Shown: positions 1 through 64,000 of the stretch, in pieces
Position numbering within the stretch: the first letter of the stretch is position 1
How the letters are laid out: each line of letters opens with the position of its first letter
From: Psococerastis gibbosa
Taxonomy: Eukaryota; Arthropoda; Insecta; Psocodea; Psocidae
Length of the DNA: 64,000 nucleotides
Direction of reading: 5' to 3'
Assembly: GCA_963971405.1 (NCBI GenBank)
Contig: OZ020484.1
Location: 30,340,770-30,404,769, forward strand
Made by a program: the position numbers and the translations under genes
Notes under the pieces: generated by a model
The model's database searches: none
Told to the model about the DNA's origin: nothing
Seen by the model: the letters and a program-made list of their open reading frames with translations, nothing else

Positions 1-99
1 TTAATAAATAATAATAAGAAGATATGTAATCGTAATATTAAGATTTAGTATATCCAGTAAACTGGATACACATATAAAAAGGTAGGGTTGCACGCTACA
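1..99 (-). repeat. 3' LTR of Gypsy element, first 99 bases only
   Basis: On the minus strand the LTR begins TGTAGCG at position 99, directly after a purine-rich tract, and runs out of the window at position 1. All 99 bases match 7289-7387. The shared stretch contains an 8-bp-arm palindrome (TATCCAGT / ACTGGATA) and a TATA-like run. The perfect identity is consistent with a recent insertion, though 99 bases is a short sample. Confidence 0.93.
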
Positions 100-1024
100 A
101 CAAGGGTCTTCCCCCCCCCCCATTTTTTTTCAAACCTACACTCGTTAGGAAAGCAAACGAGAGAAAAGCCCCCATCGCCCCCAAGAAGTCAACACCACAC
201 GAACCAAAGATCCCCAGAAAAACAGAGAAGAAAAGAACGGAACAACGGGAAGGGATCTACACTAGCCTGAGCCAGTACGAGACCTTTGAGCGGTTAAAAC
301 CTAAAGAACATCTTAACCGATCCACTGACGGGTAACCTCGCTACAGAAGAGGGAAAAACCAATCATACACCATTCGTATCCCATTCATACAACATCCATC
401 CACGGATTGGGCGCCATCTGTAGGAGCAGAGAGAAAGAAGAACAGCTGAGGAGATATGGTATGGGACTTCGCGGTCCCAAAAAGACCGGACTATCCCATC
501 GTAACAGAGTACAGAAGGGAGTTCCAGAACGTAAAACGTCGATACTAAGCATCTCGCGATAGCATTAGGATCGCCCTCAAAAGGTCATAGCGGACCACCC
601 TCCGTAAAAAAATTACACATTGGGGAGTTCACACACACTCATAAATCAAACACTCGAAAACAAACTCCCACCCAATTATTGATCAATCCACTAACTATAC
701 CAAAAACCAAACTCAGAACAGAAGGTATCCAAACATGGTCTTTTCAACCTCATTCTCCAATGCAAATCGACATGGAAGGATAGAAAGCTCACCCCCCATT
801 AACGATTCACGAATCATTTTCCAAAATTTAATACGTCCAGGAGTACTCAAAACTCAAACAACCAGGACATTCCTATTCAACGTCGTACTAAACTCACTAA
901 CTATTAATCACCTCCGGGACGACAACTAAAACAAGCAAAAAAATATGTAGGGTACACCCCCTCTTTCTTTCATATACTATTTTAAGTACACAACAATACA
1001 CAGTCGAACCCACGATATTATAGT
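100..1024 (-). other. 3' noncoding region and polypurine tract of Gypsy element
   Basis: Between the pol stop and the 3' LTR lie about 925 bases with no open frame on the element's strand. The last part (about 104-122, read on the minus strand) is a G-run with AAGA, directly preceding the LTR's TG. This is the expected polypurine tract that primes plus-strand DNA synthesis. Around 405-425 there is a GGCGCC-centred sequence that looks like a primer-binding-site core on the minus strand (TGGCGCCCAA); its meaning here is unclear. The small forward open frames at 88-270 and 735-929 resemble no known protein and are taken as chance. Confidence 0.75.
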
Positions 1025-4000
1025 CTAGGTCAACACAGATTTCAAGTGAGACACATGCCAACGTCCAGCCAAAGTACCATTCATGCGTTGCAGTTCATAC
1101 TGCGTTGGCGAAAGCACTGTTTTTATAATGAATGGTCCCTCCCATCGTGGATAAAATTTGGCTGTTTTCTTATCAATAGCACTAGATTGGTGAAAATCTT
1201 CCTTAAACACTAGTTCTCCCGGTTGATAGGTCACATCTTTCCTTCGCAAATTATAACGTGCCGCCTGTCGTTGTTTAGCCCTCCTTACGGTGGATCGTAC
1301 CCGTTGATAGAGAGCGTCAAGATTAGTGGTCAAAGTGCCATTATAGGTGACAGGATCAAATGGCATTAAATCAGAATTATCAGTAGTTGCAGCCAACTCA
1401 TAAAAGGAGCGCAGTTCTCTGCCATAGACTAGCTTGGATGGAGAAAAACCCGTTGCTTCACTTACCGACGTTCTAAGAGCAAACAGAACAAATGGTAAAT
1501 GTAAATGCCAAAGCTGGTGATTATCCTTAGCGTAAATAGCCAGCGCGGTCTTGATTGTCTGATTATATCTTTCAGTTGGGTTACTTTGTGGATAATAACG
1601 CGGACAGAAATGTATTTTGATATGGTGGTCTTCACAGAATTGTTTAAATCGCCTACTAGTAAATTGTGATCCATTATCCACCAGTATGATCTCCGGTACT
1701 CCATGATGCATGATAACATGATTGAACAGGGCGTCTTCGACAGTCTTCGAAGTCGCAGATTTCAATGGGACTCCTATACTCCACTTTGTGCACGAGTCAA
1801 TGAAGACACAGATATAACGATGGCCACCGCGACTGCGGGGTAATGGTCCCACTAAGTCGCAAGTCAGAAGTCGAAATGGTTTGAGTGATGGCGGGTGCAC
1901 CTGCATGTGCCCATGAGGCGTGGTATTGCGTGGTTTATGGCGTTGACAATCCAGACATCGGCGAACGGCGAGGCGCACATCTCGGGCCATTCTTGGCCAG
2001 TAATGGTTCTCAGCGATGCGACGGAGAGTGCGATTGATTCCGAGATGGCCAGACGGTAATGACGAGTGATGCTGCTTAATCAGCTCCTCTCGAAACTCGG
2101 ATGGTACAAGTAACTTAAGATCATCGGTTTTGGTAAGTCGATCTCGAACGGATTTGAAAATGGATGTGGGAGTAAGATGAAACTGCGGGAAATGAGTAGG
2201 ATTCTGTTCTATCTTCTTACGTAAGGCGAGGTACCATGGATCCGTAATGGTACTAAAGTCGGGTAAAGGCGCAGTAATTCCCGTCAAGGCGGAAATGACG
2301 GTGGAAGGCTGCATTCGTGACAAGCAGTCAGGAACAACATGAGTGGAACCCTTCTTATGGAGGATCTCCATGTCGAACTGGTTTAGAGTAACTAACCAAC
2401 GGGCCAGACGTCCGCTCGGGTTAGGAATGTTTCGGATCCATTTCAAAGCCAGGTGATCCGTCACACAGGTGAATCGCGTTCCCCAGATGTAGAAAGACCA
2501 GGTAGTGACCGCATGTAGTACCGCCAACAACTCCTTTTCTGTCGTACTGTAATTACGCTGGCTACTGGATAACGTTTTCGATGTATATGCGACGGCGTAG
2601 GGCACTCCGTCTTCTTCTTGGATCAGCACAGCTCCAACTGCAATGTCCGAAGAATCACAGTGAATCTGAAATGGTTTAGAGAAGTCAGGACAGCGCAAGA
2701 CAGGATAAGACGTAAGGCAATCCTTCAACTTCTGAAAGGCAGATTCCCGTTGCTCAGTCCATTCAAAACGGGTATCTTTATGTAGCAGCTGGTTCAACGG
2801 GGCGGCAGTCTCGGAAAAACTCGGAATGAAACGCCTAAACCATCCCACCATTCCTAGGTAGGCGCGGACGGCCTTTACAGACGTTGGTCTTGGATAATTT
2901 CTGATCGCGACGACCTTGTCTTCGGAGACTTGTAGTATGCCTCCTCCCACACGATATCCGAGGTAGATGAGCTCAGATCGGACGAACGTGGACTTTGTCC
3001 AATTTACCTTTAAGTTGGCTTGACGGAGGAGTCGGAAAACTATTTCTAAATGTTTCTTATGTAGTTCCGCGGTACGGGAAAATATTAAAACATCATCTAG
3101 GTATACGATTGTAAACTCTTGAGCTTCGCGAAGTACTCGCTGCATCAGACTCTGGAATGTCGCGGGCATCGTACTAAGCCCGAAAGGTGCATAGGCATGT
3201 TCAAAAAGACCCATATTGGGTACTATAAAAGCTGTTAAAGGTCTGGTGTCATCCGCTACGCGGATTTGATGATAGCCCGACAGGAGGTCAAGCGAAGATA
3301 CAAAATACGCATCTTTCAGACGGTCCAGAGACTCATGAATCCGGGGTAAAGGAAAAGCATTGGATTTACACAAGGCGTTTACACGTTTGTAGTCGACGCA
3401 GACTCTTATCTCGCCGTTTTTCTTGCGGACCGGAACTACAGGCGACGCCCATTCAGACTCTGACGGAACAATGACGCCGTCTGCTAGTAATTTCTTAATC
3501 TGCTGATGCACAATCTCCAGGACCGGTGGTGACATCGGGTAGTAGCGCTGTTTGACCGGCACCGTATTCAACTCCTTCAGGTACATTCGATGCTCTACGA
3601 GGTCACACTTGCCACTCGAAGTGAGGAACTGCTGTTTCCATTTGCAAAGTAAGTCATTGAAGTCGGCTCTGTCAACGGGTGTTAAGTCCTGGTGGCAGAA
3701 TTCCTCCATTTCATTAATATTTGGGTCTTCAATGGTCACATCCTTGACGTCCACCTCATCCACACAGTGTAGAGAAAAAGCGTCAGCACGAATGATAGTA
3801 GGGGCTGCACCATCTTGAAGAGTTACTCGATGTTGTCCGAAGTCAATGACGGTTCGGAGGGCTTGCAGTGTGTTCATCCCCACAATTAGAGGATGAGAGA
3901 GACGCTTCACAAGGTAACAATCTCCTGCCCAATTTGCGGGTCCCGCGTCCGTTTCTACAATGAGGTTGATCTTGACACACCCGACTACTTCGGCTTCTTC

Positions 4001-4411
4001 CCCATTGGCAACAGTCGCGCTTGCCGACACCGCGCGGATGTGATGTCCCCTTTTTTGTAATTCATGCCAATACTCACTTAAGATGACAGAGTGAGTCGAT
4101 CCGGGGTCAATAAGTCCAATAACTGGAATCCCACCCATGTCTACTTTAATGTAGTACCGTTTCTGGGGGTCCGGCGCGTTCGCACAAGAAGACAAATCAA
4201 TCTGCACCGATGGCTGATTGTTCACTGTTGTTGGTGAGGTTGTTCGGTTGCGGGGGTCGTGGTCACCTGCCTCGCCACGCCCCCTTGGCTGTTTAACTTC
4301 GGTGGCCGGCATGTACAAAGGCTGGATAGGACTCCCGTCTTGCCACAGTGATAACAAAATGGACGAGAAGTGGTTTGGCAGTCTCGTTCCCGATGTCCAA
4401 ACAGGCGGCAA
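1025..4411 (-). CDS. pol: Gypsy Pol polyprotein (PR-RT-RNase H-IN)
   Basis: An open frame of 1128 codons, numbered from a TTG at 4411 that is probably not a true start. It lies in the -1 frame relative to gag and overlaps gag by about 190 bases, so expression by -1 frameshifting as Gag-Pol is inferred. Domains by residue: aspartic protease about 85-205 with the active-site loop I-D-P-G-S at 101-105 and a downstream LIVGMN near 175-180; reverse transcriptase about 285-490 with YLDD at 437-440; RNase H about 580-700 (D586, E627, D652); integrase with H-H-C-C zinc residues near 781-822 and catalytic D852, D912, E947 (34 residues between the last two); and a C-terminal WEGPF-type GPY/F motif. No chromodomain is seen. 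The proline in the protease loop is unusual, since the family normally has D-[ST]-G. No stops or frameshifts interrupt it. Confidence 0.95.
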   Translation of the reverse strand: MPPVWTSGTRLPNHFSSILLSLWQDGSPIQPLYMPATEVKQPRGRGEAGDHDPRNRTTSPTTVNNQPSVQIDLSSCANAPDPQKRYYIKVDMGGIPVIGLIDPGSTHSVILSEYWHELQKRGHHIRAVSASATVANGEEAEVVGCVKINLIVETDAGPANWAGDCYLVKRLSHPLIVGMNTLQALRTVIDFGQHRVTLQDGAAPTIIRADAFSLHCVDEVDVKDVTIEDPNINEMEEFCHQDLTPVDRADFNDLLCKWKQQFLTSSGKCDLVEHRMYLKELNTVPVKQRYYPMSPPVLEIVHQQIKKLLADGVIVPSESEWASPVVPVRKKNGEIRVCVDYKRVNALCKSNAFPLPRIHESLDRLKDAYFVSSLDLLSGYHQIRVADDTRPLTAFIVPNMGLFEHAYAPFGLSTMPATFQSLMQRVLREAQEFTIVYLDDVLIFSRTAELHKKHLEIVFRLLRQANLKVNWTKSTFVRSELIYLGYRVGGGILQVSEDKVVAIRNYPRPTSVKAVRAYLGMVGWFRRFIPSFSETAAPLNQLLHKDTRFEWTEQRESAFQKLKDCLTSYPVLRCPDFSKPFQIHCDSSDIAVGAVLIQEEDGVPYAVAYTSKTLSSSQRNYSTTEKELLAVLHAVTTWSFYIWGTRFTCVTDHLALKWIRNIPNPSGRLARWLVTLNQFDMEILHKKGSTHVVPDCLSRMQPSTVISALTGITAPLPDFSTITDPWYLALRKKIEQNPTHFPQFHLTPTSIFKSVRDRLTKTDDLKLLVPSEFREELIKQHHSSLPSGHLGINRTLRRIAENHYWPRMARDVRLAVRRCLDCQRHKPRNTTPHGHMQVHPPSLKPFRLLTCDLVGPLPRSRGGHRYICVFIDSCTKWSIGVPLKSATSKTVEDALFNHVIMHHGVPEIILVDNGSQFTSRRFKQFCEDHHIKIHFCPRYYPQSNPTERYNQTIKTALAIYAKDNHQLWHLHLPFVLFALRTSVSEATGFSPSKLVYGRELRSFYELAATTDNSDLMPFDPVTYNGTLTTNLDALYQRVRSTVRRAKQRQAARYNLRRKDVTYQPGELVFKEDFHQSSAIDKKTAKFYPRWEGPFIIKTVLSPTQYELQRMNGTLAGRWHVSHLKSVLT

Positions 4412-5610
4412 CCCCTACACTTGTAAGTGGTCATATTGGCAGGAGAAACCAGCGCCAGGAGTTGTGGTCTTGAAGCTCCAAAGTCACCGTAGAGCGGGTT
4501 GCATAGCATAGCGTTGGTCGGTGGAACGTAGGACGCTTGTTGTTCCAGTTGGTGCTCCGCCGCGACGCAAGTTATTTCAAAGGATTTTATTGAGGTATAT
4601 ACCGTAAGTTGGGAACCTACAAGACTAGCCAGTCGAGGGGGTAGGTGAGCCATGAGTAACGGTACAAGTTCGACTTCTTTGAGTGGAGTTGCGAGGTCGT
4701 CGTTCAGTGCCTTCATGGCCGCGATGTAGTGGGCCACCTTTTCGTGTTCTCCCATCGTTCTAGTATATAGTAAGACCTTCAACTTGAGTTGATGGTCTGC
4801 CGGCAGGTAAACGTTCTTCAGCGCCATTTCCAGTTCGGTCCATAGTGCATACTTATTTCCGGCGTACCACCGAGCGGCTGGCCCGTCAAATAGCGTAGGT
4901 ATGGCGCGGAGTTTTTCGTCTTCTGTTAGTGGGTGAAGGGCAAGGCAATCTTTCAATTTGTTAAAAAAAAGTGGTAGACTCCCGTCGGCACCGGTGAACG
5001 TGATGTTGCGTCGTCGTGCCTCTTTTAAAAACATTTCTAGTTGTGGCCTAGAGCTTCTCCCTGGAAGAACCTGTCGCAGGAAATCGCGTTGCAACTCTAA
5101 ATTGACCTTGAAGATTCGATTCAGTACTCTCTCCATCCGTATCTCCTCTCCTTGATCGTGGGAAAGCTCTTCCTCAGGCTCCAAGTCTGTTGGTCGAGTC
5201 TCGGGTAATGGTGAACTTACCAATTGCAAATTTGCAAATTTATCAATGTCGCCTAGGCAAGCTGGATGATCATTCACGTAGCTTTTCATATATTGTCGTT
5301 GCTCTTCCAGATCAGCCGCCGGTAACTCACATCCGACTTCCGTGGCTAATGACTCGAGCTTCTCTCCATCACAGTTGGTTAGATACTGTGTTAATGTTAA
5401 TGGTACCACTAAGTAAGGAGGCCGTACAATGGTAACGTCTGCCATATCCTCAAACTGGTTTGCCGACTCCGGTGTCGCTAAGAAGTGGCTTTTTAATTCC
5501 TTTTTCAGGGTCTCCTTCGTGCCTTCTATCGGTAATCCTAACTGTTCAGCGATCTCTTCTAGCCGGGCCTTACTGGTGGCACTCAAAAACTGTATTAGGG
5601 TTCGCGGCAT
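4222..5610 (-). CDS. gag: Gypsy Gag polyprotein
   Basis: 462 codons from the first ATG (MPRTLIQF). The frame stays open four codons upstream to a GTG, but the ATG is preferred. Gag builds the virus-like particle and packages element RNA. Residues about 5-46 look like a SAP-type helix-loop-helix segment (SKARLEEIAEQLGL). Residues about 200-360 carry the retrotransposon capsid-type region (GPAARWYAG). Near the C-terminus is a canonical CX2CX4HX4C zinc knuckle at 398-411, followed by a second knuckle at 419-432 in which the histidine is valine (GKTGV), so it may not bind zinc normally. The pol frame begins within the 3' part of gag in the -1 register. No slippery heptamer was assigned with confidence. 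Confidence 0.9.
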   Translation of the reverse strand: MPRTLIQFLSATSKARLEEIAEQLGLPIEGTKETLKKELKSHFLATPESANQFEDMADVTIVRPPYLVVPLTLTQYLTNCDGEKLESLATEVGCELPAADLEEQRQYMKSYVNDHPACLGDIDKFANLQLVSSPLPETRPTDLEPEEELSHDQGEEIRMERVLNRIFKVNLELQRDFLRQVLPGRSSRPQLEMFLKEARRRNITFTGADGSLPLFFNKLKDCLALHPLTEDEKLRAIPTLFDGPAARWYAGNKYALWTELEMALKNVYLPADHQLKLKVLLYTRTMGEHEKVAHYIAAMKALNDDLATPLKEVELVPLLMAHLPPRLASLVGSQLTVYTSIKSFEITCVAAEHQLEQQASYVPPTNAMLCNPLYGDFGASRPQLLALVSPANMTTYKCRGCRLFGHRERDCQTTSRPFCYHCGKTGVLSSLCTCRPPKLNSQGGVARQVTTTPATEQPHQQQ

Positions 5611-6546
5611 TATCTTTCGCACTTTTCACTATATATATTTATATAAATATATATTTTTTTTTCCACAACAATGTCTATCGTAATATTAAATAGTCTTACG
5701 TGAAGTAATTCACACGATAATTGTTATTAATACACTTATTATTTATAATTATCATAAAAAGGGAAGTAGGTGTTCCTAAACACCCCCTCCTCAAACCCAA
5801 GACGAATGCGACTAAAGAAAACTAACTGGTATATATTATACCACTTTTGGTAACCAATATAGGCCTACCTGCTTATTATTAATATAATGAATTAATACTT
5901 CCTTATCATTCATTCCATACATACAATACTACGACCAAGAGTGTGTGAACTACCCCAATGCTGATAACTGAGCCAATTTGCACAAAACAAGTCAAATATA
6001 TTCCGTGTCAAACAGAAAGGACAAACTCCTATCAATGGTTTACCATAATTAAAGTAAAATGACGATAATTTTTATATAGGCCCAATATTAAATAAATAGT
6101 TATAGATTGAATTACATAAAACCGATGTTGACTCCTCTGGATCCGTCCGTCCTCAACCCTGACGAATTGACGAAACTGTAATTATAACCACAACAGCACA
6201 AAGATTATCCGTAACCTAAGCCCTGTTGACAATCAAAACATTTTATTATCACTATTTTTTTCTTAGCGAACATCTTTCAAAAATATAAATGCCATGATTA
6301 AGAATTTTAAAAAGTATCATTTACTGTTTGTTATTATCTTTTCGAAAACTATCATTTCCAAAATTATTAATATCACTTGTCAACAACTAATTCAAAACTA
6401 CTGTTGTTTATATCTTTTCAAAACTATTGTTCTAGCCTAGAAATATCACTTTTGTCAACAATCCATTTAAAAATAAGATTATCATGTTCGTAACAATTTC
6501 ACAACAATCATTCCAACCATTCTACAACCTCGGGCCCCAACGTTGG
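5611..6546 (-). other. Gypsy 5' leader with putative primer-binding site
   Basis: About 930 AT-rich noncoding bases lie between the inferred 5' LTR end and the gag ATG. Just inside the LTR boundary, on the minus strand at about 6525-6542, is TGGGGCCCGAGGTTGTAG, which begins TGG as a tRNA 3'-end complement should. It is a candidate primer-binding site; the tRNA was not identified. The segment otherwise holds A/T-rich low-complexity DNA (for example 5631-5663) and no open frame of interest. Confidence 0.55.
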
Positions 6547-7387
6547 TGTGAGCCACTTTGTTGCGTTTTCTCCCCGGCTTAGGGTTCTTTAGGAGAGGCT
6601 GCAGGATCGAGGAATGAATGTTGTGAAATAATTACAACAAGATTTAATTAACAGAAATTATATTCTTGATAGAATTATGAAACCCTAAGATATAGAAAAA
6701 TAGAGCACCTGTAGTAGCGTGGCCAATAAGCGTCTCCAATAAATAAAAAGTAAGCGATCACCTCATGGCTCAATCCTAAATCGTCACATTGTCTGGGCTG
6801 AGGAGGGAGCGGAGTCCGAACACCCCCTTCCGGGTGGGGTTTAGCCCATCATCGTCGAAATCAAATCCATGCCACCACAACTCCTGCCAGCCATCATCCT
6901 TATGACTTCTTCCTTCTTTAAAATCTCATTTCTTTTTTTTCTTTTTTTAAAATCCAAATCGGGTTATAAGAAATTCTCGGCCATCCTTTCTCGTAACATT
7001 TTCTAACAAGCCACCGCAAATTCAACCGGCCGCCAACCTCTCGTCAAAAACTTTTTTAAAGTAATAATAATAATAATAAAAGTATTTTTATTAATAAATA
7101 GAAATAAATAATAATAGATACTTTATGATTTTGTGATTTTAAAAGATCTGGCGATAATTAAATTGTGAATAATAATAAAAGATAGAAAAAATTAATTTAT
7201 TTTAAACCGATGATGTTTATTTGGAGGTTGGTTAATTGAACAAAACAAATATGGCGGATTTACAAATAAATAAATAAATTGAAAAAATTTAATAAATAAT
7301 AATAAGAAGATATGTAATCGTAATATTAAGATTTAGTATATCCAGTAAACTGGATACACATATAAAAAGGTAGGGTTGCACGCTACA
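6547..7387 (-). repeat. 5' LTR of Gypsy element (about 841 bp)
   Basis: The outer edge at 7387 is certain, because 7289-7387 repeats 1-99 exactly and begins TGTAGCG on the minus strand. The inner edge at 6547 is inferred from a minus-strand ...CTCACA end, giving the usual TG...CA termini, followed seven bases later by the candidate primer-binding site. It could shift if the second LTR were available in full. It contains T-rich tracts, (TAA)n runs near 7063-7120 and the TATCCAGT/ACTGGATA palindrome shared with the other LTR. Confidence 0.7.
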
Positions 7388-7501
7388 CGTTTTGAAAGTT
7401 TACTCCTCAGTTGTACTACTGGGTTAAATCCGGAAAACACCCATTTCAATGGGTCACTGCTAAGCAAGCATCAGCCTGCCAATAGCCGCTTTACGTTAGA
7501 A

Positions 7502-7839
7502 CAGAGGTTCTCAAACTTTTTCGTCGCGGACCCCTAAATGGCATAAAATTGCATCGCGACCCACTGAATTCTACATTGTAATTTTTACTTCGATTTCCTT
7601 CCTAAAAAATAGCCTTACAGTCCATGGGCGTTCCCAGGAATAGGAGCAAGCGATCTATTCTATTTAATATCTTTGGTTCCCGCCAATCTTTAAAAAATAT
7701 ACGACTTAAATTGAACAAAACTTTTCATTCAATTCAATTCTATCTAGTGTATAACTGGCAGACGAGACCGCGTCGCGACCCACTTGCAAATTTTTCATGA
7801 CCCAATTTTGGGTCGCGACCCACACTTTGAGAACCCCTG
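7502..7839. mobile_element. hAT-type non-autonomous element, 338 bp
   Basis: Termini CAGAGGTTCTCAAAC and the inverted CAGGGGTTCTCAAAG, the classic hAT-type end. It is flanked by a perfect 8-bp duplication CGTTAGAA at 7494-7501 and 7840-7847. Internal sequence includes repeated CGCGACCCAC motifs near both ends. It has no transposase, so it must have been moved in trans. Confidence 0.9.
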
Positions 7840-7847
7840 CGTTAGAA

Positions 7848-8041
7848 AGATGATGGACCAAGATGATCGAACCTGATCTAAAAACGGACATCCAACTGCT
7901 AGAGTTGACCTCGGAAGGTTGCAGATTGACCACGGCGCATTTTTCTGTTTCTTGATCTGACTCCGGCTGCAAACAGACTGTCCAGAAATTCTTGCTAATA
8001 TCCAGCTCCACGTATACCAACTTCCCGAAATCTTCATTCAA
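7848..8041 (-). other. Short open frame of unknown origin
   Basis: On the minus strand about 65 codons stay open from a TTG at 8041 (NEDFGKLVYVELDISKNF...), with a balanced, protein-like composition unlike the surrounding intron. It then runs into the hAT-type element at 7502-7839 across its duplication. It has no convincing ATG, splice sites or recognised domain. It could be a relic of an older transposon or chance. Confidence 0.2.
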
Positions 8042-8232
8042 ACCGCCTCTTCCGTGTTCCGTTACCTACTACCATTTACAAGTGCAATTGCACACTGCGT
8101 AGACTGTCTTGCCGATATAATACTACTAGTACATACTATCTGAGATGAACCTAACAATAGATATTATTTGAAACAGCTTATCCTACATACTTATCATTCA
8201 CGTGCTGCTTGTGAATATACATAATTTGTAAT

Positions 8233-8404
8233 CACTAGCGGATCTAGAAATTTATAGAGGGGGGGGGGGCTGAACTAGTGGATGGTCAGCAGGTCTATGA
8301 TAGAGTGAAGACTTTTTTAAAATGCGTTCTATCTAGTGAAAGTTGGGTAAGAGAAGGGGGGAGGGGGCTTTAGCCCCATTAGCCCATAGCTGGATCCGCT
8401 AGTG
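8233..8404. mobile_element. hAT-type MITE, 172 bp
   Basis: Termini CACTAGCGGATCTAG and inverted CACTAGCGGATCCAG, with a perfect 8-bp duplication TTTGTAAT at 8225-8232 and 8405-8412. A G-run lies just inside the left end and a GGGGGAGGGGG-rich segment near the right end, as in the other GGATCC-ended elements of this window. Noncoding. Confidence 0.92.
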
Positions 8405-8868
8405 TTTGTAATAGTTGACCACCGTACCATATGTTTTCTATTTTGTCTTTGTTTACAATGCATACCACTTATTTTTAATGTAATTTTAAGTGCTTAGTTT
8501 TAAGTAGTTAGTGTGCTAACTTAAGATATATGGACATGGACTATGGACATGTATTACGTCCAAGGAACATTGTCCTGTTGTAATATTTTTCCAAATAATT
8601 ATTTAATAAAAAAATACCGTCGTTATTTATATTGGTAGATTGTAGGTTGACATCGGGGGCATGTTTGTAGTGCCAGTTTTCCAACTGCTACGTTAGATGT
8701 GGAAAAATACCATTTAAACCCAAAAAATCAATGAGATGAGGTTTAATAGGCCAATACCTACAATATGTTACATTGTCATCCCTCACAAATTGTTCGCCTA
8801 ACAATTTATTCAACATTTTCAACCATAGCTGTGAGAAATTTGGCCCTCTATTCCATTTATCAGGACAT

Positions 8869-8980
8869 GTAGAGTAGTCGTACGAACTCTAACTTTTACC
8901 TGAAGGTTGTTGGTTCTCACATTTTCTACATTGTCTAGGCATGTTAAGAAGGTGGTCCCGGTCCTTTCTATATTAGTAAA
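8869..8980 (+). repeat. tRNA-derived SINE copy (family A), degraded
   Basis: GTAGAGTAGTCGTACG (A-box region) is followed by GGTTGTTGGTTCTCAC (B-box region, altered) and then a body containing AGGTGGTCCCGGTCC. It matches the copies at 31714, 51439 and, inverted, 45955 in order and spacing. RNA polymerase III promoter boxes are recognisable but decayed. Confidence 0.6.
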
Positions 8981-9700
8981 ATTCGCTGGATTCGGAATTT
9001 TTTTATATTATTTTTTACAGTGATATTAGACTCCTTAGGCCGTGGCCCGTGATGGACCCTAAACAATTTTAGTTGTGTATGTTCCATTCAAGTAATTGAA
9101 AAAATTCAAAATAATTTATTGTCTGATTCAGTGCTCTATTTCGACAGTATAATGTATTTTTATTCATAGCATTGGACCACCCTTGTAAAAAGACCACCAA
9201 AGCTGAAATATGTACCCCGAGTGTACATTAGCAACACAACATTTTTGACTCAGCAGCAGATGTTTTGGTTCATATTAAAAGCTCACGCTGATGCTTTTAT
9301 GCTATTCAATATGATATTTAATCCGAGTTTGCTAATGAATTTATGTGTGCAACAATTCTTTGAGCATCAGAGAGCTGAAAATTTAGTGTCCTGTTGAAAA
9401 ACTCTGAGACGCGCTTTCCTTGGAATGCAAATACATTTTTTTGGTTTTTAATCTGACATGTTTGACATTTCGCTAGACATTAGTAACTATACTAAATTTA
9501 ACTGTCATGGTGCTTTCATTTTAATCTTTCACTAGTTGGATATATGCAAGACTGTGAGGTGTACGCATAAATTCACCGTGGTGTGTCTATAAAACTAAAG
9601 GCATTTTTGGCAAATAAATTAATCCTTGAGTCCTGCATCTGTAGGACGTGCCCAAAGTTGACGTTTTGTTTAATTGATTTAGGCTACAAAATGTATTTCG
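8981..9700. other. AT-rich intronic DNA, nothing recognised
   Basis: No open frame, repeat boundary or RNA gene could be supported. The stretch leads into the pyrimidine tract of the candidate recursive splice site at 9717. Confidence 0.5.
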
Positions 9701-9795
9701 TTTACTTTTTGTTTTAGGTAAGTTTATTCAATAACTGGTAGCCTATAGTTCCAGAAGCCAATACTCCAGCTTTTTGCTTTATGCACTTAGTAAGT
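9697..9795 (+). promoter_or_regulatory. Candidate recursive splice site with RS exon (upstream intron)
   Basis: A pyrimidine tract TTTACTTTTTGTTTTAG ends at AG 9716-9717 and is joined directly to a consensus donor GTAAGTTT at 9718. A possible branch point (TTTAC) lies within the tract. A second strong donor, GTAAGTAT, begins at 9790, defining a 72-base potential RS exon (9718-9789). The next Hth exon starts at codon phase 0; in that phase the RS exon reads seven codons and then TAG, so inclusion would truncate Hth. Known recursive sites in long introns have this layout: splice to the AG, regenerate a donor, splice again. Seen: the motif. Inferred: its use. Confidence 0.5.
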
Positions 9796-10127
9796 ATAGT
9801 TGTAACTTTTGGTTTTTTGCCTAGTAAAGTAACGTACTGTATATTGTACTTACGTACAATATCAGTGTAGTATACAATAGAAATGAAATACTGGTATTGC
9901 AGACATGACACGAGGCATTAAGTTAACTTTTAACAGGGGTTAAAAATATTTTGTTTGCATTTTTAATCCGGGGAGTAAGTTATCTTAGTACCTCGCGCTA
10001 AGCCAGCTGATCCGTGAAAATAATTATCAAATCATGCCCATTTATATATTAAATAATGTGCTTATGAGAAGGCAATCTTATTGACACTAGTAAAAATTGA
10101 ACTGCATTGCTTTTCTAATATCTGTTG

Positions 10128-10566
10128 GTACGCCGGCTATTCCGCACTTGTCAATTTTTCTTCAATAATTGATGAGATTTTTTCTTTACTCTTTTTATGT
10201 CATTGTCCATTATAACTTCCACATGTTAAAATTGATCACTAATCATACAGTAAAATCACGCTTTGCAAACAATAACAAACTAAAATTAAACAATGGCGTC
10301 ATCTGGATATGATAAATAATTGTAATAATTTTCTTGAGAAAAACGAATTATTTCACAATTTAAATCATAAAATTACTTGTAGATTATAAAATTAAAAGAA
10401 ATGCCCGCCGCAAACTTACCAAATTGGAAAAAATGGAAAACAAAAATGGTCAATTATCGAAGTCAAGTGGAATGAGGTGTAAAAATATAAATGCAACATT
10501 GCTGATTTTCCGTCAATGACATTATCAAAATTGAAGAAAAATTGACAAGTAGACTAGCCGCCTACG
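10128..10566. mobile_element. Inverted-repeat element, about 440 bp
   Basis: Arms at about 10128-10172 and 10524-10566 are imperfect inverted copies, sharing the perfect core ACTTGTCAATTTTTCTTCAA and an outer GGCGGCTA-like segment. The interior is AT-rich and noncoding. No clear target duplication was found, so the superfamily is unassigned; it behaves like a long-TIR MITE. Confidence 0.6.
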
Positions 10567-11290
10567 CAATTAATTATTATAAACGTTGCTTTTCTTTAGA
10601 ATCAATGAAAATACTCTTGGAAACGCAGTATTAAATAAAAAATAAAATTGCACACTGATAGACATCAAAAGTGGAGAGAAAATATTGGCAAAAATATTTT
10701 CATCAACAAAATTGTACCATTAACGAAAGGCATCAACGGGAGAATATCGCAGCATCCAGTGACAGGATCGCCTCATAAATATGTATAACGCTTGAATCTA
10801 TACCTTGTTTTAATCTTTGATACGAATTCTTGGTATTGCTCCACGTCAAAAATGAATCATATTATACGCTCTTACTCCCATTCAACAAAAAGACTTTTTA
10901 TCTCAGCGCAATCACATTCGCCAACCTCTCTTCCTACATTTTTAACTTCTACAATATAAGATGGCAGCTCTGTACCGGTTCTCTATTAGGCTTTCAGAAT
11001 ATTTCCCGCGGCTTGGATAGAAGTTGAGTTTGTGACCATCGATCAGGGGTTTGACAGGGTTTGACGATTCTATCAGGGATTATTTGGTCACGATGTTGCA
11101 TGGAGGCAAGGGTTCTTACTGAAAGGTATATCGTACTAAAATCTCACATGAAATTGATGGTAGTTCGACATTAGTTTCGTCGCCATACCTCTGGAAAACT
11201 TTTCTGCAAATACAAATCAATCTAGGCCTATAAGTTACCTGTTGCACTGCAAACTGTCGACAAATACTTGTACAGTTGCAAGTTGCAAGG
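10567..11290. other. Intronic DNA, nothing recognised
   Basis: No repeat boundary, splice signal or credible coding sequence was found. A short 65-codon forward frame at 10830-11027 has no recognisable feature. Confidence 0.45.
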
Positions 11291-12315
11291 CTGTAGAGCC
11301 AGAAGAAGAAGATAACTCCACTAATAAGCCCAGTGCCGGATTAACCCATGGTCACTTGGGGCACAGGCCCAAGCCCCCCCCCCCCCCAAATGCCTAAAAT
11401 TCCGGCCCCCACAAGCAAGATTTTTTTACAGATAAAAATATAAAAAAATTGAAAGTTTTGAAATTGGTGGGAAATTATGTTTTTTTTTTGTTTGTTTTTT
11501 TGCTGCAATGCTGGTAGATTTATGAATTTTAGGGGAGATTGTAGTTTGCACCCACGGCCCCCACATATCTTATGCCTATGGCCCCCAATTAATTATCTTG
11601 TGCCCACGCCACCCTACTCCCCCCCCTCCCCTCAGAGGTTAATCCGGCACTGAATAAGTTATCTAAACTGGAAAAACTAATCTGATGCTGTATAGGCTAG
11701 TAGAATTGTAATGAGCCAGTGGAATTATTGAAACAAAAATAAAAGTTGTAGCTATAACATGGTTACAGTTGCGATTAAAGGAGATATTGATCTTGAGAAA
11801 GAAGAAGAATAAGATAACTCTACTTATAAGGCATCTAAACTGAAAAACTAACCTCATGTTATATAGGCTAGTAGAATTGTAATGAGCCAGTGGAATTATT
11901 GAAACAAAATTAAAAGTTATAGCTATAACATGGTTACAGTTGCGATTAAAGGAGATATTGATTTGGCGTTCATGAGGCTAATGGGAGGTTCATCTTGAAA
12001 TAACCCATGAATTTGTTGCCTGTACAAAATCGAGATGATTGGAGGAGCCTTGTTGATCAAGCAAAAGCCCATCAACGGCTGTAGAGAAAGAAGAAGAATA
12101 AGATAACTTTACTAATAAGGCATCTAAACTGAAAAACTAATCTGATGTTATATAGGCTAGTAGAATTGTAATGAGCCAGTGGAATTATTGAAACAAAAAT
12201 AAAAGTTGTAGCTATAACAAGGTTACAGTTGCGATTAAAGAAGAGATTGGTTTGGCGTTCATGAGGCTAGTGGGAGATTCGTCTTGAAATAACCCATGAA
12301 ATTGTTGCCTTTATG
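11291..12315. repeat. Three-copy tandem array interrupted by a hAT-type MITE
   Basis: The unit begins near CTGTAGAGAAAGAAGAAG and includes TATAGGCTAGTAGAATTGTA, ATGAGCCAGTGGAATTATTG and GGTTACAGTTGCGATTAAAG. Copies start near 11291, 11796 and 12078. The first is split by the element at 11331-11652 and lacks the distal GTTCATGAGGCTA segment; the second and third are nearly complete at about 235-285 bp. Copies are highly similar, so the array is young. Confidence 0.85.
11331..11652. mobile_element. hAT-type MITE, 322 bp, in a tandem array
   Basis: Termini CAGTGCCGGATTAAC and GTTAATCCGGCACTG are exact inverses. Flanking 8-mers are AATAAGCC (11323-11330) and AATAAGTT (11653-11660). The two neighbouring array copies carry the unoccupied site AATAAGGC followed directly by ATCTAAACTG, which confirms both boundaries and the 8-bp duplication. 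The interior is rich in C runs and noncoding. Confidence 0.93.
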
Positions 12316-13016
12316 GGTTGTTTTCATTATAGGACACATTTATGGGTGGGTTGTAAAGCTACACCTCTTATGTTAACGAGCCTACCTGATTCAACCTCGC
12401 GACATTTCTCTTTAGAACTTTTTAAGTACTATTAGTTCATTTTAACACAGTATTAACGATAGCTAATTTAAAATAATGTCATGAGTAATGGCCATGTGTA
12501 TTAAATAAGGGCGATTTTTAAAGCAGTGTGAGGCAGTCGAGTTATTCATGATGTTATTGAATTATTGTTTAGGCTATTTCATGAGCCAGTGGCCATATTT
12601 TCTTTATTAATTTAATAATTTTTGTAAAGAGCCAATGGGACACTCCTAGAGTACTTTTTCGAAATAAGATCTAATTTCACAGGAAATATCGATGGAGCCA
12701 TAAAAGTTTCTTCATAAAGTAGAAGAAATATTTTTCTAAATTTTAATATGTGAAAGTTTTGCAACTCCTTCAATCTGACTCCTCAGTTAGTTTTTACTAA
12801 TCGAGTTCAATAACTTGATGACTTCGGTGACGGATACCTACGTAATGGGCTTCAATGTAAAGGAACATTTCTTCTACTATATGCCATCTCATATTCTCAT
12901 TCATGTTTCTTCGATAGATATTTCCTGTGCAATTTGATTTTTTTACAACCGTAATGTTTTCCTACCTCATGTTGGCTCATAAAAGAACTCATTTTGAATG
13001 TGCAGTGCTGCTCTCT
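12316..13016. other. Intronic DNA, nothing recognised
   Basis: AT-rich; short echoes of the array motif GAGCCAGTGG recur near 12585, but no boundary can be drawn. No credible coding sequence. Confidence 0.4.
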
Positions 13017-13024
13017 CAAGGGTA

Positions 13025-13195
13025 CAAAGATGGATACAGGGGGGGGGCGGGCAGGGGCGGGGGTAGCTGCCCCCCAAATTTGGTAAATCTATTGTAAATT
13101 AATTTATTACGCTCTGATTTAATCGATCCTACACATATATTTCCTATTTTCACCCACAACTACCCCTTCCAAAAAATGGTCTGGATCCGTCCCTG
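13025..13195. mobile_element. hAT-type MITE, 171 bp (sibling of 60267)
   Basis: Left end CAAAGATGGATACAG, right end inverted CAGGGACGGATCCAG; perfect 8-bp duplication CAAGGGTA at 13017-13024 and 13196-13203. The core (AAATTAATTTATTACGCTCT and TTAATCGATCCTA) is shared with the copy at 60267-60414. G/C homopolymer runs lie inside both ends. Noncoding. Confidence 0.92.
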
Positions 13196-13203
13196 CAAGG
13201 GTA

Positions 13204-16200
13204 GTTGTCATGTAAAGGTCCAGGCCCTAAATCCGCCAATGAGCAAAAACAATACTAAAAATATAATATATATATATATATATATAAACCTAGTTTAATA
13301 TTTAAGCCTACATTCGGTTATAAAATGTATTCGGAAACAAATCCCCGTCTACAAGGGCAGATAACCACCAAAATTTAGTAGTGGGATAGTCGCATGTTCA
13401 GCTCGTTTTCCCGCATTGACAGAAATTTCGTTATGGCATTCTCCTTGCGTTGCTGAGAAATGTATTGGATACACCCCTCGCTGCAGCCCCCCCCCCTCCC
13501 CTTTAGCACACCCCCGAGCCCCCAGCACTTGAGGTAATCACTTTACTGACTACTCAGCGTAATCGGTTCCTTTCTCAGACGTTTTACAAATTAGTTGATG
13601 GCGTGGCTCGTCTATTCGGTTACTACAATTGATTTTTGGCAAGTACTTTATCGGGAGGAGAGGGGATATGCTGGCTGAGGGTGCATTCGAAGTCTGTAAA
13701 ATTGAGGAGTAACGGGGGGGGGACCTTGTATTAAAATGAAATACGGTATATACTGTACCTAATAGAGCTATGGTATCATTGAGACATAAGTAATATAGAA
13801 TGACTAGTTTTTTTTCTTCTATTAATTGCTACATAAGAATATTTCATGTGCAATATATAGTCCCTTACTCCATATGGCATATTTCGCCCCCTACAGCATC
13901 TCTTTACCCTCTCGACCTTGAGGGGAAAGATGGAGTGTCCCTGTACATTTTAATAAATAGTGTATGAACGCCCCTAACACCGATTGACAACAGTTATAGA
14001 ACTTGCAACTTGCTTAGAAAAAAAAAAAAAAAAAAAAAAGGAGTGTGAAGTATCTAGGATGTAGTACATAGCCATAGTATGAAGCAGTAAATTCTTTTCA
14101 TCAAAATGTATTGGATAACGTCTTCATTCTACTAATGTGCCATCCAGAACTCTATGACTAGTATTTCCGGTCTAATTTGATATGTGCTACTGCTGTAAGA
14201 AGGTTTTCCACCTCCGGTTATCCCTTAATTCATATGCTATATAGCATATAGCAGTAATCAAGGCGCTATATCCAGCGCCTACTCAACTATATCGCATCAA
14301 ATTGACCTCCTTGCTAATATACCTGTTAACTGTGTCACCAAACGATATCTTCTTGAGGTTATTCACTCTTCGGTACTTGATCCCATAATGAGGTGATTCT
14401 ACCATCAGGCGACAACTGCTCCGTCGCCAATGAGCCGCAGGCGACTTGTCGCGCGACGTCTTAATAAAGCCGGCCAGCCCCTTAATATGGGATAGGATTC
14501 GCCCGTGGGTGGCGCCGAGCAGCCCCTTCATTAACGCGACTTGATCGGGAATCGGGATCCGTCCGGAGTTGGGTGTCATATTTTATAGGGTGGCGTCCTG
14601 CGATCGATAATCTCATGTCTTCGTGTTTGAAAATTTTCATAAACTGAGGCCTGATATACGAAGGAAAATTCAACGCTGCAGATCTGCCGGAAAATCTGTC
14701 ATAGGAGCCAATGGGTAGGTACCCGATAGTAGAGTCTGCTTTAGCAGATTTCTCTCTGCTGAGCTTGTGTGGGTGCACGGTTTTCCGGAATATATGCCTT
14801 TTTGCACCAACTCATTTGCCAGATCTTCCAGCAGTGTGCGAGAAAATGGCTGGAGGAAGAAGTACAGGAAACCCCAAGGACAGGAAGACCAGGGACCAAA
14901 CTTCTGTTATCGACGCCCCATCCATTCGGAACGGGGATAGTAGAGTTATTTAATTACTAAAGAATGTAAAAAAACACATGCATGAAATGAAAAACTCAGT
15001 GCTCGGGAAAGGGTCTTTAGAAGAAGCCAAATTCAATATTTCCCAGGGTCCGACACCCGATCGTAATTACCCTTTAGATTCTATTGCACTAGTTCGTACT
15101 GTAAAATGCGTGTAGGTGCCGGTAACTAACTAGGAACCGTTAAATCTTAATTAGGTACTTGTAAATTAATAACCCAATAACTAAGAGCTACCATATTCAG
15201 TTCGGATGCATACAAAACAGTTTAAAAATGAAGTAACTGATAGTAGTGATCTAAATAATCCTTGCTATGATAAGAAAGCGTCGTTTACAGCCTTATACCT
15301 TGTAAAACGAGCTCATTAACAACACACGATGACGGTGCGGTAAAACTAAGCCATAAAACCTATATGGGATAAACTATATATGCCTCGCCAAATTCAATGG
15401 CATCTCTCATCTCACATATTCGTTTTAATGGACTATTCGTATAGGCTTCATTTGATGATATCAACGCGTGTAGATGAGGCTTTCAAAATAAGATTGGGCG
15501 CCAATTGTAGCAGTGAAATTGACATTGGGATTACATCTATTAACGGTACAAAATTCCTTAGCCTAATCTTTGATGAAATTGTTTATTGTAGATTAATACG
15601 GGGTGAAATGAGTGGCCAAAACAAGAAACCCTACCAAATATTTAGTTCTAAACCTAAACATTTTTTGTTGCCAGGTGTAGTTATTGTTTGCGTATCTATA
15701 ACCAAATTACAGTTGAACAGGTCTGGTAACGCCTCTAGATGTAGACCGGACCCTGACCGATTTAGTGCTGCAGTCTTTCCTTCTATAATATATTTAACAT
15801 CAGGGCTAACTTTCTTGCAAACAAAGTGTTAGTTTGTAATTGTTTTTGTAAGCTGAAAAGCTGGCGACAATGCTAGAATTTCGAAATTTTAAGTACTTAT
15901 CCCTATTTATCCATCTTTAATCTCTTATATTTTTGAAGATGTTACGTACCAACTTCGGAAATATTTTGCTATGTTTTGTAATTCAGGCGTATAGCCAGAC
16001 AGTGAAGTCAAACGATCAAAGTCATCTGCCACGATTTATATCAAAGCATTGGCGATGGTCGGAGCTGCTTAGGATAGAATCCATGCAGTATATGTAAACT
16101 TATTGTAACTTCAATCCGAAAGATACTGCATTGTTATGTGAATGTTCTGTCCTTTTCTGATACAAGGAGGAAGCCTGCAGTATCCGTTACCACAAGTTTT

Positions 16201-16600
16201 CATAAACTTACTGAGCTTGGAAACACGTCTCAAACAACCTTAGTAGCCCTTTTAATGTCTCGGAGAAAGCTAAACTTTCTTTTCGTGCGGTCCCATCGAG
16301 GATTAGTGTTTTAAAGAGGGTGACTTGAGCAGTGATACCGGAGAAGACATGCAGAGCTCTAATGTCCATAATCTGGTTATCGAAGAGCGCATCCAATGTT
16401 TTGTGAGGTCGGCCTCCCCACCCTCTAGGGAACTACAGGGTGTCAGAGCGTTTTAACTTAATTATTGATGCTCCGCTGTAACTTTAGCACCCTCTTCGCT
16501 TCGCCCTGCCTATAGTTCTTCCCTTCTCCAATACTAATTTTGCTTAAGAGATGCCATAAATGAAATTAATTTTGCCAATACTATGACAAAGTAGGGCGTG
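13204..16600. other. Intronic DNA with short unassigned open frames
   Basis: Contains an (AT)n run at about 13264-13287, a C-run at 13488, and an A-run at 14020-14039. The segment 14281-14960 is richer in GC and holds overlapping open frames on both strands (minus 14283-14579 and 14482-14778; plus 14711-14960), none with a recognised domain. A 150-codon forward frame at 15380-15832 also has no recognisable feature. The GC-rich block could be conserved regulatory DNA or an old mobile-element relic; it is not called a gene. Confidence 0.35.
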
Positions 16601-16604
16601 TTTT

Positions 16605-16650
16605 AAGTTGGTAGAGGACTGGTTACTGGACTATGCAAGGTTTAAACAAC
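16605..16650 (+). repeat. SINE family B head fragment
   Basis: AAGTTGGTAGAGGACTGG followed by ACTGGACTATGCAA matches the tRNA-like head of the SINE at 25420 (GGTAGAGTACTAGACTATGCAA). Only the A-box part is recognisable. Confidence 0.45.
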
Positions 16651-17549
16651 TCACCCTCGCGAAAAATATTTTTCTGCCAAAATAATTAAATAGTGTAAAA
16701 ATGTGTACCCCTTTGGGCTCTTCTCGTTGGATTAATACGAACCTTCGTCTTTTAAACCTAACCCAACGGCTATCAAAATGCATTAAACTGCACTACTTAT
16801 GGGCTATTTTTTTCAAGTTTTTTCATCGGAGAAGATCCCCGGGCCCCCTTCTCAAAGTTCCCAGGCTTTGGGACTAAGAAAGGAAGATTGTGATTTGAAA
16901 CGCGACATTAAAAAAAATTATTATCCCGGGTATCTTAATTTTACCGGTATGGTTAAAAACTCTGGCTGCCGGACCACAGTATCTGACCACAGCATCCCAA
17001 ATAACACAAGGATTATTCTAGCAATGAATGGTTATTGCCCAATGACAAAAAATATGATATGTGGTATGCACCTGTAAAATGTCCTAAAAACTCCGAAGTG
17101 CAAAAACAAGTATTAACACATCCATAAATTGATTGAACAAAAGATTCATATCTTTGTAATATTTCGGTGGATCGGTCAACCGCACTAGAAAAATAAGTAT
17201 TTGGCACCTTGTTTTGAGAATGAAGAACAAAAAAAATGAAGCATAAATGCATAAATGGGGCCCAATTCCGGTCTTTTGTTCAGTACTTCTTACGCGGGTC
17301 TCCCGGAATTCATCAAGTACTGAAAAAGGTGCTCTACTTCCTTACCACATAGACAACTGTACCTTAACATTTCACGCCATCACGCGTTTAATTTCTTTTT
17401 TACTCTTTTTGAGCTTGGGTCTCATAAAACGTACCCTATTTCTTCCTATGATATTGTAATACTTTGTGGACCAGGAACCCTGGTGTTCAAAGGCAGATTC
17501 TACGCAATAGATCTGCTGGGAAGTGGTGCACACCTACTGTAGCTAACAT

Positions 17550-18140
17550 CAGTGGCGGCTCGTGGTGTATCAAAATGGTGGGGCAACGAATTGTAATAAA
17601 GTAATAGCATATAACTTACCACTACTTGAATATCAAATAGATTCTTCGGCATTTCGATGTGTCAAACAAGTCTATCACTCGCTGTTTACATTTTTGTAAT
17701 ATTTGTTTACATTACCCTGCCTGGCCGTTGGGCAGAACCTGACTTCCCTAGTCAAAAATTCTTCTTTTAAAAATTTTATAATAATCATAAGTCATGACAA
17801 AATAGTGAAATTCTTCTCAAAAATAACTCTTATAATTATGATTTTAAAAAAATACCAATATTCAACGATATTATTAATACGAAACATTTAAAGTCATTTT
17901 TGGGGCGCTGCCCCGCTGCCCATGTATAAATGCATATGGCATGAATTGCATTGCAAGGTCCATAAGAGAAAAGTTGTGTACACCTTTTCAATGGTGCGAA
18001 CGATCTTCTTAACTTTTGCCTGACTCGGTTGTCATGGCGACCCGGGGCTAAATTGAAAATTGCCCCAAGTTGCCCAGAGCACGCACATAGCATAGCCGAA
18101 TTGTAGCAGTTGCATTTTTCTTCAGAATAGTATATTATTA

Positions 18141-18185
<45 letters not shown>

Positions 18186-18261
18186 AAGGAAATTGCTTTG
18201 TTTGCCTGTAAAATTATGGGAGGGCTGTAGCCCCAGTGCCCTTATGGACGAGCCGCCTCTG
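17550..18261. mobile_element. hAT-type non-autonomous element, 712 bp
   Basis: Termini CAGTGGCGGCTCGTG and inverted CAGAGGCGGCTCGTC, with a perfect 8-bp duplication GCTAACAT at 17542-17549 and 18262-18269. It is the longest non-autonomous hAT-type insertion here. Just inside the right end is an (ATT)n microsatellite (about 18134-18184). No transposase remnant was recognised; small internal open frames are not credible. Confidence 0.92.
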
Positions 18262-18269
18262 GCTAACAT

Positions 18270-21200
18270 GTATCAATGTATCTAAACAGGTCTCCCATTC
18301 CCAGCAGATTTGCTGCGTTGAATCTACCTTTGCACCCACACTGGAAATAAAGGTGTCTCCGACAATCCACCTGATAATTGAAATTTGGAGACGCGACACC
18401 GATGAGCATATCTACAGTGTCTAAATTCTGATATCTTAGAAGCTGTTAATTCAGCAAATTTTGACAATATTAGACCAATGAAATGAGAAATTAATTATCA
18501 TAATTAAATCCGCTCTTTCGCCATGTTTTCAAAGATTTGGAACGATTCCCCTTAATGATAGTAGAGCAAAATTTTGAAAAGTAATCAGCTGTTGCAGTAG
18601 CATGGGGGGTTGTACAGCGCATCTGTTGCCTTGTCCTTTGTTCACTCACCGAAAAATGCGCCCTCGTATTTTTTTATTTACGTTATTTTTAAACAAAATT
18701 TCTAAGAAGGGTAATTAAAAAGCATTAAAATGAGTTTATGGGTGGTTGTGCGCCGCGGCCCGCCACCAGTATTTGTTTGTTTTGCCGTGTTATCAAAACT
18801 TTTCTTATTTTCTAATAGCCCCGAATTCGTACGAAAAAGGGACATTTATTTGTTTACTTTCGACTGTCACTGTTGTATTGCATCGAATTCTATAACCCCG
18901 CGAAAGCCAACAAGACTACGTGCAACCAACTTTTAACGTTATTATATTATACTGTTTTCCCCGACTAAATAAGGTTTTTTAGGAAGAAAAAAAAAATTTA
19001 AGGTTTAAAATAAATTTACTAATGCATAAAATAGGTTTTCAAATAGTGCCAAGTAGCTAATTTTTTGGCTGAAATGATTTAAGTTATGTATAACGTACAT
19101 TTGACGTTCATAACATCACTTAATATTTCATCTACAATATAACTATAGTAGGGTGTAAACCTTGCAAAAGACGTCAAACACCTGCCTAACAAAAATATTC
19201 CATCCCATTTAACGGGGTCGACAATAGTGGCCTAAAAGGTTTTCTAAAGATTCCACGAAATTTTTACCTGATGGAAGGCCTCATAAATATAGTTTCAAAC
19301 GAAAAAGGTCTCTTGCCTTTCCAATAAAAAAATCCATTTTTGCGACGCCCCCTCAAGTGTCAAATTCCTGTTTGAGATACTGTCAGTTTCTTCCAAATTC
19401 TTGGATTTGGAATTCCCATAACTTACGCAATATTTCGAGTTTCGATTCCTCCGTTAGAATCGATCTGTTGTCATTTTTTTTTCCTTTTGACTATTTTTGT
19501 CTGTGAAATGGTTAACTGAGTTAATGCCGCTACAAAATTCATGCGGATTTCGTTCCTATAAAGTACAATAAATACAGTTATTTTCTTAAGGCAAAGCATA
19601 ATTGTATTGCTGCTTAGTAAGCGTCAAATATGTTGCAGGGTGCTAGAAGACATACCTTACGACTTACTGTAGTGTAAATAGTCATTGTTTGAGCATGGTT
19701 TTCTACATAACCTAATCTAAATCTAAAATTTAGATTATAAATCTAAAATTTAGATTATAAATCTAATCGGTACAGCCGATTAAATTTAAAATAATCTAAA
19801 ATTAGTGATGAGAGCAACTTTATACTCAGCTACATCACATAAGCCAAGCTTTTGGAAATGTACATATATTTTATCTTTGGAATGAAATATTTCCAGGACA
19901 TTTGCTGTTAATAGTCGTAGCGACCCTAACTGTATATTGTAGTCTTGCAATTCATTATCGCGTTTGCAAATACACTGATTGGATGCTGACCGTAGTTATT
20001 ATAGCCACTAACTCTTTCGATTTTTATTTTTTATTTATTTCCCTACCCAAGTAATTAAAAATTTAGTCTATGAAAGTTTTAGAGGACTGTTTCATACGTG
20101 GGCTAGTGCTGTAACGAATGTTTTTGTCTTGGTACAGTGATTTTTCCGATAGGAGACAGAAATTTACTAAAATTATCAAATTCATGGAAAAATTACAGTA
20201 CTACATTTAAAAAAACCTTATAGGCCTAATATTGTGGATGAAATAGTCTTTTACAACTTGGGTAGCATTGTTAATAATTTGTGTAGGCTAGTAAATGGTA
20301 AATAAAAGGAAAAAATAAAGCTGACAGATTTTGGTACGTTCTTGGGCTAGAATATTTCTACGGACAGCTTCCTCTTAAATTATACCGACCCTTTTTTTAG
20401 GATATAGATTATTAACCATGTTTTTCTTGCTTTTTATGGAACAGTGTCCATCTGGATTGCTCATCAAGGTAGGCACTCTTCCTAGAGCAGTCCACTCTTG
20501 TATGTTTTTCATCGTAGACAATGCATGGGAGTTAGATTCACTATAGCATGGCTTTGTCTGGTTATATACTTATCGTGACTCAGCTATTTTTGACTTTTCA
20601 TTCTATTCCGTAGCCGAGCCTGTAGTTATCGTATATTATCATCAAACTGTGCTCCACCATTTTGGCAGTTGTGTTTTTATTAGCTGTAGATTTATGAATT
20701 ACATAGTACTAGATAGCCCGTGAAACAGCATAACCAATCTGGCGTTGTGCAGCTACTTTTCTAAGCCGTGAGTTTAAATAAAGATACCCGTTAGAAAGGA
20801 GATCTTCAGGAAATTTGTTTTTGTTTGTTTGTACTAGTATATTATTGATATTGCGTAATAAATGACTAGCTAGGAATATAAAAAAACATACGCAATGAGG
20901 AAGATAGCTGCGACACGCAGTTTAAATAGAATTTTAGATTTAAAAAAACCGCATACAAAGAATTTAATAAATGTATCCGAATAACTTCTTGAGTCGCCTT
21001 GTACATAATACCTGTGTAAGTTACGACATGACTACAATCACAAGGTATGTAGAGAGACTCACCAATATGAACAAGCTACCAAATATGCCACAAATTATAC
21101 TCATAATAATAGGGTGTAGAAGCCAAATTGGACCAAAAGACCAAATAAAAATATGCGGGGCAAACCTTAGTCCCTTATAGTACAAAATTCAGTATAAAAC

Positions 21201-22160
21201 TATCTGTATACAGTGTATTGAAAAAGAAAGGGTTATTCTTGATAGATATGCTCTAACGATAGAATGGGCAAAAATGTTGCGTATGCTTGGAACATACCTT
21301 TTATTTTCCATGCAGGTTATTGCCCCCCCCCCCCCTTACAGAATACTATTCTTTAACGATGCAGAACTATCCCCAGATTATTATAATGCGTTGAATAAGA
21401 AGACACCATACTAACGACTAACTTGTATGCATCCTCTATCGCATCGCAAATAATTGTTAAGAAATTTCGAATAAGGTACTCAAAAAATACCTTTCTTTGC
21501 CTTTCTAGAAGAGAAATAGCTATACTGTAATTGATAGTGACACCCTTATTGAATTTGGAAGTGGAAATGAGAGACAGGTAGGAGAAAAAAGAGAGTTAAC
21601 TTCAACTTGCAAGTTTATTTGATTAAAAGTGACATTTTTACAACACCGAATTATACGGATTGATTGTGAATGAGGAATTGCCTCGACAGGTTGTAAATTT
21701 AATCTCCTCCTAGGACGTCTTTTACCAGGTTTTAGCTCTGCGCACCTTAATAGCTGGTACTCTTTAGGACTAAAAGAGTGTTATTTGAGTGTAAAAATTG
21801 CGCAATTAGTTTGCCAATAATAAAGTGCTGAAGAATTTTGAATCTTTTCCTTAATCATAGAAATATTAGGTATAGACACTCACCGTTGCAATATATGACA
21901 TATTTAAAGTTACTTGGAATATCGCCGAAATAACCTCCAAATAGCAACTTTATTAGACAGTACAGCAATAACAAGTAGTAATTTAGCGGCTTTTGTTCGT
22001 ATGCTGGTGGTAGCGTAAGCGTACTTGCACTCGTGCAATTCTCTACACATCTCTGCCTTTGAAATAGGCATGAGCCTAAGACTGGCAACATTTTTTTTTT
22101 AATTGTCTATAGAATCGAAAGTTAGGCCAAAAATTGAATTAGAACTGATGTGCACTGGAA
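18270..22160. other. Intronic DNA, mostly unremarkable
   Basis: At 19728-19770 a 20-base palindromic unit built on TCTAAAATTTAGATTATAAA occurs twice in tandem. A C-run lies at 21321. No splice site pair, transposon boundary or credible gene was recognised, and the short open frames show no known domain. Confidence 0.4.
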
Positions 22161-22249
22161 ACACCCATGCGATCGGGAATCGTAACTCAACACGGTTATT
22201 ATATTCTACAAAAACAACTGATGAGGTTATTCGGATACATTCTTTGACC
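22161..22249 (+). repeat. Dispersed repeat family C, copy 1
   Basis: Contains CCATGCGATCGGGAATCGTA and, after about 45 bases, GAGGTTATTCGGATACATTC. It matches copies at 40030 and 49102 in the same orientation. Noncoding and of unknown class. Confidence 0.6.
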
Positions 22250-22267
22250 ATATAATACTATATTATA

Positions 22268-22330
22268 CCAGTATATATATATTATTATTATGATTATTTC
22301 AAAACAAAAAAAAAATATATATATATATTA
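22268..22330. repeat. AT-rich microsatellite
   Basis: Runs of (TA)n and (ATT)n separated by an A-tract. Low complexity. Confidence 0.8.
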
Positions 22331-23499
22331 TTTTAAAGCCTATTAAGTATTTATTACGATTGTTTTGTTTAATTCAATGTTTATTGTTTAATTGTTATTG
22401 TATCTTCAGTTCTATCAGGTAATTTCTCACATATCCTCTTTCTCAAATCCTAAGAGTTGTTGCATGTTCTACTCTTCCATCAAAGAGGAAGTATAAGCCA
22501 ACAATTTCTGTATAATAGTAGATAGATCTGCACGCACGTGCTAAGGCCTGTCCATTGCATCTTCACCGTTAGCTGCCCATCCTAAGGTAATGACGTTCCC
22601 ACGACTAAAGCAATCGGTATCTATTAGATTCCAGTCGGGTAAATACTTAAAGGAGTAGATCAGGTGGACACAGGTACATACCTTCACAACTCTATACAGA
22701 AACATGAAAATTTCTTATATGTACGTTTAAAGTACCAATCAGTTATAATTGCTCATTAAATTCCGCAACAAAATAGCAGAATAAATTTGTTGGAAATATT
22801 GGAAGGTCTAAAACACCTCATCTGTTTCATAGTTTTCAATAAAAATTAGGAAATCCACAATAGTATCGTTGCTGGGTAAACTAGTAGTTATCCCCTCATA
22901 CCGACACGCAATCCTTCTAGCGAATTACTAGCGACCGAATTCCGTGCGTGCCTTGGAGTTCCTCACAGACCAAATGGAGTCAAAAGTGCAGTTAAACTTT
23001 TGATTATGTCTCTCTGATGGGTTCGTGACGCGGTCGAGTGATACCTTTTTACTGCCTCTGTTTACATTTGGAATCGGAAATTACGTTCCAATTTGTTTTT
23101 GTGGTTGTATCCGGTTATTAAAAGTGACAGATATACTATTGTACGCATGCTATTAAATTTACGATACTTTTCGTGTGTAGCGGGCAGTGTTGTAGGCTCT
23201 CTACTGGGACTACCTGGCAAACCTGTTATTCAATTGATATTTCTTCCATCAGACTTGAAACATTGGGAGTTGCTATTGAATTGTGATGATTTTTAATACC
23301 TGCCTGAATATGAATATACTAGTAGACTCACCATAATATTGAGTAGTAGATTCTGTAAGGCACAATTTGTTTTAACCAATTTTAAAACCGATACGATGAA
23401 TATCTGACACAGTTGTATGACTACTGCTAGGGCGGGGAATTCTCTAAAATAATGATAGTGTTACGCTGTGTGCAGAGAGACTGATAATTTAAAAAAAAA

Positions 23500-24005
23500 A
23501 ATGAGTTCCCATCATCACCATCTAATCTTACGAGATGTTAGAGCGATTAGCGCAGCCCCAATCATTAGTTAAATGTACCAAAGAAATTCTCGGGGGAAAT
23601 GCTAAAAAAAAGTAAGCATAGTACACAAAAGGGAAACACATTCAAATTTCAAAAATAGCTCATCGAAGTCTTTTAGATGTGTGGCCGCAATAATAGATTC
23701 AATGTTGCAGAGTTAGCTTCGATAGTGATAAGCTAAGTATCGCGCATGGAATTCTTTTGGAAACTGCTAAAATAAAAAGGAAGCACAGTATACAAAAGGG
23801 AAGAAAACTCAACGAAATAGTTCATCTAAGCATATAAGATGTTATAGCGGAACCGCAATAGTTGGTTGAAGGTAGAAATCAGCTGCTCACATAGTGTTAA
23901 CCAAAGTAACGAGTGCTCAACGAATTCCTTTGGTATATGTTAAATAAAAAGGAAGCACGGTATATAGAAGGGAAGAACACCCAAAGAAATAGTTCACCTG
24001 TCGTC
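23500..24005. repeat. Three diverged tandem copies, unit about 170 bp
   Basis: Each copy carries in order a GAATTC/AAATTC box, GCTAAAATAAAAAGGAAGCA (or a variant), ACACAAAAGGGAA and a TAGTTCATC-like box. Boxes recur at about 23581, 23748 and 23919, a spacing of 167-171. Divergence between copies is considerable, so the array is old. Confidence 0.7.
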
Positions 24006-25080
24006 ATAATTTCCACGATACTCTACAAAACGCCTTTGTTCGCACATTTCAATTTAATCTAGAGTAAGGTCAGGAAGGGCGTAACCGCGCCATCACTAAT
24101 TTCTCCCTGGCCATCATTAGCACGCACCAACTTTATGAAAACATTGCCCGGTAAAAAAACGGGGGAGCATTCGTTGCCAGGTGGGCGGACACCATTTCGG
24201 GTAATGACATTAGTCAATTGGTTTTCGCGCCCTTTCTTCATTGGGTGATATATGTCTGTTTCATAGTTATGCGTAGAGTTCCTAGAGTTGGGGCACGTCT
24301 TTTCAATAGTTAGTCATATAAGACGTGGCAGTTGGCCCATGAAATTAAAAAAAGTGCATTTTTGGCGAAAAGTGAATGTCCCAACCAGAGTCGTAAAGTT
24401 TTAGAATGATGGGCAGGGGCAAAACTACAATAAGTAGCCCTTATGACGTTATCAGGCAGGATAAGGAAAATTTGAAAATATAAGAGCAAAATAGTAGGGT
24501 TTTACGCATTTTAATAGTAGTAAAGTATAGTCGTAGATTTTACAAAGCTAAAAAAGGAATGCCTGTATTCATATTGCTGCAAAGGGGACCATGAAGTATG
24601 AACCACGTCTTACAATGATGGGGGGGGGGGGAAAGTTGGACCGTTCCCCCCAACTATACGCCCCTGGTCCCAACTCCCTATATATTTAGAAATCCCCTTT
24701 CATGAACCATTGACGAACTGGTTCTGTATAGGAACTGGATAGTGGATAGGGAACGATCAACGAGTGAACCAGTTGCCAGTGTTGGGATTAAGCCGCAGCC
24801 ATGAACCGGTTCATAAAAGAATGCAGAATAAGAACCGTTCATTTTTAATCACTTGAACTGAGAACGCAAGTTCTCGAGAAAACCAAGAACTTCTAGCTTA
24901 TACTATGTTGAATGAGTTGTTGTTAGTTAATATGATCATTCCCATCTATCTCGCTCATTCGCCCATATGGAAAATACAGGCAATTTTCTTTCTTTCTTCT
25001 TTCTATCTCACGCTGGCCATGTGACGAAGCAGTAGAATCAGTGCCGATGGTTGAACTGAAAGAGTACTTCCAATTCAACT
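24006..25080. other. Intronic DNA, possible transposon debris
   Basis: The right-hand part has a G-run (24620) and ACGCCCCTG, resembling a hAT-type end, but no matching left end with a duplication was found. The moderately GC-rich block 24055-24245 has no recognised coding content. Confidence 0.35.
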
Positions 25081-25084
25081 ACGA

Positions 25085-25145
25085 TGCATCAGACCTGATT
25101 CAATTGCTTCATCTTCTGACTCCAGTCATGAAAGCCTTCGTAAAT
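25085..25145 (+). repeat. Dispersed repeat family E, copy 1
   Basis: CTGATTCAATTGCTTCATC followed by CTGACTCCAGTCATGAAAG matches 45040-45098 (CTGATTCTACTGCTTCATC, CTGACTGCGGCCGTGAAAA). The element class is unknown. Confidence 0.5.
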
Positions 25146-25419
25146 AACTAATCTTGTTCTGCTCTTTTTCATGACGTATTTATTCTGTTTCTGATTGTGA
25201 TACCCCTTAATGTCCATTTTAGTGTAGTCTTTAGGCTTGTAGCGTCCACGATAAACTCAAGAAACTTGACGTGAAGGTTTTTTGAAATCTCCATAGCATA
25301 TGATGATAATATGAGTCCTTTTATGCCTATATTTATGACGTTAAAAAAAAGAATATGCGTAACAATTCAGTTGTAATATGGCACCTTAGATATTAAAAGT
25401 ATATTATATGGAAAATTTT

Positions 25420-25672
25420 GGTCAGTAGGTAGAGTACTAGACTATGCAACGGGAACAAGGCTCGAGACTCGACGTAAAAGAATGCCACCCAGCCTTACCC
25501 TACCCTTACATATTACCCTTACCTTATCAATAAGAGAAGTATAGCGACTGTTGCTGACCACAAATTCCCAAATAAAGCAGTGGTGAAGGGAAAGAATCCT
25601 CTACCGGCTCTACCAGTCCTGAAGAGCCTTAGACTCTCATTGGGTTGCCGTGTCACGGCGTAAGGGCCAATG
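25420..25672 (+). repeat. tRNA-derived SINE (family B)
   Basis: A-box-like TCAGTAGGTAGAGT and B-box-like GGCTCGAGACTCG lie about 30 bases apart, as in a tRNA-derived RNA polymerase III promoter. The body includes AGCAGTGGTGAAGGGAAAG and ATCCTCTACCG and closely parallels the copy at 49812. The 150-codon reverse frame over this region is therefore taken as a shadow of a repeat, not a gene. Confidence 0.65.
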
Positions 25673-28080
25673 TTATGAAACTGAAACCCTTTAAAGGCGA
25701 TCGATCCTCCTGTAGCAAGGGAAAGCCTGTTTATTTTCGACTGGTTATACATGAACGCGTCAGAGCTAGGGGTTAGAAAACATCTGTTGAGGCCAAAAGT
25801 CACTCTATCTTCTTCGTTTCGAATTCGAATTTTTGGCGTTAAAGCACGTAACGTGATTCTGACTGGTGTCAAGTTCTCAAGGATTTCACTCACATCCCAG
25901 GCTGTATAAGTTGAACTGTCATATCCTCTCATTGCGGTTGTATTACTTGAAATGCAGCAATCACAGTCCATGATTTACTCCTAGAAATGGTATAGTAAAG
26001 GTGTGTTCGGGACTAAGAACCGTTTGACTAAAATTTGTTCACCCAGTAACAGATCCACTTTCTGTGTTGAAAGCTTGCTTTGAATACACCCCAGACCTCT
26101 TGCATCACTCCAGCACTATTGAAATAACTGCTAAATAACTCTTGTTGCGCTGTGATTCCGATAATCTATAATTTAAGCATTAAAAGCCCCTGCTCTAACT
26201 GTGTGAAACCCTCACTGTTTATAAAGCTTATCACTTTGTACGAGAAGTGTTTATGTTGCATAATATACCGATACCTCATGCGTTAGATTCTCAAGTTTTT
26301 TACATTTTTATTGTGGATCTAATTGACAACATAGCGGTAATTATCTGGGAGCAACCCTTTACCAGAAAAAATTAATAGGGAGTTCTGAATTTAATTTTGC
26401 ATAATTGACGTTAAAATTCTTGCGGGATGAGTCAAGCCGTTTGGCAGCAACCAAGGTGTAATGACATTACAACTAGGATAACAAGACGTCCCGAAATTAT
26501 GCCGAGTCATGGGTCATGGAATGTCTCCAGTTCTTGTGTATACAACTCCCTATCGAGCTTATCATGTCCAGCTCCATTCTATTTACACGTTCGTAATCTC
26601 CATTGGAGTAACCCTTGACTCTGCCCGCAGCGCGGACTTCCAAAAGTCTTTTGTTCTAAAACCCAAGAGGACCACGGTATAATTTACCCACATGAATGCC
26701 CACTTGTCAATCTGAGCCTCATTCCTGTCCAATCTAGTAACCCCAAGAGTTCTTCGAGCCCATTGTGATCCCTACAATTATTTAGAGGCGCGCACAACAG
26801 CAAGCAGTCTGACGAGGTTATATATTTAGTCTTGTCTTGAAGACGAAGAATTCCAGGAAGCTTTTGGATAAAGCAAAGTAATTTAAGACGGGAATTATAT
26901 TGTGTGAGATGATGGTCGTGCATTTCATTTGAAACTCTAGTGGGCTCTCTTCGCTAACTATTAAACTGATAATTGCGTGTCAAACAACTTTGGATGAATA
27001 CAATGTCGAAGACTCGGAAGATGATATTCTTTGAAGGGTTTTTGATGCAGGGGCCGGTCTTTAATGCCACTTTACCTCTTGAGAGTATTCACTTAAAATC
27101 CTTAGCCTATTTCCAACTGCTATAATACAAAACAGAAATATCTCCCGTATTGTCTTTAAATATTTCTTTATGGCACTAGCTGCTGATGTTTGTTTAGAAA
27201 TCGAGCACATCTGCAGTAGAATACGGCGCTACATGCAGTAATGCTTCTTACGCATTGTACAAGTATGTGATGCGATCTGATCTAGCCTTCTAGAAGTCTA
27301 GTAAACTGAATTATTTTCCAAATTTGCGATAAAGTATAAACTCTTTGCCCAATGAAATGCATCTAGAAATTCAATAATAACTTACCAGCAGTCTGCACCT
27401 ACTATTGTAAAATTATGAGACTGCTTCTCACGTTTTTATACAAATATATGCCCAATGTTCTTTTTATTTAATTTGTCATTGTTGTGACATGAATGAATGA
27501 ATTATTATTTAAACTTGTGAATCATTATGAATACGTTGAAATGCAGACTTAAATTATTCAAATTGTTTTTTTTTTGTAAAAGGGTAAGAGTTTTGTATAA
27601 GATCTGAATAATTATGTTTATTTCCTATTTTCGTGAGCTACGAAGCTATGCTGTTTTGTGTAACTGTATTGTATACATGGAAACAGCAGAAGTCCACTTG
27701 AATGTTAATATTACCATCAGCATTTCAATGTCACAATCAGTTGTTTGTATACGTCACAGGACTGCGAGTATATTACGTATGAGGACAAAAAGTCATCAGT
27801 AATGGGCAATAAAAGAGACCAGTAGGCGCATGATACATTGATGGATCTAGTGTTGTTCCCGAACGGAGTGAAGGTTTAATTGATGCAGTAAAAGGCACAT
27901 GTCGCTTGTTTATTTGTAATATTAGTTAAATTAAGGTCAAGTAGAGCATAAAAATGTCACTATCATTTACCTTTCGATAGTTTATCATTAGCGTTTGTTT
28001 CCGATCCTTTATTATAACATCAATTAAGTAAACGGTCGCGATGTACTCCAGATACAATAGGCGGAGCAAAAACTAGTTTA
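25673..28080. other. Intronic DNA, nothing recognised
   Basis: AT-rich sequence with no supported repeat boundary, splice site pair or gene. Short open frames at 26427-26618, 26684-26923 and 27614-27802 have no recognisable features. Confidence 0.45.
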
Positions 28081-28084
28081 TTCA

Positions 28085-28840
28085 CGGTTGTTGCTTTGTT
28101 AGTGAAGTTGCCGGATAGTTTTTCTCATCTTTTACTGTTTTACTTCTCGGTTTTTGTGCCTCTTTGACTAGATACAGTCGGAGCAGACCTTCTTCAAATG
28201 GTCGCTTTAATCAATTCCACGTATCATATACCACATCTCATACCCTCCACAGGCCACAGCTCAACCCCATCTTAGAATAGCTATGTCAGAATGGGAATTA
28301 ATTAATGGAAATGTGGATATTGAAGTAGTGTCCGATAGCTTTGCCATCTTTTACTGTTTATTTAATTGATTTTTGTGCTTTTTTGGTCTATCTAGTCTAA
28401 CCAGACAATCCTCACATGGTCACTTTAATTAATTCCTCGTATACACCTCTTATCATCCCCACGACCCCATTCAGGAATAGCTATGTCAGAATATACTGCC
28501 AATGACAAGGCCATCCAGGCAGCAATATTTTGGATCAACGTGTCCGGGCCTAGGACACGTTATGTAAGTAAGTAAGAATAAAGTATAAACTGAAGAAAAT
28601 GCGGATATACTTTAGCTTTTATTGGGAAGTAGAGTAGAACAGTTTTCACTCATTTAACATGTTTTATTCCATGGTTTTATTGACAGCTTGGCCTATTACG
28701 TCCGACCAGGCCATCCTGAAATGGAGTATAGACACAACATCCTTAACTCCGCGGATATACACCTCATTTCACCCCCTCCACCCCATCAAGGAATAGCTAT
28801 CTTAGAATTTGAATAAATTGATGGAAATGCGGATAGGTTT
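28085..28840. repeat. Three diverged tandem copies, unit about 220-250 bp
   Basis: Each copy ends with a GGAATAGCTATGTCAGAAT-type box (about 28275, 28472 and 28790); the first and third continue ATGGAAATGNGGATA. Each contains an internal TTTTACTG/TTGTGC region and a CGTATA...CACCTC segment. The third copy is the most diverged, and the second is interrupted by the palindrome-bearing sequence at 28499-28577. Confidence 0.65.
28499..28577 (-). repeat. Palindrome-bearing repeat, copy 1
   Basis: Contains AACGTGTCCGGGCCTAGG followed by ACACGTT, then (GTAA)n. The reverse complement matches 58304-58375, including the ACGTGTC/GACACGT inverted core and TTGATCCAAAA. The (GTAA)n tail suggests the 3' end of a retroelement. 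Confidence 0.5.
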
Positions 28841-31713
28841 GAAACGCAAACAAGATAATGCAGTTGTGGCGTTGTGCAAAATGCTAAAGTTCCGGCAGAA
28901 CATTTTTGCATGCGACAGAAATTTGCCTGTTATTGAGTCAACACAACAAGGCATTTGCATATTACTTTTATCCAAAACAAAGGGAAGGTCACGGGGCTCA
29001 GATAACGGTTTCACCTCATTTGTTATGTAAAAACTTACATTTAATCGGTATTAAATCACAATAAGTAAGTTTCTTTGAAGTTCCTTGGATTATACAGGGT
29101 TCAGTTCCCAATGTTGTGGTTTAGACTTTGCTATGAAGTTTAACTTGGATTAAATTAGTTAAATTAATCCAAAGCCCAAAGTGTTAAATTAATTGGGTTT
29201 TGCAGTTTGATTTTGCTGTTGAACGTATATTACTAAATTCTAACGCATCGTACATTTGATGAGCGATGCCCCTCCGAAGTACTAATTTAGAAATAACGGT
29301 ATACTTAGCCCCTTCGCATGTCCGAAATTTTGCAAGTTTACATGAATGTGATACATGGATGTCAAAATTAAAAATTATTAACTCTGTTTTCACCATGTGG
29401 TAGAGTTTTTGTTACCTACGTAGCTCTCCACTTCACGGTAGGCCTAGTTGTATTTTTTACCTATTGCCTTCTTAGCTATTTCATTCAGTTGAATTGTATT
29501 ATTGACTTGTTAATTCAGGAACATGTCTTCCTTATACTAATACAGTTTTCTTTTTCCATCTCAATTACTCAGTTTAATTTTACAGCATCGGTCAATTTTC
29601 CCTTATTTGATTATGAAGAGATTGAGATGAAAGTTTTAAAAAATGCAGCAGCCGCTTATGATAAGAGATGAGGCATTCGCATTTAAATAATTTTAAGGAT
29701 GAGTGGCTCTGTAAGATTTATTAAGACACTGATGACCCAAACGATGACATTATCTTCGAAACTTTGTTTATTGCATTTTAATTCGTGTCTCACTAGCTGT
29801 CATCGCAGATAACTAATTAAAATTGGGTCAAGGAATTGAAGCATTCGGAGAACAATGTAGCAAATATACTTTGGGACAATCGTACTTTGCACCGAAGACA
29901 AGTTTATAAGAAGACTGTTAAGGGCAGCAACTACTCACTGCAGTGAGTCTCATTCACGAAACAGTCCAAGTTACCATGTTTCAGCTTGTCCATTCCTGTC
30001 AGTAAATTTACATTCATGGGCTTCTTCTTTTTCAAATGCCTTATCACCCTTATCTACCGTAGATTGGCAATCATCATGACAATTTGGAGCTTGGAGACTG
30101 CTGCTCTGAAAAAGGAAGTCGTGCTCTTGCCAAGCCACTGCCTCAGGGTTTTCAACCCCGATGATCTTCTATTGTGAGTCCTCCTATCTTCTATTATGCA
30201 GATGGTGATACTTTTTGTTCCTCATTCTGGATTTCCTAAATTATTATTTGCCATTGTTGCTTAGCCTGTGGACAGAAATGCAAACATGAAGCAAAGCTCT
30301 AGTAGGCAACTTTCCCATTAATTTTAAAGTTAGTATCCGGCTCGTAAGGAGGTACCAATTTGTTGGTGCCCCCTTACATCAAACATTATTATTAACCTTT
30401 TCAACCAGCCAAGCACCTTGTTTGTCATAGGAAGTGACTAGTATGAATGTCGCAAGTGAAACAATGGAATATGTGTGGTAAAGGAGAGGTCTCTGTGGCT
30501 GACCCTGCGGGACGCCCATGTTCTGGGTGGTCTGTGCCTTCCACTTGTGAAGAATTAGCACAATGATGGGACTCGCTTTTTAAATTACCCGCCTTTTTTT
30601 GTAAAGTATCTGTAATGAGGACATCTGCGCACACAGGCGCATCGATTCAATTTGTTATTCTATTTTGTATAGGGCTGAATTATGGCATAAAACTGTTTTG
30701 TGACTGAGTCGAATCGTCGGGTCACTTCATTCTTTATTAATAAAAATAATAATGCCGTGGCACGGCAAACCATAGTGGGGTTAGGCCTGAGGACTGGTAC
30801 GAGCACTGCACTATTTGGGATATTGTGGTCAGCAACATGGTCGGTAGCTGTGTTTCCCCTTTAGCGATGAAGCTAAGGTCCCCACTAGTATGGGTGAACT
30901 TTTGACTCCTTTTTGTTTCGTACCAATGAAGGTAAAATGGGTTTGAGTGGACCCATTTTGTATTTTTTTGTTGAGTCTACAACCTCGAGCTTGTAGTTCT
31001 CTAACAACTGGACTATTTCTGATCATTCTTAGTAAATGCGCCATAATACTGATAACTGGTTAAAAAATAGACCTATTGTAGATAAGGGCAAATTTAATGA
31101 TAAACAATAAAATTATAATAAAGAGTGAAAATACGTTAAATACAATACGTCGCCTAGTAATAACTTACTGTAATAAATTAGTGCAATGAAGTAAATTGTT
31201 GACATTATTAGAAAATACTGCTACTCTGATTCTACTTATACTTTTCTAGAAATTTTAGAAATTTAAATCATGTACAAGAAAATGAAATTTTTGCAGACCT
31301 TATTAAATTAAGAGAAAGTCCGATTGCTGAACGGGGAAACCCCTTCGCAGGTCAGCACTTTCCCCACCGGAATGGTTTTGGAAAAACATAATGCGTGCGT
31401 AATTGGTAGGCCTGAAAGCCACGGGAGGGGAGGGGTTGTTTGTTTTGTTGCCGTGGAAACCTCCCCAATACCCCCTCCCTCCCCCCTGTTGTTCATAATG
31501 GTGATGTTCGAAAGTATGTATTGAGTCTCCGGTTTGCTATCATATTGTACATACACACCGTATATACACACAGTATTATCTCACTATAATAAGAATGATA
31601 TGACGTAAACTGTACTATAGAACTTTATTTTGATTCATCATGACTCTTTATTTAAAATTTAAAATCCATACGCTCAACATGTAGTACAAGAGGAAGATAA
31701 TGAATCACGAAAT
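28841..31713. other. Intronic DNA, nothing recognised
   Basis: No transposon boundary or credible exon was found. Overlapping small frames near 28802-29030 and 31308-31571 are shadows without recognisable domains. Confidence 0.4.
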
Positions 31714-31870
31714 GTAGAGTAGTGGTACGGCCTCTGACTTTCACCCGAAAGGTTGTTGATTCCAGTCCCACACTGGCTAAATTTCCTGGCCATGCTTCAG
31801 AGGTCATGTAAAGCAGGCGGTCCTGGGCCTTCCTAGTCGAATATAAGACAGGGCTATAGCCTTAAGTCCG
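31714..31870 (+). repeat. tRNA-derived SINE (family A)
   Basis: GTAGAGTAGTGGTACGG (A-box region) and GGTTGTTGATTCCAGTCCC (B-box region) with tRNA-like spacing, then a body with CATGTAAAGCAGGCGGTCCT. It is one of four recognisable copies in the window. Confidence 0.7.
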
Positions 31871-34800
31871 CTAGGTTGGCTTAGTAATGGAACAAAAAAG
31901 TCTTTATTTATTTAGAGACGTTCACGAGATTTAAATATTAATAGCTTTTTTAAGGTGTTCAATCTGTTCAAGTGTTCAATCTTTGCTTTATTATTATAAT
32001 TTTAAAATATTTATTTATGGTGGTTTTGGTACCGTTCTCCCGTTCCTACCTCAGGTAGACTACCTGTCGCACTCGCAGCAGTCTTCAGCAGTTTTAGATG
32101 TGAGATGCGCCATCTTTTAATGTATTAAATTTGTAGCTATAGCTGAGATTAGCTTCGGCAGGACCGGATTTACTTTTGAGCTCCCCACGCTCTCTCAGCG
32201 CTCTCGAGTCTTGCCTGCATTCTATACACATACAGTATACATTAATGTTTTAGCAAACTAATTATAAAAATTAACCTTATAGCTCCTTCAGAGGAAAATG
32301 GATTGGAATTTACTCTGAAAAATGGAGGAAACCGAATGTCGTATAACAAGATGTACTGTATAGCCTGAAGTTAATACAAATTGTGTGTTATATAGTCTTT
32401 AGCTTGCTTTCTGTAGAGAAAATTTAGTTATATATATATATATATTTATTGTCTTATTGATTACGGTATATATTCTTATTATTCATATGTCAATGAAGTC
32501 CATTTCATTTCACTATAGTGTATTTCAATAGTAATAAGAGGAATCTTTCCAATTTTTTTTTTAAAACAACATGGGGTGAGACGTAAAAACACCCCCTAAA
32601 ATATATAAACTGTAACACTTGTTTGTGAACTCTCTTTATTTCATAAAAATTCATTAAGTCCTATTGCTGGAATGCGTTGTCTGCTTCTTTCTTTTATATT
32701 ATTTCATTTTCATTAACAATAGTTCATATAAACAAAAGTATTGCGTATAATCTAAGTTAACAAAGTATATTTCAGTGGGTCAATTATACCCTGTAGTATG
32801 AACTAATGGTTACAAATTTAAATAAAACTGTTTTGAATAGCATTTTCCATTCATAAATTATCTTGCTTACATTTTTATTTCCAAGTTAGGATTAAAAGTA
32901 AACGCCATAGTAAAGTAGGCCCTCAGTGTGTTTTAGTGGTGGGACACAATAGTATAAACGTATTTACAGTAGTATCGATTAAATTAATTATAACGTAATT
33001 CATTGAAGTTTACGACAGACTTAAGGTACTTACGGTACTTAAGTACAGGTCTGCAATGCTCATACGCATCCTTGGAAAAACCTGCACCCTCCCTTCCAAC
33101 AGTTCGAGAAAAAAAATCGAGCCACCCCTTTAAAAAGCAGAAAATATTGGTCTCCCTGAATGCTGCCATGGCCAGCTGACTCCGCCGCACCCGCTCTGTC
33201 TATTGTTTTTTTTTTTTCGTTTTCCCCTAACCCCTTGGATGACTGGCAATATTCATACTACACGGGCGTTGATGTCATTGAACCATTATACAGAGAGCCG
33301 ACTGTAGAGTAGTAGGGCGCCTTGTCGTACACGTACATGGATTACTTTTTGATACATCGTGACATGTAATGCGGTATATCGCTGATAACAGATGATACCG
33401 AACAGGTTTTCATACCGTGACCTTTCAACTGGGAATTAAAAAGGAACATGGCCAGCGGTTTTTTTTAGGCAATGCGCCTGCCATGTTTGGTAATGTAAGT
33501 CGGAATTGATCGAATCCTGAGATGGCTCTTTAGTTGTTTTGGAATTGAACATGCTGTACTGGATCTGGGTGTGCTGTGCTGGAAGAAAAGCAAAAGCCAC
33601 ATATACATAATGAGTTTCGGTTCTATTACCGTACTACGCCAATGTAGCGGAGTTATAAACTAGTGGTAGTCTATGAAGCGCTCATACTCAACGGGGGCCA
33701 GGACTGCCTGCTTTGCATGCCACCCGATGCAAAATACTACTACCTCTCCATTATGGCTTATATCCACCTCAATGTAATGATTGTCAGGGATCTTAAGACC
33801 AGAGATCGCAACGTCTGATGATCTAAACCACTTTAATCAATCTAACTAAAAAATTTAATATGGCTGAATTGCTTCTGCCAATGCCAGAGAAGGGGAGGGG
33901 GAAAAAGTATACTTTTTAAGGGTAAAACCACTCCTAAGCAAATCTAAATTCCATCACGAAAATACTAGGGAAATCGAAAAGTTTCATAGGAAGGGTGCAA
34001 AGGGGTTGGATTCACTCGAATTAGGCGTACGTGGCAAAGGTTTGCGTGTTTTCGAGACTTGTGGTCAGAGAAGGCAACAATCAATTTGGTCGTTTGTTTC
34101 ATCATTTCGATTATAACGGAGCTTAGGGTTAATAGGGGAACAGTTGCTACATATTTGCCCTAAAAGCCCCGAAGCAATGAAATTGGTCACGGAAATATTT
34201 TGGGGATATTTTTGCTGATCGAATTTGGCATAGTTAGTGGCTGTTTGATATATTCATATAGGGCGGATTCTGGTATGCATAGGTGTAGCAGCGTACCTTT
34301 CTACCCTCTGTGCGGCATTCGGGAAGAAATAGATAGGAAACCCCTTAAGCCGTGCCCGTCAGTAGCAAAGGTTCCTACTAGATTATGTGTTGAATTGCGC
34401 TGCAAGAAAGCTGATGGCGGCAGGCGGTACCTAATGCTGTGGCATAATTTAAAAAATATATATATACTTACATACTTTCCTTTATCTAACGCCCATCCGT
34501 GGCTGGGTAGCGATTTGTGATGTAAAAAAAAATATGTTCCGTTTAGTATTACAGAATACATGAAGATCACTTTAGCCGCCAATTTTTACTAGGAGGTCCT
34601 ACAATGACATAACTAATTATTTCACGAACTTACTTGATACTTTCGCATACAGTACGCATTGATTGTATAATCTAAGATGAATGATATATTTGTTTTTCCG
34701 GAATAGTCGCATGTAGGCCTATAAGTTTTAGTTCAAATTGTAAAGATGGCAACGCGGTATACTTCATACTACGCCAATTTTCTAGTGATATGAGTAGTGA

Positions 34801-34976
34801 GCAGACTTCGTAAAGAGACAGGGTGATGCATTTACGACAAGATAAGATAAATTCTTCGATTGGCAGCACTGAATTAATATTGCTGTGAATTAAATTCAAC
34901 ATGTAGCTGTTGATTATTCCAGACGACTGATTTGGCTCCCTACTGCGACCGAAGTCTTCCTTTAGTAGAAGTAAGT
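31871..34976. other. Intronic DNA, nothing recognised
   Basis: AT-rich with a (TA)n run at about 32432-32448. The reverse frame 32984-33190 and the forward/reverse frames at 34200-34582 show no known domain or splice context. Confidence 0.4.
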
Positions 34977-34997
34977 GTCCGAGCTAGTGAATCCATT

Positions 34998-35080
34998 TTT
35001 TTGTAAAAAACTGAATTCCGGATTTTCGGAATTACAGGAGATGAAATCCGGAATTCCGGTTTAATTCCGGAATTATTATA
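34998..35080. repeat. Left subterminal palindrome cluster of hAT element
   Basis: Several overlapping AATTCCGGA / TCCGGAATT units occur within about 80 bases of the left end. hAT transposases are known to bind clustered subterminal repeats; binding here is inferred. Confidence 0.7.
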
Positions 35081-35236
35081 GAAGAATTTAAAAAATATAA
35101 AGAAAAGAAAGTACATTATTTTTTAACATAAATGTATTTAGTTCAAAACAATAAAATTAAAACAAATTACAAAATAAGGAAATATTTCATATTAAAATAT
35201 TTTTGAACTACATAAATAAAATTGCAAAATGAAAGT

Positions 35237-37183
35237 TCAATTTTCATTTTGATTTTTGAAAAAGCTTCTTAAAAAGCACAAAGTATCCAATGTTTTGTCG
35301 TTGAGCCTTGATCGAATTTTTGTTGAAAATGCTCCTGCAGCGGAAAAAGCGCGCTCTGACTCCACACTAGTTGGTGGAATTGTTAATAAACTTTTGTAAA
35401 GATCTTCCAAAAGCGGTCCGCGGGATCCCCCTTCATCCCAAAATTTCATTTCACTGCGAATTTCGGAATGAATCGATGATTTTTGTAGAACTTTTGACCG
35501 TGATTCCGAGAGTGATTCGTTTATCTTTTGCTGAAGAATTTGCTGCAAGGATAACTGAGTTTCCAATGATTCGATAGGTTTATCGTCATCCATTTCAGTA
35601 GACTCAGATACTGTCGGGTCTATTTCTAATGCTACTTCACCATTAAGTCTCTGGATTAGGGATATGATAATTTTGTTAATTTCAGTTTTCGAGCGACGCA
35701 AAATGTTCTTGTGAATTTTGGTTTTACCCCCATTATGCAAATATTGAAGAACATCAGATACGACAGTTCTTCTTCGATTAATTTGAACTTCCAACTCTTT
35801 TTTCATTTCACGGCCAATTTCTTCATTCTCATCAAAATTTTCTAACACAAACGTAAATGTTGCATCCGCAGAAAGTAAATTTGCATCAGCACGGCATAAC
35901 GCGTCTACGGCTAATTTTATAGGCATCAAATTTCTAGAAACTGTAGATATTATATTCCATTCTGAATCATTCAAAAATGTATCCGCTTTGATATCAATTA
36001 TTGCCTTTTTTATTGAACTTTTCAAAAGATTAAAACGTTCTAACATGGACATCAGGCTACTCCATCTAGTCTTCGAATCAAGCAATAGCTGCAATTCCTT
36101 TCCATGATCTTCCTTCACATGTTTTTGCAACACTTCATTTTTTAAAGGGGAACGTCGAAACACTCGAACAATTACCCGAACTTTCATGATTACATTTCGC
36201 AATGTAAACTTTTCAGTAATTTCTACATCACATTCATTTCTCGTCCCCACTTGCATTCCTTCATCATCACTTAAATCTTCTTCATCAGAGTCCAGATCTA
36301 GGACACTCTCATAATCATCTTCATCTACCTCTTTCTCTGTTTGTTTGTAGATCACATTTACAATTGCAATCTGAATTGCATGAGCAAAACACAAAATTTG
36401 TTCACATGGTAATAATCTACCCACTTTTTGCATCATAGAAGCACCATCAGTTACAATACACGAAATATCGTTCCTTATATTTAACTGAAATGATTCTAAC
36501 TTGTCCTCTAACAATTTTACACAATTTTCAGACGCAAATCGACCATTAATTCGAGAAAGACCCAAATTCCAGATATTTTTCGACCCATGAACGTTAACAT
36601 TCATATAACGTCTATTTCGAGAGGACGTCCACTCGTCCAATGTTAGACTAAAGCATAAATTCTTTTTTAATTGATTAATTTCAGCAATTTGCAATTGTTT
36701 AATTTTTTTACTATAATCCATCACGACTTTCTGTATGCTGGTGGGTGATTTTGGAATATCACCGAATCCACGCATTGTTAAACATTTTCTTAAATCGTTT
36801 GACGTACAAAAAACACGAAACGGTAAACCATCAGAAGCAATCATTCTAGCTACTACGGCAGGAAAAGTTTCATCTTTTTTTGACTTGAAAAAATCAATGA
36901 TCGTGTTCGTTTTTCTGGTTGTGCTCACAACACTATCGTTACTGTCAGATGTAGAAGCTGTTGTATTTTCATCAAACTTTCGCTTGCTCAAAACTGTGTT
37001 GTGTTTAGAACGAAGATGTGTGTGCATGGGAGTTGTACATCCACCCAATATCTTTAAAACTTGCTTGCATTGCATGCATTTCGCCACCTGATTTGTTTTC
37101 CCTCGTAGAAAATATTTCCACACTGAATTTGATGAGCTTTCTTTTGAAATGTCCATAAAAGTTTCTTCAGATTTATCTACCAT
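35237..37183 (-). CDS. hAT transposase (BED finger, hATC domain)
   Basis: 648 codons from the first ATG (MVDKSEETF), which has A at -3 and G at +4. The frame stays open further upstream, but only through a short tandem repeat and without an ATG. It catalyses cut-and-paste transposition. Residues about 20-61 form a BED-type zinc finger (C36, C39, H56, H61). The RNase H-like core has LDEW with D183, TDGASMM with D246, a CFAH box near 265-268, and a TRW box near 372-374. An acidic insert (EDDYESVLDLDSDEED) lies near 287-310. The C-terminal hATC dimerisation region contains SERAFSAAG at 609-617. No frameshift or stop is present. It probably acts on its own TIRs; supply to the short hAT-type elements nearby is possible but their ends differ. 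Confidence 0.95.
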   Translation of the reverse strand: MVDKSEETFMDISKESSSNSVWKYFLRGKTNQVAKCMQCKQVLKILGGCTTPMHTHLRSKHNTVLSKRKFDENTTASTSDSNDSVVSTTRKTNTIIDFFKSKKDETFPAVVARMIASDGLPFRVFCTSNDLRKCLTMRGFGDIPKSPTSIQKVVMDYSKKIKQLQIAEINQLKKNLCFSLTLDEWTSSRNRRYMNVNVHGSKNIWNLGLSRINGRFASENCVKLLEDKLESFQLNIRNDISCIVTDGASMMQKVGRLLPCEQILCFAHAIQIAIVNVIYKQTEKEVDEDDYESVLDLDSDEEDLSDDEGMQVGTRNECDVEITEKFTLRNVIMKVRVIVRVFRRSPLKNEVLQKHVKEDHGKELQLLLDSKTRWSSLMSMLERFNLLKSSIKKAIIDIKADTFLNDSEWNIISTVSRNLMPIKLAVDALCRADANLLSADATFTFVLENFDENEEIGREMKKELEVQINRRRTVVSDVLQYLHNGGKTKIHKNILRRSKTEINKIIISLIQRLNGEVALEIDPTVSESTEMDDDKPIESLETQLSLQQILQQKINESLSESRSKVLQKSSIHSEIRSEMKFWDEGGSRGPLLEDLYKSLLTIPPTSVESERAFSAAGAFSTKIRSRLNDKTLDTLCFLRSFFKNQNEN

Positions 37184-37204
37184 ACTTGGGTTGGGATTTA
37201 AAAA

Positions 37205-37290
37205 AATAACAATGTAAGTACACAATGCTGCCACAATGAAAGTACACAATGACACAATGCTGCCACAATGAAAGTACACAATGCTGCCAT
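37205..37290. repeat. Short tandem repeat upstream of transposase
   Basis: About two and a half units built from CACAATGCTGCCACAATGAA and AGTACACAATG precede the transposase ATG. They account for the apparent hydrophobic N-terminal extension of the open frame, which should not be read as a signal peptide. The repeat may lie in the promoter or 5' UTR. Confidence 0.75.
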
Positions 37291-37307
37291 CTATAGTAAA
37301 AGTTCTT

Positions 37308-37410
37308 CTAAATTCGAAAAATCCGGAATTTACGTTTTTGAATTCCGGATTTTTAACATTTCAAAATATGACGGAATTCCGGAATTCCGAAATTCCGAAA
37401 TCCGGATTTG
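37308..37410. repeat. Right subterminal palindrome cluster of hAT element
   Basis: At least six CCGGAATT / AATTCCGG / TTCCGAAAT units occur just inside the right TIR (for example GGAATTCCGGAATTCCGAAA). They mirror the left cluster, as expected for transposase binding sites. Confidence 0.7.
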
Positions 37411-38074
37411 GATTCACTAGTCCGAGCTGGCCGATGGTACCCACGATAAGACCCAGTATGGTAGTGAGATCACTATCTGGCTTTCTTTTCAAATGGCCGT
37501 AAGATTTTATTATAAGAACTTGTACTTGATATAAAATTCTTGACATTCTGATAGCTCGGATTATATGGAAACTGCTGCGTGTAACATCTCAATGATGTGT
37601 ACAGACTACTAGCAATAACCGGACTCAACTTTTATTATGGTTCGTTCATAGTAGGGTTTTTAAAAACTGCAATTAATTAAAACCGGCAATCAATTGAATT
37701 TCTGGGGCCACTTGCCACCGTCTCCCATAACCAGCCATTTAAAAGACTTAGCAGACGACCCAAAGATGCTAAAAATCGAATGTCCCATCTCTCCTATGTA
37801 CAATTCTAGTATAATCCGAAGCCTATTCTTGTTCATGGTGAATTCGGGGTTCTTCGAATTCCATTTTCCCCTAACCTTAGCAACGATGGCTAGAACCACC
37901 AAAATAGAAGGGAGAAGGCAATATACAGTATATAAGTGGTGTAATGTATTTAAAACATTTTTTTTTCAAAGTATATGAAGCAAGTTAAAGTCCATAAATT
38001 ATTATACATTATTAATTTTAGTTCGCTGAGGTAGGCTTTAACGCATTGAACAGCACGAACGACTACCCTAGAGT

Positions 38075-38395
38075 CAGTGCAGGATCTAAGGCAAGGCACG
38101 AGTAGGCCTGGGCCTGCTCGCCCAGGCGGCCTGAAAGGCGCCAAAATTACCAGAAAGAAAATTTAGACTATCTAATATTAATAAAAGAAAATAAAATACT
38201 AACATTTTGTGGAACTTGAAACTTTTGCCTGATAAAAAAAAGAGGCATAAAATTATTAGGACAGAAATTCACGACATTTGAAAATTGGCGGCAAATTATG
38301 GTCGTGTAATTAATTGTTTTAAATTAAAAAACTATATGGGAGGGCGCCATTTTCAAGCTTTGCCTCGCTTAAAAAACAGCCTAGACCCAACACTG
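38075..38395. mobile_element. hAT-type MITE, 321 bp
   Basis: Left end CAGTGCAGGATCTAAGG, right end inverted CAGTGTTGGGTCTAGG (imperfect); perfect 8-bp duplication CCTAGAGT at 38067-38074 and 38396-38403. GGCGCC-rich segments sit inside both ends. Noncoding. Confidence 0.9.
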
Positions 38396-38403
38396 CCTAG
38401 AGT

Positions 38404-40029
38404 ACATATATAGTAGTACACCAGTGCTCTCGCATTTCCTCCCAAGTCCGAGGATGTGATCTCCGAGGAGAGGTACTTCCAGTAACTGAGTCAGTACTAG
38501 AGAAAGTGAAGCATTGAAGGTGCTCTAACTCCGGTTTATGCAGGACGGGCATTCACAAAGTAAAGTTAAAACCCAAGTGCAACCCTTATAAATTTACATT
38601 TGTTCATCCATTCTCCCTGACAATTTCCTGGTGTAGTTCAAACGGCTAAAAATATTGTATTTTCTATTGCTGTTTTCTCTCAATCTCTATATATTTTTTT
38701 CTTCTTCTGAAGTACCTGTAATCGTGACAATTTTCACCGCACCATACTTGTGCATAAAGTATACGTAAATATGAAATGATGCGATGTGAGCGCATCCAAT
38801 GTTGATGGGTAAAAACTAAAATAAAAACAACCACTACAGTATATTCTCATCCCCTGCGAGTAATGCCGGCGCAATACCGAATTCTACATATTTTTTGACA
38901 TTTCCCTCTTTTTCATATATTCTACCCCTATGAAAAATGGATGGCATAGCATAACACCGCGAGCTTCTTCCCAGAGAAGTTTGGTTTCTAAATATACCAT
39001 CATGATTCCCACGGGAGCTCCAGCAAAGTGAGATGTCATGTCTAGTCACCCCCCCCCCCCACCCCCCTCTGGGTCTCTGGGGGATGTTTTAAACTGAATA
39101 TAAATATATATATAGTGGGGGTTGCTACTTGCTACGTGCTGAAGGTAAAACCAGCCCACCCCCCTTCTATCCAAAAATGTTTCTTGAAATTTTCTGCTCG
39201 CGTATGCTCTTTAATGCATTATGAATAAGGAAAATTGAAAATGCGGTAAGCCGGTGAAAGTCAAGTATCTGGTTTCGCTTTTTTTTTAAAGTTGTTTGTC
39301 TCTTCTAAATCGTCTAAATCTCTGTATAAATGTGGAATGTAACTATTCCCTTGCGCTTACTCGTGCGACAATGTATTGTATTCAAAACGTACATAGCGAA
39401 AAAACAACTTTGTACGCCCACCCTTTCTTGTTCTTGACCATTGCTCTCTGCGATTTTGTAGTCAGCAGCATTATTGATAACCTTAACTTAAATTAAGGGG
39501 ACAAGGAGATTTGGATCTGAGTCTCTGCCTACCTGAACAGTTGCAATATGTAACAGGTCGTGGTAAATCGACCAAAAATCGGTGTACTAGTTTCCACGGG
39601 ATAGTGTAGCTGCATAACTCCATGCCGTGGTAAGGCAGGATGCAAGTTCGATTTCCCCTTTCATCGATACATTTAGTTTCTAATTGAATACAAACCTTGT
39701 AGACATTTATTCTCTCTAGAATGGAAGGTATGACTGATATTCTGTATGAATGTAGTTAACAAAATTATATTTCAATTGAACTATCGTTGATACGTACAGT
39801 TAGGTGTAAAAATAGGGGGCCATAGGCCCTAACCTCACTGTACCTAGGCCTGCATAATTTTTTTTTCAATAAAGACTTTATTGTTATTATTATTATTATT
39901 ATTAATATCTTCCCATTGTTATATATAATTTTTATATCAATAATTTAGGCAGCTTATCGTATTTGAATTTTTTTACGAATACTTTACCAATTGTGGCCTT
40001 TGATGGCATAGGTAGTTGGTACGCACGCA
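38404..40029. other. Intronic DNA with simple repeats
   Basis: A C-run at 39049-39066 and a (TTA)n tract at 39876-39905 preceded by CAATAAAGACTTTATTG. At 39590-39655 a tRNA-like pair of boxes (ATAGTGTAGCTGCAT and GCAAGTTCGATTTCC) may be a SINE head. No exon was recognised. Confidence 0.4.
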
Positions 40030-40145
40030 CTTGTGACTTTACATACCATGCGATCGGAGACCTGTTGTAACTCAACCCAAGTACTACCTACGGTTGACTG
40101 AAGAGGTTATTCGGATACACATCATACGTTGATTTGTTTGTATGC
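40030..40145 (+). repeat. Dispersed repeat family C, copy 2
   Basis: ACATACCATGCGATCGGAGA and GAAGAGGTTATTCGGATACA match the copies at 22161 and 49102. It lies about 140 bases upstream of the hth exon. Confidence 0.7.
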
Positions 40146-40284
40146 GATTAATCTTTTCATGAAAAAAAAAAAAATATGCTTTCCGCCAGCTAATGCAGAA
40201 ATCATACATTGTAGCCGTGCGGCTCTAAGGAGCCTTTTACAATTCAAATTTTTTAGTTCTAAAATTTTGCTTTCGTTGTTACAG

Positions 40285-40414
40285 AGGCCACCGTCTTCGT
40301 CTCTATCGTATGGACCTGGGAATGACGACGTCCGGTCGCCCGGGTCGGGGGGCACCCCTGGACCTCTCTCCCAACCCCCCGGTTCCCAACAAAGTGTGGA
40401 CGCCAATGATCCCG
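40285..40414 (+). CDS. hth: hth internal exon: Homothorax (Meis-family) linker
   Basis: Hth is a TALE homeodomain transcription factor that partners Extradenticle/Pbx and drives its nuclear import. This 130-base exon (43 codons plus one base) encodes a Ser/Pro/Gly-rich linker containing RPPSSSLSYG, a NDD-x-RSPG-x-G segment and TPGPLSQ. These match, in order and spacing, the Drosophila Hth region between the Meis domain and the homeodomain. The upstream acceptor is a T-rich tract ending TTGTTACAG; the downstream donor is G|GTAAGTTA, a near-perfect consensus. The exon enters in phase 0 and leaves in phase 1 (final base G after GATCCC). It is markedly GC-richer than the surrounding intron. No neighbouring Hth exon was found in the window. 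Identification rests on recalled family sequence, not a search. Confidence 0.85.
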
Positions 40415-41835
40415 GTAAGTTACCTTCAAATATTTCAATCATAATAATTTTTTATTGCATTACGAAAAGCCATTAAGGACAATTCCTTAATTCCTAGATT
40501 GGGTTTTAGGGAAGATTTTCTATTGGAATATCCCTTTACTGCTGGCTCAAATTAAGTTCTTATGAATATTCCATGAAAGCCGAAGTACCCAATCAGTCGT
40601 ATGTGGTGAGCACTACTTTCGTGAATACCTTTTTTATGTAGTACAAAATAGCTCATTGAGTCCCTTTTTATGTTGTACAAAATAACTTATTGGGTGATTC
40701 TACTTTCATGAAATATTCATTATTCGTGGGTACTTGATCCGAGCCAACAGCTAAGGTATAGAAGTTGTCGTGTAAGAATTTGAAAATTTTGGTGGTCTTG
40801 GATGTATGAGCTCAGCCAATTTGAAGAAAATATAGTTAATTGAGGAAGGAAATTATAATATATTAAAAAATAAACTTTTTCCACTTCATATTTTAGTGGA
40901 CTTTTATTGACATTTTACTGTACTTTACAAGGAGAAAAATTCAAAATATACACTGAAAAATTCAAAATATACACTAGGCAGCCTAGTCTAGGCTATACCA
41001 GTATTGTACTGTAATATTTAAGGATAACCGATTGCAGACTATATACTCGTACTTTGCTTTCGGGGACATTTTAATATTGTGCACAGCAATAAGCTCTATT
41101 GTATATAGATGTGTGCCCTGTAATTTTGAAAAAGCAGAAAACTATCCAAACCATTTTGGGTATCGGGTTAAGGGAACCCAGACATTCCAGGCTGGCTACC
41201 TGGTCTGCACATTTTTAATTAGCCATCCTTTTCGCACCCCCATGACTCGTTCATTTCTCACAGTGCAATCTAGTTTTTACCCCATTCATCTTTACCAATT
41301 TCATGCGGTGCTACAATGTCTCCGGCCAACCTAATTACCGCGGTGAGGTCTTAACTAAGCCTCATTAATTTAGGCCTGCTGTTGAGCGTATGGCACACCA
41401 GGCGCAAAGAACCATTGTATACACTAATTTAACTTACACAAATTGACTCATTTGTAACTGTCTGCGTTTCAAGTACCTTTACACATTGTTTGCCGGAATT
41501 CTAAGAGTTTTTTTTTCGAATTTAAATTAACATTTCCTTTTGTTTCGCCACAAAATGAAAGAAGCAAAAGTTCATGAATTGGAACGAACATTTGCATTTT
41601 TCCTATCTTTGTTGATTAATGGGAAAATTGTGTGTTTGTGCTTCTTGGGTTAGTTTTAATTACTCTGGTCTTTCCAAAACCTTTTGCGGTTCTTTTCAGA
41701 CCTCTAAGATTTATGTAAAACGCTATCTTAATAGTTCCGGTGTATTGCAGAGTGTAGTCATTTCCGTATTCTCTCGTTTCTATATGCGTGGAATAAGAGG
41801 AGCTTCTTTTGAAAATCTTTCTCAGTATTATACAT

Positions 41836-42014
41836 CAATGGCGGATCCACGGGGGGGGGGGGGGGGGGGTCATAAATGAGTAAATTCATAAGATTCCTAG
41901 TAAAAAAAATGAATAAAACTCAAGTTTTCAACAAAAAAAATTACCTTGTAAACTTTCAAGCAACTTGTGACCCTCCCCCCCCCCCCACTAAATTTTCCTC
42001 TGGATCCGCCCTTG
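41836..42014. mobile_element. hAT-type MITE, 179 bp (sibling of 44647)
   Basis: Termini CAATGGCGGATCCA and inverted CAAGGGCGGATCCA; perfect 8-bp duplication TTATACAT at 41828-41835 and 42015-42022. A long G-run sits inside the left end and a C-run inside the right end. The core AATGAGTAAATTCATAAGAT is shared with 44647-44828. Confidence 0.94.
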
Positions 42015-42556
42015 TTATACATGTGCAAACAAATTTTTATCAACATCGTGGTACAGTCCTCCGGAAAAAAATATATTCTTGATTATGCCTTATTTTTTTT
42101 TGTTTTTGTTTTGTTTTAAATATAATTATGAAAGGTAAACTCACTTTGTCAAATGTTTTTTTAAGTTGCGCACATTGATATCTCCCAAGAAATCTTCTAC
42201 TCATCCATTTCTTGAAAGCCTCAGCGATCATTCACCCTCATAGAAACATTTGTACTGGTATTCATTTCTATGTACCTCGACCATCCGAGTCTTGCTACTT
42301 TGATTTGAATTAACTAATTACAGCCATTGGTAAAGTGTAAATAAATTGAAATCCATCTTATAAGCATGTAATACGTTGTTCTGTTACTGATCCAATCAAT
42401 CTTTAATTTAATTCAATATTTAATTGAATTTAACCTAGGGCTTATAATTTAAGCTCTCTATTACACAAAACTAGAAAGACCCGGAACCGCCTGCGTTTTC
42501 ATGACCCGAAAATATAGCAATTTTGGCAGCCTTTTGAGTTCTATTACTATAAAAAT

Positions 42557-42660
42557 ACATGCCCTTCTTGGGGCTGGACTTCTGGACAACATACCACCAT
42601 TGCTTCCTATGAACTGGCCTATATAACAAGCATCGCAGCAGCATGTTTATTGAAAAATCT
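42557..42660 (+). repeat. Dispersed repeat family D, copy 1
   Basis: Shares CATGCCCTTCT, CACCATTGCTTC, TATGAACTGGCC and GCAGCAGCATGTTT in order with 44512-44625. Noncoding and of unknown class. Confidence 0.6.
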
Positions 42661-42664
42661 ATAT

Positions 42665-43988
42665 TTGTGATACACAGTTCCCCTTTGCTTAGGTCATCAT
42701 TTTTTAATCATGTTGTTGATGACCTTACTCCGGGGTCAAAGTTCACGTTCGATAACAAAGTCTCCTTCGGTCCTAATGGGCATTATTACATGCTGTTGAC
42801 TTTTTCATTTGATGCAAAACTAATTGCTGTAATCTAGAACGCAGAAATTTATGACTCTTCTTTTTACACTAAATATCCTTCTTCTTTCTTCTCCTTATTC
42901 TTCCTCTCCCTTCACCTGCTTGGCAACATCCCTACAGTCATCTCGGTATATTCACGATGCAGCACCATTTTACAAAAGCCCAACTCGTTGAGGTTAGTTT
43001 CTAATTCATCTTTCCAGCGGTTTCGTAAATTTATCCGCCACCTCATGTTTGTTCGTATCCGCTATTTCAGAGGATTTTTTTTCTCTCGAAAATCCATCTA
43101 AATTAATGTCTGTATATTCATCTATTATATATCTTCCTCTTCAATCTATACATACACAAACACACAGCACATATTTTATGGAACTTTGGAAAATACTGAA
43201 AACCCTACCTTTGCCATCAGACTACATTCTTCTATTGTACATACTTCTACATTATGGGATGTAATATTTTAATTAATATGCTTTGATACTGTAGGAATCG
43301 CATAAGACTTCTTTTTATAGCAGTCAATGAGAAAATTCCTGTGATACCACAACTCAAAAATTATTTCGCCTTTTGCATTCATGCTCCTCATTTAGGTTAT
43401 GCCAACTGGCATCTAATCTAATTTTCCATGAACTTTCTATGTTTTTATGTAAGGACACAGCCGACACAGGTTGTCGCATATTCCACCTAAGTCAATAGTC
43501 AACAGTAAATGTGGTATTGACGTGGTAGCAGACATTTTTAGACTGTCTTTAATGTGACGTAGGTGGAATAAGCGCCTTACGGTACATCATAACGCATAAT
43601 ATTTATACATTTATTTATTTACAATCTCCGGCCAGGTGTCCATGTTGCTCCCTTTGCAACAACTTTCTTCTACTTAACTTATTAACTGGTGGAATGAATT
43701 GTGCCTCGCCCTTCGTCAATCTATTGTTCTAGTCCATATTAATTGCCGATGAACTTGCGTTGGTCGGAGCACAATAGGCAATTTGGACTGCCGATTCGTT
43801 GTTGAGCAACAATGATCGACTAGTTTGTCGTTCTTGGAATGCTGGTATTCGAGTAGCTTAGGGCCAAAATATTTAAATATTCGGTTGTTTTTGGAACAGG
43901 TCATCATAAAATATATTAATCAATAATAGAAATCTACCATATTTTATTAATTTTAAGTAGTCAAATTTTGAGGAGCTACAACCCCGCA
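42665..43988. other. Intronic DNA with a strong pyrimidine tract
   Basis: A pyrimidine-rich run from about 42870 to 42935 ends CCCTACAG (42930-42937), a credible acceptor; a GAG|GTTAGT donor follows 55 bases later. The enclosed sequence shows no similarity to Hth and is treated as a possible pseudo-exon. Nothing else was recognised. Confidence 0.3.
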
Positions 43989-43996
43989 GAGACACG

Positions 43997-44117
43997 CATG
44001 GCCGTGCCCGGGAGGGTGGTCCAAGGGGTCCGGACCCCCAAAATAATTTTTTTTATGTAAACCTGCATTGTTTGAATAATTGGACCCCCCCGAAATCAAA
44101 ACCTGGGCACGGCCTTG
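43997..44117. mobile_element. hAT-type MITE, 121 bp
   Basis: Termini CATGGCCGTGCCCGGG and inverted CAAGGCCGTGCCCAGG; flanking 8-mers GAGACACG (43989-43996) and AAGACACG (44118-44125) match at seven of eight positions. The core includes GGGGTCCGGACCCCC. Noncoding. Confidence 0.85.
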
Positions 44118-44511
44118 AAGACACGGGTCATATGTGCACCATGGCGTTAAATAAATAAATTACCCCGCGAATTACTTAAAAATAATAATAATACCGGTTT
44201 TAAAATTGCCCTCTCTCATAATTTTACTTGCTGGGACATTAGTTGGCTGGGAAGCCATGATGCTATAACAATAAAGATAGGAGGCAGCGCATAGGCCAAA
44301 GCTCTGTGAACTTTGGTCTCAGCAGTGATTCCTCATTTTCGCACTATTTACTGTTGACATCATGCAGCTGCTGACAAATTTTATTGGAATCCGTCAGCAC
44401 AGGCGCGAAATATATTGCAAAATGTAATGCAACTTATGACTGTATTATAACCTTGGCTTATATCACTTAGTCTTGTCTTATACAATATATTGTATTGTTG
44501 CTAAATAATCC

Positions 44512-44625
44512 TACATGCCCTTCTGGGCATGGACTACTGGACAAGCCACCATTGCTTCTTATGAACTGGCCTGTACAAAAAAGCATAGCAGCAGCATGTT
44601 TTCAAAGAAATCTATGTTTGTATCT
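44512..44625 (+). repeat. Dispersed repeat family D, copy 2
   Basis: Matches 42557-42660 box by box (CATGCCCTTCT ... CACCATTGCTTC ... AGCAGCAGCATGTTT). A hAT-type MITE inserted just downstream, at 44647. Confidence 0.6.
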
Positions 44626-44646
44626 CGGAGACTTTGCATTAACTGT

Positions 44647-44828
44647 CAATGGCGAATCCACGGGATCGCCCCCCCCCCCTAAATGAGTAAATTCATAAGA
44701 TACCAAGTAAAAGAATTTTTTTTTTTTTTGAATAAAACTCAACTTTTCAACAACAAAAAATTACCTTTTAAACTCACATAAAACTTGTGACCCCCCCCCC
44801 CCCTACATTTCGGCTGGATCCGCCCTTG
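44647..44828. mobile_element. hAT-type MITE, 182 bp (sibling of 41836)
   Basis: Termini CAATGGCGAATCCA and inverted CAAGGGCGGATCCA; perfect 8-bp duplication TTAACTGT at 44639-44646 and 44829-44836. The interior closely follows the copy at 41836, including AATGAGTAAATTCATAAGAT and AATAAAACTCAA. Confidence 0.94.
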
Positions 44829-44836
44829 TTAACTGT

Positions 44837-45954
44837 TTGGGCAAGGGTAGCAACGAGCAAATCAGGTTAAGTTGTCAGCGAGCCAATCAGGGACGAGGAT
44901 GCCTTCATTTCCCAGTATAAATATGCTGTCAACCCTCCATGATACAATCCTAGAAATCTATGCAGTCCCACTGAGGATGTCTACCACAAACGTTGACGAC
45001 ACGTTTGGAAGTTCACTGTCAGATTGAAAACGGCCTATCCACCCTGATTCTACTGCTTCATCACCTGACTGCGGCCGTGAAAACCTTCATAATTATATCG
45101 CCAGCTGACAACTTGATACTTATGTAATTACCACAGACTGTGACTTAATGGCCGTTGACGTCCATAAATAATTCTTCGTTTTTCTCTCTTTCCATTTAAA
45201 CCCAAAACTCATGGAAAACTCCGTCATTCTTTCTGCTTCTTCAAAACCTTTTGTTTTTCTCCAAGCTAATCTCCCAATCCGTCTGCCTTATAACCATTCT
45301 CCTAAGTCATAACCCATACAAAGCCATCATCTCTTAGAAACTAGACCTGCATTACAATAAGAGGCGGCGGGCGTCTTTTGCGCCGCATCGCCCCCTGAAT
45401 ACATTACCAATTACAATTGACTCTGCCACAATTAGAATATTTCATGGTGGTTTGCCATTACTAATTACGGGGCTGGAAGTGCTAGAATCTATGCTGAGCG
45501 ATGACAGGACATGACGCTGAGTTATAGCTGCACGAATTTTCTCCGCTTCAAGTTGTAGGAGAGTAATTCATGAAATTCTTAAAACTTCGCGCGTGCTAAT
45601 GACACCGTTTTCATTTGGACAGGTGTGGGGGGGGGTACTCGCAAGTGCATGTATATGTCCATCAAATAATGGCCGGCATTAGTGAAGTTCTTCATTTCCG
45701 TTTGAATTTTAATGTCAATTGTGTCGTTGTTTTTGTAACTGACTAAATGACAGTAATTTATTTGCGCGTTTTACTCGTTAAAAATGATAAAAAATAATTT
45801 TTTGTATGTTGAATTTTCTATATCACAGATTTTTGAAAGGTGACGTCAGTGTAGAAGCTTTCTACAAAGTTAACTAGGTACACAGAGTAATTGTAAATTA
45901 TTACAGACAATAGTGTGATGGCAATGGTGCGACTTGTAAAACATTTAGGGGCGT
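44837..45954. other. Intronic DNA; dispersed repeat family E at 45030-45098
   Basis: 45030-45098 carries CTGATTCTACTGCTTCATC, matching 25085-25145. The rest has no recognised feature apart from a G-run at 45627. Confidence 0.4.
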
Positions 45955-46036
45955 AACCTGCAGCAAGTGTGGGGCTCGAACCAACAACCTTTCGCGGGGT
46001 GAGAGTCAGGGCTTTTACCACTACTCGGCAACGTGA
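45955..46036 (-). repeat. tRNA-derived SINE head (family A), best-preserved boxes
   Basis: On the minus strand, GAGTAGTGGTAAAAGCC (A box) and GGTTGTTGGTTCGAGCCCC (B box, canonical GGTTCGANNCC) have tRNA-like spacing. It is the copy with the clearest RNA polymerase III promoter, but a full tRNA cloverleaf could not be drawn, so it is not called a tRNA gene. Confidence 0.7.
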
Positions 46037-48534
46037 GGGTCACGAGCCGCATGCGGCTATTATGCTCATTGAGTTCGGCTCTGCCATTATATTACCGGTT
46101 ATATAATATGTTAAAATTAACACAATGTAGAATATAACAACAAAATTTAAATCAATTTTGTTGTTGTTTTTCATTTGGGATGTGTCGCTCTTATGACAGA
46201 TCTAAATCTGGTTATTTCAAAATTTGGCTCAGCTGTTAAAACATGTTTCCGGCCCCTGCCCTGCGGAACTATTTCCTTAATAAACAACGATTTAATAATT
46301 GAATGAAACTGTTAATAACAGAGTGTTAATAACAGTCCATAAGTTTATTACTGTTTAAAAACAAATAATTTTTTAGTTAATTAACATTATTACTATGCAT
46401 TCTACTAACAACTCGTTCCCGTCTGATCTACAATGTATTATTAACTTTTTATTAAAACAAGATTAACATTGTGTTGGGTTAAAATGTTGCTTTTTTTACT
46501 CTTTTGCTCCTGCCATTGTGTGTAAATCATACCATATTTCATTTTTATAACAAGAAATTTTCGGATGGATGAGTTTTAAGCGTCAATTTTCATTATGGAT
46601 ATCGAAAAAAAAGCTGATCTGATGTCATATTTTACGAATTCTGATGTTAATTTTTGTTAATTAGCCTATCAACATTGCAACCTTGCTTCAGTTGTAGCAC
46701 AACAATGCCAGTAGGGACATTGGATACAATTTTATGACTTTTAATGAATAATATAGCTGACAAAAATGAATCACTTCCCAAAAGTCTAAATCCAGCTGGA
46801 TTTTCTTTCCAAAACATATTTGGTATTTGTTGCAATCATGTTATTAAGGGCGGACCTAACGGTATCCACCCCCTCACTTTTGGAAAAAAAAAACCTTGTA
46901 TTGCTCTTCTTGTCATGTAACTTGGGGTAGCTTCCACTGTCGTTAGTAAAGCTACGGAATGTGGAATAGAATCCGTATGTTTTGCCTATTTCAATGAATG
47001 CGTGACTTCTGTCGGATTCCACTTTTCGTAGCTTGACCGACGATTGTGGCAGCAACTCTGATATCTTTAATTGTTTGGTTAACAGTTTTGGAAAATCTAT
47101 TGGAATGCGATTTTTAGTCCCGGTGTCACTATCGCTAGAAAAGTCTCGGTACATAAGGAATACTGAATGGCACAGGGTGTTATCGTGCAGTATTCGTTAG
47201 CGAGACTTTTCAAGCGACGGGATAATGGGAACCACCTTTAGAGAGAAATAGGCTGATCACGTGTAAACAAAAGAAGTAAAAACCTCATAAGTCATGATAC
47301 TCTGCAAAGTCAAAATTCCAGTCATAAATAACGCTATATCTTTGAAATTAAACATTTTCTCCGTTGCTCGCATGGCTGGAGAAAATGCAGAAAATCTTGG
47401 AATGAATCCATGGAGTCGGTTGGTGGAAATCGTTGGAGTTTGCTGGAATTCTAGATGTTTTCACCCTTGACAGCTCTTCAGCTGTTTCTGGGGAAGCCGA
47501 ACTGTGAAGAACATTCTCCAGCAAACAAGGAATTCAGCCAGCTGGAAAAGCTATCTACTCTTTCCCCATAAGTCAGCCTGGTTTTCGTTAATACTCTGTT
47601 TCCCTCGTTTGAGACTTCCATTTTACGGGTTTAAATTTCGTCTTCTTTATGACTTTTTTGGACAGAAATATTTTTTTAAGACTGAAGAAACATAGTCGGA
47701 ATAATACAGTAGGTACAATACAATATGGTTCGTTAATCATTTGTTTATTCCCTTTCATTAGGTATTATTACCGTACACATTACCATTACACGTTTTCATT
47801 ATTGTTTGTTAATTTTGGGGTACAAACAGTTCTAAGTACAAAGTGAGGATAGAGAGTAGAATACGGCAAGGCAGGCCACGAAACTGGTAGAGAAACAAGA
47901 TGGAAAGTAACGAGTCAAAGACGGCATGGTATGGGAAATCCAAAAATCGGCATGTCTGGAGTGAGGTGGTGCAAGAGGACAAAATTCGCCCCTAGTTATA
48001 GCGCCGGGGATGCTATTATATTATAAAATGAAAGTCTGGAAATATTTTTCTACTAATTTTAGGATCCACCGGAAGCGTGTAGTTTGGAATGTGGTTACAT
48101 CTCGTTGACGTCTGGACCAATTAAGATATGAAGGAGTAGGACCCCTCTGTCTTTTCATTAAAATACACCAGGGCTGACAACATTCCAATTTGAACCAAAT
48201 GTGTTACACGCGAGCAAAAATGATTCCCCATGCTGTTGCTGTCGATCGACTTGCTCTGTGGGATTACTACGACAGTGAAGGGCTCGCGGCGGTTATTTTT
48301 ACGGGTGCAGTGTTCATCAGTGGCGTCTCATCCATAAATTTCGGGGGCAGGTAAATTCTACAATTGACGAAAAGAAAAATTGTTTGTGATCCTATCGTAG
48401 CTGCTGGTTAAAGTGGGGCACTGTACCGGAAATATCTGACATGCAGGGGAACAGCGCCATTAGAGATTCGTTTCGTTAAACAGACATAGAGCAATTGGGA
48501 ATGATAGAATTACTTATTGTATGAATTAACTATA
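46037..48534. other. Intronic DNA, possible old hAT debris at 46030-46265
   Basis: 46037-46265 holds ACGAGCCGCATGCGGCT and ends CGGCCCCTGCCCTG, resembling degraded hAT-type ends, without a matching duplication. The 122-codon reverse frame at 46786-47154 has no recognised domain. At 48318 CAGTGGCGTCTCATCC resembles the end of the 17550 family, but no partner end was found. Confidence 0.3.
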
Positions 48535-48542
48535 GTATTATA

Positions 48543-48815
48543 CAGGCGCGGATCTAGAATAAGACCAAGGAGGGGGCTATGATTTAATTTCTAATTTTTT
48601 TTTTTTTGAAAAATAGGGCAGAAATAGTTTTTACGCATTTTCAGAGCAATAAGGGTGCTATATTATAGGTATTTAATACAATCGAATGCAAGGGGGGCCC
48701 GGGGATCTCCCCCGGGAAAAAATTTGTGAAAAATAGGACTGAAATAGTGGGTTTTTACGCATTTTGAGGACCCTAATGGGGTAATAGCCCCCCCCCCCCC
48801 GTAGATCCGCGCCTG
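48543..48815. mobile_element. hAT-type MITE, 273 bp
   Basis: Termini CAGGCGCGGATCTA and inverted CAGGCGCGGATCTAC; perfect 8-bp duplication GTATTATA at 48535-48542 and 48816-48823. The interior contains two related segments (AAAATAGGNCNGAAATAG and TTTTTACGCATTTT each occur twice), an internal duplication of about 110 bp. Confidence 0.94.
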
Positions 48816-49101
48816 GTATTATATAATATGGTGTGTAACATATTAGTTTAGAAATGTTCGTTACAACATGTCTATTTCAAAGCCCGAAAAGAAGTCCCCA
48901 AGTAAATTATCTAAAACTAAAAAAAGGGTGCAGTGCAGACCCAGGGATAAGGGTGGAAGGTTCCTTTTCATGGCGTAAACGGGATGCTATGGGCTGAAAT
49001 ATTTATTATTTTACTTATTTACAAAATTACCAGCTGTCTGTAGCCCATCTCTTCCTAGGTCGGTCATTGGGTCTTCTGGCTAATAAAAAAAATCCATGTG
49101 C

Positions 49102-49220
49102 GAGTCTTTACATACCTTGCGATCGGAGACATGTCATAACTCGACGCAGGTGCCTATTAGGTTACTTAGTGAGGCGATTCAAGAGGTTAATCGGATGCAT
49201 TCATTAACTGTTTGTATGCC
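49102..49220 (+). repeat. Dispersed repeat family C, copy 3
   Basis: TACATACCTTGCGATCGGAG and AAGAGGTTAATCGGATGCAT match the copies at 22161 and 40030. Confidence 0.7.
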
Positions 49221-49392
49221 GGATTTTAGGGGGGGGGGGTCAGAGGGTCCGGACCCCCCCCCCTAATAAAATTAACTTACACTAGATAACAATGGGTTTA
49301 CAGTGGGAATTAAAAATAAAAATGTTTTTTAATGTTATAATCCACTGAATCTGCCCGCTGCCCCCCTGAATTGGACGCAAAATCCGCCCTTG
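49218..49392. mobile_element. Probable degraded hAT-type MITE
   Basis: GCCGGATTTTAGGGGGGG on the left and the inverted CAAGGGCGGATTTTGCG on the right resemble TIRs. G/C runs and GGGTCCGGACCCCC lie just inside the left end. No matching 8-bp duplication was found, so the boundaries are tentative. Confidence 0.4.
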
Positions 49393-49811
49393 CTTTGTGC
49401 TCAGTTGCAATTTTTTTTGTCAGCAGTAAAGTGACAGCCACTGCAGGCCGCCACTGGGCTCACACATATATAGAGGGCGCACATGGTCTCACATTCTCTA
49501 TTGCGGCGGCCAGACTCAAAAAAATGTTAACACGTCTTCTGAGAAAAACGATACGGGAGCTGAAATAAACAGAGTCGATCTCGACTGTTTGCTATTTTAG
49601 AGCGTCAATTTCATTGGAAGCGAATTTTTGAGGCGACATGGTCGCTCTTCTTTTTAATTGACCACTGCGTTTTTTTTACTTCTTCCCGAATGCCACAAAT
49701 TTAATTAATTGTGTTGTGTCATCTGCATGTTTTGATTTCGACGTGATGCACCGGCTCTGTGATTTATTAGGGTCTAATTAAATCTTATTTATGTCGACTA
49801 TAATAAGATGA

Positions 49812-50052
49812 GTACCGGTATAGTTAAGTTGGTAAAGAACTCGGTTATGACTTATGAATGTCAGAGTTCGAGTTTCGAAATAAAATGGACAATTTTCTGC
49901 CGGTTCACCAATACCCGGCATGTTGCTCACTACAAGATCCAAAATTGAGCAGTGGTCAAAGAAAAGGATCCTCTACCGCTCTTTGGACCCAGACCTTCGC
50001 TGGGTGGTCTGTCGTGCAACGGCGTTTTTTTTTTCCATATAAGGGACAGCCG
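49812..50052 (+). repeat. tRNA-derived SINE (family B)
   Basis: A-box-like TAGTTAAGTTGGTAAAG and B-box-like CAGAGTTCGAGTTTCG, then a body with GAGCAGTGGTCAAAGAAAAG, GATCCTCTACCG and CAACGGCGTTTTTTTT. It aligns by eye with 25420-25672. Confidence 0.65.
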
Positions 50053-51438
50053 TTTTGAGGGGGCCTTGGTCACGTGTCACTGAAATTAGTAGATGCCTAC
50101 TGCCCTGTACATTCAGCTGTCAAAGAAGGATCCAATGTTGGATCCACCAAACTAGGGCCTGTTCAAAACTACAGCAAACTTGGTAGTGTGCGCTGCGTTA
50201 GTAGGGGAACATGGTAGGACGTGATAATGCGCTGAGACTGGTGGTCTAAGTGCGTGTTGAGTCCTGGTCATTTCCGAATTAATATAACTATGTTCCCCAA
50301 GTGATTCGGAACTTCGGAATCCACTATAATTAGGAGGTCTACCCTGTCAGTCTACTTCCCTTGTCTCCGAGGTGAAAGAGTCTGCCCTTAGGTCTGCCCC
50401 CCCCCCCCCCAGCAGGCTGACAGGTTAAAAGCAGAAATGCTGAAAGTAGGCGTTGGAAATCAACAACAAACAACTAAGATGGATACCTGAAAAACTGTTG
50501 TTTGAGGAGATACGATATGACGTCTCTCTCCTTAGTTCGGAATATTTATATATCCCACAGGTGTTCCATATTTCACTTTTGAAGAATAGGAATTTTGTTA
50601 AAGAAATCAAACAAGCCTATCGTCAGGAGAGCTTTATAGTGCGAAGAGGACAGGACATGACTTTAATATTCTGATTTTGTGTCACAATATTTTTTATATA
50701 AAATAAATAATCAAAATACGTCTGGGGAGGCCATTGTTAATACTGAAAACTGTTTGAACAGCAAGACGAAAAATCATCCTTCGCCAACATAAGGGTCAAC
50801 CATACAGAAAAAATCCTTTCATACATTGAGCCATTGTAGGTTCCATAGAAGGTCTCCCCCCATATACATCCCTGCCGTCCTTTCAAAGGAAACTATTCAA
50901 AAGAAACGAAAAACAACTAACAGGCCGGAGGTCGGGTCCTAGCCCCGTACCTGGTCCCTGCTCTAATGGTTCCAAATGGGCTTGGGGTTGAACAATTATA
51001 AAAACATAGAAATGCATCTTGCCTGAACATTTTTCACGGCCGCGGTATTCTATAATTGATTAAAGGTGTTCTTTATCAGTTCTTTAGTTAGTTTCAGTAT
51101 TTTTTTTTTTTTTTTTTTTTTTTTACTAAGGTTGGATCTGATTAAGAAAAAGTTTCTTTCTTTGTGGGATTTTGTATTTTGGCCTCTTATTATTTTTTTT
51201 AATTGGCTGACTTTTAAGTCTGATTCAGTGGAATTTTGTGGGTTAGTGGGTCAAAATTTAGTGAAATTGGTTTTAGTTTTCTAATTAGTACCCTGCACTT
51301 GACTACGGGCAGAATGTTGAATAAAGAATGCCTGTCATCCTGAGATGCCTGGGGGCTGGGGTAAATCCTACATTGCAGACTCATCCGTAGACCGTACGCC
51401 ACTCAAAACTTCTGCAGGAAAGTGGTAGTTAATACAAT
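50053..51438. other. Intronic DNA, nothing recognised
   Basis: C-run at 50398-50411 and T-run at 51102-51124. Overlapping small frames at 50425-50674 and 51066-51402 have no recognisable features. Confidence 0.4.
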
Positions 51439-51558
51439 GCAGTCTAGGGGTATATGAACTCGCACTTCCTCCTGAAAGGTTGCTGGCTCGAGTACCACAA
51501 TTGTTAATTCATCTGGATATGATTGAGAGGATGTGTAAAACAGGTGGTCCCTAGTTGA
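51439..51558 (+). repeat. tRNA-derived SINE (family A), degraded
   Basis: GCAGTCTAGGGGTATATG (A-box region) and AAGGTTGCTGGCTCGAGTAC (B-box region), then GTAAAACAGGTGGTCCC, matching the body of the 31714 copy. Confidence 0.6.
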
Positions 51559-54420
51559 GTGTTCAAATAAGCTTTTTATTTTATCAACTTAACTTGTTTT
51601 TCCACCACCAACCACTACACAATAGGAGTATTCACTGTTTGGTATTTAGCAGGCTAAATATGTTAGATCGAGAATCCCATTCTTGATCGTAAATAACGAT
51701 GGAAAATTATTTAGCAAGGCAATTTAGCGAACCCTGAGGTTAGCTCAATCCATCGTAGGCCTAAATATCTAAAAACCGTTAATTTGCGTAAACAGCCCAC
51801 GGCCATTATCATTTTATTTTATTTTTTAATTTGTTCATCAGTGGGTGTTTATAGTGTGAGTGGTTAATTTGTAAATATTTATTTTTATTTTATTTTATTT
51901 TATTTTATTTATTATTTATTTGCATTTTTAAGAAATATTCTTCAATTTTAAGTTCAGCAGGACTGTCTATAATATTGTAGTATTGTAATGTAATTGTATC
52001 TACACGATGTTTAGATTTCCGAATTTAAAATTATAAATATTTAGCATGCTGAATCCATAGACATAGTAAAACTATAGACTCATCGTAAACATTCGGATTG
52101 AAGCCGCTTGGCTTCGGCTATTTCCGTAGTATATGATTAGATTAAGCTTTCTGTCATTTGATACCGTGGTAACATTTTATTTTTTATTAGATTATTTAAT
52201 GATTATTTAGAACGAGAAATCATGCCACGTAACCAACAATATTTTTATGCAGAACGTGCAGTACTTTTAATTTAAATTTTAAACAATATATATAATAAAT
52301 ATAATAATATATGAAACAACAATGGAAACATTTAATAAAACTATTAAATTTGAATTTCCCGCCAAAATGCCCCTATTAGTAGGCGTGGTCATGGCTTCAG
52401 TCTTCAGCACAGGCGAAATACAGCATGGTGACTTCATAGTTTTATTAGCTCCATGGCTGAATCACATATTGAATACCTAAATAGAAATCAAAATATAGAA
52501 GAAAATTTCTTTTTAACATTAAGAGGCACTTTTTATTGCTCTACCATCGATATTTTCTATGACATTTGATTTTTTTTTACATCCGTTAGGTTTTCACTCT
52601 CCTCTGTTTTCTCTGAAATCCCCACTACGCGTTTTTGAAAAAAAAAACTCAAATTTCCTGTGAAATATGGATCATAGAGCCATGATTGACAGTAGAAGAA
52701 GTAAAAGGAATGCTCCTCTACAATTTTGTACATTTTAAGTAGCCTGCTTGGTCACAGTTTTTGAAGGCGTGAAAAAATGAAAAGTTAGATCCAAACTTTC
52801 AAAAACTGGCTAAGCTGATATTATTTGTCAAAATGTATAGGAGTATTTCTTTTACTTCTCCTGTCATTTATTTTTTTATTAGCTTCAGTCTTTTAGTCTA
52901 CACACTACGATTTCATATTAATTGAATGAACTGCTTTCAACTTTGTAATTTTTAATAATTAACTGTCGGGTCTGGGTAACAAACCAACGTTAAACCGCAC
53001 AGAGGGCCAATGCCTTGCGTAGTTGATGTAAATTGCTATAACTTGTATTTTTTGGGTTGGTAATAAATTATTGAAATTGAAATCCATATTCATTCATAGA
53101 AATTCAACTTTGTGCAAAAGTCTTTTCAAATGTTTTCAAAAAGTCCATTGTATGCCTAGACTATGCTAGTAGTTTAATTTCTGGTTTCCTTTATGTGCAC
53201 TGTTCCATTCCTGGAATAGCAGCTACTGAGCAATTCATCCCCCAAAATTCTTAAGTTGACAAGAACCCTTTTGCAATAACAAAAATTACAAAATTCTCGG
53301 AAGGATCTTCAAGTTGCAAAAGCCACACAAAACAGGTGCATTTACTCGCAGGAGCATGATCGAACCCAATGACACATCCACTTCAAATTGTTAACCTAAG
53401 TGAAACCGGCTCTCGTCACCCCCCGGCCGGGAGGAACCCTTAAATCATCCATAAATTCTTGTAATTTTCGTAAAAATTCCCACCAACGAAAGAAGAGGTG
53501 TGACAAACAATAGAGCCGCGAGGGGTTCGTAGGCTATGTTGAACCCGGAGGCTGCTTTTGAACTCAAGTGTCCTCTAAGAACCCTCTAGACGAGTACTCT
53601 CTGGTCGCTGCAGCGAAGCTTCTGTTGGCGTACACCAGCTTGTTGCTACCGACAGCTCCCCCCTGTTGTGATTGTATTAAAGTGTAATTATGTTCGAGAG
53701 CTATGCGGGCATCAGTGGTGCTAACCGCTTCGGAAAAAGGGTGATTAGATTTTGGCCAGGCAGCAGGGGTGGGGTGTGATTTCATCTTATCGGCTGCATC
53801 CTTCAGATGATTAAAGGGTGGTTTTTCTTCCATTGTTTGTAGAGATAGTCGAGTTTGCGGGAGAAGTGGGCTGCGAAGTGGATGGCAGACAAAACGGTTG
53901 ACGTTCTTTCTGCTGTCCCACGGATGAACATATTTTAAGCTACATGCTGATAAAACGTTGGGCTCGTATTGCTTATTTACCTCCTTGACAGCATGAGAAG
54001 CATCCACTTTTCCTGGATCGAAGTATAATCTTTATTACCGTGTATCTTTATTTCACCTGGCTTTTTTATACCTACTTATGTCACTCTCTGCGACCAATGC
54101 TGAGAAAACTTTGATGGGGGTTGGTGGACTGCTGGTATGCATTGTTGGGGCATTGCCATTGATGAATTCTGGCACGTCCTTTAATTTAAAAAAAACAATA
54201 ACCATCCAATCTAAATTACAGTTCATTTTCAACTAGGTTTCTCGAGACAGATCTGGAGGTTTGCTGCCCCCATTCCTTTTCCATTTCAGGTACACATAAT
54301 GTACAAGTAGGTACATTGTCGATACCAAAAAGTGTACACGTATGTATTGTACTTGTCTCGTCGACTCTTGTATTGTACAGGTACTTACAATTTAAATATG
54401 TAAATGGTTTCTTCAATGAT
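51559..54420. other. Intronic DNA with one unassigned 147-codon frame
   Basis: (TTTTA)n at about 51881-51912. A retroelement-like 3' tail (GGTTGGTAATAAATTATTG) near 53055. The minus-strand frame 53564-54007 (147 codons, GTG-initiated, internal MEEKPPFNHLKDAADKMK) is in a GC-richer block but has no recognised domain or splice context. TTTCCATTTCAG at 54278-54289 is a good acceptor-like sequence followed by GTACAC, a poor donor. Confidence 0.35.
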
Positions 54421-54442
54421 ACTGTAACATTTCTCCAGTGTT

Positions 54443-54527
54443 AAATTCTAACTTTATTCTTTTTTTTTAGGTAAGTGTGGTTTCATACATTTTGCGTCAA
54501 CCTCCAGATAATTGTCAGCCGGTGAGT
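54443..54527 (+). promoter_or_regulatory. Candidate recursive splice site with RS exon (downstream intron)
   Basis: A branch-point consensus (TTCTAAC, about 54447-54453) and the pyrimidine tract TTTATTCTTTTTTTTAG end at AG 54469-54470 and abut the donor GTAAGTG at 54471. A second donor, CCG|GTGAGT, starts at 54522, giving a 51-base potential RS exon (54471-54521). The Hth exon upstream leaves in phase 1; joined in that phase the RS exon reads 13 codons and then TAA. Two outcomes are possible: removal by recursive splicing (no trace in mRNA), or inclusion giving a truncated, homeodomain-less Hth. The motif quality is seen; function is inferred. Confidence 0.55.
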
Positions 54528-56924
54528 CTCCTTATAGAAGCCCACTTGCTACTCGTAGCATCCTTCTTAATAATATATAAGCTACAATTTTGAAACCTAT
54601 TTGCCTATACCGGTAATGAGTTCGTAGATTTTTTATCCTCTTGAAATTATTATTATTTGCTGAATACGTTATTTTACCCCAAGTTTGATAATATAAAAGG
54701 GGGTTACATGACTCTGGAATGCGACATCATCTGTGATGGCCGTGGAGTAACCGCCAGTAGCACGTCTTTCAGGAGTGACGTCATTTTCATGTTACCCATG
54801 TCTGCCGACTGCCAGCGTTTTGGCTCTTGTAAAGCACAGCTAAGAACACTATAATTGTTTATTTATTTTTTATTTAGGCCTACAACTGTTTGTCATGCAA
54901 AAAACATCAAACATATTCTATATTTTATTGTTGCAACTTTGTTGCCCATTGCTACGCTCTCTCTGGATTTTTATTGAGAATTCTTTGATGGGATGATAGC
55001 GTCAAAAGAGCTGAGGGGGGGGGGGAAGTTATAGGTTGATAGTAGTCCTTCTCCGATGCCAACCTTCTTCTACTGCAAGCTGCCATCGGCAAGTGGAAGC
55101 CTGCTTACCTCTAAGTCACACTGTAGCAAGCATAAACCAGACTTAACCAACTACAGGAATAACATTTGTACGATTTTACGGTGTTTTCGAGAAAGTTGAG
55201 CAAATCTTGGTAATGGTTGAGGGACACCTTCCCCCCTCGTCTTAGAACAAACTTCCGTTCTCCCTTGAACGCGTCCTGCCCCTCACAAATAAATCTTGGT
55301 GAGTAATCTCCCTCGCCATCTTCTCCGTTGTTTCTCAGACAATGGCTCAAAGTCTTCGGCTAGGTGTCCCTTAAGACACCCATACAACTAATTACAAGTC
55401 CTGTCATCACTTTCTGTCCCCTTTAAATTTCTACTCGGAAACACAACGGTAGTATTCTGTTACATGATATAGCACAACTGAACGCGATTTAGGTTGATTG
55501 TTAAGCAACCTGGGGTGGAAAACCAAATTATCAAAATTTACGGGACATATCTATTTTAGAGGCATAAATGCTGATATTTCATGTAGCGTAGAAATAATTT
55601 TTCTCTAAATTTTGGTGTGCACAATGTGGCCGTCACTGCTGAGTGCTGACACCGATTGGCTAATGTAATAGAACTTGATTTTTAGAAGAAATGGACACTG
55701 AGGATGTCAGGTCGTGGAGTTACAAAACTGCAGTCAACTGGTGTTAGTGACAGTTATATATTATTTATAAAAATTTAGAGGAACAGGAACCTTTCTTCCA
55801 CTTTCTGACACCTCATGCACAATATTTCACGTAAAAAAATAGACTTTAGGGGTGGTTTGACTGCTTTGAAAGAAATTTGCCCACACTTTGACCTTGGAGG
55901 ATCTCTGTTACCCATGACCTACCCCTCCGGCCTCCATTCACTTTTTATAGGCTTATACCAAAATGGATTTCAAAGGATAAAAAAAAAAATGGAAACCGAC
56001 ACCATGGGCGTCAGGACCATACAATTAGGCGGTCCGTTCTTCCCGGACGATTTTTTTTTTTTAATGATAGAGTTCATAGATTTTTAAGAATTTTAAAAAT
56101 AGCCTTTTGGTAAATTTGTTGATCAAAATTATGTCCGGTTCATAGATAGAGGGGATTGAAAGAAAATTTTCTTTGCCACTACATTGTTCAACTAACAATT
56201 TATTTTGTGTGCATGGGGCTAGTCCTAATTTCGAACGTAATTCTTTGCAAAACATTGTTTAATTTCTCGCCTTCCGCAGGCTGAAAGGCGATTACTTAAT
56301 GCTGTTAGCACCTACTGCGTTTCTTCCACCCCTAGGGCCTAGAGGTATTTATTTTTCATAAAGTCCCCAGCACTCCCTCCCTCTCCTCATTTGCGTTCAT
56401 TAAAGCTTGTCCAATTTACTCACCAGTGGCTGGGGACTTCTGCAGCGTACACTTCTTACCCCCCTCCCTCCTCCTGTGAACCCCCCTCTCCAAAGCCCCC
56501 CTCATTTCTACGTTCCTTATCACGTTTTAAGCCTCGTTCCCATTTCTTTTGTTTTTTATCTCTTAATGAAAATAAATGAAAATTATTTACACCAAAGAAA
56601 GGAAGATGAAGAAAATGTTTGCTTTTTTTTTCTTTGTTTGTGCTCACAGTTGTCAGGCCTTCCCTGCTGATGCGATTTCTTTTGTCTTTTACGCTTTGTA
56701 TTAATGGAATTGATAACTGATGTAATTGCCATACTTTAAATGAGCTCTCACGCCAATTTAAATTCATAGCCTGACCCGCTGTTGCTACTATGCATAATGA
56801 GGAAGCCACCAAGAATAAACAAGTCAACAATTAAGCAGCTATTAAGCAAAGATTGGGAGATAGGGTTAAAAGCATTGTTTACTAAAGGGTTATGAGCTTG
56901 ATTAAGTCTGGTCCCACCATCGCA
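54528..56924. other. Intronic DNA, nothing recognised
   Basis: G-run at 55014-55024. Pyrimidine-rich 56440-56520. Small frames at 55111-55350, 55815-56087 and 56456-56830 show no known domain. Confidence 0.4.
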
Positions 56925-57335
56925 TTAAAGGTCTCTGTAAGCCATTTTCTGGATGTTGCGCCTGTAGTACAATTTAAACAATACCGATACCTGGGATGCA
57001 TTGTAAAAAGTGAGTGGGAGTTGAGTCGGGAAATTCGCAGTGTGCTCACAAGATGGTACTTTGGTTCGAAATCTGCCTTTGATTGAGAATGGTGAAATCT
57101 TTAGTTTTATATGGTATTGTGACAAGCTATGGAGAACAGAATAAGCGCATTTGAAATATGGAAAACTGACGAATGCTGCGCATATCCTGGAGAGAACGTG
57201 TCCCTAATGCTGAGGTCCTGAGGCGAATGGATATAGAAGCTGAGTTGCTCCTGACGGTTAAGAAACAGAAACTAACATACTTCGGCCTTGTGGTGAGGAA
57301 CAAAAAATATCGCCTTCAGCATGTAATAATCTAAT
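56925..57335 (+). pseudogene. LINE reverse-transcriptase C-terminal relic
   Basis: Translated pieces in shifting frames carry signatures common at the end of the reverse transcriptase of arthropod non-LTR retrotransposons: YRYLGCIVKSEWELSREI near 56980-57040, a NRISAFEIW segment near 57133-57160, then WRERVPNAEVLRRMDIEAEL and KLTYFGLVVRNKKYRLQHV up to about 57332. At least two frameshifts and stops break it. It has no 5' part, as expected from 5' truncation. Adjacent 57452-57478 is a (GGAA)n-rich tract. Confidence 0.85.
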
Positions 57336-58303
57336 GGAAGGTAGCCAGAAGAACTGACTGCTCCTGGCCGAAGAAGAACATCTAGGTAAAAAAGCCTGTG
57401 TCAGTGGTTTGGCAAAAGCACGACTTCCTTTTTCCTTCTAACATTCACTTGAGGAAGGAAGGATGGAAGGAAGGAATGTATACTGTATTTTTATTTTGTT
57501 CACTATGGATTACCATACATTAATAGTTTTTCGCAGATACAGTATATTGTATAATTCAAATTTTTTGTCTCATCTGTCTCTACAATTAATTGGTATTTCA
57601 TAAGATATTTGATTTTTACACTTATTATGTATTTCCCCTACAATTGTCTCTTAATTTCTTCAAATAAGTCTATTGTGGCTTTATATAATATCGTAATAGG
57701 CAATCGGATATACAACAAGCTCAATTCGAATTAACACCTTAACAAGTACTTCCTAAATACGCCTACCGCAGAAAAGAAAGAAAGAAAACTGTTAAGTAGA
57801 AAGAAAGGGTGGATGGTAGCTACCAACTTTTCGATATTCTCTAAAAGTTTCGCCCAGAAAAAGTTGCATAACGTCTTCCCAAACTGTCGGAATTAACGTC
57901 AAGCTCTCATAATACCCCACACCACCCCATCGCCTTAAAAACTTTTGAGACTGAAAATTGTTTAAGAATTTAATTTCAATTTACCGACATCAAAGTTAAT
58001 GAAAATAGAAGGTGAAAGGGGTTAATGCTTAGCCTTAGTTACATAAGATAGTGGGCCCATAGGCTAAATATGCATTAAGAGGGAGTACTTTCTTGCTGCT
58101 GAAGATAGCTTTTAAGATCTTTTATTCACCATCAACGTGTTATGGCTGAAGTTTTGTCGGAGGCGAAGCGTTATAGCTGAATGATCCCTCCCCCCATCTG
58201 ACTTAACAACTCAACCACTTACCCTTGTTAGGCATTGTATTGTCTATGGATATTACTTGCGCTGTGCGACCACGAATTAAAAGAAAAACTAGGTTACATT
58301 AAT
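57336..58303. other. Intronic DNA, nothing recognised
   Basis: Contains a GGAAGGAAGG-type simple repeat at about 57452-57478 and otherwise AT-rich DNA with no supported feature. Confidence 0.4.
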
Positions 58304-58480
58304 ATTACTTACTTAACGTGTCCGGGCCTACGACACGTTGATCCAAAACGTTGCAGCCTGGCGATCGGGCGTCTCTGGAAACGGCGGGAGTCCCCCCGCC
58401 GGCCAATCCTTCCAACACCGGGCCAAGCGACAACATCGCTACCAAAACAAATCGGCTTTTTTCAAAGCCAGCCCTTGTAA
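58304..58480 (+). repeat. Palindrome-bearing repeat, copy 2
   Basis: TTACTTAACGTGTCCGGGCC, then TACGACACGTTGATCCAAAA, the reverse complement of the block at 28499-28577. This copy continues into a GC-rich segment (CTGGCGATCGGGCGTCTCTG) absent from the other. Confidence 0.5.
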
Positions 58481-58545
58481 CATTAATATTAGTAATGTGC
58501 GTATTAGGTAGTATTCGTGCATTACGGTGGGCCCCATAATCGCTT

Positions 58546-58593
58546 GTAAAGTATCCGTAAGGAGTATTCCTTATTTACTTGCGGATACTTTAC
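58546..58593. repeat. Hairpin with 16-bp stem
   Basis: GTAAAGTATCCGTAAG is followed, after a 16-base loop, by CTTGCGGATACTTTAC, its inverse with one mismatch. No flanking T-tract suggests a terminator; the function is unknown. Confidence 0.75.
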
Positions 58594-60258
58594 ACGCCAT
58601 CGCAATAAATTATTATTAGATGGTGGTGGCAAACAGTATTCTTACCGATACTTTTCAAGTGATCCGGGGACCGAAGCTTCGAAATGTTTCATTTGATAAA
58701 TGAATGTTATGAACTAGGTTGGAATTAGCTTCACCGCCATATGTATGTACGAGTATTTGTAATGTTCTAACGGAACCCGTGGCGATAACCGTTACTGTGT
58801 GTTAGTATTTTTTGGTTTTTACTTCAAGTTTTGACGATGTGAATCCAGCTACATGTTCTGGTATTTAAGCGGAAAATTATTATACTGATTTCTCGTCTTT
58901 ATTTTTTTCTGGTCATCCAGATACGTATTTCGTCATTCAGACTGAATCACTCAGGGGTAGAGGAGTATACAAATAAGGGTTCCTCTATTTCTTTTCTGGC
59001 ACCAGTCTTGGGAATCGTGGTCATGTTTCTTGAGAGGTACAGTACAAATGAGGCGGCGTTGGACCTGTAAGGAGATTTGACTGTAAGATACCCTTTTCCA
59101 GACCCAGGCATGCCTACATAATATACTCGCAGGTGAACTAAAGAAAGCTGCTATTAAGTTAGACGCTAGAGAGCTTAAACGTTCCCGCAAAACCAACTAA
59201 ATGTGCATAGCCTAGGTTAAGTTAGAAAACGGAGTTTAGCAATCGATGGGAAACCAATAAATTAGCAGCTACTGAAACTATCTGCAGTTTTTAACGCAAC
59301 AGAATGACAAAAATCAATAGCACAATGAAAATTCCGTTCATAGAAAATTTAGAAAAGTGGGTAGCAGATTGTTCCACATAATAAAATCATTCAGGTTGTT
59401 CGAGCTATAAATACATTCATTTGTTTTACGGTTCTGTACTATCACATTTGTTATGAAATTAATCCAAGCAGTAATTTAGTGGTCGTATCACCTAGTCTTT
59501 AAAATACCCTAATGTGTCCAAGCAATAAAACATATCCACAAAGAACAACCAAGTCTCGTGCCTTAAACGTTTTCAGGCTCACGTATTGTGTCACAGACCA
59601 TAAATCATGAGTACAAAGTATCTGTAATAGGATGTTTCCCCTTTAATTCGTCATTAAATCGGGTTTATGGCTGGTTTTTAACTGGGAGGGAAGCAATAAA
59701 AATTAAGAAAGGTCTCTGCATCCTTTTTCATCCCCTTTGAAGAGTTTTCGACGACGTAACCCTCCGCGTTTCTTCTTCTTGCTATCTCCTCCTGCAAACC
59801 TCTCTGTTATGTTAACTTCCTTATCTAATTATTATTACTGGGGAGTTGGCATTTATTTTCACCCCTTTCTCTGAAACGATGCATTAAGCTTTTATCTGAA
59901 TTCATTTCCCTTTTCGTTTATCGGTGTTTCATCCTTTGAAATTTTTAGCTTAATCGCCCGTCTTTTGCAAACATCTTTTAAACACTGTTATGTACAGGCA
60001 ATTGCTTTATTTTTATGCTCTTGTCTCCTTACATCAGTTTATATGAAGTAGAGCTTAATATATATTGTAAGCCTGTGGTTATGACTTTGTCTTGTTAATA
60101 TGCAAAATGCCATAGCTTTCTTCCCAAAATTCAGAGATATCCCACATCTAAAATATTTACACCCGCAATGACATTTTTCAACCTATTACTATTTAGAAAC
60201 TTGTACTGACATAGGTCTTTGAACCATTTCAACAGCATTTTGGGATCACAGCAGTGTG
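58594..60258. other. Intronic DNA, nothing recognised
   Basis: No repeat boundary, splice pair or credible gene. Pyrimidine-rich patches occur near 59760-59900. Confidence 0.4.
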
Positions 60259-60266
60259 TCCCAATC

Positions 60267-60414
60267 CAAGAACGGATAGCTGCCCCCCCCCCAAAAAAAA
60301 AAAAATCTATTCTAAATTAATTTATTACGCTCTGATTTAATCGATCCTAGATATGTTTTTCCTATTTTGACCCACAACTACCCCCCCCCCCCAAATGGGC
60401 TGGATCCGTCCCTG
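60267..60414. mobile_element. hAT-type MITE, 148 bp (sibling of 13025)
   Basis: Left end CAAGAACGGATAGCTG, right end inverted CAGGGACGGATCCAGC; flanking 8-mers TCCCAATC (60259-60266) and CCCCAATC (60415-60422) match at seven of eight positions. It shares AAATTAATTTATTACGCTCT and TTAATCGATCCTA with 13025-13195. Confidence 0.9.
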
Positions 60415-60422
60415 CCCCAATC

Positions 60423-63236
60423 ATTCATGCTATGACCATTACCAATTAGTCAAGTGTTGAAAAACAACAGCTTAACCTTGTTAGCAAAGACAGTCAAGTC
60501 CTTCAATGGCAAGTCAATCAGATCGGCCTGGTCGATGTAAGCAGCCCCAAGACAGTTCAACCCCGTGTCAATAAATATATATTACTGTTCAATTATACAA
60601 TACTTCAACCTATTCTTTTTACCACATTCCATTACTTTGCCATAATACCCGTAATAAAATGGGTATCCGTGTGGTCTGAGTGTGAAACACCCTGCATATT
60701 AACCCATTACTGACTGATTATACAGTCGTGACCGTCTCTTGCCACGGCCTCTTCACAATTCCATTTCCTATACGAGCCATTATGGGCTCCATAAGCCTAA
60801 GTACGTCTTGTTCCCTCAACTTTACGAGCGATGCGGGCAAATCAACACGTGACACTATAGCACCTGCTTATGCGTTCGTAGTGTAAAGTCCAGGTCGAAA
60901 TTCGACACATATTGTAGCGTCTGTGCGTGACTACCTGGGCAGATGTTAGAGCGGGCCGCTCCCGCTGGCTTTCTTCCTCGTGGATCATTGATTTCCATTT
61001 ACAGGGCCGCAGCTACCTTGAAACATTATACCTGACTTTAAATAATAACGGTTTATACAGGTCACCGATCGAAACAAGAAAGTATATATACCAAAGTCTA
61101 CAATATTTAGATGTCTACAGTACAGTAACTGTGATGTCCCACTAGGTATATGCAGTGAAGCTTCTCGCCCATACGTCCTGTCTTTCTCTTATCTGCCAAA
61201 TACCTAATGGCTAATTTATAGATTTTATTAAAAAATTGTGGGTCCTTAGTGTGATATGCTAATTATGTGACATATTTATGGGCCGTACATTGTTAATACT
61301 TTATATGGTTTGAGTGTTTAAGTTCCTTTTGAACAAAATTGCCCTACCTCCTGGCTGTGTGAAGTTCTGATGAACATCGTTATCCCCCCGTATCATTGGC
61401 AGCTACACATATTGCTATAATATCGAAGGATGCAAGTCGCCTCGCCTACTGTATATTAGGTTATCATGAATCATAAATGCCAATTTTTTTCAACCTATTC
61501 GGAATTCGGTTGCAACGATAAATTAACAAGCCATACAAACTGACAAAAATCAATGCAGAAATGCATTGCCATCAGCCATCAGCATGCATAAATCTTTCTA
61601 TCCCGAACAACCTATGCGTAGAGTCATGCTCAAAAAATCTTCTGCAATAAGCAAACACAGCCCACACAACTTCCCTTTATTTGTTATTTCAAATCGGAAT
61701 TCCACAGTTTGGAAACAATAAAGTCAAGACACGGGGTATCGCCCACCCTACCCTTATTCTGACAGCTTTCACTGCTGGTACGGGTGCTGGGGGCAATGCA
61801 ATTGAGCCAGATATCTAATTAAACCAATGCATGTTTCTTGCAGCCCCTCCTCCCCCTCCCCCGCCAAATCAAATCCCAGATCGGAGACAGACAGTTCCCC
61901 TTAACATTACAATGACATTACGAGACCCTGGCATCCGACGCATTGAATTCCAATGGGCTGGAAAATTTCATTCGTGATACACCGCAGTGCTTGGGGGGGT
62001 TGAACGCGAGAGTGGGGGGTGTGGAGCCTCCCCTGTGAGTTGACTCATTTGCATAATCAAAGTTCGGTGAGGCCAAACGAATCTTTGAATATTCCCGGGC
62101 TGCAGGGGAGATAGACGGACCCATTAACTCTGGCCTGGCCCTTGTCTGATAGTATGTGCCTTTTTTAGCGACTGTTTCCTCATGAATGAATAGTGGGTCT
62201 GTATTTGGATTGGGTGCTCATGTGTTTAAATTTGTAAGTAAACAGAATCATTGCATTTGTAAACTCCTCGAGTTCAATATGCAATGATGGCATGATTAGG
62301 AAAAGCATATTATGTTTTTTTTTTGGATGTGACTAATTGTTCACTTTCACTACAACTTCTCCATTAAATAATGTGTACTACTATTAGTATCACAAAAAAA
62401 AAATTAATTTCTGCAATTTTCGATCAATTTTGAACTTTAAACCGTTGTAAATAATACCTCGTCATCAATACAATAGCGTAGCTGGCAGCTTAGAAATTGT
62501 CATGAATACATGAAGTAGCCTATATTTGAAAATCGTGTTGGTTAAGCCAATTTTTAGACCAAAATTAAATATTGCAGGTTAGGCGCCTGCAAAATTCTGA
62601 TTATACTTTCAATGCTACGTTTGTTGGAATGGTTGCAAAATTGGAGAATGCATGTAGTTTTTGGGACAGATTAGTTCAAGGGTAGACCCAGAGAGAGGTT
62701 GGGGGAAGGGGTGTCGGAGTTTAAATTGTAGTCAATTATCTGTAGACTTATACGATTTACATTTTATTGCACTTTTAGCCAGTTTTAGGTCTGTTTGCCA
62801 AAATTGGCTTAGGCCTATTTATTTATTGAAAACTACTAGTATAATGCACTAATGACATTGTAATACAATATTTCCTTTAGCTTCGTTATTTGATTGTGCT
62901 ATTACTATCGTTACCACGGATAAAATGAAAACAATTAATAAAATAAATAAATAACTAATGAAAAACAGTGTGGCGACTGTAAACACAAAGAAAAAGATAC
63001 GAGTGATTAAGCCATAGCTCCGAGTTGTTGCAACTTAAACCAAGTCTAATAGCCAGGTTGACAATCTCGTTTTGAAATGAAAAGTCCGCGCACTTGTATA
63101 GCGACATACAGTTCCGACATTCCTTCGTTGAGATTTAAAATAATAAATTTAGCCATGTGTGTGAGCGAGTCACATAAGGAAACTGGCCTTACATTCATCA
63201 TAATGCGACTTTGGCAAGAGCGGCAAACTCGTCTTG
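60423..63236. other. Intronic DNA; GC-richer block 61720-62150
   Basis: 61720-62150 is richer in GC than its surroundings and includes TTTCTTGCAG (an acceptor-like sequence near 61840) and ATTTGCATAAT (a POU-type octamer motif near 62047). It has no recognised coding similarity. It is a candidate cis-regulatory block, but composition is the only support. Elsewhere nothing was recognised. Confidence 0.3.
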
Positions 63237-63676
63237 TCTGAGGATTGTTGAAGAAGCTAACTTGCCAATGAGATGAGTTGGTTTTATTAACCAATAATAA
63301 ATAAATAAATAAATAATGATTTTATTTTTGGCTGAGACCCCCCTAGTGGCCAAGGAGGCCCTCTCTTACACTCAACTAGGGGTGTCTGAGGATTGTTGAA
63401 GAAGCTAACTTGCCAATAAGATCAGTTGGTTTTATTAACCAATAATAAATAAATAAATAATGATTTTATTTTTGGCTGAGACCCCCCTAGTGGCCAAGGA
63501 GGCCCTCTCTTACACTCAACTAGGGGTGTCTGAGGATTGCTGAAGAAGCTAACTTGCCAATAAGATTAGTTGGTTTTATTAACCAATAATAAATAAATAA
63601 ATAATGATTTTATTTTTGGCTGAGTCCTCCCTGGCGGAGTTAGGACCAAGGCCCTCTCTTACACTCAACTAGGGGT
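63237..63676. repeat. Three-copy tandem array, unit 144-148 bp
   Basis: Units start TCTGAGGATTGTTGAAGAAG at 63237, 63385 and 63529. Each holds AAGCTAACTTGCCAATNAGA, GGTTTTATTAACCAATAATA, an (AAAT)n stretch of varying length, and CTCTCTTACACTCAACTAGG. The first two units are almost identical; the third has a replaced segment (CCTCCCTGGCGGAGTTAGG). The short reverse frame 63046-63294 overlaps the first unit and is not called a gene. Confidence 0.93.
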
Positions 63677-64000
63677 CAGCAACAAACACAGTAGTAGTAC
63701 AACTTACAGTACATTTTTATCGAATTATTTTATGGAATTGGATTTTATTACATTGAATAAAAAATATAAGCCAACCTATATATCGTATTTCGGGGTGATC
63801 CAGGGTGGGCAATTTGAACGGCCAGCTTCCTCTTATGAGACTGATTTGTTGTAACTTGGCGATAATTAAAATCTGCCACACATTCGATGCATCTGTCGTA
63901 CTTCCATTTTTGTTGCAAAATAATAATTCTTGTAGTAACAAAATTTCTCTATAAGCCTATATTAAAAAGCAGGAATTTCCAAATATTTTTTTAAATAGAC
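63677..64000. other. Intronic DNA, nothing recognised
   Basis: AT-rich sequence to the window end. The 74-codon reverse frame at 63717-63941 has no recognisable feature. Confidence 0.4.

Follow-up and report, generated by a model that had tools for sequence, protein, structure and literature searches.

Putative ratchet points for recursive splicing in two long introns of the homothorax gene of Psococerastis gibbosa

Background

The homothorax (hth) gene is reported, as cited in other papers, to contain an ultraconserved element. In Drosophila, hth is also one of the genes, next to Ubx, kuz and Bx, for which ratchet points with RS-exons have been described (PMC8605326); the general properties of such sites are treated in PMC6110457. 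At such a ratchet point an acceptor within a long intron is juxtaposed to a GTAAGT, a short exon with a donor of its own follows, and the sites show a bias towards the sense strand. The RS-exon, which measures around 50 nt but is variable in length, is recognised first, after which the upstream exon is joined to the ratchet point and the regenerated donor removes the RS-exon (PMC8605326). Cryptic RS-exons of this type are normally skipped. The regenerated donor is usually, though not universally, stronger than the donor of the RS-exon, and fly hth forms an exception: among the eight cryptic RS-exons that were put to the test in minigenes, that of hth gave the skipped product although the regenerated donor of the reporter is weaker than that of the RS-exon (PMC8605326). 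Recursive sites are reported to be twice as conserved as control AGGT motifs in PMC6110457, the main text of which does not mention hth. A related case is provided by the recursive micro-exons m1 and m2 of Ubx, which are 51 nt long, have a functional donor at the exon start, and are expressed and ultraconserved (PMC8605326).

Comparative data on insects show that such sites are enriched in large introns relative to the opposite strand, 21.7-fold in the fly, 8.0-fold in the beetle and 4.0-fold in the bee (PMC2773006, Table 2). Their density per 100 kb of large intron amounts to 2.2 in the fly, 1.0 in the mosquito, 0.8 in the beetle and 0.5 in the bee, versus at most around 0.12 on the opposite strand in these four (PMC2773006).

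A second point of comparison is exon 8 of Drosophila hth, which follows exon 7. The 3-nt form of this micro-exon is the start of a 48-nt exon, with the layout AG/ATG/GTAAGT, and mutation of the GTAAGT abolishes the 3-nt form and increases the 48-nt form (PMC7392893). The word 'recursive' does not occur in that paper. PMC10551640 contains the terms micro-exon, recursive splicing and homothorax, and draws no link among them in the parts available. Our search of the literature on homothorax, micro-exons and recursive splicing recovered, in the passages and listings that it covered, no paper linking hth exon 8 to recursive splicing, and a search on recursive splicing in Psocodea recovered no paper.

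Results

The sequence analysed, referred to as the window, is a stretch of 64,000 nucleotides. On its forward strand lies a coding exon of 130 nt (40285-40414), which starts in phase 0 and ends in phase 1 and was recognised as exon 7 of hth by peptide similarity and length; exon 7 is likewise 130 nt long in Bombyx, Apis and Acyrthosiphon (PMC7392893, Table 1). Sequence, length and phase all place the exon in hth. It ends in CCC G/GTAAGT at 40414, with the donor starting at 40415. For comparison, a set of 187 proteins was compiled from the best 120 of the 181 significant matches of a first search and the 67 new proteins among the 77 of a second search, the 61 weaker matches of the first search lying outside the set. 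The exon 7 peptide was in the query, and since the proteins were chosen by it, all 187 carry that peptide. They derive from insects and some crustaceans, and many of those listed are named homothorax. The motif SYGPGND occurs in four of the 187 (P0121 of the louse Pediculus, P0125 and P0127 of the louse Polyplax, and the contig protein P0122), and only P0122 among them is identical over the whole exon 7 peptide. By this one exon, the sequence would belong to a relative of lice and bark lice (Psocodea). A tblastn search of the window for the homeodomain or exon 9, with probes from fly Hth and Meis, yielded nothing above chance level (best E values 0.11 and 0.13, the latter being exon 7). Given these weak matches, we place the downstream exon past 64000, which puts the 3' end of the intron outside the window and makes the intron at least 23586 nt long, from exon 7 to the window end. 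Exon 7, its phase and an intron extending beyond 64000 thus agree with the initial annotation.

Within this long intron, on the sense strand, a zero-length candidate site is found at 54470/54471. It had been annotated as a branch point and pyrimidine tract leading to an AG that abuts GTAAGT, followed by a second donor 51 nt on and, in phase 1, by 13 codons and a TAA, and a direct reading of 54446-54476, of the donor at 54522 and of the translation together with the last G of exon 7 bears this out. The branch-point-like TTCTAAC covers 54446-54452. As read from the sequence its branch A is 54451, 19 nt upstream of the G of the AG (the splice-site scan recovered CTAAC at 54448-54452). The pyrimidine tract and the TAG acceptor follow at 54453-54470; the T-rich tract itself comprises 54453-54468, and pyrimidines occupy 15 of the 16 positions that were scored (54452-54467). 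The acceptor scores 6.5, versus 5.4 for the real acceptor of exon 7, and its trinucleotide is TAG, versus the preferred CAG. The TAG, which ends at 54470, directly adjoins GTAAGTGTG, which starts at 54471, and the six bases of the regenerated donor GTAAGT (54471-54476) are identical to those of the exon 7 donor. Further on, the donor GTGAGT (54522-54527; GTGAGTCTC from 54522) bounds a predicted cryptic RS-exon of 51 nt (54471-54521) that, with the final G of exon 7, translates as GKCGFIHFASTSR and then reaches the TAA at 54509-54511. A GTRAGT at a distance of 20-150 nt downstream is found for 4.9% of the positions on the forward strand. On an approximate score over four positions, the regenerated donor comes out equal to that of the RS-exon, at 5.3 each. 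No longer repeat of the surroundings of 54470/54471 was found elsewhere in the 64-kb window, no match at gathering scores was obtained in Rfam, and the RNA over the site is predicted to be less structured than shuffled sequences (z +1.78; an equal or better fold is reached by 193 of 200 shuffles).

A second zero-length site, absent from the initial annotation and found in the present analysis, lies on the forward strand in the intron before exon 7. Here tttgttttag/GTAAGT (AG/GTAAGT at 9716-9723, junction 9717/9718) is followed 72 nt later by another GTAAGT, at 9790, and the predicted cryptic RS-exon between the two (9718-9789, 72 nt) reads VSLFNNW in phase 0 and then a stop. The branch point is weaker at this site, the scan giving only a TTGAT 40 nt upstream.

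To rank the sites, insect acceptor and donor matrices were used, which are approximations. With these, 54471 ranks first (combined acceptor/donor score 11.8) and 9718 second (8.8) among the 379 AG/GT sites of both strands, and the third site scores 4.2. The top site of the opposite strand reaches 2.7, and the real acceptor and donor of exon 7 score 5.4 and 5.3. We also counted AGGTRAGT where 13 or more of 16 positions in the preceding tract are pyrimidines, in comparison with Markov models of orders 1-4 (300 simulations each). The expected number was 0.017-0.043 per 64-kb strand, two were observed on the forward and none on the reverse strand, and two such sites were reached in 2 of the 1200 simulations. 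When the count was made conditional on an acceptor-like site, the 43 such sites on the forward strand gave an expectation of 0.0175 for a GTRAGT directly next to it and an observed number of two, versus 0.0201 and zero for the 39 on the reverse strand. If the sites were independent, the Poisson probability of at least two on the gene strand would be around 1.5 in 10000, but as the first had been chosen beforehand by an earlier reader, the fair measure of surprise is the second site only (around 0.017). In a control with 560 permuted 8-mers, one of them, without overlap with these sites, was likewise preceded by a pyrimidine tract at two places on one strand. Direct observations are the layout, exon 7 with its phase, the strand bias and the excess over chance. 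Any GT directly next to an acceptor-like site was seen in 7 of the 43 cases on the forward strand and in none of the 39 on the reverse strand.

Discussion

Considering the layout, the statistics and the precedent, we regard it as probable, by a good margin, that 54470/54471 is a fly-type intronic ratchet point by which the intron is removed silently, and that 9717/9718 has the same role before exon 7. The homothorax site would then probably be a real but ordinary step of intron removal, of a kind already known from flies, fly hth included. The likeness to the ratchet points of Drosophila comprises the long intron, the acceptor juxtaposed to GTAAGT, the short exon with its own donor around 50 nt on and the sense-strand bias, within a gene that is named in PMC8605326; unlike those cases, the present exon 7 is not from a fly and the site is predicted from sequence. 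The Ubx exons m1 and m2 share the length of 51 nt and the donor at the start, but are expressed and ultraconserved (PMC8605326), whereas the predicted hth RS-exon carries a stop. Two sites in 64 kb fits the insect densities of PMC2773006, though the scoring differs. In addition, the segments that would be removed are of considerable length, with 14056 nt counted from the donor of exon 7 and 30567 nt upstream of exon 7, and a GTRAGT is present downstream of both sites, at 51 and 72 nt. Against this stand the TAG acceptor, the weak branch point of the second site and a rival acceptor upstream of the first (score 6.6 versus 6.5).

We infer the use of 54470/54471 in splicing, as well as the order and silence of the steps, from the fly process. 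The spliceosome would first define the cryptic exon of 51 nt that the TAG acceptor and the GTGAGT donor enclose. Exon 7 would then be joined to 54471, the joint recreating CCG/GTAAGT, and the recreated GTAAGT would act as the donor for the next step, in which the cryptic exon is removed together with the remaining long intron, leaving nothing of them in the mRNA. The site at 9717/9718 would work in the same way in the intron before exon 7. Given the tie between the regenerated donor and the RS-exon donor, competition between them does not by itself predict skipping; that the 51-nt exon is skipped is likely by fly precedent, not by donor score. Of the original interpretation, one part, a recursive site with a cryptic exon, is supported by the sequence statistics, the bias towards one strand, the further site in the adjacent intron and a fly precedent in the same gene.

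The initial annotation had further suggested a switch towards homeodomain-less Hth. In such a case, which is compatible with a ratchet point, the 51-nt exon would sometimes be kept and would add GKCGFIHFASTSR and a stop after exon 7, yielding either a homeodomain-less Hth or a target of NMD. The tie between the two donors would permit this, homeodomain-less isoforms are commoner than full-length ones in the fly (PMC7392893), and some Hth proteins are annotated with an end shortly past exon 7 or 8 (P0099 of Plutella, P0101 of Diabrotica and P0186 of Hermetia; also P0078, P0079, P0091 and P0094), although such gene models may be partial. However, no tail resembling GKCGFIHFASTSR was found among the 187 listed proteins (best local score 24, versus 66 for the peptide against itself), the homeodomain-less forms of the fly arise through extension of exon 6 or use of an exon 7' (PMC7392893) and the RS-exon of the fly hth reporter was skipped (PMC8605326). 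A stop within 17 codons of one frame is moreover close to what chance would give, and the second cryptic exon (9718-9789) contains one as well. Hth tails that start with GK or GE after exon 7 were considered as evidence of inclusion and discarded, as they may equally arise where a gene prediction reads through the donor of exon 7. Regulated inclusion is therefore improbable in our view, and the proposed switch, with a near-chance stop in both cryptic exons and fly exons that are normally skipped, has no evidence of its own. Two other exon structures would likewise end the protein early. The strong acceptor ttccatttcag/GTACAC, which ends at 54289 (score 6.6; ttccttttccatttcag in 54267-54470, forward strand), together with 51 open codons in phase 1, makes an ordinary exon of 181 nt (54290-54470) a rival, with the GTAAGT at 54471 as its donor and the tract and AG before that donor as incidental. 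It would reach a stop after the 51 codons and end Hth before the homeodomain; from the base composition, the probability that any one frame is open over this length is around 3%. Yet in the scan the 45 nt next to its acceptor are devoid of a YTNAY branch motif, the exon would finish in a run of T, its length is not divisible by three, and it does not account for the branch point, tract, AG and downstream GTGAGT, which makes it a very remote prospect. Slighter still is the chance of an alternative last exon that starts at 54471 and uses a poly(A) site such as the AATAAA at 55288: the in-frame stop at 54509 and the AATAAA would suit it, but the strong donor at 54522 lies inside, AATAAA is common in AT-rich DNA and no similar tail occurs among the 187 listed proteins. 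Finally, the site may never be spliced and be a coincidence, with AGGTAAGT lying by chance behind a T-rich tract in an intron that is AT-rich. An order-3 Markov model predicts 0.67 occurrences of AGGTAAGT alone in a 64-kb strand, and an unrelated 8-mer of the 560 behaved alike. Nevertheless, the two sites observed on the gene strand versus 0.0175 expected, their absence from the opposite strand, the branch-point motif at 54448-54452 and the donors downstream of both sites make coincidence quite unlikely.

A different view of the same site, to which we give an equally low probability, is that it is the orthologue of hth micro-exon 8, between exons 7 and 9, at zero length and nested in a longer exon, while it also works as a ratchet point. 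The shared features are the location after exon 7, the same phase and the layout of AG, 0 or 3 nt, GTAAGT and a donor 51 or 48 nt further on; lengths of 0, 3, 6, 9 and 48 nt have been recorded for exon 8 among insects (PMC7392893). The difference is that the fly retains 3 or 48 coding nt (PMC7392893), whereas the present site offers 0 nt instead of an in-frame exon of 3-9 nt, or 51 nt with a stop, and past the GTAAG the peptide does not resemble fly exon 8. Over the 23.6 kb that follow exon 7, the patterns used revealed no other candidate for exon 8: 54470/54471 was the only 0-12-nt exon between a pyrimidine-rich YAG and GTRAG, and neither 9-mers of the DAL/DAM/DAI type with any GT donor nor the 3-nt exon type with GTRAG were found. 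A small exon that combines an unusual sequence with a weak donor would escape these patterns, and exon 8 may simply sit past 64000, for which reason this view is graded low; as ratchet points are common in long introns, position alone is a weak argument for it. In its broad form it would hold, just as doubtfully, that insect hth exon 8 is a ratchet point with a leading micro-exon of 0, 3, 6 or 9 nt depending on the lineage, read within a longer exon through re-splicing at GTRAGT, and that silent points and coding micro-exons interconvert. The outcome of the fly GTAAGT mutant is as expected if re-splicing takes place within a longer exon.

The protein set provides some further observations on exon 8. 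The start of exon 9 could be identified in 97 of the 187 listed proteins, and in 44 of these 97 it was preceded by an insert of three residues that is of the DAL/DAM/DAI type or closely similar, the other 53 having no insert or another one. Before GKWC, Lycorma P0062 has DALGKRIIDSFLW where the sister isoform P0011 has DAL. The GK in P0062 fits read-through of a GTAAG donor, and a nested layout of exon 8 may thus exist outside flies. Forms extended as if through the donor were seen in Lycorma (P0062/P0011), Condylostylus (P0093) and Plutella (P0099), with DALGKRIIDSFLW, DGKFLSSQSNDSELTYNGN and DAMGEYRQ... up to a stop, respectively. The species concerned (P0062, P0011, P0093 and P0099) are ones that we take to be outside Schizophora. 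The nested layout has been described as confined to Schizophora (PMC7392893). Residues of the DVT, DAM and DAL type occur at the place of exon 8 in P0082, P0085 and P0092 (bee, ant and wasp) and in P0112 (spiny lobster), and these hymenopteran and crustacean residues suggest that exon 8 is older than stated in PMC7392893.

With the two ratchet points as predicted, fly-type recursive splicing would extend, in a gene where flies have it, to an apparently distant insect group, and two exact coordinates, 54470/54471 and 9717/9718, are supplied for it. If the micro-exon view were true, it would explain the splicing of 3-nt exons, whose length does not suffice for exon definition, and the change of zero-length sites into coding exons.

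Mobile elements in the window

Two mobile elements were observed on the reverse strand. Positions 1-7387 contain an element of the Ty3/gypsy type, in which a gag-like frame (without a match in Pfam) lies upstream of a pol frame, and 99 bases are identical between 1-99 and 7289-7387. An open hAT transposase frame with zf-BED and hAT dimerisation domains lies at 35237-37360. Its nearest matches are ENA proteins with 93-96% identity, including 96% to a cluster of 57 members, and the hAT family is on this basis probably young.
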